A DNA stretch of 64,000 bases, taken from the IMG/VR virus record IMGVR_UViG_3300037247_001314, positions 42,805-106,804 of that record. One strand, 5' to 3'. Numbering within the stretch: position 1 is the stretch's first letter; every line of letters begins with the position of its first letter. Below are positions 1 through 64,000 of this stretch, in pieces. This DNA comes from a virus. A program made the position numbers and the translations under genes. The notes under the pieces are model-generated. The model worked only from the letters and a program-made list of their open reading frames with translations. It ran no database searches and was not told the origin of the DNA.

Positions 1-137
1 AAATAGTAACGCTCTTCGCGCTCCCATTTGCGTTGCAGGATGCGGTCGACAAGCCGCGGATTTCTCTGCACCCCTAGCGTGTACCCCGCGAAGAACCCGA
101 ACATTGCGCCGACAGTCACGAATAACCAGTCAAGCAT
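1..137 (-). CDS. Small membrane protein, 3' end outside the window
   Basis: Forty-five codons are visible and the frame runs off the left edge. The N-terminus MLDWLFVTVGAMFGFFAGYT is one hydrophobic segment, followed by a basic, charged stretch (RNPRLVDRILQRKWEREE), so a single-pass anchor with a cytoplasmic tail is likely. Its ATG overlaps the TGA of the preceding gene in the 8-nt form ATGCTTGA, a junction used many times in this genome, which supports the start. Function unknown. Confidence 0.6.
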   Translation of the reverse strand, partial: MLDWLFVTVGAMFGFFAGYTLGVQRNPRLVDRILQRKWEREERYY

Positions 138-684
138 TGGCGTCCAGACGCGCAGCTTTCCATCGAGACTGATTCCAACAGCGCTTGCAAGTGACCTCGT
201 CCCAATCGTCGGTAAGCCGGCATCCGTACTGCGCCGCACACGACGCGAGCTTCTTGTTATACGGATCGCGCATATGAATCTTCCACCTCGGAGGGTTCGC
301 GCTATCGACGAAAGACTTTTCTTCCAGACGGGCGGGCTGCGTATGACAAAGCGCCTTAAGTCGCCCCAACTCTTCCAAGAGTTCGGGGTCACTACCCGCT
401 GGCCACCACATCGTGCCGTGCTCATCAGTCCAGCCGCCCTCAACATTGAGCGACTCGCCGGCAGCCTTCTCTTCTTTCGGGGCGGGTTGGTCTTCGATGA
501 CTCCCTGCTTCCGCAGCCGAGCGTTTGTTTCCTCGATACGCGTATCGGTCGCCGTAATGGCAGCGCCCCACTTCTCCACCGCCGCAGAGGTAACACCGTA
601 CTGCTCAGCGACGTCGTCAACTCGGGCACCGTTCCGCACAGCGCGGGCAGCCATCGACCTATCCCTGTTTGTGAGCATTGCCAT
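130..684 (-). CDS. HTH and zinc-ribbon-like protein, unknown
   Basis: About 184 residues. Near the N-terminus, RDRSMAARAVRNGARVDDVA followed by EQYGVTSAAVEKW reads like a homeodomain-type helix-turn-helix of transposase or terminase small-subunit kind. The C-terminal quarter has paired cysteines (CAAQYGC and CKRCW) that could hold a metal. Between them is a proline/glutamate linker. I chose the ATG at 684 because it keeps the overlap with the upstream gene to 26 nt; an ATG at 747 would add 21 residues. DNA binding is inferred from the HTH only. Confidence 0.6.
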   Translation of the reverse strand: MAMLTNRDRSMAARAVRNGARVDDVAEQYGVTSAAVEKWGAAITATDTRIEETNARLRKQGVIEDQPAPKEEKAAGESLNVEGGWTDEHGTMWWPAGSDPELLEELGRLKALCHTQPARLEEKSFVDSANPPRWKIHMRDPYNKKLASCAAQYGCRLTDDWDEVTCKRCWNQSRWKAARLDANA

Positions 685-898
685 CTGAAAGTCCAGACGC
701 GCACCAGGCACGAGCAGCGTGCTCATGCAGTTCCGGTGAGCTTGCATCAGTGTACGCCCGGATCTTGTCGTTCAGATCGTAAAGTGTCCAGACACTTTTC
801 CCATTCCGAAACGCCCAGCCTGCTGGCCCACCCAGCTGCCTGCCTCCTGGGAGCGTTTCCTGTTCAACGACGAGGTCAATACCAGCTGGATGATTCAC
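659..898 (-). CDS. Hypothetical small protein, GTG start
   Basis: Seventy-nine residues, no recognised family. The central part (GWAFRNGKSVWTLYDLNDKI) looks like a compact alpha/beta fold. The GTG at 898 has an AGGGGAG ribosome site about 7 nt upstream, whereas the in-frame ATG at 919 has none, so GTG is preferred. It overlaps the end of the preceding gene by 23 nt and belongs to the same run of tightly coupled accessory genes. Confidence 0.55.
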   Translation of the reverse strand: MNHPAGIDLVVEQETLPGGRQLGGPAGWAFRNGKSVWTLYDLNDKIRAYTDASSPELHEHAARAWCASGLSDGNAHKQG

Positions 899-1073
899 GA
901 GCTTTCTCCCCTTCTGCATGTTCAATGAGATCGGTGGACTGCGCGAGCAGTTCTGCCTTCGCCGCAGCGTCGAAGGTGTCCGGTTCTTCTGCAAGCTTCT
1001 TGAGTCGCCGAGTGACGCGCAGCATCTCCCATCGCCAATCGGTTTGCACCTTGGTGTCGTCGTCTTCTCCCAT
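876..1073 (-). CDS. Small helical protein, unknown
   Basis: Sixty-five residues, strongly charged and mostly helical (WEMLRVTRRLKKLAEE). The ATG at 1073 is preceded by an excellent ribosome site (AAGGAGG, 6 nt away), placed directly after the stop of the zinc-finger protein upstream. No known motif. Confidence 0.7.
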   Translation of the reverse strand: MGEDDDTKVQTDWRWEMLRVTRRLKKLAEEPDTFDAAAKAELLAQSTDLIEHAEGEKARESSSWY

Positions 1074-1083
1074 GTAGTCCTCC

Positions 1084-1689
1084 TTAGACTTCCTCGGGCT
1101 CTCCCGTCCAACTGCCGCTGAGTGCTCTTGTGGTCATTGAACCGAACGCGCGGCCCAAAGCTTGGCGGGTCGCAACAGGTGCGCTCACGGGCGAGGTGGG
1201 GGCTTCTGTCGACGCGTCTAGACTATTGGTATTATCCCTGTGGGCCAGAGCCGCGCTTGGAATATCTCCGCTGTGGTTCAGCATGTACCTCGCAATACCT
1301 TTGGAGCATTCGGTGGCCTCTACTTGAATCGCTACTGCTTCCTCGCGCGGGAGTTTGCTGGCCGCGGCAAATCGTCTCCAGACAGAAGCCAACTGCTCAA
1401 CCCCAGCAAGCACCGTAGTCATTGGGACCTTCGCGTCGCCGCCGTTGGCGCCAACGAACTTGTCTACACATTTGAGCAGCTCAGTGCTGAGCGCGTGCGC
1501 GCATTCGTGGGCTCGGTCCTGTCGTTGTGCAAAATGGCGAAAACACTTCTCGTGCGACGTGAAGACCGTTTCCTGCACCGCAATGGAATGCCCCGGCACT
1601 ATCGGCTTGCGACAAAAAGGACAGATGCCCAACGGCTGCGTGGCCAGCCCCAGCATTACCTTCTCGAAGTCGAGCCCTTTGATGAACAT
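1084..1689 (-). CDS. Zinc-finger-like hypothetical protein
   Basis: About 201 residues. Residues around 22-52 contain CPFCRKPIVPGH and SHEKCFRHF, a C-x2-C plus H/C arrangement that suggests a treble-clef or LIM-like metal site. The rest is helical with a Ser/Thr/Ala/Pro-rich tail. The ATG at 1689 overlaps the upstream TGA (TGATG). The preceding gene also carries a zinc ribbon and the two are probably co-translated. Function unknown. Confidence 0.6.
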   Translation of the reverse strand: MFIKGLDFEKVMLGLATQPLGICPFCRKPIVPGHSIAVQETVFTSHEKCFRHFAQRQDRAHECAHALSTELLKCVDKFVGANGGDAKVPMTTVLAGVEQLASVWRRFAAASKLPREEAVAIQVEATECSKGIARYMLNHSGDIPSAALAHRDNTNSLDASTEAPTSPVSAPVATRQALGRAFGSMTTRALSGSWTGEPEEV

Positions 1690-2285
1690 CAAAAATCTCC
1701 CGCGATGGTGAACACACCTTTGGGGCCGATCGCTTCCTCACCGGGAAAGCAGGCCTCTAACGCTTTCAGGATCCGCCGCTTGAGCTCCGGAGAACACTTC
1801 ACGGCCCAACCCTTCCAGACAGGCTTCTTAGCCTTCTTAGGCGCAGGCGCCCAGAGGGCTTTGCGGTTTGTCCAATCAATATTTTGCTTGATCAACCCAT
1901 TAAACTTCTTCGACACATACGGCGTCTGGACAATCAACACAGGGCAGAGCTCGGCCTGGAACATGGACTCGCCACGGGTGAGGGTAATGACTTTCTTGAT
2001 GAATCGCTTGCGCACGATTTCACCAAAGTGAGGGAAACCCAACGCAGCTACTTGGTCGGCCAGATGCATCTTCTGCGCATTTGACGTTGTTGCCAGCGCT
2101 GCGAGAAACACCAGCTTGTTAGCCTCTTGCCGCTGCTCGTCGGTGGCGCAGTCGCTCACCATGTACTTGCTGCGGCAGATGGGGCCGATGCCCGTCTCTA
2201 CCGACACCGCGTCTAGCAGCGGCTTGCCACAACAGACGCAGTTGATAGCGGTGAGCAGCGTAGCTTTTGCGTTCAAGTAACCCAT
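1689..2285 (-). CDS. DUF6011-like zinc protein
   Basis: 198 residues. The N-terminal CVCCGKPLLDAVSVETGIGP followed by IC matches the C-x2-C-G-x-x-L-x-D-x-x-S-x3-G-I-G-P-x-C pattern I associate with DUF6011, a phage and actinobacterial zinc domain. A helical middle and a Lys/Pro/Trp-rich region follow (KKAKKPVWKGW). It is the first gene after a strong promoter whose -10 box ends only 6 nt before the ATG, so its mRNA would be leaderless or nearly so. Confidence 0.65.
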   Translation of the reverse strand: MGYLNAKATLLTAINCVCCGKPLLDAVSVETGIGPICRSKYMVSDCATDEQRQEANKLVFLAALATTSNAQKMHLADQVAALGFPHFGEIVRKRFIKKVITLTRGESMFQAELCPVLIVQTPYVSKKFNGLIKQNIDWTNRKALWAPAPKKAKKPVWKGWAVKCSPELKRRILKALEACFPGEEAIGPKGVFTIAGDF

Positions 2286-2330
2286 AAACCCATCATAGCA
2301 GCGGGCATACTGCTGTCAAGACATTTGTCG
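2285..2330 (-). promoter_or_regulatory. Class I promoter upstream of the 2285 gene
   Basis: Minus strand: TTGACA (2314-2319), 16-nt spacer containing a GGCA/GGGC-type inverted repeat, and TATGAT (2292-2297). The near-palindrome GACAAATGTC abuts the -35 box. The last codons and TGA stop of the upstream gene lie inside the -35 region. The expected transcription start coincides with the ATG at 2285, implying a leaderless transcript. Confidence 0.75.
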
Positions 2331-2672
2331 ATAAAGTGCGACCGCGCGTCGCTTTTTCTTTGGCCCCAGTACGGCTCTCGCACGCCAATCAAACTCCTCT
2401 GCTGTCCCGCGGAGAACAGTAGCCAGTCGGCCAGCCCGATCCCGAGCCTTACCTAGGGAGCGGTAAGGCGCATCGTGGTCGCAACGGGCGGTGGTCTCCT
2501 GGTGCTGGGCATGAACGGTGTACGTTTTGAACTGCGGCTGGTGTTCGATCCATACGTCCCAAGTTCCATGATCGAACTTCGGTTCCCAGCGTAGTCCGGG
2601 CCCAAAGTTGGTCCCGCTGCCCTCCTCAGGAACGGCGCAGCTCTCTAAAATCTGAGCAGTGAGTCCAAACAT
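2316..2672 (-). CDS. Hypothetical protein with C-terminal KKKRRAVAL tag
   Basis: 118 residues. Opens with MFGLTAQILESCAV, close to the opening of the next protein upstream (MSGLTDAQILELHG), suggesting the two share a short N-terminal module. The C-terminus PKKKRRAVALYRQMS carries the basic-hydrophobic tag seen in several unrelated proteins of this phage. The ATG at 2672 follows the upstream stop by 5 nt; an in-frame ATG at 2747 would overlap the upstream gene by 70 nt. No enzymatic motif. Confidence 0.6.
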   Translation of the reverse strand: MFGLTAQILESCAVPEEGSGTNFGPGLRWEPKFDHGTWDVWIEHQPQFKTYTVHAQHQETTARCDHDAPYRSLGKARDRAGRLATVLRGTAEEFDWRARAVLGPKKKRRAVALYRQMS

Positions 2673-2677
2673 GCAAA

Positions 2678-3055
2678 TCACCAAATCCAAGAGAGCGTGA
2701 CCGGCCGCCGTTTCTTCTTTGGCGCCGAAGTAGGGAGAAACTCCCAATCGTAAAGCGTCGCGTCCTCGTTAGTTTTAGCAGGATCTAGCACCGCCGAACC
2801 GAACTGGCTGTTACTGCCGAAGAACTGCTGTTGCGCTGATGGCCGATACTTCCGACGAGCAATGAGTCCTAAGCGCTCCGCCGCCATCAGCGTCTGGCGC
2901 ATGCGGTCGACGTTGTCCGAAACACCGAGTTCACCCGCCATCATCACGAGCTTCTCGCCGTGGATTATGAATCCGGTCCAGCTCGACGCCACCAGAGCCT
3001 CCCAAGCCTTGCCCCCGTGGAGTTCCAAAATCTGTGCGTCAGTGAGTCCAGACAT
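2678..3055 (-). CDS. Winged-helix-like protein with C-terminal KKKRRPVTL tag
   Basis: 125 residues. KLVMMAGELGVSDNVDRMRQ followed by TLMAAERLGLI resembles the helix-turn-helix of a winged-helix domain. The C-terminus APKKKRRPVTLSWIW repeats the tag found on other proteins here. The start overlaps the upstream stop as TGATG. Probably DNA-binding; target unknown. Confidence 0.6.
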   Translation of the reverse strand: MSGLTDAQILELHGGKAWEALVASSWTGFIIHGEKLVMMAGELGVSDNVDRMRQTLMAAERLGLIARRKYRPSAQQQFFGSNSQFGSAVLDPAKTNEDATLYDWEFLPTSAPKKKRRPVTLSWIW

Positions 3056-3573
3056 CAGCAGTACCCCGGCGTGCGCTTGAGCCTGCGAAACTGTGCAGCC
3101 GGATCCAGCACCACGTACTCCTTGCGCTCAGTGCGCCTACCGTCGACGAGGTATCTGGACACCCTCCACGCCACCACAGGCGCCTCAAGGCGGGCGAGGT
3201 CCATGAGCAACGACATATCCCGGCCGTGAAGGCTAGCCCCCTTCCTGTCCAGACGCTTGCGTAGGACGTCAGCCGTCACCGTCTTGGGCCTGACGTAGAA
3301 GCAGTCCGGGGTTTTGGCGTAGCGGTAGGGCGTGTCTGGAACCATCTGGTCTGCCCGCACCAGCGGGGTGGGTTTGTCCTGTGGTGGGTTGATACGGCCC
3401 ACTCTGCCAGCAGCGAGCGCCTTCACGTTGGCGATAACGATGTCCCCCGCGGATATCAAGATGGTTTCCCGCGGGGTTTGTTGGGCGAAAGGCAAATCTT
3501 GCTGTGCGGTCGGCACCTGCAACGTCACGCCGCGCTTCTTTTTCTTGCGAATCTTTTTCTTCTTGGGGAACAT
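3055..3573 (-). CDS. Hypothetical protein with N-terminal lysine-rich RGVTL tag
   Basis: 172 residues from the ATG at 3573, beginning MFPKKKKIRKKKKRGVTLQV: eleven Lys/Arg residues in the first fifteen, then the VTL motif. The remainder is a mixed alpha/beta protein with no known signature. The start lies one base after the TGA of the preceding 61-residue gene. The tag suggests nucleic-acid contact or a shared sorting role (see findings). Confidence 0.6.
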   Translation of the reverse strand: MFPKKKKIRKKKKRGVTLQVPTAQQDLPFAQQTPRETILISAGDIVIANVKALAAGRVGRINPPQDKPTPLVRADQMVPDTPYRYAKTPDCFYVRPKTVTADVLRKRLDRKGASLHGRDMSLLMDLARLEAPVVAWRVSRYLVDGRRTERKEYVVLDPAAQFRRLKRTPGYC

Positions 3574-3575
3574 AC

Positions 3576-3761
3576 TCAGTCCCCCACGAGGGTAAAGGTC
3601 TGCGCGTCGGTAGTCTTGGTGACGAGAAAGGTGAACCCGTTTATGCGCACCCAACCGGCCAAGTCCTCCAGTTGTCCAGCAAGCACTTCGCGTTCCTCGT
3701 CGTCAAGGTCGGCGCGATTGAAGGCAAGTAAAATATCTTCCAGGCAGCGATGCGGATCCAT
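3576..3761 (-). CDS. Small acidic helical protein
   Basis: Sixty-one residues starting MDPHRCLEDILLAF and rich in Asp/Glu/Leu, ending in a beta hairpin-like FTFLVTKTTDAQTFTL. The ATG overlaps the upstream stop (TAATG), giving translational coupling. No family recognised. Confidence 0.6.
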   Translation of the reverse strand: MDPHRCLEDILLAFNRADLDDEEREVLAGQLEDLAGWVRINGFTFLVTKTTDAQTFTLVGD

Positions 3762-4321
3762 TAGTCTTTCCCCTCTTTTTCCAGACGCCGACACTGTTCA
3801 TTGTAGAGCGCGGGCGCCATCTGCCCCTTCTCTGTGATTTGGTAATGGCCTTGCTTGATACGCACGACCAAGCCGAGTTGCTTGGCGCGTACGAGTCGCG
3901 TGTGAGTCGCGTTGCTCGCTAGGTCTAACCGCTTCTGCACTTCTGCAGCGCGCAGCGTCGCATTGGGAGGGAACACCATCAGCAACTCCAAAATGTTTCG
4001 AGCGATGCGCCTACCAGCCACCGGTGTTTTAGGCGCACCAGACGAAGGCTTTAGGGCTGGGGCGGATGTGAGCACTGCGTAGGCGTCAAGGAGACTGAAT
4101 AACGGCGACACGTACCGCGCGTCTACGGGGAGGCCGAGGCGCCGCACATGGTCTTCGGCGAGACGCTTTACTCGCACCTCATTACGAAGATACTCAAGCT
4201 CTACTTCTGCAGCCTGAAGTTTTCGCTCACTGTGCACCACCACGAGAGCATGGGTTTTTCCGAGGCCCTTGCTCACCCAATAATCCCGGCGCTTTTCCGC
4301 ATGCTCGTCGGAGAACGTCAC
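3761..4321 (-). CDS. Winged-helix DNA-binding protein
   Basis: 186 residues. The C-terminal part (about 105-170) reads as a winged helix: a helix (RRIARNILELLMVFP), a recognition segment (EVQKRLDLASNATHTRLVRA) and a wing ending GHYQITEKGQ. The N-terminal half is a coiled helix. The start is a 4-nt ATGA overlap with the preceding gene. Likely a phage transcription regulator; its site is unknown. Confidence 0.6.
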   Translation of the reverse strand: MTFSDEHAEKRRDYWVSKGLGKTHALVVVHSERKLQAAEVELEYLRNEVRVKRLAEDHVRRLGLPVDARYVSPLFSLLDAYAVLTSAPALKPSSGAPKTPVAGRRIARNILELLMVFPPNATLRAAEVQKRLDLASNATHTRLVRAKQLGLVVRIKQGHYQITEKGQMAPALYNEQCRRLEKEGKD

Positions 4322-4830
4322 GAAGACCTCGCAGTCTCGCCAGCGCGAGCCTCGCAGACTTCCTCAATATCCTCAAACTCGTCCCAGTCAAAGTTGGCCT
4401 CCACGAGCTCGTCATAGAGCTCGACGCTGAGCGTCTTCTCCAAGTCGTGGCGAATCTTCACACAGGCTTGGTACATAGCCTCTATTTTGCGGCTGTCGTA
4501 GTCGAGGTCACTGGCCCAATCCTCAAAGCTTTGGTCGGTTCCAGACGCGTCCGTGACGAAGTGCCCCCTGCCCTGCGAAAAGACCACCGTGGCGCTGCGA
4601 CGCCCTTGGTGTTGCAGGCACACCACCCAATGCGAGCAGCCTGTCTTGTAGTTCGTGCGGCGCTCTTCAGGCACCTCCGCGTCGGTCGCGGGTCGCACAA
4701 TGGCAACCACCTTCTCGCTGTCGTCGACAGCGTCAGCTTTCGGCAGCCTGCGATAGACCTGCTGCCGGTTCTGTTCGTTCTGCTCGAAGTCGTGGATGGT
4801 GCGTGGGTTGCTTGTTGTCTGGAATGGCAT
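4318..4830 (-). CDS. Hypothetical protein of a widespread phage type
   Basis: 170 residues. The stretch SFEDWASDLDYDSRKIEAMY followed by QACVKIRHDLEKTL resembles a very common unannotated phage protein with a SFEDW-x-D-G/D-Y-D-x-DSRKAExxYxAC pattern (from memory, not searched). The ATG at 4830 has AAGGAGC upstream and lies about 12 nt from the predicted start of the promoter at 4849-4877. First gene of a run extending down to the 2316 gene. Confidence 0.65.
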   Translation of the reverse strand: MPFQTTSNPRTIHDFEQNEQNRQQVYRRLPKADAVDDSEKVVAIVRPATDAEVPEERRTNYKTGCSHWVVCLQHQGRRSATVVFSQGRGHFVTDASGTDQSFEDWASDLDYDSRKIEAMYQACVKIRHDLEKTLSVELYDELVEANFDWDEFEDIEEVCEARAGETARSS

Positions 4831-4848
4831 GTGGTGCTCCTTGCATCT

Positions 4849-4888
4849 AGATTACCAGCGGGCATATTGCCTGTCAAGACATTTGTCT
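4849..4888 (-). promoter_or_regulatory. Class I promoter upstream of the 4830 gene
   Basis: TTGACA (4872-4877), a 17-nt spacer holding GGCAATATGCCC, and TAATCT (4849-4854). Upstream AGACAAATGTCT is an imperfect palindrome next to the -35 box. The predicted start near 4842 places the ribosome site at the very 5' end of the message. Confidence 0.8.
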
Positions 4889-4896
4889 AAGTTTAG

Positions 4897-6105
4897 TTAG
4901 ATCTGAATAGTGACAGCGCGCTTCACTGGGCGGCGTTCCAGATAAGCGCTTATGAACGCCTGCGCTTGCGGAGCGACGATAGCGTTTCCGTAGGCGCACA
5001 ATCGCCCCACGCGGTTGGCAACCCCATGAGCCAACGGGAATGTGCCGGGTTCAACTGGCCGGGCTTTTCCGTCGGTGCAGGGGATCCAGTCAGCGTCTCC
5101 CCAATAGCTCTCTCCGCGTCCAAGGCTAGACAAGCGCAACCGTGCTTCGTCCCGTGCTTGGCCTTCTGCGTTCGGCTGCGTCCTCTGGCGTCGTGCGCTT
5201 GCGGTGTCGTCCAGTGCGCGGCGTGCAACGCTGCCGCCTTCAGAGCCACCCCTCCTTGCCGTCCCGGGGGTATCTGTGGCCCCGTGCCGTCGTTCGCTCG
5301 GGGTGTGGGCCAATGGGCCCGCGTCGCTCTCGTCGGCAGATCGTCGTGTGTCGCTGACCGCTCTTTCCCAACTGACCTCGTCGATGCTCCCTTGTGGTCG
5401 GTGGCGTTCGGCGTCGGCCAAGTTGCCAGCTGCGCTTGTAGGTTGAGGCTGGTCAGCGACACACCCAGCTTGAATCCCTTCGCTATCGCCGCTCTTTTTC
5501 TCGCCAGGAACTGCTCCGGCGTGCCTCCCGCTTCGCGCGCTGCAGGCGTTGCCCATGGAGCCGCTTCTTCGACCGATAGGTTGATGTTGCCGTTTGCCAC
5601 GCTCGTCGTGGGCAGACCAATAGAGTCGTTTCCTTTGGTGCGGGGCACCGAAACCACAAGCCGCGGTAACTGCCGCCCCGACGGTGTATCCGCCACTTTC
5701 CAGGTCTGTCGATACAAGGTCGAGCCAAGTTTCGCCTGGCTTACCCGCAACCTGTTCGCCAAAGATGTTGTGAGGAGCGCACTGCTCAATGAGCCAGAAC
5801 CAGGAGGGCCAGAGGTGCCGCTCGTCAGCAAACCCCGCTCCTTTGCCTGCCGCGCTGAAAGGTTGGCAAGGACAACTTCCAGTCCAGACGGGACGGTCAT
5901 CGGGCCAACCCGCGTTTCTGAGCGCCAAGCTCCAGACACCTATTCCCGCGAAGAAGTGACATTGTGTGTATCCTTTCAGCTCCGATGGAGTGACATCCTC
6001 AATGCTCCGCTCATCGACGTCACCAGGTGCGATATGTCCTGCAGCAATAAGATTGCGGAGCCATTGCGCAGCGTAAAGGTCAATCTCGTTGTAGTACGCG
6101 ACCAC
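4897..6105 (-). CDS. C5-cytosine DNA methyltransferase (Dcm-like)
   Basis: 402 residues, GTG start behind GAGGTGA. C5-methylase motifs in order: I FAGIG (52-56), IV with the catalytic PCQ (79-81), VI as GEQVAG (116-121, Gln where ENV is usual), VIII QRKR (157-160) and X GNAI (about 373). Between VIII and X lies a long Arg/Gly/Ser/Asp-rich low-complexity linker. The C-terminus ends KRAVTIQI, the tag found on other proteins here. Methylates cytosine in phage DNA, probably against host restriction; no partner endonuclease is adjacent. The linker is overlapped by a long +1 frame. Confidence 0.88.
4950..5939 (-). CDS. Possible overprinted gene inside the cytosine methylase
   Basis: A 329-codon frame, +1 relative to the methylase, with a GTG start at 5939. 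It contains spaced W-x-TP-x-A motifs ([43 protein letters not shown]) and ends [13 protein letters not shown]...RKRRRS. I recall proteins with this signature and the N-terminal [20 protein letters not shown] being annotated on their own in phages, encoded over methylase motif IV DNA. Against it: no good ribosome site, and methylase conservation alone could preserve part of the frame. Real translation is uncertain. Confidence 0.4.
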
Positions 6106-6122
6106 AGGGTCACCTCAACCGT

Positions 6123-6161
6123 AAACTAGCAGCGGGCAATATGCCTGTCAAGACATTTGTC
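6123..6161 (-). promoter_or_regulatory. Class I promoter upstream of the cytosine methylase
   Basis: TTGACA (6146-6151), 17-nt spacer with GGCATATTGCCC, and TAGTTT (6123-6128); AGACAAATGTCT lies directly upstream. The predicted start near 6116 coincides with the GAGGTGA ribosome site of the methylase gene. The upstream gene ends at 6161, so the promoter fills the whole intergenic space. Confidence 0.8.
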
Positions 6162-6349
6162 TAAGTTTCTTCAGTCGCGGTCTCGAGGCTCTTTGCGATC
6201 ATCTCCTCAATGGCAGCCGAGGGGATCGGCCATTTCTTCGCGCGCTCACGAAAAGCATCAGGGTCTTTAGCTATCGTCACTCTATCTGCGTCAGGAATGC
6301 CCGTCGTAGCGTGCTCCCATGAGTCAAAAGCTGCGGCCCCATCAGTCAT
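6161..6349 (-). CDS. Small hypothetical protein
   Basis: Sixty-two residues, MTDGAAAFDSWEHATTGIPD onward, helical C-terminus. I chose the ATG at 6349 because it makes the common 8-nt junction ATGACTGA with the preceding gene and has GGGAG upstream; an ATG at 6355 is also possible. No motif recognised. Confidence 0.6.
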   Translation of the reverse strand: MTDGAAAFDSWEHATTGIPDADRVTIAKDPDAFRERAKKWPIPSAAIEEMIAKSLETATEET

Positions 6350-7556
6350 CGCCATCTCCCAGTTTATGCGCCGTCACTTCCGCCTTAGGCGCCTCACTGG
6401 AGCCACGCCAGAACGGAGCGCGAAACTTCCAGACGCGTTCTGTGCGCCCCTTGCCCGAGGCGAAGCGTTGCCAATGTCCAGACACCAACGTGCGCACCTT
6501 GAGTTCTGACCGACTAGCTGCAGACACCTCGTCGACAGCTGTGGGCATGGTGCGGTTGAGCTTGACGCTGCGACCGAGGACAATGCGAGGTTGCTTGGGG
6601 AGCTTCTTGTGCTCGACGACAAGCTTTGCGCGCTTCTTATTTCGTGCGCTGGGCATCTTCTGGATGCGCTGCCACAACTTTCGCGCTGCCGGATTAGCTT
6701 CGATGTGCTCGCGCTCCGCGACGGGCGACGTCGTGTAGAACAGCAGGTTCATCACCCACCGAAAGCAGTCGACCCACATATGGGCTTCGCGTTCCATCCC
6801 CTCGTCGTCTTGAGGGAGGTTGCGCTCTGCGCGTTGGTCTTTGGGTATCTGGACGCTGGTGAACACATCGGCCAACGTCTTGGCTATTGGCTCGTCATCG
6901 AAGAGCGGCATGAAGAAATGCGAAAGCGCGTCGTCGTGCACATCGTCAGTTATCCCGCGAGCAGTGAGTAGCAAGCGCAGACCTCGCATACCCTCGTGCT
7001 CATCAGCAGCGACATAGGCGCCGGTGACAGGGTGCCAACCTGTCTGGATGCTAATGGTCTTGAAACCAAGCTGCTCAGGCACTTCCAGATAGACTGTTGG
7101 GAACGGTAGCTGCAGGTCCCGCCCCTTGATGCCGCGGAGCTCTGTCAAAAGCAGCTGCTGCGCTAACCCTGGCGATGGTGAGAACGTGTGCCGGCCGCTC
7201 AGCCGAAAGCGCGCTGTCTGCCACGCCATCATCGCTTGCGTGAGCGCTTCGCCCGTCGCTGCTGCTGCGCTGTAGCCAGCCTCTGCCCCAAGCATTCTAC
7301 TCGTGCGATAGATTTCTAGGCCGTGGACGGTGGTGGTGTACCAGTCGTCGAAGGAAACGTCTGGACGCTCAGTCAGCGAGCGCTCAGCCCAGACACTTTG
7401 CAGCGCTAGCATGCCCATACCTTTATCCCGCTCAACGAGGTCCAGGAGCACACGCGTGAGCGGTGCGTCCCCCCACTTGCCCGCCTGAGCGCGGGCGCTA
7501 GCGAGGTGTGGGTCGATAATGCGCTCGTAGTGGTGTTGGTTTTGCTGCTCAGTCAC
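6342..7556 (-). CDS. Hypothetical protein with VxGHW motif
   Basis: 404 residues, mostly helical in the N-terminal 250. The C-terminal VSGHWQRFASGKGR followed by VWKFRAPFWRG matches a motif (V-x-GHW-R/K-x-Q-x-x-G...PFW-x-G) common in phage and plasmid proteins of unknown function. A basic stretch KKRAKLVVEHKKLP lies about residue 305. The start is an ATGA overlap with the upstream gene, so both are translated from the promoter at 8374-8402. Confidence 0.65.
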   Translation of the reverse strand: MTEQQNQHHYERIIDPHLASARAQAGKWGDAPLTRVLLDLVERDKGMGMLALQSVWAERSLTERPDVSFDDWYTTTVHGLEIYRTSRMLGAEAGYSAAAATGEALTQAMMAWQTARFRLSGRHTFSPSPGLAQQLLLTELRGIKGRDLQLPFPTVYLEVPEQLGFKTISIQTGWHPVTGAYVAADEHEGMRGLRLLLTARGITDDVHDDALSHFFMPLFDDEPIAKTLADVFTSVQIPKDQRAERNLPQDDEGMEREAHMWVDCFRWVMNLLFYTTSPVAEREHIEANPAARKLWQRIQKMPSARNKKRAKLVVEHKKLPKQPRIVLGRSVKLNRTMPTAVDEVSAASRSELKVRTLVSGHWQRFASGKGRTERVWKFRAPFWRGSSEAPKAEVTAHKLGDGDD

Positions 7557-8344
7557 TTGGCTGCTCCTCGAAGCAACATGCGAATCGTAAAAAGAGCCTC
7601 GTCGGCGGCCAGCGTCGTGTCCTCCGCTATACGGGACAGCGTCTGAAGCAGTACCGGGGTCGGCTCTGGCGTGGGCATCGGAGGTAGGATCTCGACCTCA
7701 GGCCCAATAGCAGTCTGCTCAAAAACGTGGGCCGGAGCATCAGCTGCGTCGAAAACATAAAGGACGCCGTCAGCAGACTTGCGCAGTGTTCCGTTGCGGA
7801 GCAACTCGCCTACACAACCGTAGCTGCTACTGCGCTTAGCGTAGAGCACCCTCGCGAGTTCGGCTTTAGTCTTAGGCCGCGCTGCGAGGGACCCCAAGAT
7901 TTCAGCGCGAAGTTCCACGTAGGTATCGTTCTGATTGTTGTTCCAAGGGTAACCCTGTCCTCGCTGTGGCCCAAGCGCAATAGGTGCAGACACTGTGCGC
8001 TCCAAAGGCTCAACCGAAATAAGAGGAGCAAACAGCGGTGGTGTTCTCCGGGAAGCGTCCCGAGGGCGAATGTGTTGTACGCCGACGGGAGCGGCAAACT
8101 GTTTAGGTCCGTAATATTTGCGGCTACGAACCCCACCCAGGCGCTTTCCCTCCACAACATCGACCCAACACGCAGAAATACGATCAGCTGCGTTCAGCAG
8201 ACAAAGCGCCGCGCGAACTGTCGAGTCACTGTAGCGTTTGGACACGTCTTGGGCGGCGCGGATGTCGTCAGCCGGCGAGAACTCAGTTAAGGACTCGACG
8301 ATACTAAGAACGTGCTGCTGCGCTTCTTTTGACGCTGACTTCAT
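7553..8344 (-). CDS. Protein with two winged-helix-like segments
   Basis: 263 residues. An N-terminal segment (DDIRAAQDVSKRYSDSTVRA) and a second (KTKAELARVLYAKRSSSYGC followed by VGELLRNGTLRKSADG) each look like a helix-turn-helix with wing, separated by a proline-rich linker. First gene downstream of the class I promoter at 8374-8402. Probably a regulator or DNA-organising protein; not assigned to a family. Confidence 0.55.
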   Translation of the reverse strand: MKSASKEAQQHVLSIVESLTEFSPADDIRAAQDVSKRYSDSTVRAALCLLNAADRISACWVDVVEGKRLGGVRSRKYYGPKQFAAPVGVQHIRPRDASRRTPPLFAPLISVEPLERTVSAPIALGPQRGQGYPWNNNQNDTYVELRAEILGSLAARPKTKAELARVLYAKRSSSYGCVGELLRNGTLRKSADGVLYVFDAADAPAHVFEQTAIGPEVEILPPMPTPEPTPVLLQTLSRIAEDTTLAADEALFTIRMLLRGAAK

Positions 8345-8373
8345 CTTATTTTCCAGACGTTGGGGGTTGCCCC

Positions 8374-8413
8374 ACGATACACAGCGGGCAATGTGCCGTC
8401 AAGACATTTGTCT
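8374..8413 (-). promoter_or_regulatory. Class I promoter downstream of the HU gene
   Basis: TTGACG (8397-8402), 17-nt spacer with GGCACATTGCCC, and TATCGT (8374-8379). AGACAAATGTCT lies upstream. It starts immediately after the HU terminator, insulating the 8344 transcription unit. Confidence 0.75.
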
Positions 8414-8446
8414 GAAAAAGAAACGGCGAGACACATGGCCCCGCCG
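8413..8446 (-). terminator. Rho-independent terminator after the HU gene
   Basis: On the minus strand CGGCGGGGC and GTCTCGCCG pair over about nine positions (two G-U) around a 5-nt loop, followed by TTTCTTTTT. It sits between the HU gene and the next promoter. Confidence 0.7.
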
Positions 8447-8571
8447 CTCCAATCCGCTGTTCTTATGGCCCTTGGTGAAAGTCCCTCCCCAAAGCGGGGT
8501 AACCGCCCGCGGCCTCGCTACTCCCCCTCGACGGTGGGCGACCTTTCGGCCTTTCCCACCCACAGTGATTT

Positions 8572-8865
8572 CTATTTGCGTTTGCCCAAAAGGTCCTTGA
8601 AGACCTCCGTCGGCTTGAAACCGACCGTGTTGTGCGCGGCCTTCTTCCACGTCTCGCCCGTGGTTGTGCCCGGCACCTTGCCCGAGCTCGCTTTCTTGTG
8701 GCGCTTCTTAAAGGCGCCAAAGCCGCTCAACGAAAAGCGGCCTTCCGTCTTGACGCTGTCCATCGCCTGCTGCTGGAAACTCTCCAGCGCCTTGGTAGCT
8801 TCGCTCTTGGAAATGCCGGCGTCGGTCGCGATGCCCTCGATGAGGGCGGCCTTGGTGATGCTCAT
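8572..8865 (-). CDS. HU/IHF family DNA-binding protein
   Basis: 97 residues, normal length for the family. Starts MSITKAALIEGIATDAGISK, with the expected helix pair, then FSLSGFGAFKKRHKKASSG and GKVPGTTTGETW forming the DNA-embracing arm, and a final helix with FKPTEVFKDLL (compare FKPGKxLKD). The DNA-contact Pro falls in the KVPGT segment. Ribosome site AGGAG. Likely bends or compacts phage DNA. It is followed by a terminator and stands as its own short unit. Confidence 0.9.
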   Translation of the reverse strand: MSITKAALIEGIATDAGISKSEATKALESFQQQAMDSVKTEGRFSLSGFGAFKKRHKKASSGKVPGTTTGETWKKAAHNTVGFKPTEVFKDLLGKRK

Positions 8866-8908
8866 ATGCTCTGCTCCTGGGTGCCCAGTGTGGGCGAGGT
8901 TTGCGCCT

Positions 8909-8935
8909 TGTGTACCTGTCTGGACGCGGTGTCAA
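8909..8935 (-). promoter_or_regulatory. Weak promoter candidate for the HU gene
   Basis: TTGACA (8930-8935) with TACACA (8909-8914) at a short 15-nt spacing. It lacks the inverted repeats of the class I promoters. A GTCTGGA motif lies in the spacer. Position fits a separate HU transcript but the -10 box and spacing are poor. Confidence 0.3.
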
Positions 8936-8949
8936 GGGCTCTGTCGCAT

Positions 8950-9519
8950 TTAGTCCGGCTCGATAAGCTTCTGACCATCCGGCACGGTCGCCTGTGCCCA
9001 CCACGCGGGAAGCCGCATGCGCAGCGGGCTCACGGTGCGCGGCTGCCAAGGTCTGGACCACGAGCGTGGATCCACCTCGGTGTTGGTCCACCAAATAGGT
9101 TGTCCTGGCGCGCAGCCGACGAGATAGCTGTGCCCCATGGGCCCGATGATGTTGAGGTGGCCTACGACGGCAGTGCCATGCTTCCGCAGAGCTTTGACCA
9201 TTGCTATCCCGCCCGACCCATGCATCGTCGAGCAGCAGCGCAACCAGAGCAGCCTGACGTGCTTCCAGCGCTTGTCACTGCGAGGCAAGACCTGTTTGCC
9301 GATGAACGCTTGGCCCGGCGAGCCATGCCCCCAGAAATGGAGCTCAACGTCGCTGCCGATCTCGCGACATTTGTTGAGGACGTCGTACCAGGACGTCGCT
9401 GCTACGACGTGGTCAAAGCGCCAACCAAAGAGAGCTGCGCCAATAATCCAAGTGCGCGCAACGCTGAAGAATGGTGCGGGGGTTGCGTCGTAGGCGAGGA
9501 TGCGAACGGGTTTGGACAT
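8950..9519 (-). CDS. Caspase/CHAT-like (clan CD) fold protein
   Basis: 189 residues. VELHFWGHGSPGQAFIGKQV (about 58-77) has the hydrophobic-strand-H-G-x-x-G block typical of the catalytic His in clan CD peptidases and DUF4347-like proteins; VRLLWLRCCSTMHGSGG (about 88-104) provides a strand ending in Cys, the expected nucleophile position. The following GTAVVGHLNIIGP fits the next strand. No signal peptide. Role unknown: a processing protease or an anti-defence factor are both open. GGAGGCCTCC lies just before the ATG. Confidence 0.5.
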   Translation of the reverse strand: MSKPVRILAYDATPAPFFSVARTWIIGAALFGWRFDHVVAATSWYDVLNKCREIGSDVELHFWGHGSPGQAFIGKQVLPRSDKRWKHVRLLWLRCCSTMHGSGGIAMVKALRKHGTAVVGHLNIIGPMGHSYLVGCAPGQPIWWTNTEVDPRSWSRPWQPRTVSPLRMRLPAWWAQATVPDGQKLIEPD

Positions 9520-9562
9520 GTGGAGGCCTCCGCGAAGTGCTTACCCCGAGGAGGCCTTCACG
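9520..9562 (-). promoter_or_regulatory. Hairpin over the ribosome site of the 9519 gene
   Basis: AGGCCTCC and GGAGGCCT can pair across 18 nt, burying the GGAGG ribosome site; GGAGGCCTCC is also a perfect 10-nt palindrome. This could hold translation of the caspase-like gene down. Seen in the sequence only; regulation is inference. Confidence 0.35.
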
Positions 9563-9568
9563 TCATCG

Positions 9569-9802
9569 TCAGGCTGCCAGCTTTTGCATAGCGCATCGAA
9601 TGTGATGGGGTAGGTGCGCGAGGGGTCGGCGGACGTCAAAGCCCGAGGCCACAGCGATATCGCGCAGGAGCGCCCCCATCGAGACTGCGTCCCGCTCAGC
9701 GTGATTCTTGTCCGCTTTGCTGTTGCTGGCCTCTGCCTGCGCTGAAGTGCAATGTGACCGCGCGCTTGCGAGGTCGGTCTTTAGCTTTTCGATTTGAGTC
9801 AT
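9569..9802 (-). CDS. Small coiled-coil protein
   Basis: Seventy-seven residues. MTQIEKLKTDLASARSHCTS onwards is a heptad-like helix, followed by a basic C-terminus (HLPHHIRCAMQKLAA). Ribosome site GGGGGC. It overlaps the preceding gene by 107 nt, far more than is usual here, so either its true start is internal (ATG 9679) or the overlap is genuine. Confidence 0.5.
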   Translation of the reverse strand: MTQIEKLKTDLASARSHCTSAQAEASNSKADKNHAERDAVSMGALLRDIAVASGFDVRRPLAHLPHHIRCAMQKLAA

Positions 9803-10196
9803 GGCTTGCCCCCTTCTCTGCGGTTAGATGTCCAGACGAGTATATCGGTTCGGTCAACATCGTGCGGGCAACGCGAGACATGTCTCCCATTTCAAACGCC
9901 GCAACGCGCACGCTGTTAGACACCGGCGCACCTTCCAGACAGTTTTCGATTCGTTTCGCTTGGTCGCAAAGTGCATCGAGCACGACGCCAAGACGCTTTA
10001 GTCGCACCGCTGGGTCTTCGGGGAAATGCTGCGGGCCGTCCTCGAGCTTGGTCTCGTAGCCCATGCACGTGCCGCAACCTGGCTCAAAACAATACAGAGT
10101 ATGGTGGACGATACGGTAGAGTTCTTTCTCCCGCTTCGACAGCTGCGTTGGTGTCCGGCCCTGCTTCTTCTTTGCCATCCCAACAACCGTAGGCAT
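9696..10196 (-). CDS. Cys-containing protein with RKRAVTLHF tag
   Basis: 166 residues. CFEPGCGTCMGYE near residue 36 may bind metal. The middle is helical (KRLGVVLDALCDQAKRIENC). The C-terminal region KDRPRKRAVTLHFSAGRG repeats the tag seen on other proteins, which argues that this frame is real despite its 107-nt overlap with the next gene. Start at 10196 has GGAG close by; the ATG at 10178 (MAKKKQGRTP) is an alternative. Confidence 0.55.
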   Translation of the reverse strand: MPTVVGMAKKKQGRTPTQLSKREKELYRIVHHTLYCFEPGCGTCMGYETKLEDGPQHFPEDPAVRLKRLGVVLDALCDQAKRIENCLEGAPVSNSVRVAAFEMGDMSRVARTMLTEPIYSSGHLTAEKGASHDSNRKAKDRPRKRAVTLHFSAGRGQQQQSGQESR

Positions 10197-10226
10197 ATCT
10201 CCAGACAGACGTCCAGACCGGCCAGG

Positions 10227-10580
10227 CTATTCGGTAGGGATTTCGCCGTCTTCGTCCGGTCGATCGAGGCAGTTGAACGTCTTGTCGGAGAGCACACCGT
10301 TCTCGCTGGCAATGGGATTGTGGGCTTGCGCCGTCGCCGCTTTGCGCTTCTTTGGGCGCGGCTTGGGGGATGGGGCTTCGGGCGCATCGAGTTCTTCCAG
10401 ACGTTTTTCCAGATGGTCGCCCACCTCGCTGATGAGCCCGATAGTTCGTTCTAGCGCGTGCTTGGTGCCCTTCCCGCCACGGATGAAAAGCTCAACACCA
10501 ACCTTGCCCCCAACGATGAGCCCGTCGAAAAGCTTGTCCACTAGCGGATGTTCTTCGGTCTTTTTGTCGTCGTCAATCAT
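10227..10580 (-). CDS. Hypothetical protein, acidic/basic halves
   Basis: 117 residues from the ATG at 10580, which makes an 8-nt overlap (ATGATTGA) with the upstream gene. Acidic N-terminus, a hydrophobic core LFDGLIVGGKVGVELFIRGG, then a Pro/Lys-rich segment SPKPRPKKRKAATA and an acidic tail. No family recognised. Confidence 0.55.
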   Translation of the reverse strand: MIDDDKKTEEHPLVDKLFDGLIVGGKVGVELFIRGGKGTKHALERTIGLISEVGDHLEKRLEELDAPEAPSPKPRPKKRKAATAQAHNPIASENGVLSDKTFNCLDRPDEDGEIPTE

Positions 10581-10767
10581 CACTATCAAGTGTCCCTTCA
10601 ATGTTTTGGGCCTCCTCCCAAGTGTCGGCGAGCCCCCTGAGAGTTTTAGGGAGGGAGGCCATGTCACACTCAACGGCGGGCAGAAGCCCGCTAGACGTGG
10701 TCAACTGAATCGTCACCGGTCGTGGGTCTCTTGCGAGTTTGACTTCCTCGTCACTCGGCATCGTCAC
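10573..10767 (-). CDS. Small hypothetical protein
   Basis: Sixty-four residues, beta strand (RPVTIQLTTSSGLLPAVECD) followed by a helix (LPKTLRGLADTWEEAQ) and an acidic end. It overlaps its neighbours by 17 and 8 nt. Unknown. Confidence 0.5.
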   Translation of the reverse strand: MTMPSDEEVKLARDPRPVTIQLTTSSGLLPAVECDMASLPKTLRGLADTWEEAQNIEGTLDSDD

Positions 10768-11254
10768 CGCCGCTCAGTTCAGCGCTCACCATGCCGCCAA
10801 AGGTTATTTTCTTTCCGCTCGCGTCATACGCATGCTCAATGATGCGCTTACCGGGGATGGCCACAAGACCGCCGCGCTTCGCTGCACCTTCGTACTGGGG
10901 AGCGGCCTCGTGTCCCGTGACGAGAGGGCCACCGTTGGCTAGCTGCGTAAGCTTATCATCCGTCACCGCCACCCCAGTGACGGGCGTAGCCTCGTCGCAC
11001 TCCTCTTTGGTGAGCACGCGGTTGAGGTATTCCTCTGCGATGCCGATGTGGCTCACCTCCATACCGAAAGATTCACCGTCTGGACGAATGCCGAGCTCCT
11101 CAACGCGCTCCTCAGCTTGGCGCACGTTGCCGGCCTGCACGATGACCACGCCGCGGAATACGTCGTTGTCCATGTAGCTCAGCCACCACAGCTGTGCGCC
11201 GGTGACGTAGCCCGCTGCCGGTTTGTCGCTACCAACGTCGATCGTTTTAGCCAT
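10751..11254 (-). CDS. Hypothetical protein
   Basis: 167 residues beginning MAKTIDVGSDKPAAGYVTGA. The start forms the 8-nt junction ATGGCTAA with the upstream gene. One helical stretch resembles a small-molecule or protein-binding domain but nothing diagnostic is visible. Confidence 0.55.
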   Translation of the reverse strand: MAKTIDVGSDKPAAGYVTGAQLWWLSYMDNDVFRGVVIVQAGNVRQAEERVEELGIRPDGESFGMEVSHIGIAEEYLNRVLTKEECDEATPVTGVAVTDDKLTQLANGGPLVTGHEAAPQYEGAAKRGGLVAIPGKRIIEHAYDASGKKITFGGMVSAELSGGDDAE

Positions 11255-11807
11255 CGCTGATAACCTTATTGGCGTCTGGAAGTTGTTCGCCTGCGATGCC
11301 CACCACTGACTCCAACTCGTCAACAGGGATCTCAGCCCCCTGGCGGTGGTGGTCCGCATCGAACCACTGGACGGCGACAATGGGCGAGTCATACTTCAAC
11401 CAGACAATCGTCATCAGCTGTGCGCTGGTTTTGCGTTTCACGGTCGTGCCGATACGAAATCGATTACCAAAGGTTGTAAAGCTGTCAGCGTGCATGTCCC
11501 GGCGTTCGCGCGCGCGGTTGAGTTCGATGCTCGCCTCCGTGACCACTTTGTCGCTGAGGAACTTGAATCGAGGAACTTCAGTGCCGTCATCCAACACAAC
11601 CAGCTCGTTAAACTCTTCCTCGCTGCGCACCCACCACCGACCTTGCTCGTACAAACGCCCCTCTGCGGTTTGCTGACTTTCTTCCACAGCCAAATAAATA
11701 ATGACGGGGGTTCCCTCCCGCCCATTGGTAGCGTCGTCGGCACCCGCCAGCACTCGATACTGTCCGCCTTTGTAGTGTTCGTATAGACCGGCTTTCGTTT
11801 TAACCAT
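11247..11807 (-). CDS. DUF1653 plus DUF2158-like fusion
   Basis: 186 residues. The N-terminal half GLYEHYKGGQYRVLAGADDA ... VWxR ... PRFKFL follows the DUF1653 pattern (GxYxHYKGxxYxV, then WVRxxxxF, then PRF). The C-terminal part FRIGTTVKRKTSAQLMTIVW followed by AVQWFD resembles DUF2158 (YodC-like: GxxVxLKSGGPxMTV ... QWF). Both are usually separate small proteins; the fusion is uncommon to my knowledge. Start junction is ATGGTTAA (8 nt). Confidence 0.65.
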   Translation of the reverse strand: MVKTKAGLYEHYKGGQYRVLAGADDATNGREGTPVIIYLAVEESQQTAEGRLYEQGRWWVRSEEEFNELVVLDDGTEVPRFKFLSDKVVTEASIELNRARERRDMHADSFTTFGNRFRIGTTVKRKTSAQLMTIVWLKYDSPIVAVQWFDADHHRQGAEIPVDELESVVGIAGEQLPDANKVISDG

Positions 11808-12297
11808 CGCTGCCAACTCCGCTGCGATGTGGGCCCGGGAGGCGGCTGTAATAGCAACCCCCGTCGTGGTCCTTCGCAAGTCGACAACGAAGCTCAGGCG
11901 CGTCTGGATAATGTTTTGAGCAGAGGACCTTTGTTGGAGCGGGCGGCTCAATCTTAGACTTAGCGTCGATGAGGCTGGGGGTCGTAAGGTCGATGGTCCC
12001 GTCTGTGTGTCTCACGCCTTTAAGCGCAAGGGCTAGGCCCGCGAGTGTGTTGGCTGCTGCATTTGCTCTCGGCGTATCGAAAAATGAAAACTCGACTACA
12101 GCCGCATCGCCCTCCATCTCGACAGCGTGAACGTAGCCGACGATGTCTTCGACTTTCTGGCTGAAGTCCAACGTCACGTAGAGCCTATCCACGTTGGCGC
12201 GCTCCACCATCGAAGCAATAGCCTCACGAGTGAAAACGTCCTGCCCGTCGTCACCGGCACGAATGAGTTCCATGCGATGTTTCACTCTCTCAGCCAT
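11800..12297 (-). CDS. Hypothetical protein with C-terminal Cys/His cluster
   Basis: 165 residues starting MAERVKHRMELIRAGDDGQD. Mixed alpha/beta body (YVTLDFSQKVEDIVGYVHAV). The end CSKHYPDAPELRCRLAKDHD followed by GGC has spaced Cys/His residues that could bind zinc. Start junction ATGGCTGA. Unknown function. Confidence 0.55.
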   Translation of the reverse strand: MAERVKHRMELIRAGDDGQDVFTREAIASMVERANVDRLYVTLDFSQKVEDIVGYVHAVEMEGDAAVVEFSFFDTPRANAAANTLAGLALALKGVRHTDGTIDLTTPSLIDAKSKIEPPAPTKVLCSKHYPDAPELRCRLAKDHDGGCYYSRLPGPHRSGVGSDG

Positions 12298-12682
12298 CAC
12301 TTTTCTCCTCGTCGGTGTCTGGAAGTTTTCGGAGGGCAATAGCTGCGTTGCGGCTATGCGAAGCGGACACCGGTAGCCCGCCAGCTGTAACAGCATCTGC
12401 GTGGTTGTCTAACCACCTCGCGCAGCGCTCCCGTTCGCCCGCCCTAATCGCTGCGCCGTCGTCAAACGCTCGCTGCACCTTTGCAGCGTTGAGCGTCTTC
12501 GTCTTTTCGCCCAGTCGCCTGAGTGTATCGTCTCGACTGGTGTTCGCATCAGCAAGGTCAGCGCGCGCTTTCGCGAGTCGCGTGAGAAGTTCTCGAGCGA
12601 AATCAGTTGAGGCGCCAGGCAAAAGGCTTTGTAGCCGCATGCGCGCTGCCTTTATCACCGCGTCCTCGTAGTCAGCTGGCAT
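12290..12682 (-). CDS. Helical hypothetical protein
   Basis: 130 residues from ATG 12682, which overlaps the upstream gene by 11 nt. Long helices (LLTRLAKARADLADANTSRD) suggest a coiled coil; RERCARWLDNHADAV follows. The C-terminus EEKSDG echoes the EEKSDAS end of the next protein upstream, because the same junction sequence is reused. Confidence 0.55.
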   Translation of the reverse strand: MPADYEDAVIKAARMRLQSLLPGASTDFARELLTRLAKARADLADANTSRDDTLRRLGEKTKTLNAAKVQRAFDDGAAIRAGERERCARWLDNHADAVTAGGLPVSASHSRNAAIALRKLPDTDEEKSDG

Positions 12683-13208
12683 CAGACTTCTCTTCGTGCT
12701 TCGCGATAGCCCATATCTCGTCGATGAGCGCATGCAGTTTAGCGGTTGCTGGGTGCCCCTCGGGGAACACCGCTTGGCGCAATAGCTGGATGCCGTCAAC
12801 GATAGCACCGTGCGGCTTGCCGTTGCGCCCCTTGTCCCTCGTGTCTTCCAGGCTACTCAACGGGGTGCCGTGCTCGTCGACGTCGCTGTAGCAACCGACG
12901 CGGATGCCCTTGACCAGCTCGGCAAAGCACTTTGGGCAGAAGTCCCACTCCCACTCGCCGAAGGCTTGAAAGAGCAGCGGGTTCTCGGGGTCATCGCGGT
13001 TGATGGCCGAAAGCCCGCTGCGTTGCCGCACTGTTGTTGTCTGGAAGCCGACACCAGGGCGGACCTTGCCTTCCTCGTCATCGTCGGGGACGGACCAGCT
13101 CTGCCCGTGCCTTGGGACGTCACGCCCGCCTCGGTCCTCCGTCCTACACTTGTCGCAGACAAGCCCGATGGTGGGGCATTGCGGGTGTTCGCGATTGAGG
13201 AGTTTCAC
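12672..13208 (-). CDS. Double CxxC zinc-ribbon protein
   Basis: 178 residues, GTG start in a GTGA overlap. VCDKCRTEDRGG near residue 18 and FCPKCFAELVKGI near residue 90 form a typical zinc-ribbon pair, separated by a loop rich in Asp/Gly. The C-terminal half is helical. Likely a structural zinc protein; partner unknown. Confidence 0.6.
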   Translation of the reverse strand: MKLLNREHPQCPTIGLVCDKCRTEDRGGRDVPRHGQSWSVPDDDEEGKVRPGVGFQTTTVRQRSGLSAINRDDPENPLLFQAFGEWEWDFCPKCFAELVKGIRVGCYSDVDEHGTPLSSLEDTRDKGRNGKPHGAIVDGIQLLRQAVFPEGHPATAKLHALIDEIWAIAKHEEKSDAS

Positions 13209-13429
13209 GCGGAAGCTTTCTCAAGCTGTCTTACGAAGGCACGGAAGGGGGCCGGGTCATGCCCCTTGAAGTTTGGCGACGTCTCCATCGTGTGCAGCAG
13301 CTCCTTAGCTGCCTTGAGGAAGGCACCCTTGTACGGATGACGTCGGAGCAAGTTGCGGACGGTCATCGGATAGGTCGAGGGTGCGGGGACACCGAAGGCT
13401 TCGGTGGGTAGTTCGGACGCGTGAACCAT
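13205..13429 (-). CDS. Small basic hypothetical protein
   Basis: Seventy-four residues. VRNLLRRHPYKGAFLKAAKE is a basic amphipathic helix. Starts 3 nt after the upstream stop. No recognised family. Confidence 0.55.
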   Translation of the reverse strand: MVHASELPTEAFGVPAPSTYPMTVRNLLRRHPYKGAFLKAAKELLHTMETSPNFKGHDPAPFRAFVRQLEKASA

Positions 13430-13432
13430 GTC

Positions 13433-13936
13433 TCAGCCCCCAAACACACGACGGCTAAGAAGATTGCGAACGGTGGAGAGCGCGTGTGCACCTTCCGACC
13501 CCTCAGGAAAACGGCCGCCGTTCGCCACAGCATCGAGTTCAGCAAACACGTCTTTCTCGACGGTAGCGAGCTTCTCCTTAAGCTCTTTTATCCGGGCAAC
13601 AGCGGCGAGCGCTGGGTCTTCGAGGTTCTCTCCCCGACAACCCACTAAAAACAGGTCAGCGTTGGCGAGCTTGACTGCTGTGACCTGGCGATCGAGAGCA
13701 TCCCGCTCTTCGCTGGCCTCGTCTGGACGCTTCAAAACCACAGTATTGTCTGGAAACGATTTTTCGCAAAGAGCGTCTTGCTCAGCCCGGTGCGCGTTAG
13801 TCGCCGTCTGCACTTCGCCGGGGAGATCGTCAGTGCCCCAACAGTTGGGCAGCACTTTCGTCCAACAAATGCCCTTTTTCGAGACGAGCGTGGCGCCGAC
13901 AGGGGCAGCTTCGAGTTCTTCGACGGAGTAGCTCAT
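13433..13936 (-). CDS. Hypothetical protein
   Basis: 167 residues. N-terminal small beta segment (APVGATLVSKKGICWTKVLP) then helical coiled-coil-like region (ARIKELKEKLATVEKDVFAE). The start is an ATGA overlap. Unknown. Confidence 0.55.
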   Translation of the reverse strand: MSYSVEELEAAPVGATLVSKKGICWTKVLPNCWGTDDLPGEVQTATNAHRAEQDALCEKSFPDNTVVLKRPDEASEERDALDRQVTAVKLANADLFLVGCRGENLEDPALAAVARIKELKEKLATVEKDVFAELDAVANGGRFPEGSEGAHALSTVRNLLSRRVFGG

Positions 13937-14370
13937 GACGGCTTTCCCTTGCGTTCCAGACGGAGCTTATCATTGGAATCCCGCAGCAGGGCGTTGGACT
14001 CCTGTATGTCGTCAATCTTGGCCTGCAGGTTTCCGTTGGCCTCGCGAAGTTTATCCTTGTCGGCGCATACGCTCCGCAGGCTCTCCTCAGTACGATCGTG
14101 ATTCGCTTGGAGCGCGGCTTGTGCCTCGAAAAGCTCGTTGTACGCTTTTTGCAAATGAGAGGCTTCAGCCTCGGCGGCCCTGTCCTCGGGAGGCAACACA
14201 CCGGCTTGCTCCAGCAATGCCCCAATGTCCAGACGCTGCACCTCGTCGGCCATGCGGTCTTTGCCTAGCCGTCGGAGCTCGTCAGCTATGACGTCACGGT
14301 ACCGGTCCGCCAGCTGCTTCAGTTCGGACACCATCACGCGGGCGAGTCGTTCATTCATCTTTTCGGTCAT
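13933..14370 (-). CDS. Coiled-coil protein
   Basis: 145 residues, almost wholly helical, with heptads in the C-terminal half (LREANGNLQAKIDDIQESNA). Probably a dimeric scaffold or regulator subunit. Overlaps the upstream gene by 20 nt; an in-frame ATG at 14358 would shorten that. Confidence 0.55.
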   Translation of the reverse strand: MTEKMNERLARVMVSELKQLADRYRDVIADELRRLGKDRMADEVQRLDIGALLEQAGVLPPEDRAAEAEASHLQKAYNELFEAQAALQANHDRTEESLRSVCADKDKLREANGNLQAKIDDIQESNALLRDSNDKLRLERKGKPS

Positions 14371-15028
14371 CGGATTCTCCTTGGTTGGGTGTCGCTGCTT
14401 CTACATCTTCCAGAGCTGCTTCGGCAGCTTCCAGATAGGCAGAACCCTCGTGAACCACGCCGGATACGCTCGGGGCAGCAGGTTCGGCCTCAGCCTTAGC
14501 ACTCACCCGACTCGCGGCTTTCTCCCACAACAAACGGCTGACATTGTGCCGTCGCTGACGAGAAGCCCCCGAATCTTTCTCGATAGCGTGCAAAGCCTGC
14601 TCCACCATTGCAGACTGTTCCAGACAAATCGCGAGATCGGTAGCTGCACGCTCAGGATTACGTTCAGCGTCATCGGACCGCAACACTGCGTCGACGCGGG
14701 TCACAGCTTCCGCGACTGCACCAACGAGGCCACGCTGGTTGTAGGTCATGCCCTTCAGCATATCTTCGACGTCAGCATGGGGGTGCCCAGGGCGAACGGG
14801 CACTTGCTCCGTGATGTTGCCACCAAACGTAGTCACTTGCGCGCCGTCCTCGACGAGCGAAGTCATCTGCATGCGGATAGTGCTGGCCGCGTCCGCAAAA
14901 TCGTCGGCGTGCTCTCTCTCGTACGCTGATGGGTCTGGATTCATAACTAAGCATCGCGCAAGTGAGTTAGCTAGGTATTCCAGATACTCAGCGACTTCGG
15001 CCAAAGTTTCGCGGCTTGGTTTTTTCAT
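14351..15028 (-). CDS. Helical hypothetical protein
   Basis: 225 residues. LAEVAEYLEYLANSLARCLV and AEAVTRVDAVLRSDDAERNP are helices; the last third is Ala/Glu-rich and acidic. Start is an ATGA overlap with the preceding gene. No motif. Confidence 0.55.
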   Translation of the reverse strand: MKKPSRETLAEVAEYLEYLANSLARCLVMNPDPSAYEREHADDFADAASTIRMQMTSLVEDGAQVTTFGGNITEQVPVRPGHPHADVEDMLKGMTYNQRGLVGAVAEAVTRVDAVLRSDDAERNPERAATDLAICLEQSAMVEQALHAIEKDSGASRQRRHNVSRLLWEKAASRVSAKAEAEPAAPSVSGVVHEGSAYLEAAEAALEDVEAATPNQGESDDRKDE

Positions 15029-15672
15029 TCGGGCTGTCCTTTGAGGTCTGCGAGATAGCCGGCCAAGCGGCGCCTCTCAACGTTTCCTAGTTCCAGACGT
15101 TGCACATCCGGCTTCGGTGGGGAAGGGGGCAATGTGCCTCCTGCCATAATAGGAACGAAGGCCCGGCCATGGCGCTTACTCAGCTCTCGAATAGCAGCCT
15201 CAACTGTCTGGAAAGCTATCTGCCCGCAAAGCATCGTCTGCCACAGCTGCCATTGCTCCTCGATGCCTTTGTTATTGCGTAGCACCACGGGCAGGCAGTC
15301 GCCCAACATCTTGAGCTCGCCCTTGTTCGGGTTGCGGCTCCATATCTCGAAGCGGCCGGGGATGCGCTCCGAGGTCTTCATGAGCGCGGTGCTGCCCTTG
15401 AACTCACGGCGCATCGCTGCGTCTGGAAAACGAAAGCCGAGCTCCAGCTTGCCATGCCTCCAGAGGACGTAGCGAAGCCGGCTCTGGCGCTGCATGTCTG
15501 GAGGTCGTGGGCGGAGGTAGATGTCCTCGTCGCCTACCGCATCGTCATACACTTGCTCTGCGACTGTCTCGCCTGCAGGGCCGTAGATTTCGTCAGCCTC
15601 GACCACGTTGCGTCTGGAATGCCACTGGCCGTGGCTCATGACGAGAATGAGTTCTTTGCCGTCGTCAGCCAT
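15025..15672 (-). CDS. Hypothetical protein
   Basis: 215 residues from ATG 15672 (junction ATGGCTGA). Contains beta-rich segments (RLRYVLWRHGKLELGFRFPD) and a helical LAGYLADLKGQ tail. Not assigned. Confidence 0.55.
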   Translation of the reverse strand: MADDGKELILVMSHGQWHSRRNVVEADEIYGPAGETVAEQVYDDAVGDEDIYLRPRPPDMQRQSRLRYVLWRHGKLELGFRFPDAAMRREFKGSTALMKTSERIPGRFEIWSRNPNKGELKMLGDCLPVVLRNNKGIEEQWQLWQTMLCGQIAFQTVEAAIRELSKRHGRAFVPIMAGGTLPPSPPKPDVQRLELGNVERRRLAGYLADLKGQPE

Positions 15673-16147
15673 CAAAGCCCCTTCGTCTACCCCACTCGTC
15701 GCGTGGGTCGCGCATCTCTTCCAGTTGTCGGGCAAAATCATCTGCGCGAGCTCGCTGCTCGTCGTGCTTTCTAACCAAGCTAATGACGGCAGCGCGCCTG
15801 CGCTCGCTGATAGGCCATTCGCCCACATCGCGAACGGTAGAGGCCACGACAGCCTCCGACACAGGACTGAGCCGTGCGATGCAGGTTTCCAGTCGCCGAC
15901 GTTCACGCGTAGCCCAGTTCAGCTGCGCTTTAACAGCTTTGCGCTCCTCATCGGCTTGAGTGTAGAGCGCGCGGTGAACGAGCGCAGTTTTCTCGCTCAG
16001 GTGACTGTCCTTCAACTCGTCGCGCTCTTTGCATACATTCTTGTAGAGCTGCTCCATCTCCGCTGCGTCTTCGCGTATCTGAGCGGCCTCCTCTTTCGAT
16101 ATTGAAGAATCGCATGTCGGGCAACAGCCTTGGTCGTCGTCAGTCAT
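15665..16147 (-). CDS. Coiled-coil protein with N-terminal CxxC
   Basis: 160 residues. CCPTCDSSISKEEA at the N-terminus could be a small metal knuckle; the next 80 residues are a charged coiled coil (EMEQLYKNVCKERDELKDSH). Start junction ATGACTGA, 8 nt. Confidence 0.55.
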   Translation of the reverse strand: MTDDDQGCCPTCDSSISKEEAAQIREDAAEMEQLYKNVCKERDELKDSHLSEKTALVHRALYTQADEERKAVKAQLNWATRERRRLETCIARLSPVSEAVVASTVRDVGEWPISERRRAAVISLVRKHDEQRARADDFARQLEEMRDPRDEWGRRRGFDG

Positions 16148-16385
16148 CCGTAAAGTTCTTCTCGCTGAGCTTTTTCCAATCGTCCTCGTTGCCGTGAGCG
16201 AGGAGAAAGTTGTGCTTCATGGTTTCCAGTTGCTGGCGATAATCAGGCAAACCAACAGGCGGGTCGGCCACGGACAAACGAAAGCCCCCAGTGGTCACAG
16301 CGGACGCACCGATTTCAGCCATGTGTTCACCAGCGGCGACGATCTTTGCCTCTAGTTCTGGATGTTGTTTCGTATAGTCAACCAT
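16140..16385 (-). CDS. Small hypothetical protein
   Basis: Eighty-one residues. MVDYTKQHPELEAKIVAAGE is helical; GGFRLSVADPPVGLPDYRQQ follows. Start junction ATGGTTGA. Unknown. Confidence 0.5.
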   Translation of the reverse strand: MVDYTKQHPELEAKIVAAGEHMAEIGASAVTTGGFRLSVADPPVGLPDYRQQLETMKHNFLLAHGNEDDWKKLSEKNFTDD

Positions 16386-16581
16386 TGCTCTCCCTAGCGG
16401 TCACCTGTCGGTTCCCATCACGTCTGCGGTTGTATCGACGTCGTCGCAGCGAGGTGGCTACGAGGTCAGCGTTAAATCGCCCGCTGTGGATGCCTAGCAG
16501 CAACACACAGGCAGCATCCCATTGCGTGTCGTCGAGGTCGACGAGCTTGGTATCGGTGGTGGTTCGTATCTGCGCCTTCAT
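16378..16581 (-). CDS. Small basic protein
   Basis: Sixty-seven residues with a C-terminal arginine-rich stretch (SLRRRRYNRRRDGNR) that could contact nucleic acid. Start overlaps upstream stop as ATGA. Unknown. Confidence 0.5.
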   Translation of the reverse strand: MKAQIRTTTDTKLVDLDDTQWDAACVLLLGIHSGRFNADLVATSLRRRRYNRRRDGNRQVTARESNG

Positions 16582-16763
16582 GTCGTCTCGTCGTCATCCT
16601 CTGTAAAGGCAAACTCAATGCGGCGCAGACTCGATTGGTTCTCCTTGTTGACCAACCCAAGTAACCGGTCGACGAGTTCTGGCGGAACATCTCCGTGGGC
16701 GAGAGGAGCTAGCGGAAGATATTTATTTGCTTGTTGGCGGTACAGAGTCGCTCGACATTTCAC
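16578..16763 (-). CDS. Small hypothetical protein, GTG start
   Basis: Sixty-one residues with an acidic C-terminus (FAFTEDDDETT). GTG start overlaps the upstream TGA (GTGA). No motif. Confidence 0.5.
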   Translation of the reverse strand: MKCRATLYRQQANKYLPLAPLAHGDVPPELVDRLLGLVNKENQSSLRRIEFAFTEDDDETT

Positions 16764-17140
16764 AGCGCACCTCGCTCGACCAGGAGCTCGCGCACCTTCA
16801 CCCAGTCGACGTAGGGCCGCGGAGCATCGTGCTTCAACGGACAGCCAAGTGCTGCATCGTCGATGTAAATCTGCGCATAGGCTTTAGGTGACGTCGTCCA
16901 ATCCTGCGCAGGGTTCCGCTGAACGCCGTAGAGCGGGATGTCGTTTGCTGCGTACCAGTTGACTGCGTCTTGTAGCTTCTCATCGCAGCGCATTGTCCAC
17001 AGAATGAGCCCGTGCCCAGCGGCGACGAGTTCTTTCTGCACCTCAACAGCACCGGGGAGTGTGCCACCGACGTTGGGATACTCGTGATAAACGCAGGTGC
17101 CGTCAAAGTCGACGCAGATGTTGAGGGACATTGCTTTCAT
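16760..17140 (-). CDS. HAD-superfamily phosphatase-like protein
   Basis: 126 residues. Motif I DFDGT (about 11-15, both catalytic Asp present), motif II region ILWTMR (46-51), and an acidic motif IV YIDDAALG (92-99). The compact size fits capless HAD proteins encoded by phages near nucleotide-metabolism genes; thyX lies two genes upstream. Probable nucleotide or sugar phosphate phosphatase; substrate not predictable. An ATG at 17131 (MSLNICVDFDG) could be the real start. Confidence 0.75.
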   Translation of the reverse strand: MKAMSLNICVDFDGTCVYHEYPNVGGTLPGAVEVQKELVAAGHGLILWTMRCDEKLQDAVNWYAANDIPLYGVQRNPAQDWTTSPKAYAQIYIDDAALGCPLKHDAPRPYVDWVKVRELLVERGAL

Positions 17141-17347
17141 TTAGTTTTTCTCGACGCGAAGGTTAAAAGGTTCGCCGCAATCAATCTCACCGGAATGACA
17201 CCACTCCTCGTCTGGCTTCCCATCGTTGCCCTCAAGCCCCTGTAGGGGCCGGTCCTCTGCGAGCTCGATCGCTTTCGCTTTTGTGGGCGCCTCGACGTGG
17301 GTGTGCAGCGAGATTGTACCGAGTGCGGCCACTACAAACTTAGGCAT
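17141..17347 (-). CDS. Small hypothetical protein
   Basis: Sixty-eight residues. FVVAALGTISLHTHVEAPTK followed by AKAIELAED is a beta strand and helix. Start junction with thyX is ATGCCTAA (8 nt), so it is probably co-translated with it. Unknown. Confidence 0.55.
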   Translation of the reverse strand: MPKFVVAALGTISLHTHVEAPTKAKAIELAEDRPLQGLEGNDGKPDEEWCHSGEIDCGEPFNLRVEKN

Positions 17348-17972
17348 TCGTCAGCTCGCCGACGTCGTCAAACACAACGGGGATACGACTCCGAAACTCG
17401 GCCAGCATAGGGCGCGTTATTTCGCGAAGCTGTGGGTGAGCTGTGTCGGGTGTGCGCATCTTGAAAAAGTGCCGCCACTCGCGCAAGTTCGCGGTCATCA
17501 CGATTTCGGTCTTGAGGCTGTTGGGCAAGACCGAACGAGCCATCTGTGGGCTGGCACCTGCATCGAGCATCTGGAAGTAAATCGACTCCGCAAACAACAC
17601 CCCCGCCCGCCAGGCCTCAAATGTCACCTCGTCCACATGTGGTCGCGGATCGATGACGGTGATTTCCCGACCGAACTTGTTCTTGGTGTAGTTGCAGTAG
17701 CGCGTCGACTCCTGCGAGTAGGACGCAAGACGATGACGCACAATCTCGTGAGAGATGCCGCGGTCGCAGATGATCCGCACGCTCGCGGACTCATGTTCGA
17801 TGACCGTCTCGTGGCCGCGCTTGAGCACCATGGCCACAAACTTCTGCGAACTGTCATCCGTGATTTTGTCCTCGGACTTGTAACAAGTTCGCCCAGCCAG
17901 CTCGATGCGACGCAGCATCTCGTAGCCGTTGATAAGTGACACAATCTCGTAGGATGACTTAACGATTTTCAT
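17340..17972 (-). CDS. thyX: Flavin-dependent thymidylate synthase ThyX
   Basis: 210 residues, a normal length. The diagnostic RHRxxSxxxxSxR is present as RHRLASYSQESTR (79-91). HETVIEHESASVRI upstream and SLKTEIVMTANLREWRHFFK downstream match FAD- and dUMP-binding segments of the family. Converts dUMP to dTMP using CH2-THF, NADPH and FAD, giving the phage its own thymidylate supply. I start at ATG 17972, overlapping the upstream TGA by 4 nt. Confidence 0.95.
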   Translation of the reverse strand: MKIVKSSYEIVSLINGYEMLRRIELAGRTCYKSEDKITDDSSQKFVAMVLKRGHETVIEHESASVRIICDRGISHEIVRHRLASYSQESTRYCNYTKNKFGREITVIDPRPHVDEVTFEAWRAGVLFAESIYFQMLDAGASPQMARSVLPNSLKTEIVMTANLREWRHFFKMRTPDTAHPQLREITRPMLAEFRSRIPVVFDDVGELTNA

Positions 17973-18565
17973 GATTCTGGTTCCTTGTCGTCGAGGACGT
18001 ACGCAACAGCTGCAAGACGCGTAGCAGTGGTTGTGCCCTCGGGGTTGCAATGAGCGAGCGTGCTCAAGACGATAGCCTCGTCATGTTTGCGCGCAAGGCC
18101 ATCGGTGCTCGCTTCCTCTATTTTCGCCACGATCGCGTCAATCTTTTCGCGACACTCATCTGCGTCCCTCCAACAGGCTCGTACACGAGAGTGGTGGCTG
18201 TAGCCTTCGCGGGCCAGCGATCTCAGTTTTGGAAGCAGCTCTCGAACGCGAGCCAGTTGAGCAGCGAGCTCAGCGTGCGCGTCACCAAGAGCAGAGACAA
18301 GGTTCGCAGGATCGCGAGCCTGGTCGTCGAAAGGAACGCCGAGGTGTTCCTCCACGCTCTGCCGAAGTGCCAGCACCACCTCGTCCTCTTGGGGCACATC
18401 ACCCCACTCTGTGCGACGCGTGAAGCTCGGCTGTGAATGGATTTCGTCGTCTAGAGCATATTGCGCCATTGTCACCAAAGCGCACGCTGCACAGAACTCA
18501 GTAGCGTCTCCACACCAAACGACTGTAACTTTCGCTTCGTCTGGACAATCTTCACATTTAGCCAT
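17969..18565 (-). CDS. Cysteine-rich N-terminal hypothetical protein
   Basis: 198 residues. MAKCEDCPDEAKVTVVWCGD and FCAAC give four to five cysteines in a likely zinc site, followed by a helical body (HAELAAQLARVRELLPKLRS). No known family. Confidence 0.55.
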   Translation of the reverse strand: MAKCEDCPDEAKVTVVWCGDATEFCAACALVTMAQYALDDEIHSQPSFTRRTEWGDVPQEDEVVLALRQSVEEHLGVPFDDQARDPANLVSALGDAHAELAAQLARVRELLPKLRSLAREGYSHHSRVRACWRDADECREKIDAIVAKIEEASTDGLARKHDEAIVLSTLAHCNPEGTTTATRLAAVAYVLDDKEPES

Positions 18566-18567
18566 CG

Positions 18568-18915
18568 TTATTTCCTTTCAGGCCCAACGTGGAAGTCGCA
18601 ATCGCCAGCTTCGTCTGGACAGTCTTCCCCCGAAGTGCATTTGGATTTGTAGCCGGACGTGCAGCCCGGATCGATTTCGTCGCAAGGCGCGAGGTCGGAA
18701 AGCAGACAAGCGCACTCCCCGTCCCTGTAGAGGCCGTCGAAGCCGTTAGCCTTGAGGTACGCGCCAGCCATCCCAACGACAGTTAGCGCTTTCGGTTTCT
18801 TGTCACCGTTGGCTGGCGCGTACTTGGCCAACTTCTTCGCCAGGTTCACGGATATCTTCCGCTGAGCGTCGAGGTCAGCGAGAGCCTGCGTCAGTCGCTC
18901 TAGGGTGGTGCTCAC
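18568..18915 (-). CDS. Cys-rich phage protein
   Basis: 115 residues. The C-terminal half NGFDGLYRDGECACLLSDLA and PCDEIDPGC is rich in Cys and Asp, ending CDFHVG. I recall a common phage protein with the same GFDGLYN-x-GECACxxDDLxPCG pattern, unannotated. Metal binding likely. Confidence 0.6.
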   Translation of the reverse strand: MSTTLERLTQALADLDAQRKISVNLAKKLAKYAPANGDKKPKALTVVGMAGAYLKANGFDGLYRDGECACLLSDLAPCDEIDPGCTSGYKSKCTSGEDCPDEAGDCDFHVGPERK

Positions 18916-19271
18916 GTCTCCCCCTTGGGCTTGTCGACGTCAGCTCTGAGGTCGACATTGACCGACGCCGTGGGGGTGGGCACCCTGAGCGTGACCTTGC
19001 CTCGCAGCTCCTTGCCCGGCATCCAAAAAACGCCTTGAAAACCGTCAATCTCACCTTGCGAAACCAAAAGGGCGAGACTTTTGAGCCACTCGGCGACTTG
19101 ACCGCGCTCGAGGTGAGCGCGGTCAAAGGTGGTGCCGGGGGGTACGTCAATATTAGGCACCCACGTCTGGGGCTTGCCCTGTACTTCTCGCGAAACACGG
19201 CAAGCCTCAGTCATCGCCATGCGCAGCGAGCTATCGATGTGGGAAATGGATTCTTCGTTGTCGTCGGTCAT
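18912..19271 (-). CDS. Hypothetical protein
   Basis: 119 residues. C-terminal half beta-rich (ELRGKVTLRVPTPTASVNVD). Start and stop both overlap neighbours by 4 nt. Unknown. Confidence 0.5.
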   Translation of the reverse strand: MTDDNEESISHIDSSLRMAMTEACRVSREVQGKPQTWVPNIDVPPGTTFDRAHLERGQVAEWLKSLALLVSQGEIDGFQGVFWMPGKELRGKVTLRVPTPTASVNVDLRADVDKPKGET

Positions 19272-19768
19272 ACTTTTTCTTTCTTAGCCTTCTTGGTCTC
19301 AGCGCCAAATGGCCTACGCACGATGCGCTCTTTAGCGTTGAAATGTTTGCAGCCCTCGTAGGGGCAGGTGGACTGACTGTTAGGAAACGACGAGCACATC
19401 CGCGGTCGGTCCTCGTAGTCCAGACAGTTGCGTGTCTCGCCATCGAAATACTTGCAGGTGAAGAAGTTCACGCGAATGTCGTCGCGGTCATCCTGGCGCT
19501 GCGGGTGTATTGGGTTCCGCTTGTGCTTACCAAGGGGGATGAGCATGTCGGCAGCCTTCTGGACGTCGCGCCAACGCTCGTGCGCTCTCTCCCACGTTCC
19601 ATCGCAGGGGTAGTCGTTCCACGTCGGCTCTACTTCCTCGCGCGCCATTTTCTTGAGGGTAGTCAGCGAGAACGCCGCGCAACAATAGCCTTTGCAGCTG
19701 TTGGTCTTCGCCACCGTTTTGGGTGCAGACAGCTTTGGCAGCGAGTTCAGATTTGAAACTTTAACCAT
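19268..19768 (-). CDS. YkgJ-like zinc/iron-chelating domain protein
   Basis: 166 residues. SCKGYCCAAF near residue 24, then FTCKYFDGETRNCLDYEDRP and RMCSSFP about 105-130, reproduce the CxxxCC ... C..YxxRPxxC pattern of the YkgJ/UPF0153 family, here with a long insert. Binds a metal by its cysteines; biological role unknown even in the family. Start junction ATGGTTAA. Confidence 0.7.
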   Translation of the reverse strand: MVKVSNLNSLPKLSAPKTVAKTNSCKGYCCAAFSLTTLKKMAREEVEPTWNDYPCDGTWERAHERWRDVQKAADMLIPLGKHKRNPIHPQRQDDRDDIRVNFFTCKYFDGETRNCLDYEDRPRMCSSFPNSQSTCPYEGCKHFNAKERIVRRPFGAETKKAKKEKV

Positions 19769-20006
19769 TGAGGTGCTCCCGTGCGCGAGCTAGCCACTCA
19801 GTGGTGTTGACCGACCGCTGTGTGAATGCGCTGGTTACGCGGTCACCTGCTTTGTGTTCCAGGAGGAACACAGCGTCGTCGACGATAGATCGACTGGTCG
19901 TGTCTTTTGCGCGCAAGCTCTTGACGTACTCGCGCACCGCGTTCTCCTTGCAGCCGTCGACCTTTTCGAGCGCAGCGAGCCACTCGTCGAATCTGTCGTC
20001 AGTCAT
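19761..20006 (-). CDS. Small hypothetical protein
   Basis: Eighty-one residues from ATG 20006 (4-nt overlap). Mainly helical (DDRFDEWLAALEKVDGCKEN). Unknown. Confidence 0.5.
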   Translation of the reverse strand: MTDDRFDEWLAALEKVDGCKENAVREYVKSLRAKDTTSRSIVDDAVFLLEHKAGDRVTSAFTQRSVNTTEWLARAREHLNG

Positions 20007-20395
20007 CGGGGGCATAGTCCGCGAGCCTCCGCGAGTAGCTGTTCAAGCACGCACTCGCGTTGTAGTGATTCCAGAATCGCTTTGGCGTCTTTGCGCCGCA
20101 GTGGGAAGCCGTCGCCGTTGTCCCAACCGGCTTTCGCGACGCCGCCAATGAACTCGACGAGAGTGTTGACGGCGACGTGGGTAGACTCATACCCCTGCAG
20201 CGCGAAAGCTCGTCGATTGAAATCGCATTTCTTCCACGTCGACGGGGTAGCCCATTCTTCAATGCGGAGGGTCTTGATGGTGTCCGCCTGTCTATCGATG
20301 CCGACGACGCGGCATTGCTGAGCCCAACGGTCAATGAGCAGCTGCCCAATGCGAGCAACTTTGAAGGTGAGGATGTCGCCGATGTGTAAGCTCAC
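20003..20395 (-). CDS. Hypothetical protein, GTG start
   Basis: 130 residues; GDILTFKVARIGQLLIDRWA and TIKTLRIEEWATPSTW suggest a small beta barrel, then a helical end. The GTG overlaps the stop of the 55-residue gene upstream (GTGTGA). Not assigned. Confidence 0.5.
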   Translation of the reverse strand: MSLHIGDILTFKVARIGQLLIDRWAQQCRVVGIDRQADTIKTLRIEEWATPSTWKKCDFNRRAFALQGYESTHVAVNTLVEFIGGVAKAGWDNGDGFPLRRKDAKAILESLQRECVLEQLLAEARGLCPR

Positions 20396-20559
20396 ACACG
20401 TCTCCGCTCGTCGTAGTCGTTGCGTTTGCGGAACTCGCGCACGGCCGTGTCAGCTTCGCACGCCGCCTGCGCGCACCCGGAACAGGTAACCACCTCAGCA
20501 TAGACGCGCGTCCACAGCTGGCGCTCGTGGTCGTTCTTAAACTCTTCCAGTTGGTGCAT
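20392..20559 (-). CDS. Small 55-residue phage protein
   Basis: Starts MHQLEEFKNDHERQLWTRVY, continues with VVTCSGCAQAACEADTAVRE and FRKRN. The W-x-R-V-x-A-x-V...A-D-x-AV-x-x-F-R-x-R shape is common in small unannotated phage proteins; CSGC..AC adds three cysteines. The ATG is preceded by TAGGAGG and by a class II promoter element at 20575-20604. Good coding evidence despite the size. Confidence 0.7.
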   Translation of the reverse strand: MHQLEEFKNDHERQLWTRVYAEVVTCSGCAQAACEADTAVREFRKRNDYDERRRV

Positions 20560-20573
20560 CTGGACCTCCTACC

Positions 20574-21050
20574 CTAGACAACACTGGAGGTGTCTGGAGT
20601 GCAACCTCTTTTCTTTCGTCGGCGTGACATTTCTCGATGACCCCGCGGAGACAGGCTCACCCACGTGTGCCCTTCCTTGCGCACCACCGTTAGCCGCCCC
20701 GCTTCCTCAGCGCTCTTCACGTGGGCTGAAGCTGTCGACTGGGGCATGTCTAGGCCGTCGCGAATGTCCTGCAGCCTGAGCGTGCTCGCGCCCACGTAGA
20801 GCATGAGAACGAAGTGCCTGATGGGGATGAGGTCAGAGCGCGATGTGGGCATCGTCTGGAAGATGCTGCGGGCGAGCTCGCGGTCAGCGCGTCGCGGGCG
20901 GCACGCTGGGATGTGTCGGCGTTTGCGGGCCGCGTAGATCGCCTGCACCGAGACGTCCAGACGGGTGGCCAGCACCTGGTCCGGCACTTCCCCTAGAGGT
21001 TGCTCGTCCCACGCGACGCCACGAGGGGCAGATGTGCCACTTTTAGCCAT
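20574..21050 (-). CDS. MarR-like winged-helix regulator
   Basis: 158 residues. The N-terminal part (WDEQPLGEVPDQVLATRLDV followed by SVQAIYAARKRRHIPA) looks like a first HTH. The C-terminal part LRLQDIRDGLDMPQSTASAH followed by VKSAEEAGRLTVVRKEGHTW is a MarR/ArsR-type winged helix. Start at 21050 has GGAGG upstream. Its stop lies in the class II element, so it might bind there; that is inference. Confidence 0.6.
   Translation of the reverse strand: MAKSGTSAPRGVAWDEQPLGEVPDQVLATRLDVSVQAIYAARKRRHIPACRPRRADRELARSIFQTMPTSRSDLIPIRHFVLMLYVGASTLRLQDIRDGLDMPQSTASAHVKSAEEAGRLTVVRKEGHTWVSLSPRGHREMSRRRKKRGCTPDTSSVV
20575..20604 (-). promoter_or_regulatory. Class II promoter element, copy 1
   Basis: TTGCAC (20599-20604), 18 nt, TGTCTA (20575-20580), then TAGGAGG and the ATG at 20559. 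The plus strand reads CTGGAG-N4-CTGGAG, a direct repeat with 10-bp period. It overlaps the last codons and stop of the regulator gene 20574..21050. Almost identical to the element at 33028-33057. Confidence 0.5.
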
Positions 21051-21148
21051 GCTGCCTCCGCACTCCCCCACCCCCGAAAGGCCCCATAAATGCCAGCAGA
21101 TCACCCTAAGTCGGATACTCCTCTAGCTTTTTTCGCTTTTTGAGGGGA
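21051..21148 (-). other. Noncoding gap
   Basis: About 98 nt between two genes. It has poly-A and G-rich tracts (GGGGGTGGGGG) but no class I promoter, no convincing hairpin terminator and no small frame that I can support. Confidence 0.4.
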
Positions 21149-21424
21149 TTAGCCGATCACCTTGAGCCGTGCCCGCCGCTCATTGCGAATGCGCACGCTC
21201 TGCACCACCTCCACACGCTTCGCTTTGGCGGCACCAGCAAGGTCTGCGGCCTGGATGAGCTTACGCTCCTCACTCGGCAATAGACGTGTCTGGATGCTTC
21301 CACAGAGGCACTGGCGCCAATGCTCCGCAGTGTTCACCGCCTCCTGCTCGACTATGTCCCCGCATTCAGGGCAGAAGAACGCGGTCATCTCTAAGTTTAT
21401 CTTGCTGCGCTTACGCTTTCCCAT
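21149..21424 (-). CDS. Zinc-ribbon protein
   Basis: Ninety-one residues. MGKRKRSKIN is a basic N-terminus; FFCPECGDIVEQ and QCLCGSI form a C-x2-C...C-x-C zinc ribbon; the C-terminal half is a basic helix (IRNERRARLKVIG). Possibly nucleic-acid-binding. Overlaps the upstream gene by 14 nt. Confidence 0.6.
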   Translation of the reverse strand: MGKRKRSKINLEMTAFFCPECGDIVEQEAVNTAEHWRQCLCGSIQTRLLPSEERKLIQAADLAGAAKAKRVEVVQSVRIRNERRARLKVIG

Positions 21425-22949
21425 CGTCGTCTCCTTTGATGTCTGGAAGCGTGCTGCCGTCTATAGGTGGGCGACCTGTCGTCGCTCGACGAAGGTTAAC
21501 CTCCTCCACAAAGCAATGCTTGCTTACGCGGCCACCAACCCAGTGGTACAAATACATCTGGACATCGTGATGAGCTCTTGGGTGGGTAGGCAGAGACTGC
21601 AGCTGGAGCTCGTCCGCGGAGGGGAAATCTCCTAGTTTGAGAGTTGAGGGGTTGCCCGCTAAGAACAGCTGCACGATATCTTTTACGCTCATCGGTGCGC
21701 TGTCTGTCTGGACGTCGTTGGTGGACCATTCCTCGGGCCCTGGAGTGAGGTTGCCCTGCCCGTCAACCGCAATCGTGCGCGACACCAACACAGCATCTTT
21801 GGTAGGAGTAGCTGCCACAGGCTCTCGGATGGTGATGGTCTTCTCATCCAAGTCCACTTCCAGATGGCAGACAGCGAGCATGCGAGCAGTGATTCCATGG
21901 TGCAGCAGCGCCTCGGGCATCGAGCCGCGGTTCTCAGTTGAAATGTCAGACAGCACACCTCGTACCTGCTGCACCAAGGGTTCGGCATTTCGGGGCACGC
22001 GGAAGGCGAGGGGTAGCCCCTGGTATTCCAGACGCACGCCGTTGAATATCAGTGCGCAATCAACGCAGTCGATGCGCCCCCACTGCAGGAGCTTTGCTTT
22101 GTCTTCCCTCTGTCCCTCGTACATGCGGTGCCACGTCTCCGCGTCTCGGCCAAGGTGCTCGTGGGCTGCAGGATCCTTCACCTCGTTGGCGAAGGTGGCC
22201 GCTAGTTCTTTGAGCCGCTCAGGCTGGCCGTCGGAGCTCATCGACGTCCAGACAGTCTTGAGGTTTTCATGGGCAAGTGTGTTGGGCTCGATGGATAGCC
22301 CTGAGTCGAGGGCAGTGACAAGTCCGCGCAGGAGACCATGCAGCACGATGACTTGGACCTTTTGTTCTGTCAGCGTGGTGGGCTGCCCGCCAGCATCGGC
22401 CACCCCGACGTAATAAGCAGCGTGCGCTTCACTGCGTGCGTTCTGTAGCTTCTGCTCGAAGTCCGGTATCTGGCTCGCACGCTCTGCGAGTTCGGCGATG
22501 AGCCTTGGAATGTTTTCGATGTCCTGGTCGGACGTGCGCAAGCTCATCGCCTTGTACACCTTGCCCACGAACGCCGCATAGAGCCCCTTCGCCGTGAGCA
22601 GCTCTCTGTCGTCATTGCCTAGCAGCTTGAGGTCTGGACGCTTGTGTTTCGTGCTCACGTGGTTGAACTTCGAGATGACGTGCTTGGCGAGGTCGATGCC
22701 GAGCGCCGTCGCTGTGAGGTCGACGTACGTGATGGTGTCCGCGAGCTCGTCGGCGACCATCTCTTTGGTGCCCTTGCCCTGCCTGAGTTTGTTGATGGCG
22801 TTGCAAACCTCACCGGCTTCGCCGGCCATGAGCGCCGCCCATTCAAGCGGGCTGTTGTGCTCGATGGGGTAGAACACGGCTTCACATCTAGCGGCGTTGG
22901 TGCGGCTGAGTTCGCCAAAGGTCAGATGGGTTTCGTTAGGCGTCGTCAT
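21411..22949 (-). CDS. MazG-like domain fused to a large unknown region
   Basis: 512 residues. The first ~110 match an all-alpha MazG-like NTP pyrophosphohydrolase: GEAGEV (43-48, E44/E47) and ADELADTITYVD (66-77, E68/D71) supply the metal-binding acidic residues, followed by KFNHVSTKHKRPD. Residues ~115-512 have no recognised domain. MazG-type enzymes cleave NTPs to NMP and PPi; phage versions have been proposed to lower alarmone or clean nucleotide pools. The 400-residue extension is unusual. Confidence 0.75.
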   Translation of the reverse strand: MTTPNETHLTFGELSRTNAARCEAVFYPIEHNSPLEWAALMAGEAGEVCNAINKLRQGKGTKEMVADELADTITYVDLTATALGIDLAKHVISKFNHVSTKHKRPDLKLLGNDDRELLTAKGLYAAFVGKVYKAMSLRTSDQDIENIPRLIAELAERASQIPDFEQKLQNARSEAHAAYYVGVADAGGQPTTLTEQKVQVIVLHGLLRGLVTALDSGLSIEPNTLAHENLKTVWTSMSSDGQPERLKELAATFANEVKDPAAHEHLGRDAETWHRMYEGQREDKAKLLQWGRIDCVDCALIFNGVRLEYQGLPLAFRVPRNAEPLVQQVRGVLSDISTENRGSMPEALLHHGITARMLAVCHLEVDLDEKTITIREPVAATPTKDAVLVSRTIAVDGQGNLTPGPEEWSTNDVQTDSAPMSVKDIVQLFLAGNPSTLKLGDFPSADELQLQSLPTHPRAHHDVQMYLYHWVGGRVSKHCFVEEVNLRRATTGRPPIDGSTLPDIKGDDDGKA

Positions 22950-23140
22950 TGTCGTTGCTCTTCGTGTTTAGGTTGGACGCAGCTCATCCCTTCGTCCAGA
23001 CAGTTGCATTCGCACGGCTGCACAACGGATTCCACAAAGTAAAGGAGGCCTGCCACGAACGCGGCCAATCCGAGCACAAACGCGAGGGCGAGCAGACTCG
23101 CCTGGAACAGCCTCAGGAACAGAGTTTCTAGATCAACCAT
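22946..23140 (-). CDS. Single-pass membrane protein with Cys-rich tail
   Basis: Sixty-four residues. ASLLALAFVLGLAAFVAGLL is a clear transmembrane helix; VQPCECNCLDEGMSC follows with four cysteines, then a charged end. ATG 23140 gives the usual 8-nt junction ATGGTTGA; two codons upstream a further ATG exists. Role unknown. Confidence 0.6.
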   Translation of the reverse strand: MVDLETLFLRLFQASLLALAFVLGLAAFVAGLLYFVESVVQPCECNCLDEGMSCVQPKHEEQRQ

Positions 23141-23483
23141 CGGCATTGTCCTTCGTGTGTAGGTTGGACCGAGCCTTGATGAGTTCCGTGGTGGCCGTCA
23201 CAAGCGCAGCTTCCAGACGCGTGCGCTGAGCTTTCACTTCGGGCAACACAGGGTCTTCCTGCATGTTGTGCACAGCGACGGCCGCGTTGGCGACAGCGTT
23301 CTCAAGCTCGCCGATGTGCGCGCCCTTCTCGAAGCACTCGGTCATCACCTCTTGCAGCTTCTTATCGCTATCGAACGGTTTGAAGGTCACGCATCCGGCG
23401 CCGGCAGGGCAAGGCGAGTCTACGGTGATCACGTCGAAGATGTCGTAAGGCCATTCGATTTTAATAGTGGGTACGTCAGCCAT
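23133..23483 (-). CDS. Hypothetical protein
   Basis: 116 residues. MADVPTIKIEWPYDIFDVIT is beta-rich with CPAGAGC following, then a long helix (RTRLEAALVTATTELIKARS). Start junction ATGGCTGA. Unknown. Confidence 0.5.
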   Translation of the reverse strand: MADVPTIKIEWPYDIFDVITVDSPCPAGAGCVTFKPFDSDKKLQEVMTECFEKGAHIGELENAVANAAVAVHNMQEDPVLPEVKAQRTRLEAALVTATTELIKARSNLHTKDNADG

Positions 23484-23703
23484 CTGGAAGCTCCTCGACG
23501 GGTAGTTCGGTGAACGCCTCGCCGTACAGGTTGAGGTGTTGTCTGTACTCGGCCTTCGTTCGCGCGATGAGCGTGTCGTCCGGGTACTCGTAGACGCCAT
23601 GGCGCTCACACGCCTTTGTCCCACAGTCCAGACAGTCTCGCGGGTTGTCCATCGGCTGGATGGTGCCGGGCGGGTCAGGATCGCCCGGCTGCCACTTAGC
23701 CAT
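23476..23703 (-). CDS. Small CxxC protein
   Basis: Seventy-five residues with a Pro/Asp-rich start and NPRDCLDCGTKACERHG, a likely zinc knuckle. Start junction ATGGCTAA. Unknown. Confidence 0.5.
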   Translation of the reverse strand: MAKWQPGDPDPPGTIQPMDNPRDCLDCGTKACERHGVYEYPDDTLIARTKAEYRQHLNLYGEAFTELPVEELPDG

Positions 23704-24313
23704 CGTCGCTGTCCTTTGGGTCGAGTTCGCCGGTAGTTACGCCACCGTGCAAATAGCGATGAAGGTCTTTCTTTCCTCGCATACTCTCGTCGATGATGTC
23801 GTCCACCTGCTCAGGGGAGAGGACGGCTTTGGGGTCCGTCTTCTCAGCCACATCCATCGGACATGGCACGCCTTCTTGGCTGCCGGAGTCGTACGGTTCG
23901 TTAAGCACAGCGAGGTGATCGACCTCCTCGACAACACGCGTGACGGTCAGCTTCAACTCGCTCGCGCCCGGCTCAACATCGACAACGTCGTCAGCGCTGT
24001 ATTGGAACGTGTGAAGGGAGTCTGGAGCCGTAAGTAGTTCCCAAGCGGTCCCGCACATTACGCACTTACCCTCGTGGTAGCTGGTCGACCCGCAAGCGCG
24101 GCAATGACGCTTAGTCTGTCCCACGCGCACGCCGCCTATTTCCAGACGGGAGATGCGTGGTGTGAAGCCGGCTTTGGGTGGCTGCGCACGTGCCGCGATG
24201 AGCGCGTCGCACGCGGCGTGTAATCGTTCCTCTGCGTTTGGATCGTCCGACACTCCAGACGTCCGCCACGCGAGAGCCGCTTCAATAACGCCGTCTTCTT
24301 CTTCGGTGAGCAT
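23696..24313 (-). CDS. Zinc-ribbon protein
   Basis: 205 residues. HCRACGSTSYHEGKCVMCGT near residue 70 is a compact CxxC...CxxC ribbon. The N-terminus is helical and the rest is acidic with no known fold. It shares the short string LHTFQY with the large protein 24812..26752; probably coincidental. Confidence 0.6.
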   Translation of the reverse strand: MLTEEEDGVIEAALAWRTSGVSDDPNAEERLHAACDALIAARAQPPKAGFTPRISRLEIGGVRVGQTKRHCRACGSTSYHEGKCVMCGTAWELLTAPDSLHTFQYSADDVVDVEPGASELKLTVTRVVEEVDHLAVLNEPYDSGSQEGVPCPMDVAEKTDPKAVLSPEQVDDIIDESMRGKKDLHRYLHGGVTTGELDPKDSDDG

Positions 24314-24315
24314 CG

Positions 24316-24567
24316 TCAGCCCCCCATGGTGCCGAGTTCTTCATCTGAAGGCTCGCGCGGTTGTTGTTTTGTGAGAACACGAATCGTCGTGCCAGCGAGC
24401 ACTGCCCGTGCCCGCGAGACAGCTGCAATCTGTTTGTCCTCGTCGTCGATATCGATGTCGTGTAGCGAGGTCTCTGCCCCGAGTCTACTAAGCACCTCAG
24501 CAATGTACGCAGCGGCAGTTGTCTTCCCGCTTCTCCAGGGGCCTTCAACGGTAATCGTAATGGTCAT
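24316..24567 (-). CDS. Mini P-loop NTPase-like protein
   Basis: Eighty-three residues. ITVEGPWRSGKTTAAAYIAE contains a complete Walker A (GPWRSGKTT, 9-17) after a beta strand, as in nucleotide kinases. LHDIDIDDED could supply a Walker B-like acidic strand. Only about half the length of the smallest kinases, so it may be a truncated or regulatory ATP-binding protein. Directly abuts the upstream stop. Confidence 0.6.
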   Translation of the reverse strand: MTITITVEGPWRSGKTTAAAYIAEVLSRLGAETSLHDIDIDDEDKQIAAVSRARAVLAGTTIRVLTKQQPREPSDEELGTMGG

Positions 24568-24822
24568 CTAATCCTCCTCGTCGTGTGAAATCATCTCAGC
24601 CGACCAGCCTCCAGGGGCGGAGGTCTTCTTCTCGGCGAGCTTGGCTTTGCATTGGCCCACCGCCTCCTTGGCGACATCTGGACACATGACTTCGTTGGCG
24701 CCCATGACGAGGTGCCCGTGCTCGGTGCTCTTGCAGCCAAGGCAAGGTGGGTCCGCGCGGGGCCACAAGATGAAAGGGCCGATGTCGAAGTCGATGGTGT
24801 GCTTGTCGTCGTCAGTCGCCAT
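24568..24822 (-). CDS. Small CxxC protein
   Basis: Eighty-four residues with CLGCKSTEHGH and later Cys residues; acidic C-terminus. Overlaps the upstream gene by 11 nt. Unknown. Confidence 0.5.
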   Translation of the reverse strand: MATDDDKHTIDFDIGPFILWPRADPPCLGCKSTEHGHLVMGANEVMCPDVAKEAVGQCKAKLAEKKTSAPGGWSAEMISHDEED

Positions 24823-26752
24823 CGCTGCCTCCCAAGATCATCATCTGCTCGTGCGTGATGAGGCAAAGCTTGTTTGCGTTGAGGTAGTTGTGCAGCGCCT
24901 TCTCGAAAAGCTTCTGGAACGCTGGCCCCTCGGCGAGCGGCTGGACGTCGAGCTCCATGCCCTCAAGGAGGACGGCAGTCATCGTCTGGACATCGTGGGC
25001 TTCCATCCACTCGTCGATCTGCTGCCCGAACTTATGGAGCTTCGAGAACTGCCCGTGCGGCGTGTCGGCGGGGACCTTGAGCGTGATGACAAACACTGGC
25101 GGGCCGAGCTCGTCTGGGGCCAGCGCCTGAACACTCGGCGCGTCTATGGCGAGGTGCGAGTTGTCGGCGCCGGCCACCATTTGGTACCACTTCTCTTTGA
25201 ACTCAGCGAGAGCCTTAGGCGGAACCTCGCCCGTGAACTTGATGACGTCGTTAGGTCGGGGCTCTTTCTCCTCGTGAGGGATGTTGTCGACGTCAATACC
25301 CAGCTGCTTCGCGGCCGTGGGGGACATGCACACATCGGTGGGTGGGCTGAAGTTGTGGGCGCTCTTGATGATGTCGACCGCAGCAGCGACGTCGTCCGCG
25401 TCGATAGGCTTGTGGGTCTGCCAGTTAGGGGTCTCCAAGTTAGAGGTGGGCACTCCCATAGCTGCAACGGCCTTCTTCTCTTTCTTCGTTAAAGGCGCTT
25501 GGGACGCTGTCCAGACAGGAACCCCTTCGGCCTCAGAGATCGCCTTAGCCATCGCAAGCTTCGTGGGCACGGTAGCGAAGTTAGTTGTTGCGGGCGCAGG
25601 CACGACATCGCCCGCGTCCGCCATGGCGGCAACAGCCTTTTGCGCAAGAGTATCTGCGTCCAACCCAATCTTGACGACGTCGCTTTCCCTCACCTTCTTG
25701 AGCAGGTGGAACGTAATGTCGCCGCCCTCGTCGGTAGCCCTGGGCACCACCTTAAGCTCTGCATACGCGGCGGCAGAAGCAGCGGATGAGTAGGGGTTGG
25801 TGAAAGCTTTGAGAGGGTCATCAAACCAGCTTGGCTTTTCCGGCATGAGTGCTGACAAGTCGGACAGGTCGGTACTCACCAGGTTGGCTACCCCCTCCAG
25901 CCCATACTGAAACGTATGTAGGGGGAAGCCCGGCCCTAGCTCCGCATTCGGGTCGTGCGCGTACACATCCCACCCCAGCTTCATCTCCACACCGCTGGGT
26001 GAACTGAGGTCCAGACACTGTTGCAGCGCGACCTGCACGTCTTGAAATACCGCCTGCGACGTCACACCCTCGGGCACGACAACGTGCACACCAACCTTGT
26101 GGCAAGGGGCGGTGCCAAACGAATAACCCGGCATGTGGTCTATTTTCAGCACAGTGAACCCGTACTTTCTCAGGTTCTCCTTCACGAAATAGTCGAGGTC
26201 GTAGTCGGTAACCAGCGTGTGTACAGAGGGTTTGACGTCAACGGCTACGGCAAGCCCCTGGGGCGCGGCCAGCGCGATATGGGCTGGCGGCTTCTTGAGC
26301 TTGATAGAGAAGCCAGGGTTGACGCCGGGCGGTGGGAGAAGCGCGCCTACTAGGGAGACCTTCAACCCAGCCAACTTCTTGAACTCGTTTAAGAGGGCCG
26401 GGTCAACGTCGGCACCCTCCGTCTTCGCAAGAAGGTCGGTGTAATCCATGATGGCGGGCCCTTGCGCCAACGCAGGGTAGCCGCCAACCGCCTTGGTGCT
26501 ATCAAAAGCAGCCTGCCCCTGCACCAACGCATTCACAGAGGGCACCCACTTCACCGGACCTTTTAGGGGGCCAAGCCATTCATTCGTCGACTCGAAGTCG
26601 AAGGCGACGAGCGGTTCCTTAGGTGTCGCGCCAATCGCCTTCATAGGCGCGTCGACGTCGAACAGACTTAGCGACTCGCCGGTGTCCTTTGGCTGCCCAT
26701 CGAACCCCAGCGATACGTGCGGAACCAGGGGCGTGATTTTGATGTCCATCAT
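24812..26752 (-). CDS. Large hypothetical protein
   Basis: 646 residues, the longest unassigned protein of the accessory region. Alternating beta-rich (FTVLKIDHMPGYSFGTAPCH) and Ala/Pro-rich segments suggest several domains; ITLKVPADTPHGQFSKLHKF near the end. No transmembrane segment, signal peptide or catalytic motif recognised. Start is an ATGA overlap. Confidence 0.6.
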   Translation of the reverse strand: MMDIKITPLVPHVSLGFDGQPKDTGESLSLFDVDAPMKAIGATPKEPLVAFDFESTNEWLGPLKGPVKWVPSVNALVQGQAAFDSTKAVGGYPALAQGPAIMDYTDLLAKTEGADVDPALLNEFKKLAGLKVSLVGALLPPPGVNPGFSIKLKKPPAHIALAAPQGLAVAVDVKPSVHTLVTDYDLDYFVKENLRKYGFTVLKIDHMPGYSFGTAPCHKVGVHVVVPEGVTSQAVFQDVQVALQQCLDLSSPSGVEMKLGWDVYAHDPNAELGPGFPLHTFQYGLEGVANLVSTDLSDLSALMPEKPSWFDDPLKAFTNPYSSAASAAAYAELKVVPRATDEGGDITFHLLKKVRESDVVKIGLDADTLAQKAVAAMADAGDVVPAPATTNFATVPTKLAMAKAISEAEGVPVWTASQAPLTKKEKKAVAAMGVPTSNLETPNWQTHKPIDADDVAAAVDIIKSAHNFSPPTDVCMSPTAAKQLGIDVDNIPHEEKEPRPNDVIKFTGEVPPKALAEFKEKWYQMVAGADNSHLAIDAPSVQALAPDELGPPVFVITLKVPADTPHGQFSKLHKFGQQIDEWMEAHDVQTMTAVLLEGMELDVQPLAEGPAFQKLFEKALHNYLNANKLCLITHEQMMILGGSDGD

Positions 26753-27144
26753 GCAGCCTTGAACTCGCGCCGTAGCGTAGCCTCGATACCGGACAGCGCA
26801 TCATCCGTGTAATAGCCTGGGTCCAGTCTGAACGCCGCCATCACCTTGTCGACGAACGCGCCGTTAATGCTGCGGGCCTCTTTGAGCTCACCTGCGCGCT
26901 GCGCGAGGAGAAGCACCTGCCCGTCGATGGTGTCCTGGGCCGCCTCTAGTTTGAGGATGAGTTCCAGAGCTTCTACCGAGGAGGTAGTGGCGGGCTGTTG
27001 TGCAGCGGCGCTTTGTAGCTCTTCAGCGTGAGCCTGAAGCCGTGTGCAGCGGTCGCCCAGTTCAGCAATCATACACACATCGTCGCTGCGGGCCTCGTGG
27101 ATAAGACCGATAGCAGTCCGTATTTTATCATCAGCATCTGACAC
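26749..27144 (-). CDS. Helical hypothetical protein, GTG start
   Basis: 131 residues from GTG 27144, which has GAGGG upstream. Long helices (ALELILKLEAAQDTIDGQVL) suggest a coiled coil. It follows the XRE regulator by 2 nt and may be co-regulated with it. Confidence 0.55.
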   Translation of the reverse strand: MSDADDKIRTAIGLIHEARSDDVCMIAELGDRCTRLQAHAEELQSAAAQQPATTSSVEALELILKLEAAQDTIDGQVLLLAQRAGELKEARSINGAFVDKVMAAFRLDPGYYTDDALSGIEATLRREFKAA

Positions 27145-27146
27145 GA

Positions 27147-27392
27147 TTATCCCTCGGGAAGCAGCGCGGTGACCTTGAGCCCCAACGCATCCGCGATAAC
27201 GCACATCGTGGCCAGCGTCGGGTGGCGGTCACCCCGCTCCAGTTTGAGGATGGCGTCGTAGTGCATGTCGCAAGCGGCTGCCAACTGGGAACGAGTGAGT
27301 TTCTGCTCCCCGCGCACGCCTTCCAGACGCGTGCCGAACCCGGCACGAGCTTGTTTATTAAACTCGCTTGCTTCTTTTTCGGAGTTACCCAT
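27147..27392 (-). CDS. XRE-family HTH regulator (Cro/CI-like)
   Basis: Eighty-one residues. The HTH_3 domain is complete: TRLEGVRGEQKLTRSQLAAA, CDMHYDAILKLERGDRHPTL and TMCVIADALGLKVTALLP match the canonical turn, recognition helix and LExGxxxPxL block. ATG 27392 has AAAGGTGA upstream. A repressor-type protein; the inverted repeats of the class I promoters are obvious candidate sites but binding is not shown. Confidence 0.85.
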   Translation of the reverse strand: MGNSEKEASEFNKQARAGFGTRLEGVRGEQKLTRSQLAAACDMHYDAILKLERGDRHPTLATMCVIADALGLKVTALLPEG

Positions 27393-27407
27393 GATCACCT
27401 TTCAGAG

Positions 27408-28160
27408 TTAAAGGAACGCTTCCTCGTCGAAGTTTGCGAAGTATTCGGATGTGTAATACTTGTCGGCAAGCACTTTCCTACGAGGACGAGGCGCCGGCCT
27501 GGCAGCTTGAGCCCGTCGTTTTTGCCAAAGACGGTCTTTGTCGGTGCCTACCGAAAAGTTCCCCTCGCGCAGGGCAGCGCAGAGGTCTAGGTCGTCGGTG
27601 ATGGGACGCTTGAACTCCGTCCAAACGACGCCGAGCATGCTCGCATGGTGCGCGTCGCTGCCGGCTGTAATGGGCAGCCCCATCGAAATCGCAGCCTGCC
27701 GTGCCAACCGATTGGTCTCGCGGTGGTCCACCTCAACCTGACCGTTGTAGCCCTCGACGGCGGCAAGACCCGTGAGTTCTTTGAGCCGCTCCCCCGCGGA
27801 CCTCTTGTACACTTTGTACGGATGGGGCAGCACACAAGCGCCGCCCATCGCGTTGACCTCGTCAATGACCGCTTGGGTGTCGGGGTACATCCCCCACGCC
27901 CCCCACGGGACGTCCACACCAAAAATCAGTAGATGGTTGAGGCTCGTGCTGTACTCGACGCCGATGAACGCGCGGATGCCTGCTTCTTCCAAGGCCGCAG
28001 CCACTCGGTAAACCTCCGTGTTGTCCTCGACGGTGTTGGCATGGTGATCGGTGAGGCAAACCCCATCCAACCCGGTAGACACCGCGGCCCGCACGATGTC
28101 CGCGGCCGGACTCCGGCCGTCGCTGCCCAACGTATGCGCATGTAAATCAACCTTGAACAT
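27408..28160 (-). CDS. PHP-domain metal-dependent phosphoesterase
   Basis: 250 residues. PHP motifs: VDLHAHTLGSDG (H7, H9), LTDHHANT (about 37-44), VLPHPYKVY (about 117-125) and GSDAHHAS (about 180), giving the usual metal ligands. C-terminal ~45 residues are a basic Pro/Arg linker plus acidic-aromatic tail (YFANFDEEAFL). Such domains hydrolyse phosphoesters, for example nucleoside or histidinol phosphates; substrate unknown. ATG 28160 has GGAGG and lies 11 nt from the predicted start of the adjoining promoter. Confidence 0.85.
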   Translation of the reverse strand: MFKVDLHAHTLGSDGRSPAADIVRAAVSTGLDGVCLTDHHANTVEDNTEVYRVAAALEEAGIRAFIGVEYSTSLNHLLIFGVDVPWGAWGMYPDTQAVIDEVNAMGGACVLPHPYKVYKRSAGERLKELTGLAAVEGYNGQVEVDHRETNRLARQAAISMGLPITAGSDAHHASMLGVVWTEFKRPITDDLDLCAALREGNFSVGTDKDRLWQKRRAQAARPAPRPRRKVLADKYYTSEYFANFDEEAFL

Positions 28161-28177
28161 CCCAGCCTCCACCAACC

Positions 28178-28215
28178 AGCATAGCAGCGGGCACATTGCT
28201 GTCAAGACAAAAGAC
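28178..28215 (-). promoter_or_regulatory. Class I promoter upstream of the PHP gene
   Basis: TTGACA (28200-28205), 16-nt spacer with GCAATGTGCCC, TATGCT (28178-28183). Upstream GTCTTTTGTC replaces the usual AGACAAATGTCT half. Predicted start near 28171. Confidence 0.75.
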
Positions 28216-28219
28216 TTGG

Positions 28220-28525
28220 TTATTCACATTTCCGTGAAAGCAGCCGCAGCTGCAACGAACAATCTTGAAGAGCGGCGTGCGACTGTCGGTCCCAATAGTC
28301 GCAGCGAGCCATGAGCCGCTGGCCATAGTCCAGACAGTAGTCGGTGAGCTCTCCCTCCACCGAAGATATTTGCACATCGAGAGTCGTGGCGGCGCGTGCA
28401 TCCGCTAAGGCCTGGTTAGCCTCCCTGAGTTCGGTGCGCAGATGCATCGAAAGCAGCACGCCTACAAACGTCAAAGCCACGAAAGCAAAGGTAACCCCGC
28501 GCGGGATCGGGGCAGGCTTAAGCAT
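28220..28525 (-). CDS. Membrane-anchored protein
   Basis: 101 residues. MLKPAPIPRG then VTFAFVALTFVGVLLSMHL is an uncleaved signal anchor; the rest is a helical, Cys-containing domain. ATG 28525 forms the junction ATGCTTAA. The Rz-like layout (anchor plus helix) is suggestive of a spanin but too weak to call. Confidence 0.55.
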   Translation of the reverse strand: MLKPAPIPRGVTFAFVALTFVGVLLSMHLRTELREANQALADARAATTLDVQISSVEGELTDYCLDYGQRLMARCDYWDRQSHAALQDCSLQLRLLSRKCE

Positions 28526-29021
28526 TTTTGAGCGCTGCATCTGCGAGGGCATGTGCGCCCTCTAAGGTTTCGGTAGCGCCGATGGTCTGGAGCGCGACGC
28601 GCATCCGGCCGACGCTGATGATGGTCGTACGACCAACCTCGCTGTCGAGGAAGATAGCGGCAGCAAACTCTGGTTTGCCGCGTTTAGCCACCTCCGCTTC
28701 CAGCTCTACCACCCTCTCGCGAAGATGTTGGAGGGTCTGTCTCTCGCTGTCGTCGTGACTCGTCATCTTTTCCTCTGCTTTCGTAGGCGCGCTCTTTAGC
28801 GGACGGAGAGCGAAGAGTTCTTTTTCAAGTTCCCCGATGCGGTCGAGCAGCCCCCGCTCGTACTCATCTTCTTCTTTGGCTGCAGCCGCATCCGTATTGT
28901 CGCGGGCTGCGTACACCTCGTCTAGCTCCGCCTCTGCGTCAGCCAGTGCTTCCAGAAGAGATTGGTTTGTCCCCGTCTGGACCTGAGCGAGGCGAAGGTG
29001 TCGACGAAGCCAAGGGATCAT
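28518..29021 (-). CDS. Coiled-coil hypothetical protein
   Basis: 167 residues from ATG 29021, which has AAGGAGC upstream. ALADAEAELDEVYAARDNTD and LQHLRERVVELEAEVAKRGK are coiled-coil helices. Overlaps the upstream gene by 83 nt. Unknown. Confidence 0.55.
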   Translation of the reverse strand: MIPWLRRHLRLAQVQTGTNQSLLEALADAEAELDEVYAARDNTDAAAAKEEDEYERGLLDRIGELEKELFALRPLKSAPTKAEEKMTSHDDSERQTLQHLRERVVELEAEVAKRGKPEFAAAIFLDSEVGRTTIISVGRMRVALQTIGATETLEGAHALADAALKNA

Positions 29022-29388
29022 CTGTGGCTCCTTGAGCTACTTTGGATGCGAGGAGCACTCGCCCCTTGAGCAGTTGATACTGCTCGAAAGAAATCGCCCG
29101 AGCGCGTCGGGCTGTGACGATGATACCCTTGACGCGGCCTTGCTCAAATGCACGACGCTGCGCAACTTCCGACTTCTGCCCCAGGAGAGCAGCAGCCATG
29201 TCGTGCGAGATGTCAGGGGGGATAGGGACGGCGAGTTCGTGGGTCAACACTTGGATTTTCTTGATAGCCTCGTCGAGAACTTCAGCCATGCGCGCATCAA
29301 ACTTCCCGTCTGGAAACGCTGGCAAGTCCCCTTTGCTCGTGGGAGTCGGCTTCGCCTTTGCAGCGCTCTTCTTCTTACGTGCAGCCAT
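28939..29388 (-). CDS. Hypothetical protein with basic N-terminus
   Basis: 149 residues. MAARKKKSAAKAKPTPTSKG is H1-tail-like; the middle (DISHDMAAALLGQKSEVAQR) is helical; Ser/Pro-rich end. Start follows the upstream stop within a few nt. Unknown. Confidence 0.55.
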   Translation of the reverse strand: MAARKKKSAAKAKPTPTSKGDLPAFPDGKFDARMAEVLDEAIKKIQVLTHELAVPIPPDISHDMAAALLGQKSEVAQRRAFEQGRVKGIIVTARRARAISFEQYQLLKGRVLLASKVAQGATDDPLASSTPSPRSGPDGDKPISSGSTG

Positions 29389-29390
29389 GG

Positions 29391-29720
29391 CTATCCCGGA
29401 ATGATGATGGGTACGTGAGCGTCCTGCGTCTTGGCGACGAGAGAGGCCAACACTCGAAGATGCAGCTCCTCAGCCAAAGCAGTGGGGATGTTTCGCGTCC
29501 GCTGCAGAGCAGCGACTGTTCCCTGGGCGCTGCCGGCAGCCATGAGAAACGCTTGCGTCAAGCGCTGAGCCTTTTCTGCAGAGCCAGGCTGATTCGGGTC
29601 GATGGCCTCAATCTCCGCGCGCTTGAGCGAGATCGCGTCCACCATTTCCAAAAGCCAGTTCTTGCACTCTTCCTCGCTTTCGAGAAACCAGCCTATTTCT
29701 TGGGAAAGTTGAGCAAACAT
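29391..29720 (-). CDS. Helical hypothetical protein
   Basis: 109 residues, helical throughout (AEKAQRLTQAFLMAAGSAQG). Lies between two hypothetical genes upstream of the coiled-coil pair. Unknown. Confidence 0.5.
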   Translation of the reverse strand: MFAQLSQEIGWFLESEEECKNWLLEMVDAISLKRAEIEAIDPNQPGSAEKAQRLTQAFLMAAGSAQGTVAALQRTRNIPTALAEELHLRVLASLVAKTQDAHVPIIIPG

Positions 29721-29729
29721 AAAAACCCC

Positions 29730-29978
29730 TTAATGCATTTTGTCTGGAGCGAACTGTCCTGCAGCTTCCGCTTCCAGAAGGTCCGCTATCTGTCGCAGCA
29801 ACGCCCACGGTCCGAGTACGTGCTGCGAACGTTTCGCCGTGCCTTTGACGCCGTGCACAGTGTACTTCGCCTTGATTTCGAAAGAACCCGGCACGGAATC
29901 CGCATTCGGGTCAGCCCGTCGAAAATCCAGCTCATTGAAGACGCTGAAATCATCCAACGTGATGGTGTCGCCCGCCAT
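29730..29978 (-). CDS. Small hypothetical protein
   Basis: Eighty-two residues. SFEIKAKYTVHGVKGTAKRS is beta-rich, followed by a helix (PWALLRQIADLLEAEAAG). Starts 3 nt after the Dam gene. Unknown. Confidence 0.5.
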   Translation of the reverse strand: MAGDTITLDDFSVFNELDFRRADPNADSVPGSFEIKAKYTVHGVKGTAKRSQHVLGPWALLRQIADLLEAEAAGQFAPDKMH

Positions 29979-29981
29979 TGT

Positions 29982-30806
29982 TCAGCCCGTCGCCAGCAGC
30001 TCGTTGATGGCGCCACGGCCAGCGCCGTCGCAGCTGATGGAGTGCTGCGTGGCGAGTGTCTGGACTTCGGCTTCGGGCCAAAGAAATGACATGAGCGGCC
30101 CGAGTTCGTCGGCCGTGCTGTTGGAGTAGATGACAAACGCGCCAGCGTTACGCCACTTCCAAATCTGACAGAGAAGCTCGACGTGGTCGGCGTGCGTGAA
30201 ACCATCAGCGGAGTACCCGTCAAAAGTTCCGTAATAGGGTGGGTCGACGTAGACGACGGCGCCAGGAGCGACGACGAGGTCAGTGTACGGCTCGTATCGA
30301 AGTTCTACGTATTGCAGAGTCTCGTGCCAAGCTTTGATGTTCCCCTCGTCGAGGATTGTAGCCTTCGCGTACTTTCCCCACGACGAGTTGAGTTCACCCT
30401 TTCGATTCAGACGCCACAGCCCGTTGAACGCCGTCTGCTTCAGAAACACGAAGCGCGCAGGCGTGCGTTCACCTTGGTTCCAGAGGTCGCGTTGCTCGTA
30501 ATAAAGCCGCTCAGCGTCACGCTGCGGATGGTGATACTTGCGCTGAAAATAAAGCAGATTGGCGAGGAGTTCTTCCATCCGTTTTGGATCCTGCACCGCG
30601 AAGTACAAATCCATAAGTCCGTCGTTAATGTCACCAAGCGAAACGCGGGCGCACTCGTTGAGGTCCTCGTTGGCAATGAGTTCGCAGAAAACTGCCGCAC
30701 CGCCAGCAAAAGGCTCATGGTACTCGGTCATCACGACGGGCACATGCTCGGTGATGACGGGGGCCAAGCGAGTCTTGCCCCCCACATATTTTATCAATGG
30801 CTTCAC
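29982..30806 (-). CDS. D12-class N6-adenine DNA methyltransferase (Dam-like)
   Basis: 274 residues. KYVGGKTRLAP (6-16) is the N-terminal D12 motif, EPFAGGAAVF the AdoMet loop, and VYVDPPYYGT the catalytic DPPY. FLKQTAFNGLWRLNRKGELN matches the target-recognition side of Dam enzymes (FNGLxRxNxKGxFN). GTG 30806 has GGAGG 7 nt upstream. Methylates adenine in phage DNA; no linked nuclease, so protection from host restriction or timing of DNA functions is more likely than a restriction system. Confidence 0.92.
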   Translation of the reverse strand: MKPLIKYVGGKTRLAPVITEHVPVVMTEYHEPFAGGAAVFCELIANEDLNECARVSLGDINDGLMDLYFAVQDPKRMEELLANLLYFQRKYHHPQRDAERLYYEQRDLWNQGERTPARFVFLKQTAFNGLWRLNRKGELNSSWGKYAKATILDEGNIKAWHETLQYVELRYEPYTDLVVAPGAVVYVDPPYYGTFDGYSADGFTHADHVELLCQIWKWRNAGAFVIYSNSTADELGPLMSFLWPEAEVQTLATQHSISCDGAGRGAINELLATG

Positions 30807-30952
30807 GATCGATCCTCCACATACCCACAACAGCTACAAACCCACTTCACCGTCGACGTGCGAACAAGCGACTCCTCATCACAGCTAGGACACGTCCTGA
30901 CGTCAGGAGACTGTTTGTCGGGTGTTTTCCTCGTCTGGAAACGGTGCGGCAT
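30803..30952 (-). CDS. 49-residue zinc-ribbon protein
   Basis: MPHRFQTRKT start with GAGGAGG before the ATG. CPSCDEESLVRTSTVKWVCS followed by CCGY is a classic zinc ribbon (CxxC...CxCC). It overlaps the end of the ADP-ribosylglycohydrolase gene by 50 nt and the Dam gene by 4 nt. Unknown role. Confidence 0.65.
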   Translation of the reverse strand: MPHRFQTRKTPDKQSPDVRTCPSCDEESLVRTSTVKWVCSCCGYVEDRS

Positions 30953-31961
30953 AGTCCTCCTCCTCAACCTCAAGTAGGTACAGTCGATCGGCTGGGGTCG
31001 ACGAGCGCAGGAGCCTAAAAGCAAGTGCCTGGAGCTCGTCGCTCTTTTCGAGAGCCTCTACCCAATCAGACCTAATGGCCGCAAAACCGTGGAAGGCCCC
31101 AGCGAGCGCGCCTGCAATGGACGCGATGCTGTCGCTGTCTCCGGGGCTGGTCGCAGCCGTAAGCACCACATCCTCGTGGCCAGCGTCGACCTCGCGAAGG
31201 AAGACGAAGAGCGCGGCGGCGATGGCCTCATGGCCAGCCCACCCACGCCACATATCGAGCATGTCGTCGGTCTCGCAAAACTTGTCCGACGCTGACGCCT
31301 CAGCCTGCACGAGCATATCCCCGGTAGCCTGGTCGTACTTGTAGGCCGCGTCCTGCATAAACGACGCGATGCGTGCAGGGTCGTAATCGCGCAGAGCAGC
31401 CCATACACCCACAGCAAGCGCAGCACTGGCCGCCATGGCCAGCGGAGCCCCGTGCGTGAGTCGGCTATGCTCGGCCGCTGTCGTCATCGCGCGCTCTCGG
31501 TCCTCAAAGTAGAAGAGCCCATACGGGTGCGAGCGCATGACGCTGCCACAACCTCCAGCCCCTTCATTGTTGACGGGCCCGCCAGCTTCTCGCCACGGAA
31601 CTTTGCCCGACGCGAGCTTTGCGCAACCAGCCATACACGCAGCGCCCGGCGCGCGATTGTTCTCGGCGCTCCTGTACCAAGCAATGAAGTCTTCCGCTAT
31701 CTCGCTAGCGGCAGCGTCGAGCGAAGCACTTCGCCCCGCTCGGATGAGCCCTTCACTGACTGCGCGAGCCATCTGTGTGTCGTCGCTGTAAAACGCAACA
31801 CGTTCGCCGTTAAGCTCACGCCGGCAAAGGTGCAAGCCATCAGGAAATCGACGACGGATGTCCGCCATCGAGCAAAACTCAACTTCATAGCCAAGCGCGT
31901 CCCCGATGGCAGCCCCTGCGATACACCCCTTGAACTTGTCTCTCAGATCGATTGTAGGCAT
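30903..31961 (-). CDS. ADP-ribosylglycohydrolase (DraG/ARH family)
   Basis: 352 residues. Family blocks in order: GAAIGDALG (16-24), YSDDTQMARAVSEGL (about 58-72, metal-binding DDT), GGCGSVMRSHPYG (about 138-150) and GDSDSIASIAGALAGA (about 272-287, second metal motif). Removes ADP-ribose from proteins or nucleic acid. In a phage it could undo host ADP-ribosyltransferase defence (such as DarT-type) or reset a viral modification; neither is shown. First gene after its own class I promoter; AAGGAGG precedes the ATG. Confidence 0.88.
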   Translation of the reverse strand: MPTIDLRDKFKGCIAGAAIGDALGYEVEFCSMADIRRRFPDGLHLCRRELNGERVAFYSDDTQMARAVSEGLIRAGRSASLDAAASEIAEDFIAWYRSAENNRAPGAACMAGCAKLASGKVPWREAGGPVNNEGAGGCGSVMRSHPYGLFYFEDRERAMTTAAEHSRLTHGAPLAMAASAALAVGVWAALRDYDPARIASFMQDAAYKYDQATGDMLVQAEASASDKFCETDDMLDMWRGWAGHEAIAAALFVFLREVDAGHEDVVLTAATSPGDSDSIASIAGALAGAFHGFAAIRSDWVEALEKSDELQALAFRLLRSSTPADRLYLLEVEEEDYAAPFPDEENTRQTVS

Positions 31962-31987
31962 AAGGCCCTCCTTTGTGTCTGGAAACT

Positions 31988-32026
31988 AGCGTAGGGCAGT
32001 ATGCCCGCTCTGTCAAGACAAATGTC
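31988..32026 (-). promoter_or_regulatory. Class I promoter upstream of the ADP-ribosylglycohydrolase
   Basis: TTGACA (32011-32016), 17-nt spacer with GGGCATACTGCCC, TACGCT (31988-31993), and GACATTTGTC upstream. The spacer repeat is shifted towards the -10 compared with the other promoters. Confidence 0.75.
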
Positions 32027-32040
32027 GTGGGGCGGATCTA

Positions 32041-33012
32041 CTACTGAGGCATCGCTGGCGGAGGGTATCCAGGAGCGGGAGCCATGGGTGGTTGCTGCAT
32101 GGGCTGCGGCATCCCGGGCTGCTGTTGAGGCATGGGTTGGGGCGCCATTCCTGGCTGCGGAACCATTCCAGGTTGGGGAGGCATTCCCGGCTGAGGCGGC
32201 ATACCCGGTTGAGGAGGCATGCCAGGCTGAGGAACCATGCCCGGTTGCGGCGCCATGGGCGGCTGTGGGTAGCCAGGAGCGGCTGGCACAGGACCTGGAA
32301 CCCCAGGCGCGGGAGCGCCCGGCATTGGCGGCGCAGGATAACCTGCAGCCTGCGGAGGAGCCCCGGGTTGGGGTTGCCCCTGTGGGACAGGAGCAGCGGG
32401 GGCAGCTGCTACTGCGGGCTGCCCTCCCTGCATAGCGAGCAGCTGGTTGATTCCGTCACGAATCTCCGTGAGCAGCTGGAGGGCTTGGGCTTCCATTTCT
32501 TTCTCCGTCCACCAGGGTACTTCCTCATCGCTGAGCAGTGCCGTGGCTTCTTCTTCTGTTGGGGGTTCAGTCTCGACGACAGATGCGTCGGCGAGCTCCT
32601 GGTGAACCGGAGCACCCGGTTCGGGAGGTGGTGGTGGCGGTGCTGTTGTCTGGACAGCGGGCTGCTCTGACTGGCAACACCAGTTGCCGGTCGCGTCACG
32701 CGTCGCCGCAAACATGCCCGTGCCTGTGCGCGAGATGAGACCGTCGGCTTCCAACTTTTCGAGGACCTTGGCCGCGTCCACTTGGATCGCACTAACGAGT
32801 TCCTCCGCCTCGCCTAGAGTAATGCCGGTGTGCGCACGCGTGGAACACACAACCGAGAGGATGGAGCTCTTAGCTTGGCCCAACGGAGTTAGTCGCTCGT
32901 CGACAGGCTCCGCAGGGGCCTTCTTAGCTGTGGCCTTTTTCTTTTGGGTACCGGTCTTCTTTGCTCCCGCTTTCTTGGCGGTAGCCTTCTTTTTAGTGCT
33001 GCGAGTAGCCAT
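32041..33012 (-). CDS. H1-like/winged-helix protein with PQPGM repeat tail
   Basis: 323 residues in three parts: a Lys/Ala-rich N-terminus ([20 protein letters not shown]), a winged-helix-like core ([20 protein letters not shown] then [11 protein letters not shown]), and from about residue 200 a low-complexity tail with repeated PQPGM units. A short helical segment ([20 protein letters not shown]) may oligomerise it. Likely nucleic-acid-binding with a disordered tail. Promoter element class II and TAGGAGG precede the ATG. Confidence 0.65.
32050..32330 (-). repeat. Tandem 15-nt coding repeats (PQPGM units)
   Basis: The 3' part of the gene is built of degenerate units encoding [10 protein letters not shown], ten or so copies, read on the plus strand as variants of GCATxCCxGGCTGxGG. 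These arise within a coding frame and are not a CRISPR or origin array. Confidence 0.7.
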
Positions 33013-33027
33013 TCGAGCCTCCTACCT

Positions 33028-33057
33028 TAGACAACACTGGAGTTGTCTGGAGTGCAA
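33028..33057 (-). promoter_or_regulatory. Class II promoter element, copy 2
   Basis: TTGCAC (33052-33057), 18 nt, TGTCTA (33028-33033), then TAGGAGG and the ATG at 33012. Contains CTGGAG-N4-CTGGAG on the plus strand. It begins directly after the terminator at 33059-33093, which is the position expected of a promoter. Confidence 0.6.
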
Positions 33058-33058
33058 C

Positions 33059-33093
33059 AAAAAAAGGACACCAAACTAACGGTGTCCTTTTTT
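33059..33093 (-). terminator. Bidirectional rho-independent terminator
   Basis: Perfect stem AAAAAAGGACACC / GGTGTCCTTTTTT around an 8-nt loop, with T-runs on both strands. Ends the 33111..33506 transcript immediately before the next promoter. Confidence 0.9.
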
Positions 33094-33110
33094 CTTGGGT
33101 TTTCTGGGAT

Positions 33111-33506
33111 TCAGACGTCCAGGTCTTCGGCCGCATCTTCGTCGTATTCCGACAAAGGTTCCACTTCAACCGCCGGGGGAGGGGCGGGCTTGACCATCAC
33201 CTCAGCCGCCCAGCTCGCGAGCATCGCGGCCGTGTCGTGGGTAATCACCGCGATAGCGTATTGTTTGCCCTGGAAGCGTTCTAGGATGAGTAGACCGATC
33301 TGCTCGCTGACCTTGTCCTTAGCGTGGCCATTATCGAGAAGCGCTACCCGGAGCGCCATATCGATGCCTTCAGGATTTTTGCACTTGGCGACAACCAGAT
33401 TCGCGTCGTCTTTGTGCGGTTGCATGCGCAGCGTCGGGAACCCCGCAAACTGCATATAGACCCGAGAAGGCTTGAGAGTCGGAACTGTGATTTCTTCTTC
33501 GTCCAT
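33111..33506 (-). CDS. Hypothetical acidic protein
   Basis: 131 residues, between its own class I promoter and a strong terminator, hence a monocistronic unit and probably made in quantity. Body: VYMQFAGFPTLRMQPHKDDA and QIGLLILERFQGKQYAIAVI; then a Pro-rich hinge and very acidic end (EPLSEYDEDAAEDLDV). The acidic tail recalls ssDNA-binding or DNA-mimic proteins but no diagnostic motif is present. Confidence 0.6.
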   Translation of the reverse strand: MDEEEITVPTLKPSRVYMQFAGFPTLRMQPHKDDANLVVAKCKNPEGIDMALRVALLDNGHAKDKVSEQIGLLILERFQGKQYAIAVITHDTAAMLASWAAEVMVKPAPPPAVEVEPLSEYDEDAAEDLDV

Positions 33507-33547
33507 GGTGTTCTCCCTTGTCGCTCTTATGTGAGCGGGTTGGGCCC

Positions 33548-33588
33548 AGCATAGTTGTCGGGCATATTGCCGTCAAGTGTTTTGTCTG
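33548..33588 (-). promoter_or_regulatory. Class I promoter of the 33506 gene
   Basis: TTGACG (33571-33576), 17-nt spacer with GGCAATATGCCC, TATGCT (33548-33553); upstream AGACAAAACAC is a degenerate form of the AGACAAATGTCT half. Confidence 0.75.
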
Positions 33589-33591
33589 GTT

Positions 33592-34383
33592 TTATTCGGT
33601 TTCCAAACTCATCTCGGGATCGAACTCGACCGGAGACAGGCAGCTCTCAGAGTCTTCGTCGTAGTAGCGGCGTGCTTCCATATCCTCAAACTCGACGTCG
33701 CTGTTGTCGTCGTCGAGAAATGCGTACGAAGACATCACCTCAAATGGAAATAGCGGACCGGGGTCGTGCTTGCGGTTAGGGGAAATATCGCTGTGCCTCA
33801 ACACTCGGTCAGCGTCGAGCTCTGGGCAGAGCCCAGCGAGGACCTGCAACACCTGCATGTTGGAGCTACGCAACGCAGTCGGAAACGGCTCCCACCAGCG
33901 TTCTACACCGTCGTGCCCGACAGCTAGCTGAGGTCGCAGTAATTTCTTGGGGTACCGTCTACCCTTCGACCACTTCTTAGTGACCGGGTTCTTCCTCGGA
34001 ACATAGAAGTCTGTCCCGTCTTTGATGAGCCAGCCGTAGTTGCTGTTTTCAATGCCGACGGTGAACTCGTTTATCTCAACGTGGGCGTCAATACCTGACC
34101 ACCGCCCTCGATTGCGCCCGCCCGCGTGCAAACAAACGGAGTCAAACGGAGCCTGCTGGAGGACGTGGCCGTCTCGACAGACGGTGAGGTGCGCGTAATA
34201 TTTTGGGGGAGGCACCACCTTGCCCTTCACCCGGGTGAGGCCGGCAACCCATCGCGCGAGCGCGCGACCGGAACCACCAGCAGTGTAGTGCTGCACGACG
34301 CCAGAAATCGGGAGGCTGCGATGCTCGCGGTGAATCCGTGCAGCCTGGAGCCACTCCCAATCAGTGTGTGCTGCTTTCCCCAT
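33592..34383 (-). CDS. N-acetylmuramoyl-L-alanine amidase, endolysin
   Basis: 263 residues. Amidase_2/PGRP fold: zinc ligands H32 (VVQHYTAG), H197 (LRHSDISPNRK) and D207 (KHDPG), with Y62/Y63 and K205 as catalytic candidates. AHLTVCRDGHVLQQAPFDSV and EINEFTVGIENSN fit the core strands. Cleaves the MurNAc-L-Ala bond of peptidoglycan for lysis. The last ~45 residues are acidic (DDDNSDVEFEDMEARRYYDE) and not part of the fold. No signal peptide, so it needs a holin; the lysis-like membrane genes lie 22 kb away. Confidence 0.85.
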   Translation of the reverse strand: MGKAAHTDWEWLQAARIHREHRSLPISGVVQHYTAGGSGRALARWVAGLTRVKGKVVPPPKYYAHLTVCRDGHVLQQAPFDSVCLHAGGRNRGRWSGIDAHVEINEFTVGIENSNYGWLIKDGTDFYVPRKNPVTKKWSKGRRYPKKLLRPQLAVGHDGVERWWEPFPTALRSSNMQVLQVLAGLCPELDADRVLRHSDISPNRKHDPGPLFPFEVMSSYAFLDDDNSDVEFEDMEARRYYDEDSESCLSPVEFDPEMSLETE

Positions 34384-34386
34384 AGC

Positions 34387-35484
34387 TCAACCCTCCACTT
34401 GAATGAGAGGCCACACAGCCTCGACGAAACGATCGCCCTCCAAACGAAGAGGGTCCGTCGGCGTGGAATAGCACAGCGTAATGGTGTCATCCGTCATATT
34501 GTGCAACGCCTCCCAAAGGAGCTTACCTCTGTAACGCGTAACGACAAGCGGGCCTGTTGCGTCGAAAGGGAGCGACTGCGCGTACTTCACCTCGCCGTCG
34601 GCCTCGATGCCTTGGATGCTAATCAACCCTTCCCCAAAGCGGAGTTCTACCTGCTGAGACATCACCGAGTTCTGCGCGTGCTTCACCGCCTCCTTAAAAT
34701 GAACACGGTCAACGGTAGCGCGCAGCCCGAGGTGGGCGTCTGGAAGCATCGCCGAGAGATTGAAATATTCTTCAACGTCCAGACACCTCGCGAAGCGGAG
34801 CTCGTCATTGACCCAGAAAAACGCGTGGTCTTCCTGCCAGCCCACCGCCATACCCAGCGGCGCCTTCTTTTTGAGAGGCCACTGGTCGAATAACTTCGCG
34901 GGCACCAGCCTGGATTCGTGCGTGAGCGCCAGCGACGTGCGAGCTATGCGGTTCTGGTCGGTAGCCTCAGTCCACTTCGGATGGAAGTGCACCCCCATGA
35001 GCGCAGGCCTTTCACGGCCGTCTTTAGTGTCCTTCTGCGCAGCGTGAAGAACGCATTTGATGTGGGGCCAACCATCGAAACGATGGAGTTCTGTAGGAAA
35101 ACCGGGGAACGGGGGAAACTCCGAGCCGTCCTGGCAAGGGATTACAAACTTGTGGCCAGACTGCAAATCAATGCGGGCGGTCTGGACGCCGGTGACCTCG
35201 ACGGTGAACTTGATGCCCTGTTTCGTCCCCTTGAACGCAGTGACCACAGCTGCAGCCTGCATCGTAAGATCCGGCACGGGGTCTATGGGGTCGACGACGA
35301 TGAAGACGCCGATGCTCCCATCTGTGGCCGTCACGTAGCCGGGGAAAGCCGGCCACCAGGCACCGCCCTCGTCCTGTGTTAGGTCGACCGGAGGCACGCA
35401 ACGTATGCAGTTGAGCGCCCGGCCAGCAGGGTCCTTCGCCGCAAACTTCGCGGCACGAAGTAAAGCATCACGTAATCGCATCAT
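34387..35484 (-). CDS. DnaN-like sliding clamp
   Basis: About 365 residues, the length of a beta clamp. The C-terminus follows the clamp pattern: EALHNMTDDTITLCYSTPTD then PLRLEGDRFVEAVWPL, like the ...PLxIxxxxxxYLIMPM end of DnaN. FNLSAMLPDAHLGLRATVDR and VHFKEAVKHAQNSV fit the domain III helices. Would tether the phage polymerase. I use ATG 35484; ATG 35481 has better ribosome-site spacing to GGGAGG. Confidence 0.65.
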   Translation of the reverse strand: MMRLRDALLRAAKFAAKDPAGRALNCIRCVPPVDLTQDEGGAWWPAFPGYVTATDGSIGVFIVVDPIDPVPDLTMQAAAVVTAFKGTKQGIKFTVEVTGVQTARIDLQSGHKFVIPCQDGSEFPPFPGFPTELHRFDGWPHIKCVLHAAQKDTKDGRERPALMGVHFHPKWTEATDQNRIARTSLALTHESRLVPAKLFDQWPLKKKAPLGMAVGWQEDHAFFWVNDELRFARCLDVEEYFNLSAMLPDAHLGLRATVDRVHFKEAVKHAQNSVMSQQVELRFGEGLISIQGIEADGEVKYAQSLPFDATGPLVVTRYRGKLLWEALHNMTDDTITLCYSTPTDPLRLEGDRFVEAVWPLIQVEG

Positions 35485-36268
35485 CGCCTCCCAAGGTTTT
35501 CGCTCGTCGTTGTTTAAGGATCGCCAGCGCGGCAGAGCGCACCTCGTCCGTGGAGAGTTTTGGTTTCTCCAACCCAACAGGCCCGCCGAGGGTCCCCATA
35601 GCGTGACCTGCGGCGGCGCCCGCGCCGTAACCCGGTGTGGCCGTGACCTGCAGAATAGCCTCAGCCATCTCCTCGCGGACTTTCACGAGTTTGAGCAGCG
35701 CGTCGACAGCCTTGTCCCCAGACACACCAAGAAACGGATCGAAATGCTGGTGACGAGTCATACCGCAAACCGCGCACACCTCGACGACAGTGTCACGCCG
35801 ACCCGGAAGGTTGACAATATCGCCAGGTTCCCAATCGTGGTCGAGGGGAATGAGCCGCCTGAAAAGATGGGCCTGGATTTTCTCCATCTGCTCGATGATC
35901 GCTATCTTTCCCTTGATGAGCTTGTTGCCAAGTTTTGTCTCTATCTGGATGCGCCATCGGTCGAGGAGTTCACGACGACGTGGCCCCCAGTTGTCCTTGA
36001 CGCTCCACTTCTCGAACGTCGACAACGGGATTGATTGGAACAACGGATCCTTGTTGAGTTCCGCAACTGAAATCCCATTAAGGTCGGTCGTATACTGCAG
36101 TCCCGCCGTGTATTGCAGAAAACGGCGACTAGCATCCGAGCCCTCAGGCACGTCGACATAAACCACTTCGGGGGCAAGAATGCGCACTGCTCGCTTTTTC
36201 TTTTTCGCGGGCGCTTTGCGTCTGGCCACCGCTTTCTTTCTTGTAGGAGCTTTCCTCTTCGACGCCAT
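35468..36268 (-). CDS. Possible terminase small subunit, KKKKRAV tag
   Basis: 266 residues. The first ~30 are an H1-like basic tail ending KKKKRAVRILAPEVV, the recurring tag. ISVAELNKDPLFQSIPLSTF followed by EKWSVKDNWGPRRRELLDRW resembles the HTH and following helix of phage terminase small subunits (xxSTLxxWxxxDGWxxRR). A CAVCGMTRHQHF segment is also seen. DNA-binding is likely; terminase role is a guess because no large subunit is in the window. Confidence 0.5.
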   Translation of the reverse strand: MASKRKAPTRKKAVARRKAPAKKKKRAVRILAPEVVYVDVPEGSDASRRFLQYTAGLQYTTDLNGISVAELNKDPLFQSIPLSTFEKWSVKDNWGPRRRELLDRWRIQIETKLGNKLIKGKIAIIEQMEKIQAHLFRRLIPLDHDWEPGDIVNLPGRRDTVVEVCAVCGMTRHQHFDPFLGVSGDKAVDALLKLVKVREEMAEAILQVTATPGYGAGAAAGHAMGTLGGPVGLEKPKLSTDEVRSAALAILKQRRAKTLGGDDAIT

Positions 36269-36567
36269 CAGATGCAGCCTGCCCCTTCACAACGCTTGCG
36301 ATACTCGCGCAGGGCAATGCCGATTAGCTGGCCGACATGCTCTTTGATCCAGAAGTGCGACTCCTTGAAGAACTTGCCGCGCTTCTGGTCGTCCTCAAGA
36401 TCGTCTGGAACATGGAAGATGACTTCGGGAACGAGATTGCCGCCCTTGTTAGGAACGAGCTTGAGCTCCACCCATTTGAGTTCGAGTCCGAGGGATACCG
36501 CGACGCGCATGCGGCACGCGCTCAACGTTTCGAAGCGGATGGAGTCTTGGTTAAGAAGGATAATCAT
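36268..36567 (-). CDS. Hypothetical protein
   Basis: Ninety-nine residues with beta strands (LELKWVELKLVPNKGGNLVP) and a helical end (HVGQLIGIALREYRKRC). The downstream ATG overlaps this gene's stop. Unknown. Confidence 0.5.
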   Translation of the reverse strand: MIILLNQDSIRFETLSACRMRVAVSLGLELKWVELKLVPNKGGNLVPEVIFHVPDDLEDDQKRGKFFKESHFWIKEHVGQLIGIALREYRKRCEGAGCI

Positions 36568-36576
36568 AATACTCTC

Positions 36577-36840
36577 CTAAATGAGTTGGGGCACACCGTC
36601 GCCGGTGCGATAGGTCCAACCCTCAACTTTCCAGGTACGGTAAACGACCTCCATATGGATGCCATACTCACCCTCGGGCGTCGGGATTTCGCGCGTCCTA
36701 ACCTTGCCCTTCTCATCGACATCCACAGTACACACCTCGTGCGTGCTGTCATCCAGCCAGATACAGCGTGGGACCTCGTCGCCGTTGCGGTCGTAGACCT
36801 TCGTCGTGCAAAAGTCCGGATGCTCGCTATCGATTCGCAT
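36577..36840 (-). CDS. Small beta-rich hypothetical protein
   Basis: Eighty-seven residues from ATG 36840 (14-nt overlap with the HNH gene). KVYDRNGDEVPRCIWLDDST and YGIHMEVVYRTWKVEGW suggest a small beta barrel. Unknown. Confidence 0.5.
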   Translation of the reverse strand: MRIDSEHPDFCTTKVYDRNGDEVPRCIWLDDSTHEVCTVDVDEKGKVRTREIPTPEGEYGIHMEVVYRTWKVEGWTYRTGDGVPQLI

Positions 36841-37246
36841 TCTTCTCGTTTCGCTTGCGCTGGGTCTGGACATCTCGCTCAGTCGCGGTCTTCTTGTCGG
36901 AGCATGCGCGGCACATCACCTGAAGGTTAGCGAGTTCGCAGAACATCGACGCGACGACGAGGTCCCACGACACGAAGCCGACAGCAGGGTCAATGATGGG
37001 AACGATGTGGTCGACGATGACATTGTTGATTCGCTTCTTCTTGGACTTGTGTCCCGGTGGGGTAGGGATCGACGACGTCACCACCTTGTTGCATGTAGAG
37101 CAGAGGTACATTCCTCGGCTCACCTTGGCGTTGCGCTTAGCCTGTTGAATCGGTGCCCACTTCATTGACGCCTGCCTCAACGCGCTCTTGATAAAACTCC
37201 TGTAGCGCGCCTCTGTCCAGACGTTGCCGCACCTCGTGAGCGGCAC
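36827..37246 (-). CDS. HNH endonuclease-like protein
   Basis: 139 residues from GTG 37246. YLCSTCNKVVTSS, then NNVIVDHIVPIIDPAVGFVS W and CELANLQVMCRACSDKKTA form an HNH domain: two CxxC zinc pairs, the DH of strand one, N and a final K/H position. This shape is common in phages as freestanding HNH proteins used in packaging or homing. The frame stays open upstream to 37543 but that stretch overlaps the preceding gene by 270 nt and is compositionally shadow-like. Confidence 0.75.
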   Translation of the reverse strand: MPLTRCGNVWTEARYRSFIKSALRQASMKWAPIQQAKRNAKVSRGMYLCSTCNKVVTSSIPTPPGHKSKKKRINNVIVDHIVPIIDPAVGFVSWDLVVASMFCELANLQVMCRACSDKKTATERDVQTQRKRNEKNANR

Positions 37247-37271
37247 TCCGCCCTTACTGAACGGGACATTG

Positions 37272-37901
37272 CTAGTCGTTCTCAGGCTGAGCGGGATCGG
37301 GGCCGGCGCTGGTGTCGATACGGGAAGCACCAACTGCAGCGGGGGTGCCGGGCTCGGTGACTTCCGCACTGTCCTCTTCCGCGAAGTCGCCGCTGATGTC
37401 CGGGAGTGCGCCCGCGAAAGGGTCGAGGCGAGGTGCAGCATCACCGCTCGCTTCTTCTTTCGCTTCAAGTTCGCGAACGGCTTCAGCGTTAGAGGTCTTG
37501 GCTCGGTTGACAAGGGCCGCAGCGAGCTTCTCGGGGTCGGCATTCTCTACTCCCTTGAACGTAGCCACGATTTCTTCCTCGCTGAGAGGACCCTCAACAC
37601 GGCAGAGTTTGAGATTATTTGTCATAACGATGACAGGCTTGCCCAGCGAGTCCATCACGCGCTGCTCGATACTGCGCGCCATGTCGTAGCTGCACGTAGG
37701 GGGCACGAGGACAACGAAACAATCTTCGAACGGGGTATCGATGATTTCGGCTTTCGGATGGTCCTGGATGAGGGTCTCCTTTATCGTCGGACCAATACCG
37801 TCCTGTTGGTCAGCTTGTACGACCTCCATCGGGACTACTCGCCAGAAAGTATTTTCCTTCGCGATGTGTCGGCGGGCGCGGCGTTTTGATGAACTGCTCA
37901 T
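37272..37901 (-). CDS. Hypothetical protein with long acidic tail
   Basis: 209 residues. Basic N-terminus (SSSSKRRARRHIAKENTFWR), a beta/alpha core (EDCFVVLVPPTCSYDMARSI) and from ~145 an acidic, Pro/Ala-rich tail. Start overlaps the SbcC-like gene by 4 nt (ATGA). Unknown. Confidence 0.55.
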   Translation of the reverse strand: MSSSSKRRARRHIAKENTFWRVVPMEVVQADQQDGIGPTIKETLIQDHPKAEIIDTPFEDCFVVLVPPTCSYDMARSIEQRVMDSLGKPVIVMTNNLKLCRVEGPLSEEEIVATFKGVENADPEKLAAALVNRAKTSNAEAVRELEAKEEASGDAAPRLDPFAGALPDISGDFAEEDSAEVTEPGTPAAVGASRIDTSAGPDPAQPEND

Positions 37902-39811
37902 TTCGAAGCCTCAAGGATTGTGGACTCGCCGTTGACCTTCTGGACGACGACAGTTTCGGCGAACGTCCCTTGGAACCGCGGGTCATGGTCAATAACAAAA
38001 ATGGAACTCTTCTCCGCAGCCAGTTGCTGCAGCATTTCGGCAACAGCCTCCTTGCCCGCTTGGTCCAGATGCTTGCCGAAGATTTCGTCCAGAAAGAGAA
38101 TGTCGTAGCTCTGCGCTGCCCGGTTGGCAACGAGCCTTGCTAGTCCAAAATCAACACCAGAGCCCACACGGGCCTTCTCCCCACCACACCAAGAGCGATA
38201 GTTGCGGTCCGTCTGGGAGTTGTCTGGATTATGACGAAACACTCGCACAGAAAACTTGTCGACGAGTTTTTCGGTTTTGCCCTTGCCCGTCTTGCTCTGC
38301 GTCTCGAAGCGCACCCAAATAGTGCCGCCCGTTAGAAGGCTCACCCAGCGGTTAGCCTCGTCGGTCATTTCCTGCAGGCGACTGTCGAGAATGTGGCTCT
38401 TGATTCCTCGGGGGCCAAACGCATCCACCCAAAACTTGTAGTAGGGCAGCTGCGAGTCCAGATGGGCGGCAGCCTGAGTAGCCGCGTTGAGCTCCGCCGA
38501 AGTTGTTTCCCACGTCTGGAGCCAAGCATTTACCCTCTCGTCGTAGGGGTTGGGTATCTGATTCGCCTCAGCCTGTTGTACCTGCAGCTGGAAACCTGCG
38601 AGCTCCTTTTGGACTTCGTCATGCCGCGCGACGAGTCGATTGTAGCGCTCGTTCTGTGGTGCGATGGACTGCACGTAGGCTTGGTGCTGCTGCGTCTGGA
38701 CCTGATGGTTTGCCGCCAAACTGTTGACCTGCGTCTGGAACATTTGAACTTGGTCGCGAGCTTGCGCGAGTTCGTGCGCTGCGTGATCCAGCATCCGCTG
38801 CGCATCCGCGTGGGCTTGTTCGGGTGGCGGACAGTCAGCTGTAACGGCTTGGCCGCACGTCGGACAAGTTCCAGACGCCGCAGCAGCGGCTGCTGCTGTC
38901 TTGAGCGAGGTTGCGTGCCCCTGAGCTTCCCCCTGCTTCTGGAAAGCGAGATTCACCGCGCCGGCCACGAGCTCCAAATCTGCGGCAACCTGCACGGCTT
39001 CAGGGGCCGCAAGCGGAGCCGAAGGTACTTGGGTGAAGGGGTTGGCCTGCATCTCAGTTGTAAGTGCCTGGAGCCCGTTAGCGTATTCATGGGCCTTGGT
39101 GCGAAGTGTTTCGAGCGCTTGCGCCTTTTGTCCTTCCCACTCGGCCGCAAGCGGGCGTGGGTCATTGTTGCGCAAGCTGTCGAGCGCGATTTGCTGGCCT
39201 CTGGCTTTCTCACCGGCAGCAAAGGCCTCATCCGCGACTTCAGCCGCGCGCGCCTTCGCGTGCACGAGCCATTCGTCGACGACAGCGAGTTCAGGGATAA
39301 TCTTTGAAAGCAGCGCTTTGCGCTGTGCGTCTGTAGCGTCGGCGAACTTCCATTCGTCAAACTGCGCGAACAGCACAGCGCTGTGAAATACCGAGCGGTC
39401 CATCCCGAGATAGTTATCCAGACGTCGTTGAGACTCAGCAACGTCGGGTGTGGTTTTCTCCTCGCCACCTACCCAAAAACGCACCCCGCTCTTCTCGCCC
39501 TTTACCTTTCGTCGGCGAATAATCTTGAGGACAACTCCATCGTCCAAGCGCACGCGCGTGGTAACCTCAGTACCCCTCTTAGCCTTCTCATTGATAATCG
39601 AATCTGCAACGTCGTCACGGGGCACTTCCCCAAACAAGCACCAGTCAAGCGCGTCTGGAATCATGCTCTTGCCCGCGGCGTTGCTATTCATGCGTGGGTC
39701 ATCGCGGTTGTCCCCGAGGATAAGACAAAGTCCCCGGTCAGCGAGGCGGAATGAATGCGTGCCGAAGAACGACCCGTAGTTGGTGAGCGTGATGTCGAGA
39801 AACTGACTCAT
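37898..39811 (-). CDS. SbcC/Rad50-like recombination ATPase (T4 gp46-type)
   Basis: 637 residues. Walker A NSNAAGKS (42-49), Q-loop region LFAQFDEWKF, zinc-hook CPTC (316-319) at the tip of two long coiled coils, ABC signature WCGGEKARVGSGVDFGLARL (541-560) and Walker B ILFLDEIF (571-578). Partner of the adjacent Mre11-like nuclease; together they resect DNA ends for recombination-dependent replication. Shorter than cellular SbcC, like phage gp46. Confidence 0.92.
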   Translation of the reverse strand: MSQFLDITLTNYGSFFGTHSFRLADRGLCLILGDNRDDPRMNSNAAGKSMIPDALDWCLFGEVPRDDVADSIINEKAKRGTEVTTRVRLDDGVVLKIIRRRKVKGEKSGVRFWVGGEEKTTPDVAESQRRLDNYLGMDRSVFHSAVLFAQFDEWKFADATDAQRKALLSKIIPELAVVDEWLVHAKARAAEVADEAFAAGEKARGQQIALDSLRNNDPRPLAAEWEGQKAQALETLRTKAHEYANGLQALTTEMQANPFTQVPSAPLAAPEAVQVAADLELVAGAVNLAFQKQGEAQGHATSLKTAAAAAAASGTCPTCGQAVTADCPPPEQAHADAQRMLDHAAHELAQARDQVQMFQTQVNSLAANHQVQTQQHQAYVQSIAPQNERYNRLVARHDEVQKELAGFQLQVQQAEANQIPNPYDERVNAWLQTWETTSAELNAATQAAAHLDSQLPYYKFWVDAFGPRGIKSHILDSRLQEMTDEANRWVSLLTGGTIWVRFETQSKTGKGKTEKLVDKFSVRVFRHNPDNSQTDRNYRSWCGGEKARVGSGVDFGLARLVANRAAQSYDILFLDEIFGKHLDQAGKEAVAEMLQQLAAEKSSIFVIDHDPRFQGTFAETVVVQKVNGESTILEASK

Positions 39812-40788
39812 GTGTCGGTGACCTCAGCAAACACGGCGAGCAGCTGAGTTACGTCGAGCTCGCCCCCATGTGTTTGCGCGTACGCCCGCGCGGTCTCGAC
39901 GGCGCCGGCAGCATTGCCAAGGCCGAGCCGATCGGCACCATAGGACTGGAGCGGTGGCGCGATGAAAACTTCGGCGCCCGTCAACTCCTGGACGCGCTTG
40001 GTTACCTCGACAGGGTCAAGCCCATCTTCCAAAACAATGTGAACTCGATCTCCCGGTGCCGCATCAGCAAGCTCGGGATTGGGGACATTGGCGCGCATAC
40101 GCACGCGATGGTGCCGACGGCCAGCGCGTATCGGCACATGCTCCCAGCCGTCATCATCCACCCAAATGAAACCCTTTTCTTGCCCAGCCTCATCAGCGCG
40201 CGTTTGCCACGGACTACCAACGTAAACGACGGGGCCAACCTCCTGGTGCCGATGCCAGTGCCCGGCGAACACGGTGTCGAAGGACGCAAAGACTTCTGGA
40301 GGCAAACCATCGAGCAACCCCGCGACGATGTGGTTGTTCATTATGGCGCCCTGCACACCGTGATGTAACCAGGCTGTGTTCGGCAGGTCATCCAGACGCG
40401 GATACTTCTGAATAAACTCGACGAGTTCCGTCGTATTCCGACGGTAGGGCAACCAAAGGCCGTGGTCATTCCAACAAGGGTCGGTCATCACGCTCACGTG
40501 GGAGCCAAACACCTCCAGCGCATGCCGCCCCACGATGTTGTCCTGGTCGTGGTTGCCAGGGAGGATGATGAGTTCGTCGAAAACCTGCACCGCTTCCTCA
40601 ATCCAATCGAGCAGCCTGTTCTGCAGCGCGATAGGAACGGTGTAGCGAAGGTCGTAGACGTCCCCGAGGAGCACACCTGTCTGGACTTCACACTCTTTGG
40701 CTTTCTCCAGAAAAAGCCGCAGCACTTCGAACACGGTGTCCTGTGTGTCCGGTTTGAGATGCAGGTCCGCCGTGATCAAGTAGCTCAC
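39808..40788 (-). CDS. SbcD/Mre11-like nuclease (T4 gp47-type)
   Basis: 326 residues. Metallophosphatase motifs: ADLHL (7-11), GDVYD (42-46), GNHD (78-81), WLHHG (about 149-153) and GHWHRHQ (about 186-192). 4-nt overlap with the Rad50-like gene downstream, the usual gp47-gp46 order. Mn-dependent nuclease subunit. Confidence 0.92.
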   Translation of the reverse strand: MSYLITADLHLKPDTQDTVFEVLRLFLEKAKECEVQTGVLLGDVYDLRYTVPIALQNRLLDWIEEAVQVFDELIILPGNHDQDNIVGRHALEVFGSHVSVMTDPCWNDHGLWLPYRRNTTELVEFIQKYPRLDDLPNTAWLHHGVQGAIMNNHIVAGLLDGLPPEVFASFDTVFAGHWHRHQEVGPVVYVGSPWQTRADEAGQEKGFIWVDDDGWEHVPIRAGRRHHRVRMRANVPNPELADAAPGDRVHIVLEDGLDPVEVTKRVQELTGAEVFIAPPLQSYGADRLGLGNAAGAVETARAYAQTHGGELDVTQLLAVFAEVTDT

Positions 40789-41033
40789 ATGTCGCTCCGC
40801 TTCTTGTCAGTGCGCACGTTGTCGACGCGCTGCTTTGAGCCGTCAGACATGATGGCCTGCATGCTGTACTTGGGCTTAGAGAAGTCACGAGGCTGAATGA
40901 GTTCCGGAGCGCCGGTGGGCCGCGTACCCTCCCCACACTCTTTGCAAACCTCGACGAGGGTATCCTTCTCGCTGTGCTTGCAGAGCACCTCTTGTGGATG
41001 CCCTTCTGCGCAGACAAATGTGTAAAGCGGCAT
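40785..41033 (-). CDS. FmdB-like zinc-ribbon protein
   Basis: Eighty-two residues. MPLYTFVCAEGH and VCKECGEGTRP match the MPxYxYxCxxCGxxxE / CPxCG ribbon of the FmdB-type regulatory domain, with one Cys replaced by His-like residues. Basic C-terminus. Co-translated with the SbcD-like gene. Confidence 0.6.
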   Translation of the reverse strand: MPLYTFVCAEGHPQEVLCKHSEKDTLVEVCKECGEGTRPTGAPELIQPRDFSKPKYSMQAIMSDGSKQRVDNVRTDKKRSDM

Positions 41034-41258
41034 CTAGTCCTCCGTCCAGCCACGTTGTCTAGCAAACCAATCGGTGACGATGAGAACCCCCTGCGTGTCC
41101 GCTCGATAGACCTCGCTGTCGCCGTCAATCTGACTCTTGGGGACGGCGCAATCGTCGCTGCCCAATAAGTCATCTGGAGCGTCGTCGTCTTCGCTGCGAA
41201 CGAAGACGCACTTATCTGTCTCACCCGCGGCGTAGCAATCTTCTATGCGAAACGTCAC
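41034..41258 (-). CDS. Small acidic hypothetical protein
   Basis: Seventy-four residues, acidic centre (RSEDDDAPDDLLGSDD). Directly abuts the following gene and overlaps the preceding one by 4 nt. Unknown. Confidence 0.5.
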   Translation of the reverse strand: MTFRIEDCYAAGETDKCVFVRSEDDDAPDDLLGSDDCAVPKSQIDGDSEVYRADTQGVLIVTDWFARQRGWTED

Positions 41259-41470
41259 GAGGAAGACTCCGGCCTCTGGATCTGACTGCGCAGAAAACTA
41301 TCGCGAGACTCCATGAGTTTGCGAAGAGCAACAGTGCGCTCAGCCTCGTCATAGGCCGGGCAACTCGCAAGGTGAGTAGCCAGTTCCAAGAACGGCTGAT
41401 TGTGGAAGCGCAGCTCTGGGGGAAACTGCGATTCGTCTGTAAAATAAGCAAAAAGTCGATGTTGAGCCAT
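41255..41470 (-). CDS. Small hypothetical protein
   Basis: Seventy-one residues, helical (LELATHLASCPAYDEAERTV). Lies just downstream of the recombinase gene. Unknown. Confidence 0.5.
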   Translation of the reverse strand: MAQHRLFAYFTDESQFPPELRFHNQPFLELATHLASCPAYDEAERTVALRKLMESRDSFLRSQIQRPESSS

Positions 41471-41479
41471 GAAAGCCCC

Positions 41480-42712
41480 CTAAGGTAGAGCGTTGTAAAT
41501 CTGGACCGCGGTAGCAAACAGCTTTGGGTCCTCGTGAAGTTTTTGACCGAAGCCGATGAATGAGTTCTGGAACCTGATGTCGTGTCCGTCCGTCGTCGCG
41601 AAGGTGTGCCAACCACCGCCGACGGTAATGTACTTATATTCGGTAAGCTTCCAGAAGAGAGGCACGACGTCGTCAATACCGTTCCCCCACATGATGGCGA
41701 ACCTCTCATTGCGCCACGGCACGCCGACGTTGTTCTTGTTAAACTTCGACAACACCTCGATGCCCGCGAACGTGCCGTCGCCAAGCTTGATGGCTTCAGT
41801 GCGTACGAGTTCAATGCGCAGCGTCGAAGCGAAACGAAGCGCGAGGCCACCATAGGTGATGGTCTGGGAACCCTTCTGGAACTTCGCAGCAAAGCCAGTG
41901 ACGATTTTGGTGTAGACCTGATTGACAGCAAAGAGCGTAGCGTTGGCTCGAGCAAGCCTCTCTGGGAGCGTGCGCATAGCCCCCTTGAGCAACTTCGCTG
42001 CTTTGCCTGGCGCTTGCGCCTCGTCGGTGCCTTTATCAAACTCCGACTGCGAGGGGGTTTGCCCGACGCTGTCCCAGACTACCCCGAGCGGAATGTCCCC
42101 AAGGCCACGGGCGACCCAATGGTCAAGCGCGCGTTCCATCGCATCGATGACCGCCTCAAAAGTATGGCGTGCGGGTTGAATGACGATAAGCGCATCAGCG
42201 TCGACTCCAAGGCGGGCCACGTAGGGGAGGTCCCATTTGTGCTCGACATCGACAACCATGGCGACACCACCGACACTTTGAATCTCCGCAATAGCGTGCA
42301 GAACCACCGTGGTTTTGCCCACACTCTCCTTGCCACTGATCTCGATGATGCGACCCCGAGGCCAGCCGCCGATACCTGTGCCTTTGTTCAATGCGATACA
42401 TCGCGCCGAAGTGGTGCCGGCGCTGTGCCCAATGACGTTGGTGTCGGAGAACACCAGCACCTCGACAGGGTTGTAGACGCGTTTGGGCGCGTTCTTATCA
42501 CTCTTGTTGCCCTTGTCTTTTGCCGCCCCCTTTCCCGTCGTCAGCGTCTTACCAACAATGGCAGTCTTAAAATCGCTAGCAACGTAGACGCCCTGCACAG
42601 GCTTCTTCGTCTTCTTCGCCTTCGTCTCCTTTTGCGCCGCTTTAGGCTTTGGTGGCGACGACGAGTCCACAGCGCCAACAGTAACAGCGCGCTTTTTCTT
42701 CTTAGCTGCCAT
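41480..42712 (-). CDS. RecA/UvsX-type recombinase
   Basis: 410 residues. The N-terminal ~80 are basic and low-complexity, opening MAAKKKKRAVTVGAVDSS (the recurring tag). RecA core: GRIIEISGKESVGKTTVVLH with Walker A 127-135, VVDVEHKWDLPYVARLGVD (E near the usual catalytic Glu), LGVVWDSVG Walker B, VNQVYTKI (L2 region) and TYGGLALRFASTLRIEL. Strand exchange for recombination and recombination-dependent replication, beside ssDNA-binding and UvsY-like genes. Confidence 0.92.
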   Translation of the reverse strand: MAAKKKKRAVTVGAVDSSSPPKPKAAQKETKAKKTKKPVQGVYVASDFKTAIVGKTLTTGKGAAKDKGNKSDKNAPKRVYNPVEVLVFSDTNVIGHSAGTTSARCIALNKGTGIGGWPRGRIIEISGKESVGKTTVVLHAIAEIQSVGGVAMVVDVEHKWDLPYVARLGVDADALIVIQPARHTFEAVIDAMERALDHWVARGLGDIPLGVVWDSVGQTPSQSEFDKGTDEAQAPGKAAKLLKGAMRTLPERLARANATLFAVNQVYTKIVTGFAAKFQKGSQTITYGGLALRFASTLRIELVRTEAIKLGDGTFAGIEVLSKFNKNNVGVPWRNERFAIMWGNGIDDVVPLFWKLTEYKYITVGGGWHTFATTDGHDIRFQNSFIGFGQKLHEDPKLFATAVQIYNALP

Positions 42713-42727
42713 TGTCCGAGCTCCGAA

Positions 42728-44092
42728 TCAGCCGCGCATTTGTGTCTGCAACTGCTGGAGGCCTTGGGGCACCTGCTGTTGTTGCTGCTGGGGTTGTTGC
42801 ATGTAGACCTGTCCCGGCGCAGTCGTGCCTGTGTGGCCTGGACCGTGTTGGAACGTCGTCGCCACAGGTTGCCCTTGTTGTGCTGGGTAGATGCCCCCAG
42901 GAGCCGGCTGCTGCGGGGGAAGTGCGGCATAGACCGGCTGACCTGGAGGCTGGCCCATGGTGGTCGGGTAACCACCGTAGGGATTTTGTGCTGGCGCGTT
43001 TGGCGCGGGCGAGTAAGCAGGTTGCTGCTGCGGAACCTGCATTTGTTGTTGGCCCTGCGGGAGCAGCATCGGTTGCTGCTGCGGCAACCCACCTTGCTGG
43101 CCTTGTGCAGCCAACTGTGCTTGTTCTTGCTGCACGAGCGCTGGCAGCTGCTGCGGAACAGGAAAGCCCATCGCAATGATGGCCTGGTACTGCTCGCCGA
43201 GCGTCGGCTGCTTCACAAACTTCGTGAGGTCGTACAAGTTCTGGAAGGCTGGATAGAAATACTGGTCGAGGGGCCGCGGATCGAGGTCGTCGATCGACCA
43301 GTCGATGTCGAAGTTGTTGGAGCCCTTCTTCTTTTTCTTGAGGATGAGCGGGCGGCCGTATTGCGGGTGCACGATTCGCGCGAGCGTTCGCGTTTTAATC
43401 TTCTCCCAAATGTCGGTGTGCAGCCCGCCAGGAGCTCGGAAGAGCCACGGAACAAAGCGACCGTCTGGAGTGAAATGTGACTGGTAATGCTCCAGCAGAA
43501 GAATCTGGTAGATGGCTCGTTTGCTGAGCTTGCCCGCGTCCTGCGCTTTCTTGGCGTCAACCTCGCTGCCGGTCTTGAACATCGCATTGCGTGCAGCACA
43601 GACCCAGCACCCGTTGCCTGCGCAAGTGATGCCTGTGCCCTGCGGCTTCTCCTGCGTGCGGTAGAAATGCGACGGGTCGTCGACGTAGTTGAGCATTCCA
43701 GCCGCCCACGGGGGGAGCAGCCAGATGACGTAGCTCGCCTCGTAGCCGATAGGAACGTTCGCTCCCCACTTCGGCTCGCCAGCGGGGCCAAGAGGTGAGA
43801 ACCAATGCAGGTCGCCGCCGCCACCTTGGCCCGAGCGGATACGGGCGATGCGAGCTTGTTCCTCAGCCGCACGAGCGAACGCCTGCTGCACAAGCGCGTC
43901 GTCGGGCATATGGATGACGGGCATCATCCCCGCTTGCTGTTGGGGCTGTTGCTGCACCTGCTGAACGGGAGCCCACACGCCCGCCTGAGTCTGCTGCATC
44001 GGCACGGTCGCAGGCTGCGTGGGTTGCTGCTGCTGTGGATAACCGGTCGCGGGAGCACCCGGCTGGGGATACGGGTTGTAAGGCTGATTCAT
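42728..44092 (-). CDS. ssDNA-binding protein (gp32-like) with Pro/Gln-rich tails
   Basis: 454 residues. Central domain (about 75-330): CAGNGCWVCAARNAMFKTG gives a zinc-binding insertion like that of T4 gp32; LLLEHYQSHFTPDGRFVPWL and GRPLILKKKKKGSNNFDIDW fit OB-fold strands. Unlike gp32, both ends are long Pro/Gln/Gly-rich low-complexity regions (about 60 and 125 residues). The acidic C-terminal tip typical of SSBs is absent (ends QTQMRG). Context with recombinase, UvsY-like and polymerase genes supports the call. Confidence 0.65.
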   Translation of the reverse strand: MNQPYNPYPQPGAPATGYPQQQQPTQPATVPMQQTQAGVWAPVQQVQQQPQQQAGMMPVIHMPDDALVQQAFARAAEEQARIARIRSGQGGGGDLHWFSPLGPAGEPKWGANVPIGYEASYVIWLLPPWAAGMLNYVDDPSHFYRTQEKPQGTGITCAGNGCWVCAARNAMFKTGSEVDAKKAQDAGKLSKRAIYQILLLEHYQSHFTPDGRFVPWLFRAPGGLHTDIWEKIKTRTLARIVHPQYGRPLILKKKKKGSNNFDIDWSIDDLDPRPLDQYFYPAFQNLYDLTKFVKQPTLGEQYQAIIAMGFPVPQQLPALVQQEQAQLAAQGQQGGLPQQQPMLLPQGQQQMQVPQQQPAYSPAPNAPAQNPYGGYPTTMGQPPGQPVYAALPPQQPAPGGIYPAQQGQPVATTFQHGPGHTGTTAPGQVYMQQPQQQQQQVPQGLQQLQTQMRG

Positions 44093-44108
44093 CTGGTCCT
44101 CCTATTTA

Positions 44109-44138
44109 GTTACAACAACGGTTGAGCCTGGAGTGCAA
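44109..44138 (-). promoter_or_regulatory. Class II promoter element, copy 3
   Basis: TTGCAC (44133-44138), 18 nt, TGTAAC (44109-44114), followed by TAGGAGG and the ATG at 44092. Shares TTGCACTCCAG and the spacing with copies 1 and 2 but has only one CTGGAG unit. Confidence 0.5.
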
Positions 44139-44140
44139 CC

Positions 44141-44662
44141 TCAAATCGACATACCCGTCAAACTTTGATCGCTAGCGCGCCAAACCCACTTGTGGAGGTT
44201 CTCGCGCTTAGCTCGGAAAGCCGCAACTACGCCCTTGCACGAGTGTGCGGCTTCCTTCACTTCTTCCAGACGACGGTGAATAGGCGTGTACTCCTCATGG
44301 CAGCGGTAAAGGTCCTCTAGCTGTGCCACAGTCACCTTCTTGCCCGTGGCCGGATGCTCGTCTGCCGCGTGGTCCAGACGGAAGCGAGATTTCCAGATGG
44401 CATATTTGCGTTCTTGATGCTGGACCACGCGCTCGCATTGGGCCTCCAGACGGGACCACCACGCAACTTCTGCTGTGACTCGCTCACACTGACCGCCAAG
44501 GTCAAACTCCGAAATGCTCACAGCAGGAATCAGCGTGCTGCCCTCGACGCGCATGTGCGCGACGAGTTCGTCGGTGGCCTCGTCGATGAGATACGCGGTG
44601 AACGGTCGCATCTGCTGTAGGACCTTCATGTACTCGCTTGTCGTCGTCACGCCTCGATTCAT
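44141..44662 (-). CDS. UvsY-like recombination mediator candidate
   Basis: 173 residues, helical. VTVAQLEDLYRCHEEYTPIH and AAHSCKGVVAAFRAKRENLH followed by KWVWRASDQ resemble phage UvsY-type accessory proteins (a long charged helix bundle ending AxxxKRexL). The position between polymerase and SSB genes, next to a UvsX-like recombinase, is what one expects. Sequence evidence alone is modest. Confidence 0.5.
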   Translation of the reverse strand: MNRGVTTTSEYMKVLQQMRPFTAYLIDEATDELVAHMRVEGSTLIPAVSISEFDLGGQCERVTAEVAWWSRLEAQCERVVQHQERKYAIWKSRFRLDHAADEHPATGKKVTVAQLEDLYRCHEEYTPIHRRLEEVKEAAHSCKGVVAAFRAKRENLHKWVWRASDQSLTGMSI

Positions 44663-46617
44663 ATGGCTATCCCTCGTTTCTCGGCCCAGTTGGTGGTCAT
44701 GACCTCAACGTCCGTCTCAGGCACGATGGGGCGGAACTCGTGGAAGTCCTCCATGATGTGCTTCACACCGCGCGAGATTTCTACGAAGTATTGAGACGGC
44801 GTATCGATCTGAATCTCGTCGTGAATCGTCGAGCACGGCTTCATTCCAATGTTGTGCTGATGGTTCCACTTATGTAGACGGACGATGCTCTTTTTCATCA
44901 GGTGCGCAGCTGTGCCCTGGATGAGCGTGCCAATAGCTTTTCGCTCAGCCCGCCCTCGCTGGTAGGCGTCGAGGTTCTTCATACCCGGCACACGTCGCGG
45001 GCGCCCGTACAGGTTTTGAAAAAAGCAATCGTTTTGACGCACGTGAGCCCAGAACTCGCGTCGGAATGGAGCGATGCGTGGGTACCGCTCGAAAAATACG
45101 AGCATGAAAGCTTCAGCCTCAGCGAGCGGAATCTTCGCCTGCCGCGAGAACCCTTTGGCCGAAAGGCAATATGCCAGCCCAAAGTTGACAATCTTCGCGT
45201 CTCGGCGTTTCCCGTCAGGGCCCCCAACTTCCAGACGCGTACGCTCGTGAATGTCTTCGCCTTTGAGATAGACGTCGATCATCGTCGGGTCTTGGGAGTA
45301 ATGAGCAAGAACGCGGAGCTCAATCTGCGAATAGTCGTAGTAACCTCGACTCCAGCCTTCACCGCGAACCACAAAAGCACGCTTCACAGACCATGGGTCA
45401 AAGCCCCCGTCCTCAAGGCTCTTGCCCGTATGTGCTATCGCGCGCTTGTCACTGTCGCCCGCAAAGTTCTGAAGATTGGGCGATGACGACGACAACCGTC
45501 CAGTGTTGGTGCCCAGCTGGCGCAAGTCGCCGTGGAGTAATCCATCGTAGCCAATGCTTTTGAGAATACTGTCGGTGTACGTCGTAGAGATTTTGCGCGC
45601 CTGGCGCCACTGGAGGATAAGCTCCATCGCCGGATGGTCGTCGGCGAAATGCTCCAGCACTTCCTTATCCACCGACATCGCGCCCGTCTTTGTTTTCTTC
45701 CACATCTTGAGCCCAAGTCTTTGGCTCATGACGTGTCGGAGCTCGTCATCACTACCGAGGTTAAACTGGTAGCCGCCGAGCGCGTGCATTACCTGCGGCT
45801 CTAACTGGTCCTGAGCAGCCTCGGTGATGCGTTTTAGATGGTGGATGTAGTCCACGTCGAGAGGAAGCCCGTTTTCCTCCATCTCAATGAGCGCACCCGT
45901 AAGGTCTATCTCTAGCTCGTACGTGCTCGCAAACTCAGTACGAACGTTTTTGGCGTCGTATAGCCGGGCAAGGTCCCAAGTAAACTCAGTGTCAAAACAG
46001 GCGTAAATACCGGTCGTCTGGATGGGCAGCTGGCTATAACCAAAGCGGTCCTTGTATTCGGTCTTACCGTACGGCGACTCCTTTACACGCCGATTGACCT
46101 CGTTATCGAGGATAGCCTCGTAAACAAGAGCGTCTGGACGTTGTAGATCCACCACTGCGCGCATCTTCAAAGCGAGCGGGACATTCTCGTCAGCAAGAGC
46201 CGCTTCGATCATCGTGTCGCGACGTGGGCCGAGCATGTCGATGCCGTCGGCGCGGACCATGTGCCAATCGAACTTGGTGTTGTGGCAAATCTTCTCGATG
46301 TTGGGGTTCTGGACAATGTCCCGACATCCCCTAAGCGCGAGCCCCTCGTCGAGCTGAAGCTCACCGGTCTGATGCCTGAAAGGGACGTACCAAGACTGCA
46401 GCGCACCGTCGGGCGAGCAAGTGAACGAGTAGCCGCAGATGCGCGCGTGCCGGTACCAGGCTGTTCCAGACGTCTCCGTATCAAACGCCACAGACTTCTG
46501 CTGCAAAAGCACAGCCATCATCCACTGGAACTGTGACAGCGTCGTCACCACCTGACGACGCGGGTCGTTAGGCCGCGCGTGGTAGTCGAACGCTCGTGCT
46601 TGAATATAGAGCGACAA
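44659..46617 (-). CDS. Family A DNA polymerase
   Basis: 652 residues with a 3'-5' exonuclease domain and no 5' nuclease. Exo I FDTETSG (45-51), exo II HNTKFDWHMV, exo III ACFDTEFTWDL. Polymerase motif A DYSQIELRVLAHYSQD (D428), motif B R471-K475-F479-Y483 then C484 where Gly is usual, motif C HDE (599-601). Replicates the phage genome with the DnaB-like helicase, primase and clamp. Start is a TTG at 46617 behind GGGAG; overlaps the next gene by 4 nt. Confidence 0.93.
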   Translation of the reverse strand: MSLYIQARAFDYHARPNDPRRQVVTTLSQFQWMMAVLLQQKSVAFDTETSGTAWYRHARICGYSFTCSPDGALQSWYVPFRHQTGELQLDEGLALRGCRDIVQNPNIEKICHNTKFDWHMVRADGIDMLGPRRDTMIEAALADENVPLALKMRAVVDLQRPDALVYEAILDNEVNRRVKESPYGKTEYKDRFGYSQLPIQTTGIYACFDTEFTWDLARLYDAKNVRTEFASTYELEIDLTGALIEMEENGLPLDVDYIHHLKRITEAAQDQLEPQVMHALGGYQFNLGSDDELRHVMSQRLGLKMWKKTKTGAMSVDKEVLEHFADDHPAMELILQWRQARKISTTYTDSILKSIGYDGLLHGDLRQLGTNTGRLSSSSPNLQNFAGDSDKRAIAHTGKSLEDGGFDPWSVKRAFVVRGEGWSRGYYDYSQIELRVLAHYSQDPTMIDVYLKGEDIHERTRLEVGGPDGKRRDAKIVNFGLAYCLSAKGFSRQAKIPLAEAEAFMLVFFERYPRIAPFRREFWAHVRQNDCFFQNLYGRPRRVPGMKNLDAYQRGRAERKAIGTLIQGTAAHLMKKSIVRLHKWNHQHNIGMKPCSTIHDEIQIDTPSQYFVEISRGVKHIMEDFHEFRPIVPETDVEVMTTNWAEKRGIAI

Positions 46618-46625
46618 ATGGCTCC

Positions 46626-46658
46626 CAATAAAGAGGCCCGAGATTTCTCCCGGACCTC
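46626..46658 (-). terminator. Rho-independent terminator after the H1-like gene
   Basis: Eleven-pair stem (GAGGTCCGGGA / TCTCGGGCCTC) with a GAAA tetraloop, followed by TTTATT. Separates the H1-like gene from the polymerase gene. Confidence 0.85.
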
Positions 46659-46667
46659 GTTAACAAG

Positions 46668-47825
46668 CTAGAGCTTCCAGAACTTCGGACTCGACCAGTT
46701 GGCCATCGCGCGGGTGCCCCCACCGTCCCCCTGGCGAGCGAAGTCCTTGGTACCGGTGATGTGCACGACGGTGGCGTAGAGAGTCTCGTATTTTCTACCA
46801 GACATCTTGTAGCCGTCCCTGAGGACAGTCACCTTCCACTCCTTGCCCTCGTACACACGCTTCAAAACAGTGCCCGTCTTGAGTGCTGCAACTTTTGGAG
46901 AACGCGAACGCTCCCGAGCAAACCGAGACATCACCTCGCCAATACCTTTTTTCTTCGCGGGCGCTTTCTTGGGAGCCGTCTTCTTCGTCGCTGACGTTTT
47001 CTTGCTCACAGCCTTTTTCTTAGAGACAACCTTCTTCGCGACTTTCTTTTTGGCCACCACCTTTTTAGCCGCAACCGCCTTTTTCTTCGCGACAGTTTTC
47101 TTCTTCGCGGCTGCTTTCTTTTTAACAGGGGCCTTCTTCGCCGCTACTTTCTTCTTATTTCGGGACATACCCGTATCCTTCGCGTTCTCGTCCCCCACGG
47201 TAACCTCGACGACAACAGTACCGTCTGGCAGCGAGAGTTCATCTGAATCCGATTCTTCCGCCGAAGAAACTTCTTTGGCGTCCTCGTCGCTGGCCCCACC
47301 TAGGACGAGCGAAAGGCCCCCACCCTCTGCGGGCTTCGTCTCAACGGTAGGTGGTTCTGGGGCAACGCCCTTTCGCTGTGCAGCAAGCGCCTCAGCGAGT
47401 TCTGGCGTTGGTTCAGCTTGAGGGCCAATAAGAGCCTCGATGGGGTTCCCTTCGACGTCCTCCCGCCACTTACCTGTCGGGTGCCCACCCTTGTTACGCG
47501 CCAGCAAAGGAAGCAGTTTGCGACCCAGAGTGATGCCGTCGACACACTCTGCCCCCATCGCCTCAGCAACGTCAGCATCGTCTGCGGTTTGCCCGTTGTC
47601 GACGGCGCTCTTCCCGAGCTTCTGAGTTTCGATACCAGGGATTTTACGCGCAATAATCATAATGCAGCGGTCGCGCACAAGGCACGTTCCCATACATACG
47701 CTCTCATCCCCCTCGTCGGTGTCGTCTTCAAAAGCCGAGCCGTAGCACTCGTACTCGCGTTGGATCTTCTTGTCGTTCCATTGCCGAGGGTCAAGAACAC
47801 GCGATTCATCTGCTTCATTAGCCAT
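46668..47825 (-). CDS. Histone H1-like protein with DUF2924-like domain
   Basis: 385 residues. N-terminal acidic/charged domain with CMGTCLVRDRCIMIIARKIP; middle ~90 residues are Lys/Ala/Val repeats (KKK-xAA/VAAKK), like bacterial H1 homologues; C-terminus LKTGTVLKRVYEGKEWKVTV, YETLYATVVHITGTKDF and NWSSPKFWKL matches DUF2924-like phage domains. Probably DNA-binding and abundant; ATG 47825 has AAAGGA, and a strong terminator follows. Confidence 0.7.
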   Translation of the reverse strand: MANEADESRVLDPRQWNDKKIQREYECYGSAFEDDTDEGDESVCMGTCLVRDRCIMIIARKIPGIETQKLGKSAVDNGQTADDADVAEAMGAECVDGITLGRKLLPLLARNKGGHPTGKWREDVEGNPIEALIGPQAEPTPELAEALAAQRKGVAPEPPTVETKPAEGGGLSLVLGGASDEDAKEVSSAEESDSDELSLPDGTVVVEVTVGDENAKDTGMSRNKKKVAAKKAPVKKKAAAKKKTVAKKKAVAAKKVVAKKKVAKKVVSKKKAVSKKTSATKKTAPKKAPAKKKGIGEVMSRFARERSRSPKVAALKTGTVLKRVYEGKEWKVTVLRDGYKMSGRKYETLYATVVHITGTKDFARQGDGGGTRAMANWSSPKFWKL

Positions 47826-47835
47826 GGTGGTCCTT

Positions 47836-48447
47836 TCAGGCGAGCTCTGCCGCCGCAGCTTTGCGAGCTGAGGCAACTCTGTTGCGCCAGCCCTGGTATG
47901 AAATGCCGAGGTCAGCGCAAACTTCCTGCACCTCACCTCGAGCCCGCTGCAGCTCACCTCGGACACGTGGAATGCCTGGTGGGCTCAGCGCAACGACATG
48001 CTTCAGCGTGTCTTTATGTCGGAGCGACAGTCGCGCGTCCAGACGCCGAAGGCAAGACCGATCTTCCAGACGATTACCCAAATCGAAAGGGGCGATAGCG
48101 ACGCAGGCAGCCCGCGGCGTGCCAGCACCGTCAAAATCATCCGCCTCAAAATCCTCCACCACTGGGGCCTGATGCGAAAAAGTGTCAGTTCGGCGGGATG
48201 CACGCCTGATGTTGCGCGCGTGGTTCCACATCGCTGTGTAAACATACTTGAGCGGGCGAGTGCGGTCCTCGTAAAGCACCTCACAAATCTTAAGATGTAT
48301 TTCTTGCTCCACATCTGCAAAAGACAACGCGCGAGCGTCCCTCCCGGACCGATTACGATTTCGAAACGCAAACCGGGCTACCTTCCGCACCTCCCAGGCA
48401 GACGGGTACACCGATGCCACCACGGGCACCTTCCTTTTCTTCAGCAT
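47836..48447 (-). CDS. Sigma-factor-like protein
   Basis: 203 residues. ALSFADVEQEIHLKICEVLY and KYVYTAMWNHARNIRRASRR resemble sigma-70 region 2 (DLxQEAxLK...YxxxAxxNxxRDxxR). VQEVCADLGISYQGWRNRVA could be the region 4 HTH. The start MLKKRKVPVVASVYPSA has a basic-hydrophobic opening like the KRAVTL tag. If it directs RNA polymerase, the class II elements are the obvious targets; unproven. ATG 48447 has GGGAG. Confidence 0.5.
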   Translation of the reverse strand: MLKKRKVPVVASVYPSAWEVRKVARFAFRNRNRSGRDARALSFADVEQEIHLKICEVLYEDRTRPLKYVYTAMWNHARNIRRASRRTDTFSHQAPVVEDFEADDFDGAGTPRAACVAIAPFDLGNRLEDRSCLRRLDARLSLRHKDTLKHVVALSPPGIPRVRGELQRARGEVQEVCADLGISYQGWRNRVASARKAAAAELA

Positions 48448-48508
48448 GTTTTTTCTTCTCCCTTTGCGGGACCGTTCGGCCCCTGTCGACGAGATAACCC
48501 CGTCGATG

Positions 48509-48769
48509 TTAACTAAGCTCGGCTCTCGCCTCCTTGAGCTCTTTATTGAACTCTCTCTCAAGCACGTCCAGAACTGCCTTGGGTGCTTTCATGGTCTTTG
48601 CCAGCTGAACACCCTTGGTCAGAATGGACAAAACAAAAAACGAGTTGCGAGATACACCAGCGTCGACGAGAAGCCGGTCAATAGCTCTCTGGGCTTTCCG
48701 ACCGAAGCGTATCGTCGTCTTCAATGCGACGTCTTGCCTGAGGGGCGTTAGTTTTTTTGGTGGGACCAT
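48509..48769 (-). CDS. Ribbon-helix-helix-like DNA-binding protein
   Basis: Eighty-six residues. VALKTTIRFGRKAQRAIDRL followed by LVDAGVSRNSFFVLSILTKG has a beta strand then two helices, as in MetJ/Arc repressors. C-terminal helix follows. Sits between primase and sigma-like genes. Moderately sure of the fold only. Confidence 0.6.
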   Translation of the reverse strand: MVPPKKLTPLRQDVALKTTIRFGRKAQRAIDRLLVDAGVSRNSFFVLSILTKGVQLAKTMKAPKAVLDVLEREFNKELKEARAELS

Positions 48770-48777
48770 GAGCTACC

Positions 48778-49839
48778 TCACAAAAGCAATGTGCCTGGTG
48801 AAAATGGCTGGGCGTGTGCGCGATAGGCATCGAGTTCGGCACGGCTGTAGTCGCCGGGGTCGCCCCGCGGCAGAAAAACTAAACGGACATCCATGAATGC
48901 GGAGAGCTGACCCGCGGCTTGAATCATCGACTCCCAAGCCCCGCGGGGCTCCTTTGGTGTCGGGCCATCCCACATGAAATCGACCGCGCGCACACCAGCG
49001 TCGACGAGTCGCGCGATTTGCTGCGGTTGCAGTTGTTTGCCGAACGTCGCGACGGCTGAAGGGCCCGCGCGGATGCACGACGTCGGGCCCTCGGTGATGC
49101 ACACTCTCGGGTAGGCCGCGGCCTGTTCCAGGTTGAGCACCACATCGCCCGAACCGAAATACCAGATGCCGCCGCGCTCTTGGGACGGGTTGAGCGTCTT
49201 GCGAAACTTGTCCTTGCCGACAGTGCCGTCTTTGCGGGTGAACGGACGAGCCACGTGCTCGTCCTCGTCCCACATCGCTCTTGCCTGCCAATAGATACAT
49301 TGCCCACGCTCCCAAACAGGAAACACCAGCCGATTAGCCAGCCATCCAGACGCACACCACCCAAGGCCAAAAAGCCTCGCATCTTCCAGCGTAATCTGTC
49401 TTTTGCTAAGGTAAGGCATACTGCCCGCGATAGCAAGCGTTCCATCTGGAAGACCTGTCGGGCATACTGCCGGGGGCGTTTTTTGTCCAGAGAGGAACGA
49501 AGTTTCCGGGAGTTCCGTGGGTGAACCTAAAGCATGGCTCACAAACTCGGCGATGCGCTGGATAGCCTGGCTGGTGTTCAAGCCCTCCAACCACTTGACC
49601 AGACCGAGCGCGCGGCCGGCGCCGGCAATGGCGCGCTTCTTACCAAGGGCATCCACCAGATACTTCTCGCAGCGGAAGCAGCGCCAAAACCCCGTCGACG
49701 TGTTGATACTGAGCTTTGCGAGTCCGCATTTCGGGCAGCCCAGAAGCAGTTCGTTGCGCCCCTCACGCTCAGCCGCGAACCCCTGCAGGTACCGCTCGAC
49801 GTCAAACCGCTGCAGCAGAAGGTCAAGGTTTTCTTTCAC
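48778..49839 (-). CDS. DnaG-type primase
   Basis: 353 residues from GTG 49839, which overlaps the small upstream gene by 4 nt (GTGA); a TTG at 49875 would add 12 residues. N-terminal zinc ribbon GCPKCGLAKLS and FWRCFRCEKY (C35, C38, C54, C57) and a Toprim domain with VCITEGPTS (about 246-254) and VDFMWDGPT (about 288). Makes RNA primers with the adjacent DnaB-like helicase. The gene holds two copies of the promoter spacer repeat (49408-49475). Confidence 0.88.
   Translation of the reverse strand: MKENLDLLLQRFDVERYLQGFAAEREGRNELLLGCPKCGLAKLSINTSTGFWRCFRCEKYLVDALGKKRAIAGAGRALGLVKWLEGLNTSQAIQRIAEFVSHALGSPTELPETSFLSGQKTPPAVCPTGLPDGTLAIAGSMPYLSKRQITLEDARLFGLGWCASGWLANRLVFPVWERGQCIYWQARAMWDEDEHVARPFTRKDGTVGKDKFRKTLNPSQERGGIWYFGSGDVVLNLEQAAAYPRVCITEGPTSCIRAGPSAVATFGKQLQPQQIARLVDAGVRAVDFMWDGPTPKEPRGAWESMIQAAGQLSAFMDVRLVFLPRGDPGDYSRAELDAYRAHAQPFSPGTLLL
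49408..49436 (-). promoter_or_regulatory. Promoter-like element inside the primase gene
   Basis: TTGCTA (49431-49436), 17-nt spacer holding GGGCAGTATGCC, and TACCTT (49408-49413), laid out like the promoter at 31988-32016. A second GGCAGTATGCCC (49458-49470) lies 30 nt upstream without usable boxes. May be a weak internal promoter, a repressor site or a relic. Confidence 0.3.
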
Positions 49840-49988
49840 CAGGCGCAGCGCCCGGCGCCCATGAGCATCAGCCAAATGACGTCGTCGTCAAATGGGTCCG
49901 GCTCTGCGGGGACAAGATACGTGAGGTCGTGCCAGACGAAGCTAACCCCAATCACCGCAGACTCGAAAAAACCTTTCTTTCGAGCCAT
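49836..49988 (-). CDS. Small 50-residue protein between helicase and primase
   Basis: MARKKGFFESAVIGVSFVWH then DLTYLVPAEPDPFDDDVIWL: a basic start, an amphipathic or membrane-proximal segment and an acidic end. ATG follows the helicase stop by 2 nt with AGGGGGT upstream; its TGA overlaps the primase GTG. The conserved junctions favour a real gene. Unknown. Confidence 0.6.
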   Translation of the reverse strand: MARKKGFFESAVIGVSFVWHDLTYLVPAEPDPFDDDVIWLMLMGAGRCAW

Positions 49989-49990
49989 CG

Positions 49991-51460
49991 CTACACCCCC
50001 TGCTTCTGCTGCCAGCTATTTACGCCACTAGAATAACCAAGCGGGTGCGTCGTCTGCACCGTCGTCGTCTGTAATGTGGCTGGCGCAGGCATCTCACCAC
50101 CGATTTTCATCCGTTGGAAATCACAAGGCACCAACATCTCAACGTCAGCCGCATTGTCCCGCAGAAGCTCAACATAAAGCCTCATGACCCCTTGACGCCG
50201 TTCTTCACGCGTCTGGTTGATGGAGCCCACCATGTCAGCAATGCGCACCTTCGCGTAGCAGTCGGCGATGTGTTTGCTCTTGAGGATATCCTGGATGTCG
50301 TCGAAGTCGTCGTCCTTCGGGCGCTGCACTTGGCTCGCCGTCCAAACCGCGTAGCCGCGGTTAGCCAGCGTCTTGCAGTCCTGGAATGAAGCCTTCTGAC
50401 TGTCGGTGTCGCTTTTGTACCCGCCCGGTCGCGGTCGACCGTCGAGGAGGTCGCAGTAGTCGATGATGATGACGTCGGGCTTCCACCCGTGCGCCTGTTT
50501 AAGCTCGCGCATCTCATTCCAGATGTGCGTCATGTTGAAGTCCCACTCGTCAGTGAACGCGCGCACGACACACTGCTGCCTGAGCATCTGCATCTCTTGA
50601 TAGGCCAGCGCATAACGGGGGGCGTCGATCTCTCCTCGACGGACGTTCGTGTAGAGCTCCTCAGTGAAGACGGTATCGTAGCGATCGGCGATGTACTCGC
50701 CCGACCCTTCGAGCGGGATGTGCAGCACCTTTCGGTTGTACGCGCGCAGGGCCACCGCGCCCTTGTTAACGAGGAACGTCGTCTTGCCCGCCTTCGGCCT
50801 GGATAGCCACACGCCGAGAAATCCCGGGTGAGCTCCGCCGTCGAGCGTCTTGTCTAGGAGCGGAATGCCCGTACCCGTGTGTCTGCCCTGCATCTCCAGC
50901 GACTGACGACGGATGTGCCGGTCAGGAAGCTCGTCCATAAGCCATTGCCGGTCTGGGCTTTCCCACGCGACTGAATGCAGCGAGTCCATACGCGTTTGCA
51001 TAAGGTCGTACGCGTCGTCGACCTTGCCCGCGTTGAACAAGTCGCGCGAGTCAATGAACGCGTCACGAAAAACCTGGCGCTTGATAAAATCCATCGTCTT
51101 GTCGCGTAACCAGGGCTCGTCAGTAACTGGGCGCTCGCGGACACCATTGAGCACAGCCGCAAAGATGGGCTGGATGTTGGCATCGAGGGTGCGCACCTGG
51201 TCGAGGACCACGAGCAGCGTCGGGAACGTTCCGTACGTTTCCGAGTACCACTGCGCGAAACCAAAGGCCCACGCCATCGCCTCATTCTGAAAAAACTTAG
51301 GCTGAAGGTACTTGGCCACCTGTCTGGCGAAGGCGCTGTCCTCTAGGAGAAGCCGGATGAGCATGCCCTGGAACACAACGCCAAATGCGCTACCGAGGTC
51401 TTCTGCTGCCGGCGTCGCTTGCGGGCGCTGCTGTATGAGAGTGACGGCGCGCCTATCCAT
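49991..51460 (-). CDS. Replicative DNA helicase (DnaB/gp41-like)
   Basis: 489 residues from ATG 51460. Begins MDRRAVTLIQQRPQ, the recurring tag. RecA-like domain: TGIPLLDKTLDGGAHPGFLG, Walker A RPKAGKTTF (221-229), Walker B DVIIIDYCDL, then WTASQVQRP and a basic C-terminal segment with QGVMRLYVELLRDN. Hexameric 5'-3' helicase for fork movement, with the primase gene two genes downstream. Junction ATGGATAG (8 nt), GGAGAG upstream. Confidence 0.85.
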   Translation of the reverse strand: MDRRAVTLIQQRPQATPAAEDLGSAFGVVFQGMLIRLLLEDSAFARQVAKYLQPKFFQNEAMAWAFGFAQWYSETYGTFPTLLVVLDQVRTLDANIQPIFAAVLNGVRERPVTDEPWLRDKTMDFIKRQVFRDAFIDSRDLFNAGKVDDAYDLMQTRMDSLHSVAWESPDRQWLMDELPDRHIRRQSLEMQGRHTGTGIPLLDKTLDGGAHPGFLGVWLSRPKAGKTTFLVNKGAVALRAYNRKVLHIPLEGSGEYIADRYDTVFTEELYTNVRRGEIDAPRYALAYQEMQMLRQQCVVRAFTDEWDFNMTHIWNEMRELKQAHGWKPDVIIIDYCDLLDGRPRPGGYKSDTDSQKASFQDCKTLANRGYAVWTASQVQRPKDDDFDDIQDILKSKHIADCYAKVRIADMVGSINQTREERRQGVMRLYVELLRDNAADVEMLVPCDFQRMKIGGEMPAPATLQTTTVQTTHPLGYSSGVNSWQQKQGV

Positions 51461-52073
51461 GAACTCTCCGCGAGATGGACTCTGCCTGTGACGACGACAA
51501 ACGCCCTTCACGCAAAGCCAAAATATCGAACATCACGTAGCTCTGAATCCGTATTGAGCATCGATCCCGCAGCGGGCACGCCCAGCACACCTTGGACGCG
51601 GGGTGGAACCCCAGCGTGCGTTCCAAAACTTGTTCCAGACACTCTTGAGCTTTCCCCGTCTGGACATACTGGCGCTTCATCGCTTCGACTGTGTGGGCAA
51701 GGTCCCGGTTAGGATCGAAAGCCTGTTCGGCAGCGGCGTCGCGACCGGTCGCGCGCACCCGCCGCCCAAAAAAACCGATACCCCGCATTCGTCGATAACG
51801 GAAAATCTGCTTCTCGCTCAGGAGGTGGCCGCGGAGCAAACTCGGTGCCCCCACCCAACTGCGATTCTTGAACAACGCAAACAGCCACAGCCGCGGCTCC
51901 AGCCGTTTTTCCCGGCACCATACGATAAGGTCGTCGAGAAGCGCGCGAAGCTCGGGGGTCATCTTCTTCGGTCCGATGCGAGCACCCTTGCCTTGCAGCG
52001 TATGGAAATGCTTCGTGAGGGTTCGGTAATAACTCCAATCTGCGAGCAGTTGAACCGCAAGATCGCTACTCAT
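51453..52073 (-). CDS. Hypothetical protein, possible helicase partner
   Basis: 206 residues. Basic helical body (LRGHLLSEKQIFRYRRMRGI) and SKVCWACPLRDRCSIRI, a C-x2-C-x5-C cluster near the end. Its position directly before the replicative helicase gene suggests a loader or accessory factor; no similarity recognised. Confidence 0.55.
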   Translation of the reverse strand: MSSDLAVQLLADWSYYRTLTKHFHTLQGKGARIGPKKMTPELRALLDDLIVWCREKRLEPRLWLFALFKNRSWVGAPSLLRGHLLSEKQIFRYRRMRGIGFFGRRVRATGRDAAAEQAFDPNRDLAHTVEAMKRQYVQTGKAQECLEQVLERTLGFHPASKVCWACPLRDRCSIRIQSYVMFDILALREGRLSSSQAESISRRVHG

Positions 52074-52327
52074 CCGCGCTCGAACCCAGTCCCCTCGACG
52101 AGGAAAAGACGCGCAACAGCGTGCTTAGGAATCATCTCCTGGCGGTTGTGGGGGTCGGGCGGAAGTTCAACGCCGTAGCTGTAACGGTCGACCCACAAGA
52201 GTTGACAGCGCAGGAACTTGATGGGCGTCGTCGCAGACACCTTTTCGTCGCCGACGAAAACGATGCCGATTTGCTTTCCTTTGAGCTTGTCCAAGAACCC
52301 AGATTCCGGCCCATTGTTTTTACCCAC
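52070..52327 (-). CDS. Hfq/Sm-like RNA-binding protein candidate
   Basis: Eighty-five residues, GTG start (junction GTGGGTAA). FLDKLKGKQIGIVFVGDE, then FLRCQLLWVDRYSYGVELPP (Sm1-like: L-x-G/C-x-I/L-x-x-x-D-x-Y/F-x-x-x-L) and EMIPKHAVARLFL (compare the Hfq Sm2 core YKHAI). The order and spacing match an Sm fold with an insert in strand 2-3. Hfq-like rings bind A/U-rich RNA. No phage homologue was checked; fold call is by eye. Confidence 0.5.
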   Translation of the reverse strand: MGKNNGPESGFLDKLKGKQIGIVFVGDEKVSATTPIKFLRCQLLWVDRYSYGVELPPDPHNRQEMIPKHAVARLFLVEGTGFERG

Positions 52328-52709
52328 GTCGTGCGCTCCGTTTCTTCAAGTCAGCTTGATGTTGGGCCTTGAGCCGTTGCAGCTGGGCAATGGCGTTGTC
52401 AATCTCATCAAGCCAAAGCCTGTCATCCTTGAAGATGGGTGCGCCCACCGCGGACCCACCAGCCACTTGCTCGTCGACAACGTAACCCGTCTTCTCGACA
52501 TTGCGCTGGCTGTTGTACGCGTGCACAACTTGCATGAGCGCGTCGACGCCGGTGGGCCAAGGAAGTCCTCGCACCAGCGTCGGAGCGTGGAACACGAGGT
52601 ACGTGCGGTCACTGCCCTGCAGAAACCTAATCAGATGTTCGGGGTCGCTGATAGCAACCGCTTCCTGTGCTCGGGCTAGAGCGCGTGCATCAACGGTAGG
52701 CATCACCAT
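52320..52709 (-). CDS. Hypothetical protein
   Basis: 129 residues. SDPEHLIRFLQGSDRTYLVF is an alpha/beta segment; the C-terminus is a basic coil (LQRLKAQHQADLKKRSARRG). First gene after the terminator at 52723-52769. Unknown. Confidence 0.5.
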   Translation of the reverse strand: MVMPTVDARALARAQEAVAISDPEHLIRFLQGSDRTYLVFHAPTLVRGLPWPTGVDALMQVVHAYNSQRNVEKTGYVVDEQVAGGSAVGAPIFKDDRLWLDEIDNAIAQLQRLKAQHQADLKKRSARRG

Positions 52710-52722
52710 AAAATCCTCCAGA

Positions 52723-52769
52723 CAAAAAAAGAAAAAATGCCCGCCGCACCGGGAGCCAGCGCGACGGGC
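52723..52769 (-). terminator. Rho-independent terminator after the UvsW-like helicase
   Basis: GCCCGTCGC / GCGGCGGGC stem (nine pairs, one G-U) around a 13-nt loop, followed by ATTTTTTCTTTTTTT. Ends the helicase transcript. Confidence 0.9.
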
Positions 52770-52797
52770 GTCAAGGGCTCTTACTTACGAACAACAC

Positions 52798-55398
52798 TCA
52801 ACGCGGCCGGTTTGCAACCCAGGCGCCAAAAAAAGATGCGTCCTCAAGAACCTCAACGTTAAATGTAGCTTCCTTCCAGAACACACTCAACCGCTCAAGG
52901 CTGTGATCCATAAGGGTTCGGTGGTGTCTATCCGAGAAATCAACGAAGAGCGCGCGGGTCTTACCAGGCACTGCGGTGCACGCTCGATACGCAGCTTGGA
53001 TGAGAGGGACTTCCGCTTTCTGGCCTGGGCAGTAAACACAGGCGGCAGTGTTTGGCAGGTCAGTGCCCTCTCCGACCATGCTCGTGCCGATTAGCACCTG
53101 GATGGCCGAGCTCTCTGCAAAGGTGTCGATGATGTTTTGACAAATGTGTGCTGGCCGATTGGTGCTCACAAACTCCACAGCCCGAAACTGCCTACCTGCT
53201 GGCGTCGGGTACTGATGCTTAAGTCGATCCAGAATAGTGTTGCCTTGCTCTTTTGTCCCGACGAGGACGAGCACCTTGTGCCCGTGGTGGGTGAGCACCT
53301 GTGTGGCCCATGCAGCGAGGTCAGTGCGATATTCATGTTGATAGATGCCGTTCTTGCCACAACCCGTCTGGAACGTGGGGCCGCCCTTCGCCCGAGGACC
53401 GTTGACCGGTAAATAGCAAACGTCGGTGGGCACGAGGTAGCCACGCTCGACGAGTTCTTCGGCCGTGACCTTGTAGATGGTCTTTGAAAGAACGGCATGC
53501 ATCGCAAGTGCGTCCTCGCCCGAGCGAAAGAACGTCCCCGTCATGCCGTAGCGATAGTAGATGCTCGGACACTTGGCGACGAGCTCGTGGTAGGTCTTCG
53601 CGGCGCTGTTGGAGACTTTGACCCCTTCTGCGAAATAGTTGTGGTCGTGCTCTACTTCGAGATCGTAAACCGCAGCACACGTCGACGGGAAAATCTCGAC
53701 GCTGAGCACCTCACCCGCAACCACTCGGCTGCCGCCTCGACTTGATTCGCGGGAACACGAATCACCGCCCAACCGATCGCCAGAAGAAAAGCATCCTTCC
53801 TGTCGTCGACATCCCGCCGATTCTGATGGGACGACCCGTCGATTTCCACCGCAACTTTCCGAGAGAGCAGCGCGAAATCGAGGCTGTACCAAGTCGCTCC
53901 CTCGCCCTTTTTGTTCCCGGTCTTCACCACCACCTCGCGCGCGAAACCCAGTGGCTTGAGGATCTTCCAAGCTTTTCGCTCTGACAAAGTTGGGCCCGAA
54001 CCTTTGCCTCCTGTGCCACGCCCGTAAGCCACCATTCGCCCGTCCGCTATCGCTCGCTGGATTCCCGCCGTCATTCGCGCACGACTGGTGGGGGAACGCG
54101 TTTGATTTTTCTCGCGCATGCGCTCGCTGAGTTGCTGTCGATAACTCTGATTCTCGGAGCGGACCTTCATCGCGCGTCGATGCACCGCGGGGTTCGCAAA
54201 AGGATTCCGCCCCGAACACGTCAGCACGTGTCCCCCCAGCGATTTGAGCTTCACCTCGACGCCGCAAATAGGGCACGGCTTGGTTTTCTTCTTGGGGCCC
54301 TGGCAAACCCTCTCGTGCAGGAGAAACGGACCGCGCCGCTTGATTTTCCGGCCGCACTTCGAGCACGTGAACGATGCTCCCAACTCGAAGATCACCGGCG
54401 CGTTTTTTACCATCTGAGGTGAAGACTTCGTGCTCACTTGTAACCTCCATCGTTCCTACCGTCGTGCCAATACGCAACATCGTTGGTGGCGGCGTGCGCT
54501 TCCAGACGCGCGCAACCTTACGGGGAACTACCCCTTCCGCCGTATCAGCAAATACTTCATCACCCGCCCGCAGGCATTGAATCTCTCGTGGACCAGTAGG
54601 TGTAGTTACCAGCGTGGTGGGACTAAAGCAATGGTGAAACTCGTCGATGAAGAGCATGTCCCGCGTCGCGAAAAACTCGGGGGGAAGGTCTCTTGCCGTC
54701 GCTGCCGTGCAAATGACAACACGACAGTGCACCTCGCCACGCCAGTTGCTCGCGCCAACTAGGTGCCCAACGTAGTTCTCACCGAAAAATCCTTTGAACG
54801 CGCGCACGGTTTGTTTGACGATGTTTGTCGTCGGAGCAATCCAAATAGCGGGCAGCGCTAGCCGCCGTTGGATTTCAATACCTGTACGAGTTTTTCCCGA
54901 GCGTGGAGGCATATCGAGAACGCCACGTCCTTCTCGGAGCGCAGCCTCCACAGCAGCTAGCTGGTAGTCGCGGTCGACGACAGGTGTGTGGAGGTCGGGA
55001 AGGCCGTCAAGCGGAACCTCTCTGCTGTCGTCGATAGAGAACGCAAAGCCATAGCGCTGGCAAACCCACTGGCAAAGGTCGAGCAAACCCGTTGGGGTTA
55101 TCCCTGGTCCTTGAGCGGGAAAGCGCGTGAGATGGATCCAGCCGTCCCAGTAGTCTTCGCCGATGTACGCTTCAGGAGGCTTCCAACCCTCCGTCTGCTG
55201 GAGCGCAACGTCAGACGGGTATCTGGTGTGGAAAGCGAGAAGCTGCTGCAAGTAGGGAGGGGCTCCGTAAATCCGACAGAAGGTGTTGCCTACTTCGAAA
55301 ATCGTTTCAGAAAAACCGTCCGCAAGGATGGGCGCTGGAGCCCCGAGGCCGAAGGCCGAGGGTGCTCCTAGCGCTTGTTGGTTTCCTGCCCAGTTCAT
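52798..55398 (-). CDS. UvsW-like SF2 helicase interrupted by an intein
   Basis: 866 residues; exteins about 525. Motif I PPRSGKT (164-170), motif Ia IAPTTNIVKQT, motif II LFIDEFHH (249-256), motif III MTGTF, motif V LIGTSMVGEGTDLPN and VI QAAYRACTAVPGKTR. C257 to N597 is an intein (separate entry) inserted right after DEFHH; splicing restores DEFHH-SAAKTYHELV, the standard motif II context. SF2 helicases of this type unwind or migrate branched DNA and restart replication. A strong terminator follows. Confidence 0.85.
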   Translation of the reverse strand: MNWAGNQQALGAPSAFGLGAPAPILADGFSETIFEVGNTFCRIYGAPPYLQQLLAFHTRYPSDVALQQTEGWKPPEAYIGEDYWDGWIHLTRFPAQGPGITPTGLLDLCQWVCQRYGFAFSIDDSREVPLDGLPDLHTPVVDRDYQLAAVEAALREGRGVLDMPPRSGKTRTGIEIQRRLALPAIWIAPTTNIVKQTVRAFKGFFGENYVGHLVGASNWRGEVHCRVVICTAATARDLPPEFFATRDMLFIDEFHHCFSPTTLVTTPTGPREIQCLRAGDEVFADTAEGVVPRKVARVWKRTPPPTMLRIGTTVGTMEVTSEHEVFTSDGKKRAGDLRVGSIVHVLEVRPENQAARSVSPAREGLPGPQEENQAVPYLRRRGEAQIAGGTRADVFGAESFCEPRGASTRDEGPLRESELSTATQRAHAREKSNAFPHQSCANDGGNPASDSGRANGGLRAWHRRQRFGPNFVRAKSLEDPQATGFRARGGGEDREQKGRGSDLVQPRFRAALSESCGGNRRVVPSESAGCRRQEGCFSSGDRLGGDSCSRESSRGGSRVVAGEVLSVEIFPSTCAAVYDLEVEHDHNYFAEGVKVSNSAAKTYHELVAKCPSIYYRYGMTGTFFRSGEDALAMHAVLSKTIYKVTAEELVERGYLVPTDVCYLPVNGPRAKGGPTFQTGCGKNGIYQHEYRTDLAAWATQVLTHHGHKVLVLVGTKEQGNTILDRLKHQYPTPAGRQFRAVEFVSTNRPAHICQNIIDTFAESSAIQVLIGTSMVGEGTDLPNTAACVYCPGQKAEVPLIQAAYRACTAVPGKTRALFVDFSDRHHRTLMDHSLERLSVFWKEATFNVEVLEDASFFGAWVANRPR
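53608..54630 (-). mobile_element. Intein in the UvsW-like helicase
   Basis: 341 residues, C257-N597 of the precursor, next residue Ser598. Block A CFSPTTLVTTPTGPREIQCL, block B VTSEHEVFTSDG (TxxH), block F YDLEVEHDHNYFA, block G EGVKVSN/S (His usually precedes the final Asn; here Ser). Between blocks B and F, ~250 residues in the intein frame are Arg/Gly/Ser/Glu-rich with no homing-endonuclease motif, yet free of stops; the nuclease is encoded there in the +1 frame. Confidence 0.85.
53652..54437 (-). CDS. Vsr/EDxHD-like homing endonuclease nested out of frame in the intein
   Basis: 261 residues, +1 frame relative to the helicase. GTG 54437 has GGAGGT (54443-54448) 5 nt upstream, a perfect ribosome site. 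Two fingers: C25-C28-H41-C45 and C55-C58-H70-C74. Basic helical middle, then a nuclease core: YSLDFAL (D187), VAVEIDGSSHQNRRDVDDRK (E198, D200, H204, D210) and FLLAIGWAVIRVPANQV, like Vsr/DUF559 and EDxHD homing enzymes. Ends at intein block F. Probably cuts intein-less helicase alleles to spread the element. Confidence 0.8.
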   Translation of the reverse strand: MSTKSSPQMVKNAPVIFELGASFTCSKCGRKIKRRGPFLLHERVCQGPKKKTKPCPICGVEVKLKSLGGHVLTCSGRNPFANPAVHRRAMKVRSENQSYRQQLSERMREKNQTRSPTSRARMTAGIQRAIADGRMVAYGRGTGGKGSGPTLSERKAWKILKPLGFAREVVVKTGNKKGEGATWYSLDFALLSRKVAVEIDGSSHQNRRDVDDRKDAFLLAIGWAVIRVPANQVEAAAEWLRVRCSASRFSRRRVLRFTISK

Positions 55399-55409
55399 TG
55401 CTAAAACCT

Positions 55410-55424
55410 CGTCAAGACAAATGT
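55410..55424 (-). promoter_or_regulatory. Isolated class I upstream box before the helicase gene
   Basis: AGACATTTGTCTTGACG is present in the right orientation 12 nt before the helicase ATG, but no -10 box follows at 16-18 nt. It may be an operator half or promoter remnant. Confidence 0.35.
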
Positions 55425-55514
55425 CTTTGCTCTTCTTCTTTAAGCAAATCTATTAGTTAAACGATCAGCTAGTTATTAGTGGCGCAGGCAAGGAAAGGAC
55501 AAAAAGGGAAATCC

Positions 55515-55556
55515 CGTTCTGTCCCATCCCGGAAAGGACGTTTTGTCCCATCCGGG
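55515..55556. repeat. Pair of 18-bp direct repeats
   Basis: CGTTCTGTCCCATCCCGG (55515-55532) and CGTTTTGTCCCATCCGGG (55539-55556), 24 bp apart, in the gap between the winged-helix gene and the helicase gene. A third TGTCC lies nearby. Could be iteron-like or an operator for the winged-helix protein. Confidence 0.55.
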
Positions 55557-55982
55557 TTATTCCTGCGGTGGAGGGTCAAAAAGGCCACCTTCCTGCACTG
55601 CGAGCCAAGCTTGGGATAATGTTTGTTCGCGGACGTGAACAAACAGCGCGGTACCTCCGCCAGTCCGTTTGCACGTGCGCCGTTCAATCAGCTCTAGCTT
55701 GTCCAGACGCTGCAACACTCGGTAAGCAGCCTTGCGACCCAACCTGAGTTCTTGCCACCAGCGCGCGTAGGTAGCCTCGACAAAAACTTTGTTGTCGCGC
55801 AGTTCCCACACGTGCTCACTTCGGCGAGCTCGCGCGAGGTTGTCGAATAGTTGCGTCAACACGAGCGCATCGAGGTGTTTGCGTTGGCAGATGTCGAGGA
55901 ATCCAATGCTGAACGAAATGCGTCGGTTCGCTTCGGTTTCGTTGAGCAGATCGGTCATCGACGAAGAGAGATGTTTGTCCAC
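55557..55982 (-). CDS. Winged-helix protein
   Basis: 141 residues, GTG start behind AGGAGG. WWQELRLGRKAAYRVLQRLD followed by KLELIERRTCKRTGGGTALF is a clear winged helix with a beta hairpin. The N-terminal part is helical. Next to direct repeats and the helicase, so a replication-origin or operator-binding role is plausible but not shown. Confidence 0.65.
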   Translation of the reverse strand: MDKHLSSSMTDLLNETEANRRISFSIGFLDICQRKHLDALVLTQLFDNLARARRSEHVWELRDNKVFVEATYARWWQELRLGRKAAYRVLQRLDKLELIERRTCKRTGGGTALFVHVREQTLSQAWLAVQEGGLFDPPPQE

Positions 55983-56040
55983 GGCGCCTCCTAGCGCCGA
56001 GACAGCCGTTGCGGCATACTCCCGTCGCCATGTGATTCTT

Positions 56041-56083
56041 AGAGTCGGCGCGACTTATGGTGGGTAGCGCCGGCTCTTTTTAT
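56041..56083. terminator. Hairpin in the leader of the winged-helix gene
   Basis: GAGTCGGCGC / GCGCCGGCTC stem around 15 nt, followed on the plus strand by TTTTTAT, so it is a good terminator for plus-strand transcription; on the minus strand the T-run is missing. In the leader of the 55982 gene it could also act as a structured element. Confidence 0.45.
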
Positions 56084-56093
56084 GTTCTGTCTA

Positions 56094-56122
56094 TAGCTAG
56101 GGCATATTGCCCGCTAGGTCAA
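56094..56122 (-). promoter_or_regulatory. Class I promoter upstream of the winged-helix gene
   Basis: TTGACC (56117-56122), 17-nt spacer with GGGCAATATGCCC, TAGCTA (56094-56099). The upstream AGACAAATGTCT half is absent because the preceding gene ends at 56119. Confidence 0.65.
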
Positions 56123-56652
56123 GGCGTAGGTTCTGCAGGTGGTATAGCGGGACGCAGTTGACCTACTGCCCAGACGCCCGCGTACGCCAGCACGCCCGCC
56201 ACCAGCACACCAACGAAAAAGGCGACGGGCCCTACGAGCAACGGCTCCTCGTAGACTGGGATCTCACGCTGTTTGCGCGCCTCCTCGAGCGCTGCTGCAA
56301 TCACCCGCAGCTTTCCCTTCAGCGCGCGGTTGTCGACCTCCAGAGGACCTCTGACAACCGCCACGGCCAACTTCTCGCGCCGTGTCGCGTGGTCGCTCTC
56401 CAGGACTCGCGTTTCTTCGCAATGCTCCACCCCCACGCTGAGCTCGGATGCGAGCGAAAACGTGAGCAGCTGGCCCGAGAAAGGTGCCGGCTCACCTAGA
56501 TGCACCTCAATCGCGTTGAGTTCGTCTTCGTCGTTCTCGTCGGAGGCGCTCCCCTGTGCGAACGAGGTGTTTGCTGAGAGCAGAAGGCTTATGGCGAAGA
56601 CGAGCCACTTTAGCGGTCGCTCGGTCATCAGCTTCTTTGATAGTTTCGGCAT
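56119..56652 (-). CDS. Membrane protein with signal peptide and C-terminal TM (spanin-like?)
   Basis: 177 residues. Signal: LKWLVFAISLLLSANTSFAQ, no lipobox Cys. A charged, partly coiled ectodomain (ALEEARKQREIPVYEE) follows, then the C-terminal segment VGPVAFFVGVLVAGVLAYAG. Such two-ended proteins span periplasm. Overlaps the previous membrane gene by 146 nt, recalling Rz/Rz1 nesting. GGAG precedes ATG 56652. Confidence 0.55.
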   Translation of the reverse strand: MPKLSKKLMTERPLKWLVFAISLLLSANTSFAQGSASDENDEDELNAIEVHLGEPAPFSGQLLTFSLASELSVGVEHCEETRVLESDHATRREKLAVAVVRGPLEVDNRALKGKLRVIAAALEEARKQREIPVYEEPLLVGPVAFFVGVLVAGVLAYAGVWAVGQLRPAIPPAEPTP

Positions 56653-56884
56653 GGGTTTTCTCCAGGTGTCTGGACGCCGCCTCGACGCCCTCCATCTGGA
56701 CGAGCTTAGTCGTCTCGGCCACAGAGTCGATGGCCTTCAGCTCATCTTTCACTGTGTCGAGCGGGCTGTTGAACCGACGTTGAAGTGCGATGCCGGCGAG
56801 CATGCTGAGAATGCCGACGGCGAACGTGCCTGGCACGTACCAGTGAAGGCGCAGCCAGGTGGCCGCTGCTCGCAGCTTACTCAT
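56507..56884 (-). CDS. Inner-membrane protein (i-spanin-like?)
   Basis: 125 residues. WYVPGTFAVGILSMLAGIAL is an N-terminal TM segment; the rest is a charged helical domain (LDTVKDELKAIDSVAETTKL) ending in an Arg-rich tail. Type II topology, as in Rz proteins. Overlaps both neighbours (8 nt up, 146 nt down). Confidence 0.55.
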   Translation of the reverse strand: MSKLRAAATWLRLHWYVPGTFAVGILSMLAGIALQRRFNSPLDTVKDELKAIDSVAETTKLVQMEGVEAASRHLEKTHAETIKEADDRATAKVARLRHKPSALSKHLVRTGERLRRERRRRTQRD

Positions 56885-57233
56885 CGCGTGGCGTGCCGTT
56901 CTCTTTGAGTTTGACCCCGAGGACAGGTAAGTATTTGAGCAACCCAAAACGTTTGAATATGGTGTGGCCCTTCGCCGTCACCGCCGCGAGCACAAGACCC
57001 AACACCACTCGTTCCCCATACGTAGCTGTGGGTTGCCAGGCTACAGTTGTCCAGACAGCAATCTGACAGATGGGCACCGACATGACGACGATGAGTTTCT
57101 GACCGATGGGCCCCGCCCAAAACGATTTGAACAGCGTCTTCAGTATTTCCAGAGTGAACCACGCAGCTACGACGATGAGCACGTTTTGCTGGCTGAGCAA
57201 GTTTGAAAGGGCGAAAGGTGCGTTGTTGTCCAT
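56877..57233 (-). CDS. Holin-like membrane protein
   Basis: 118 residues, three hydrophobic segments (VLIVVAAWFTLEILKTLF, LIVVMSVPICQIAVWTTVAW and RVVLGLVLAAVTAKGHTI). Small size, multiple TM and lysis-like neighbours suggest a holin. ATG 57233 lies 2 nt after the upstream stop. Confidence 0.55.
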   Translation of the reverse strand: MDNNAPFALSNLLSQQNVLIVVAAWFTLEILKTLFKSFWAGPIGQKLIVVMSVPICQIAVWTTVAWQPTATYGERVVLGLVLAAVTAKGHTIFKRFGLLKYLPVLGVKLKENGTPRDE

Positions 57234-57234
57234 A

Positions 57235-57537
57235 TCAACTGTCCGTTGGTTTGGGTGGAGTCTCAGTCTCGGTGGCGTCTTTGTCGACGTCATCCTTTTT
57301 GTCTTTGGCGTTAATGACGTCAAGTAACATATCAGCTAAAACCTTCACGCCGCCTTGGGCCACTAAAAGCGACTCCCGGTGGGTGACAACTTGCTTCTCC
57401 AAGTAAGTCAGCTTTTGAACTAAGCCGTTAGCCGACACGATGGTGGATTCCCATTTCTGGAAAACAGGCTTTGCCGAAGCAGGCAGCGTTTCGCCGTGCG
57501 ATGCGCGCAGCGCTTGTAGTTTCTCTTCGTTGGTCAT
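57235..57537 (-). CDS. Helical hypothetical protein
   Basis: 100 residues from ATG 57537 (TAGGAG upstream). ANGLVQKLTYLEKQVVTHRE is a helix; C-terminus acidic and Thr/Pro-rich (KDATETETPPKPTDS). Between tail and lysis genes. Unknown. Confidence 0.55.
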   Translation of the reverse strand: MTNEEKLQALRASHGETLPASAKPVFQKWESTIVSANGLVQKLTYLEKQVVTHRESLLVAQGGVKVLADMLLDVINAKDKKDDVDKDATETETPPKPTDS

Positions 57538-57544
57538 GCCGCTC

Positions 57545-59761
57545 CTATGGTCGCCCGTACACCCGAATCCACCCAGCGATTTCATCGGCGCCGCTCCGTA
57601 GCGTGACTCTGACTGATCCCGAGTGGGCACTGATGTGGTCCTTGTCAAACCACATAGTGACGTCTGCCGTCGGCGCCGCGCTGCTCCCCGTGGTGATAGT
57701 GGCGTCCTCATCGACGAAACGCATCATGTTCATCTGAGTAGCTGTGGCTAACGTCACGCCAGTTTTCGCGGATGCGCCCGCTGTCTTGGTGCCCACATAC
57801 TCTGTCTGCAAGGAAAGGATTTCCGCGCTCGCTCCGGTGATGGTGTCGCCTCCAATCACCGACAACCCTGCACCCTCACCAGCTATGCTGGTCCCCACTA
57901 CTACGACGTCAGATATCGCCTGTACGCGTACTGCGTCTGCGCCAACGTAAATGTTGGTCACATCCACTTCGTCCGCATTCACCTCAGCCCACGGGTTCCC
58001 TGGCGTACCCAGCTTGTATGTGCCCGCTGACGGAAGCACGTCGCCAGTGACGGCGCTGCCGCCCGTCAGGTCTAGGAAAGTCCCGACGTCAAGCACGCCG
58101 CTGAGGTCAATATCTTTTGACCATATTTTGAGGAATCTCTTGTCGGTAGCGCCCTGCGTAACCGTCTCAGTTACTGAGGAGGTGATTAGCGCGGGTCCTA
58201 TCACGACGCCTGCGCCCGTGTCCGCTATCGTAACGTCGGTGGGGTTCAGCGTCGTTGATGCTGAACCGTCGACCGCTCGGACAAGCGCAGCGGCGCCCAC
58301 CGCTTTTATTTCGCCGCCATTGGCTGTGATGTCCCCACTGTTGTTGACGGTGATATTGCTGGAGCCGCTGCCGTTGAGGATAATGTCCCCGTCGTCATTG
58401 ACGGTGATATCGCCAGAGCCCGTACCATTGAGGGTGATGCTTCCGTCGTTGTTGAGAACGATCCCCCCGGAACCCGTACCGTTAAGGGTCAGCACCCCGT
58501 CACCGTTCAGGACAGCGCCGGCACTAGCGATGGTCAAGCTCCCGGTTCCGTCGATGGCGATGTTGCTGGCGCCCGTCATCGTGAGCTCGCCGCCAGCCAT
58601 CTGCAGCGGCCCTGTGCCCATCGAGATTTCGGCGCTGCCCGCAAGGTCCAGAACACCGGCGCCGATAGTGATGTCGTCGCCACTTGAAGGCAGGGTGGCC
58701 TGCTCATCGGTATCAAACACAATAGAACCCAAAGGCTTCGTACTCGGGTTACCGTTTAGGCTCAGTTTGTTATCGAGGCTGTCTGGAGTGTCGTCCCAAA
58801 CTCGACTGCCTGGATAGTCGATTGGGTTGTCACCTGTCTGGATTTCTTCCAGCTTCTTCATAACAAATGCGACAAACGTCTGGAGGTCCTGGATACCGTT
58901 TGGGCCACCACGGTCGTCATTGCGGTCAGCTGCAGTGCCCCACGCAGAGCGGAAGCTATCGGTCTCTGCCCAGTCTCCTACCGCCTCTGAACCTGGAACG
59001 GTGGCGCCTTTGTCGTCGATATCGACTTCGGCGGCAGACGTGCGCGCGACGATGCGGTGCAAGCCAGCGTTGAGGCCAGTGCCGTTTGGGAGGTGTAAAT
59101 ATTTTCCACGTGACGCGGCCGTCATACCCGTGAGGCCTGTAACAGGGATAACCCCAGCACCCGGGGCCCCCATCACAGCCGCTGCTCCAGACGCTGCTGT
59201 CGCGACAAACTCTAGGCCTTCGAAGTAGAGGGGGCGCTTGTTGGTAATAGCCGTGATGGCGCCCGCAAGGACGACGACCTCAGCGGTCTGGAGCCAATCC
59301 GCTCCCGGAGAAACCAAACCAGCGCGTAGGCTCCAGTTAGCGAGACGTTTCGTGGGGATGCTCTGCGTAAACTCGGCGGGTGTCGCCGGATTCCAGAACA
59401 CGCGATTTTCAAAAGTGCCGTCGACGTACTCAAAGCGCACATAAATGTTGTACGTGCCATCAGCGAAGCCAGCCAGGTCCAGAATCTTCTGTGCGTCCCC
59501 TGACGTCGTCAAGGCACCATAGGCCACGGCTCCCTTATTGCGAAAAGCGAGAATGGCCACACCCAACTGCACACGGAGTTGGGCAGCTGTCGGGTTGTCT
59601 GCTTTGAACCCGCCCACAATCCATGCGCGCGTGCCCGCTGGGTTTGTGGAAAAGTTCGCTGGACCTTCGACAGCGTGGTCCTGCGGAGTCACCTGCGCGA
59701 TAGCTTCAAAGTCGCTGCGGTCGATGCGCTCATTGTTTTCTACACGGACTTGGTTTTGCAT
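57545..59761 (-). CDS. Tail fibre-like structural protein
   Basis: 738 residues. N-terminal domain VRFEYVDGTFENRVFWNPAT suggests an attachment domain; from about 380 a series of ~14-residue beta-helix-like repeats (LNGTGSGDITVNDDGDIILN, then further copies) and a C-terminal beta-rich part with ITSSVTETVTQG. No chaperone-type peptidase at the end seen. Probably a tail fibre or spike component; follows the baseplate-like genes. Confidence 0.65.
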   Translation of the reverse strand: MQNQVRVENNERIDRSDFEAIAQVTPQDHAVEGPANFSTNPAGTRAWIVGGFKADNPTAAQLRVQLGVAILAFRNKGAVAYGALTTSGDAQKILDLAGFADGTYNIYVRFEYVDGTFENRVFWNPATPAEFTQSIPTKRLANWSLRAGLVSPGADWLQTAEVVVLAGAITAITNKRPLYFEGLEFVATAASGAAAVMGAPGAGVIPVTGLTGMTAASRGKYLHLPNGTGLNAGLHRIVARTSAAEVDIDDKGATVPGSEAVGDWAETDSFRSAWGTAADRNDDRGGPNGIQDLQTFVAFVMKKLEEIQTGDNPIDYPGSRVWDDTPDSLDNKLSLNGNPSTKPLGSIVFDTDEQATLPSSGDDITIGAGVLDLAGSAEISMGTGPLQMAGGELTMTGASNIAIDGTGSLTIASAGAVLNGDGVLTLNGTGSGGIVLNNDGSITLNGTGSGDITVNDDGDIILNGSGSSNITVNNSGDITANGGEIKAVGAAALVRAVDGSASTTLNPTDVTIADTGAGVVIGPALITSSVTETVTQGATDKRFLKIWSKDIDLSGVLDVGTFLDLTGGSAVTGDVLPSAGTYKLGTPGNPWAEVNADEVDVTNIYVGADAVRVQAISDVVVVGTSIAGEGAGLSVIGGDTITGASAEILSLQTEYVGTKTAGASAKTGVTLATATQMNMMRFVDEDATITTGSSAAPTADVTMWFDKDHISAHSGSVRVTLRSGADEIAGWIRVYGRP
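58330..58520 (-). repeat. In-frame GNGSG-type coding repeats in the fibre gene
   Basis: Repeats of about 42 nt encoding units such as GTGSGDITVNDDGDIILN. They belong to the beta-helical shaft and may vary by recombination among phages. Confidence 0.6.
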
Positions 59762-59768
59762 ATTGGCC

Positions 59769-62165
59769 TCAGGAACTGACTTCGGGGATCACACCAGCAA
59801 CAGTTAGCTCGTCGATGAACGCCTCAAAAGCTCCGAGCGTGCTCGACGGTAGAAAAAACGGATAGTGCGTATACTCTACGGGATCGGTCGCTGGAATGGG
59901 CGTGGTGTCGTCAGAGCTATCGATTAGCGCTTGAGCGCTCAGCACCATCGTGTACCGCACCCGCATGATGAGTTCGATGTTTGTGAAGTTGAACGGAGGG
60001 TTGTCTCGCAACGTCGCCACCAAACCCGCGACCGATCCAGCATCGGACAACTCCCACGCGAGCGTACCGGTCTCATCAACAAAGTTGGGGTCCAGACGCA
60101 CCGTCAACCCAGATTCAGTTACGTAACCTGAGGACTCACGAAGCTCCCACGTGATGGTGGTCTCAGTGACAAACGATTGGCCAATGCTGACGCTGTTCAC
60201 TTCCACTTCATCAGCGGAAATGTAAGCGGTGATTTGAAACACGCCGGTGTTTGTCGGATTAGCTGCCAACGGCACGAGAATGACGCGGCCGATATCTCCA
60301 GGCACAAATGCGCTGGCAGTAGCGTCTACAAACCTATCAGGCGCTCCCGAACTTACAGCCCCGTTGGTCCCACTCGTGCCGGTAGCCGCACCAACAACGA
60401 GGCACTCGCCAGAGGCCCCCTCTTCTCCTGGCTGGAAGGGGAAACCTGTGAGCGTATCGAGAACGTGTGTGGCCAAACTGCTCCCCGCGTTAGGACCGGC
60501 GCCCAACACTTCGAGCGTTTTGCCCTGGTCGTCTGGAAACTTGAACGCGTCGTCATCGTTTACAACAGTAACGCGAGCCACATGCGCGGTTTCAACGAAG
60601 GCGCGGTCTTTCTCCCGGCCCACAAGTGTGACCTTGTCTACGTCGACAAAAGTAGCGGCCACCCAAGTGCCGTTGTTGTTGCCCCCCTGCGCATTGGTTA
60701 CCTGCGAATCGAAGGTGCGCACCGCGCTGCCCACGTCGGCGGCGAGGAGATTGGCGGAGTTTGTGTCCAGAGTCGACGGAGCAGCGGCCAGGGTGTCCGC
60801 AACCGTGCCTCGCACATTCCAATAGTCCGTCGAGGTCTCTGCGTTAAAGTTGACGCTCTTGACGAAAATGTCTGGAAGCTCGGTGGCAGCCGTGACGCCA
60901 AATACGAAAGAGGTCTCGGTCGTGGCCGAAAACGAAGCATGAGCGAGCGTCTGGACAACAACGCCATTGCGGGTGAGCGCGACGAGGTCCTCTGCCTTTT
61001 TGTGTATAGCGTAGGTTGCGTACTCGTCAGCGGTGAAGTCGCTGCTACCTGCAATGAAGTTTCCAGACGAGTTTCCAAAACCAACGGCAACGTCCCCCCC
61101 ACCGGCGTCTTCGAACACGATACGCAGCAGGCGGGCCCCATCGGCAAGGTCGAGCGTAAAGTTTTGGTTCCCGTTAGACGTGAGCGCAGCGAAGCGCAAG
61201 TGCGCGTCCAAATAGGCATTGGCCGACTCGGGTTGGATACGGGCGTGGTGCGTGTAGAGTCCAGACGCAGCGCCTCCTGTCATATCAAACTGCGTGACGC
61301 CGTCGTCTGCGGCTACGTTGGCCACTTCAACGCCTTCGCTGCCAGTGCCTGAAAAAGTCCAGACAGCTATCCCCGCGTCACCAGTGTAGCGAATCTCAGT
61401 GAACACACTGGGTAGTTGGGTGAGTAGTTCAAACTCTCCAAGCTCGTCGGCGAGCAGCGCGCTGGCAAAGATGCCAACGAGGGATGCTTCCGCGAGCGTT
61501 ACCTCTTTTGCAGCGTCGTCTAACGCCAATGGTAAATCCACCCCTACGTAGGCTTTGCCCTCCGACACCGTGGTCAGCAGTAAAATGCCGCCCGTGATGC
61601 GAATGAACACCGTGTTGGGAGTGACAACGAGGTTCTCGTAGACTTCGAAGTTACCAGCACCAAAGAAAGCTGTGAGAGCCAACTCCAGCGCGTAGATAGT
61701 TCCCTTCGGTGTGTACGCTAAAGCTTTGATAACTTCGCGGAACACATCGTCATCAGAGAGTTCAGGGGGCCGACCAACGCCAAGGTTGCGACCGAGCGTC
61801 GATAAGTCCGCCCCCACCGCACTGTCCACAAACAAACTTAGGCGCAGTTTGTCAAGGTCACTAAACTCCCGTGAGAAGTCGATGACGTCGGACAGGACGG
61901 CAACGTCCCCCTTGAGCCCCGTGACCTCCGTAACACCCTCGAAGTGCGTGATGCCGTCCAGCGTCGTGAGCGTCTTGCTCGCGTAGAGGTGGACGATGCT
62001 ATTGACCACGATGACGCCCGAGTCAGGCCACTCGTTCGTGGTCTCCACGGTGAGCGTTGTATCAGTAACGGCAGCGGCCACCGTGGAGCGCGTGAACCGC
62101 ACCCCACCGAGCTCGTTGAGCAGCCCGCCGATAGCGCGCGTGATAGCTTCGAGGACGCCAGCCAT
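59769..62165 (-). CDS. Large tail/baseplate protein
   Basis: 798 residues. VGADLSTLGRNLGVGRPPEL followed by SDDDVFREVIKALAYTPKGT matches phage tail proteins near baseplate J/gpI. The N-terminus (AITRAIGGLLNELGGVRFTR) precedes a beta-rich region (TVAAAVTDTTLTVETTNEWP). Later parts resemble lectin/jelly-roll repeats (NGNQNFTLDLADGARLLRIV). Structural by context. Confidence 0.65.
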   Translation of the reverse strand: MAGVLEAITRAIGGLLNELGGVRFTRSTVAAAVTDTTLTVETTNEWPDSGVIVVNSIVHLYASKTLTTLDGITHFEGVTEVTGLKGDVAVLSDVIDFSREFSDLDKLRLSLFVDSAVGADLSTLGRNLGVGRPPELSDDDVFREVIKALAYTPKGTIYALELALTAFFGAGNFEVYENLVVTPNTVFIRITGGILLLTTVSEGKAYVGVDLPLALDDAAKEVTLAEASLVGIFASALLADELGEFELLTQLPSVFTEIRYTGDAGIAVWTFSGTGSEGVEVANVAADDGVTQFDMTGGAASGLYTHHARIQPESANAYLDAHLRFAALTSNGNQNFTLDLADGARLLRIVFEDAGGGDVAVGFGNSSGNFIAGSSDFTADEYATYAIHKKAEDLVALTRNGVVVQTLAHASFSATTETSFVFGVTAATELPDIFVKSVNFNAETSTDYWNVRGTVADTLAAAPSTLDTNSANLLAADVGSAVRTFDSQVTNAQGGNNNGTWVAATFVDVDKVTLVGREKDRAFVETAHVARVTVVNDDDAFKFPDDQGKTLEVLGAGPNAGSSLATHVLDTLTGFPFQPGEEGASGECLVVGAATGTSGTNGAVSSGAPDRFVDATASAFVPGDIGRVILVPLAANPTNTGVFQITAYISADEVEVNSVSIGQSFVTETTITWELRESSGYVTESGLTVRLDPNFVDETGTLAWELSDAGSVAGLVATLRDNPPFNFTNIELIMRVRYTMVLSAQALIDSSDDTTPIPATDPVEYTHYPFFLPSSTLGAFEAFIDELTVAGVIPEVSS

Positions 62166-62929
62166 CAGACGTTTACCCTCCGTGCATCAAAACCGTCGAT
62201 CCACTGGTTCCTTAGATTGTTGAAGTTTTCTCGCATAGTGATCCAAAACCCTACGCGGCACGACGCTGTGCCGTAGGGAACGAACCTCCCACCGGGGCCG
62301 ACCACAACTTCCTGCAACAATGTCCAGACAGGCGTGGCCTCCGTGCCAGAGTTGTAGTAGGCGCGGACAGTGTCGCGATCGACGGTGGGTCCGTTTTTGG
62401 TCGGGATAACGTCAATCCTAACTTGCACCCACGTGCTCACTCCGATGTTGACTAAATCTGTATAGAGAGGCGACCCGAGTGTTCCACCGTTCGTTCCGTT
62501 CACCGCGAAGCCGAGAAACCCATTATCGCTATTCGCATTTCCGCCAGTCCGACCCCCCATCCCCATGCAGAGGCCAGAATGGTAGTTGTTGCTGCTGCTC
62601 GAACCCCCGAGACCACCTTTGACGTGGATACCAACCGCGCACTTTTCATTGTTGTTCGTAGCGGAGCGGATCCAGGCACGCACTGAGATGGCAGCCGTAT
62701 CGGGATATTGAAAGAAATCGGGGTGTGCGATCTCCTCAAGATTGTACGTCAATGTTGTGTTGTGGACTCCATTCGTATTCGACTGCGCGTAGCGTCGACA
62801 ATCCGCGCCGTTCAGAGTGAGCGGACTACCGAGCGAAGCGTTTATTTGCTGCGTCCCCTCGTCACCACCTATGAACGCTGGGGGACCGCTGTTTACAAAC
62901 TTAACCGTATCCCAATCTACAAACGCCAT
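62165..62929 (-). CDS. Putative virion protein, jelly-roll-like
   Basis: 254 residues from ATG 62929, overlapping the upstream TGA. Gly/Asn/Ser-rich beta protein (TTLTYNLEEIAHPDFFQYPD, VRAWIRSATNNNEKCAVGIH). Similar in style to tail-associated carbohydrate-binding domains. Probably a tail accessory. Confidence 0.55.
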   Translation of the reverse strand: MAFVDWDTVKFVNSGPPAFIGGDEGTQQINASLGSPLTLNGADCRRYAQSNTNGVHNTTLTYNLEEIAHPDFFQYPDTAAISVRAWIRSATNNNEKCAVGIHVKGGLGGSSSSNNYHSGLCMGMGGRTGGNANSDNGFLGFAVNGTNGGTLGSPLYTDLVNIGVSTWVQVRIDVIPTKNGPTVDRDTVRAYYNSGTEATPVWTLLQEVVVGPGGRFVPYGTASCRVGFWITMRENFNNLRNQWIDGFDARRVNV

Positions 62930-63612
62930 CAGGTCCACCCACTCGCTGTTTCAAAGCTCTCTGTCTGTTGTGTATCAGGAGCATCGAAGTCAGGCGTAGG
63001 CACGACGATGCCAGTCCACCCCGATGTCGCCTCGAAGCTGTCCAAGAACTGTGTGCTTGGCGCGTCAAAATCGGGCTCACAGAACCCGGTCCACCCCTCA
63101 CACGCCTCAAAGCTGTCCACCTGCTGTGTGTCGGGGGACTCGAAGTCCGCCACTGGAGGCAGCGCACCGAGGAGCGCGGCCACCGTATTCAAACTGCGGG
63201 CGCCCGTCCGCATTCTTGGAGGAAATGCCCGGCGAAGTTCAAACACTTTCGAGCGCCAGCTCCTCGCGGCCACAACGAGTCCTTGGGGCAGCGATCCCGA
63301 GGAGGCTCCCTGTATGACCTCGACAGTGAAGTCCGCGCCGATGGGCATCGGGGGCATGACTACGCGAAGGACGTTGCCCGCAAGAGGCACGGGCCGGTTC
63401 CCTTGCCCACGTGAACCGCTGTAGCACTCGAACGTCAAGGCCTCACGCGTGATGAGGACTTGAGCGGGCTCGTTCTTGAACGTGCCGATGAGGAACACCT
63501 CGTTCCCCCCATCGTCGTCCACCACCGACGGCTGAATAGAATCCACGGCCACCGTGGTGGTCGAGAAATCCTCAAGCGGCGGCGGCACGAAGCCCGTGAA
63601 GATATCAGACAT
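62929..63612 (-). CDS. Tail protein with three C-terminal repeats
   Basis: 227 residues from ATG 63612. N-terminal half beta-rich (LITREALTFECYSGSRGQGN). The last ~80 residues are three copies of a 24-26-residue unit, D-F-E/D-S/A-P-D/S-T-Q-x3-SFEA...GWT. Likely a virion protein with a repeat that contributes to multimerisation or host-surface contact. Confidence 0.55.
   Translation of the reverse strand: MSDIFTGFVPPPLEDFSTTTVAVDSIQPSVVDDDGGNEVFLIGTFKNEPAQVLITREALTFECYSGSRGQGNRPVPLAGNVLRVVMPPMPIGADFTVEVIQGASSGSLPQGLVVAARSWRSKVFELRRAFPPRMRTGARSLNTVAALLGALPPVADFESPDTQQVDSFEACEGWTGFCEPDFDAPSTQFLDSFEATSGWTGIVVPTPDFDAPDTQQTESFETASGWT
62932..63165 (-). repeat. Three-unit coding repeat at the end of the 62929 gene
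   Basis: About 75-nt units encoding DFxxPxTQxxDSFEAxxGWT. Units share roughly two thirds of residues, so they arose by duplication. Confidence 0.65.
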
Positions 63613-63691
63613 GAGACACACCGTAGCGCATCCGCGTGAAGCCGGAAGGGGCTACGCGTCCAGACAGTCGGGCGACATTCAGACAAGCCAT
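63605..63691 (-). CDS. Very small 28-residue frame
   Basis: MACLNVARLSGRVAPSGFTR onward. It fills the only gap between two tail genes. It starts in a TAATG overlap and ends in the standard 8-nt junction (ATGTCTGA), which favours reality, but there is no ribosome site. Confidence 0.35.
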   Translation of the reverse strand: MACLNVARLSGRVAPSGFTRMRYGVSHV

Positions 63692-64000
63692 TAGGTGAGT
63701 GTCACGTTGCCCGCTGTTGTCCGCGGGAGTTGGTCGTCTAAGATAATGACGTCGATAGCTGGCAGCGTGAGCGTGGTATTCGTGACCCCCGAAACGCTCA
63801 TGATGATTTCGATAAGCCGGTTGCGGAGCACATCTCCTGAAATACCAAGATTGTTAATGTACTCCAGTATCGCGTCAGAAACCTCTGTCTGGACGGAAAG
63901 CTCGTCGAAACCTTCAGCAATGACGAGGTTCGCGGTCACCTGCTGAATGAGTATCTGGGGAACGGCAGTTAGCACTCGCACGCCGCCCGCGCGCCAGCCT
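63691..64000 (-). CDS. Baseplate J-like protein, 5' end outside the window
   Basis: 102 C-terminal residues; frame open through the right edge. AGGVRVLTAVPQILIQQVTA and VSDAILEYINNLGISGDVLR followed by NRLIEIIMSVSGVTNTTL match the C-terminal domain of the phage baseplate J / gp6 family (helix-strand-V-x-G-V-xN block). Baseplate wedge component. Confidence 0.7.
   Translation of the reverse strand, partial: GWRAGGVRVLTAVPQILIQQVTANLVIAEGFDELSVQTEVSDAILEYINNLGISGDVLRNRLIEIIMSVSGVTNTTLTLPAIDVIILDDQLPRTTAGNVTLT

Follow-up and report, generated by a model that had tools for sequence, protein, structure and literature searches.

An EDxHD-like endonuclease gene overprinted in the +1 frame of a phage helicase intein: a recurrent arrangement that annotations appear to have overlooked

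Results

A helicase intein with a second gene in its +1 frame

A helicase gene of viral DNA was found to carry an intein with an endonuclease gene overprinted in the +1 frame of its codons. The insert is very probably a mobile intein whose homing enzyme is a separate gene with its own start at a ribosome site inside the intein codons. In the window (the whole 64,000-nucleotide stretch of DNA analyzed) and its relatives, both reading frames, the boundaries of the insertion, its family-wide conservation and selection in both frames were seen at the level of sequence. By these analyses the arrangement was confirmed to be real, conserved and selected, and it seems to be widespread and overlooked by annotations. 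The features of the locus are listed in Table 1.

Table 1. Features of the helicase locus and of the gene overprinted in its intein (window positions).
Feature	Position	Strand	Basis
SF2/UvsW-like helicase precursor with intein, 866 aa	52798..55398	(-)	ResIII 9.4e-12; phrog_16 DNA helicase 2.6e-52
N-extein of helicase	54631-55398	(-)	
C-extein of helicase	52798-53607	(-)	
Intein, 1023 nt, 341 aa, helicase residues 257-597 (C257-N597/S598)	53608..54630	(-)	L170 comparison, profile and fold matches
Hint N-terminal half, intein residues 1-92; block A C257, block B TSEH	54355..54630	(-)	pLDDT ~95-98
Stop-free intein-frame linker, predicted disordered	53734..54354	(-)	pLDDT ~40-65
Hint C-terminal half, intein residues 300-341; blocks F/G, ...VKVSN	53608..53733	(-)	pLDDT ~95-98
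Putative homing-type endonuclease gene, +1 frame of intein, GTG start (54437), 261 aa	53652..54437	(-)	ORF, DUF559, stop and selection tests
GGAGGT ribosome-binding site of +1 gene, inside intein codons at block B, 5 nt before GTG	54443..54448	(-)	sequence
CCHC zinc finger 1 (C25, C28, H41, C45)	54303..54365	(-)	sequence
CCHC zinc finger 2 (C55, C58, H70, C74)	54216..54275	(-)	sequence, alignment
EDxHD/Vsr-like nuclease core (D187, E198, D200, H204, D211)	53703..53990	(-)	alignment, model

The insertion point of the intein was located in helicase motif II, between DEFHH and SAAKTY, and a class 1 signature was evident from the C257 nucleophile, a TxxH block B (T-S-E-H), the terminal N597 and S598 at the +1 position. 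The intein matched Pfam Intein_splicing at 3e-8, slightly below the gathering score, and passed the cutoff of NCBIfam intein_Cterm; Intein_splicing was likewise matched by 46 of the 47 aligned intein members. When the alignment of these 47 members was used as input for structure prediction, both Hint halves were modeled with high confidence and the middle was left unordered (Table 1). The best solved matches to this model by Foldseek were inteins or intein-like domains (Mtu RecA, Ssp DnaB and gp41-1, probability 1.00). The original prediction of splicing blocks in the helicase intein is borne out by these profile matches and by the Hint fold. The IN and IC halves share one ORF of 866 aa, rather than the separate ORFs of a split intein. 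The penultimate residue is Ser, not His (53608-53613), and this Ser-Asn end is common to the relatives L010-L013. Ser in place of His before the terminal Asn can slow intein splicing. The window precursor is predicted to undergo protein splicing.

The ends of the insertion were established by comparison to L170, a related 110-kb phage contig with a helicase that is 77% identical (protein) and lacks exactly the window insert. By blastn, the two were collinear to both insert ends with the intein stretch as the sole gap, such that L170 provides an intein-less homologue with exact extein continuity across DEFHHSAAKTY, the junction named in the original prediction. No close empty/occupied pair that would reveal recent homing of the window copy was found. 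In the intein-less helicases L171-L206, the +1 residue at the window site is A, S, G or T, and thus only part of these alleles would support splicing with Ser/Thr/Cys.

No nuclease was detected in the splicing frame, which sets this element apart from a canonical bifunctional intein. As originally predicted, the nuclease was instead found in the +1 frame as 261 codons with two CCHC fingers and a Vsr/EDxHD-type core, and its GGAGGT was verified at a spacing of 5 nt to the GTG. Profile searches of the two frames were in agreement, with Intein_splicing and intein_Cterm in one and DUF559 (1.8e-10) in the other. The gene had been described as spanning blocks B to F; this position held with the small correction that its start lies inside block B and its stop inside block F, slightly overlapping both. 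The residues D187, E198, D200, H204 and D211, candidates for the active site, were invariant in 59 of 59 aligned nuclease members, and in zinc finger 2 of these members C58 was invariant and C55 and C74 were conserved in at least 90%. The nuclease core was modeled by AlphaFold2 with pLDDT of ~90+, and Foldseek matched the model to 3hrl and I-Bth0305I (3r3p) with probability 0.99-1.00 (E 5e-3 to 6e-3) and more weakly to Vsr (1vsr; probability 0.91, E 0.13). A profile search of PDB sequences recovered 3hrl at 6.5e-12 and 3r3p at just 0.041. Assignment of the predicted +1 product as a homing-type EDxHD/Vsr-like endonuclease is supported by the alignment and the model.

The arrangement recurs in 122 of 144 distinct loci

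With the window nuclease as sole query, phage relatives of ~30% identity were detected, mostly within genes named helicase or unnamed. A single-sequence search of IMG/VR with this nuclease gave no match, and relatives appeared there only with a profile (A1); in a plasmid search, matches spanned only ~40% of the query. When contigs of IMG/VR and GTDB were searched with profiles and the hits classified by HMM, 144 distinct loci were obtained. The nuclease was at +1 of the intein with both intein halves in one ORF in 122 of the 144, and at +1 with the halves in separate ORFs in six (L074, L097, L276, L302, L334 and L347). In four loci (L011-L013 and L320) an in-frame fusion joined the nuclease to the intein N-half, and the C-half was in another ORF; two (L033 and L255) were conventional, with the nuclease in the splicing frame. 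Five had no intein nearby, and the remaining five were cut by contig ends or had one half missed in the scan. A nuclease at +2 of the intein was observed in none of the 144 distinct loci. Insertion sites were mostly in the helicase motif-II region, between DE and C in the majority and between DEFHH and S in the window and L010.

All seven isolate-phage records examined (Corynebacterium, Vibrio and Pseudomonas) had the nuclease at +1 to the helicase CDS, and the embedded gene was annotated in none of the seven, including those of Vibrio phage CP-T1 (L003) and Corynebacterium phage phi673 (L002). In some Vibrio phage records the helicase itself is labelled 'coil containing protein'. A sequencing frameshift was ruled out by the same +1 offset in 7 of 7 isolate-phage loci and in the 122 distinct loci. 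Recurrence in more than 100 distinct loci, mostly of phages, argues for a widespread arrangement missed by annotation and not for an accident; the window case is one member of a broad family and not a one-off.

Both frames are constrained

Stop avoidance was assessed by synonymous codon shuffling of the nuclease, with 2000 shuffles for the window. The window intein frame had 0 stops over the nuclease compared to 9.2 expected (P<1/2000), in keeping with the earlier proposal that the same ~790 bp stays open in two frames. Intein-frame stops were likewise absent from 77 of 77 distinct loci (mean expected, 8.8 per locus). The third frame had 11 stops in the window and an average of 15 over the 77 loci. 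A chance open frame was ruled out by the window counts in the intein and third frames and by recurrence of the arrangement.

For eight related pairs, pN/pS was estimated from pairwise counts that ignore kinship, the loci being partly non-independent. The exteins, IN and IC had mostly low helicase-frame pN/pS. Extein substitutions fell on third positions of the helicase frame, a pattern that held for the most part in the splicing halves too. Within the overlap, substitutions fell on nuclease-frame third positions; nuclease-frame pN/pS was 0.04-0.50 in the eight pairs, and intein-frame pN/pS was 1.0-2.0 in seven of the eight and 0.28 in one pair with four changes only. For the window and L010, overlap pN/pS was 0.60 in the nuclease frame and 1.19 in the intein frame, with amino acid identities of 46% and 22%, respectively. 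By these counts purifying selection acts on the nuclease frame in related pairs, and the overlap pattern indicates that the intein frame seems constrained chiefly to remain open.

Start signals, mobility and relatives

SD-like 5-mers were present in 34% of nuclease start windows compared to 11% of interior windows, and L010, like the window, had GGAGGT ahead of the nuclease start. Among 14 loci with [DE]E[VL] after block B, the Glu codon was GAG in 11 compared to an expectation of 4.7 based on the codon usage of each gene, a codon choice that creates GAGGT ahead of the nuclease start. No SD of at least 4 bases was detected in the start window of ~26% of loci, and initiation may therefore differ among members.

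The inteins of L037 and L050 were nearly unchanged (pS of 0.04 for IN and 0.02 for the overlap) compared to exteins with pS of 0.37-0.43, a contrast to be expected after recent homing or horizontal transfer. L004 and L005 similarly had an intein region far less diverged than the flanking helicase. The low intein divergence in these two pairs suggests recent horizontal movement.

Free-standing relatives of the nuclease were found directly upstream of helicases with an uninterrupted motif II (L079, 3354-3996; L267, 3700-4330). The four N-half fusions lie at the insertion site of the window, with the C-half and C-extein in a separate overlapping ORF, and are likely natural split inteins; zinc fingers were not seen in the nucleases of L011-L013. 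The six loci with separate intein-half ORFs have the +1 nuclease between these ORFs in a layout like that of fractured genes. Taken together, the relatives in split, N-fused and free-standing form hint at a connection with fractured genes. A free-standing gene may have landed in a mini-intein, as the original prediction proposed, or an in-frame domain may have been frameshifted to give the overprint; the tree of the family was midpoint-rooted with weak inner support.

Discussion

In the mechanism that we favor, the ribosome would translate the entire element in the helicase frame, and the Hint domain, interrupted by a disordered linker of ~200 residues, would splice out to leave an intact helicase. 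A second initiation on the same mRNA, at the GTG behind the GGAGGT embedded in intein codons, would yield a zinc-finger EDxHD endonuclease of ~29 kDa that terminates inside block F. This enzyme would recognize and cut the motif-II DNA of helicase alleles that lack the intein, and repair of the cut allele would copy the element in. Internal-site translation, splicing, cleavage and homing are steps that we infer from sequence. The mechanism draws on the 122 of 144 loci at +1, stop avoidance, pN/pS, SD enrichment, the predicted folds, the empty allele L170 and the L037/L050 pair; counted against it are the quarter or so of loci without an SD, the Ser before the terminal Asn and the want of a close empty/occupied pair for the window copy.

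Synthesis of the nuclease through a programmed ribosomal frameshift that leaves the frame of the intein N-half, with an N-extein-IN-nuclease fusion as product, appears unlikely. Such a fusion is evidently tolerated, since it occurs naturally in frame in L011-L013 and L320, and the loci devoid of a clear SD would be accommodated; however, SD motifs are enriched in the start windows, and the nuclease start positions relative to block B vary between lineages. Far less probable is a dead relic in the +1 frame, which would have stayed open solely through the need for an open intein frame. The avoidance of intein-frame stops does restrain indels, but the low nuclease-frame pN/pS in the eight pairs, the value for the window and L010, the higher identity of these two in the nuclease frame than in the intein frame and the invariance of E198, D200, H204 and D211 in 59 members are at odds with a relic. 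The same pN/pS values and invariant residues discount the suggestion in the original prediction of a decaying insertion kept open by the helicase, and its interpretation stands as regards an EDxHD/Vsr-like +1 nuclease with its own ribosome site in a spliceable intein. Least credible of all is a spurious intein reading, with the nuclease carried by an RNA intron or by an insertion that does not splice. EDxHD nucleases are also known from group I introns (PMC3943268), and the ShiLan insertion of phage methylases is an example of the non-splicing type (PMC11855218). Against these precedents, a Hint fold is predicted for the two ends of the insert with high confidence, nearly all aligned members match Intein_splicing, the intein frame is open in every one of the 77 loci, and no Rfam match at gathering threshold was found around the window element.

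The overprinted intein thus writes a splicing element and a putative mobility enzyme in the same ~790 bp, both under selection, in phages of unrelated hosts. The family represents hidden genes missed by annotators and a large natural data set for overlapping-gene evolution, and through it a connection of bifunctional inteins with fractured genes and split inteins can be tested. A broader proposal, which we hold tentatively and consider slightly more apt to fail than to stand, is that these loci form an unannotated class of 'entangled' inteins at motif-II sites of diverse helicases, with a +1 EDxHD endonuclease and its start signal in intein codons. This class would serve as an evolutionary hub, in which one frameshift or stop is enough to produce a natural split intein or a fractured gene and no free-standing gene needs to be inserted.

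The arrangement had been proposed as new. In the literature searched, out-of-frame precedent was limited to ShiLan and a 2025 genome announcement of the same kind of methylase insert, and a 2025 preprint from the ShiLan group on non-canonical actinophage inteins may overlap; priority of the overprinted-intein arrangement is therefore uncertain. ShiLan, reported in 2025, is an out-of-frame HNH endonuclease in mycobacteriophage methylases, within an insertion that has no splicing domain, does not splice and has no SD (PMC11855218). Like ShiLan, the window has an endonuclease out of frame in an insertion kept open in the host-gene frame; unlike ShiLan, the insertion is a Hint intein and the nuclease is EDxHD-like with an SD present.

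The phage-borne I-Bth0305I (PDB 3r3p) shares with the window nuclease its core fold, the invariant ExDGxSH...D pattern and a modular DNA-binding N-terminus, which in the window enzyme has zinc fingers. I-Bth0305I is, however, a group I intron enzyme, whereas the window gene is overprinted at +1 inside a contiguous intein. Canonical bifunctional inteins similarly combine a Hint domain with nuclease codons between blocks B and F, but the window nuclease lies outside the intein polypeptide, and the only canonical members of the family are the two conventional loci. Dassa et al. (2009) reportedly described fractured genes with split inteins and a free-standing Vsr-like endonuclease. The window element resembles these in that a nuclease of this class lies within an intein of phage DNA-metabolism genes. 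By contrast to fractured genes, the 122 loci that include the window have an uninterrupted intein frame, and cis-splicing, with use of both frames, would thus be expected.
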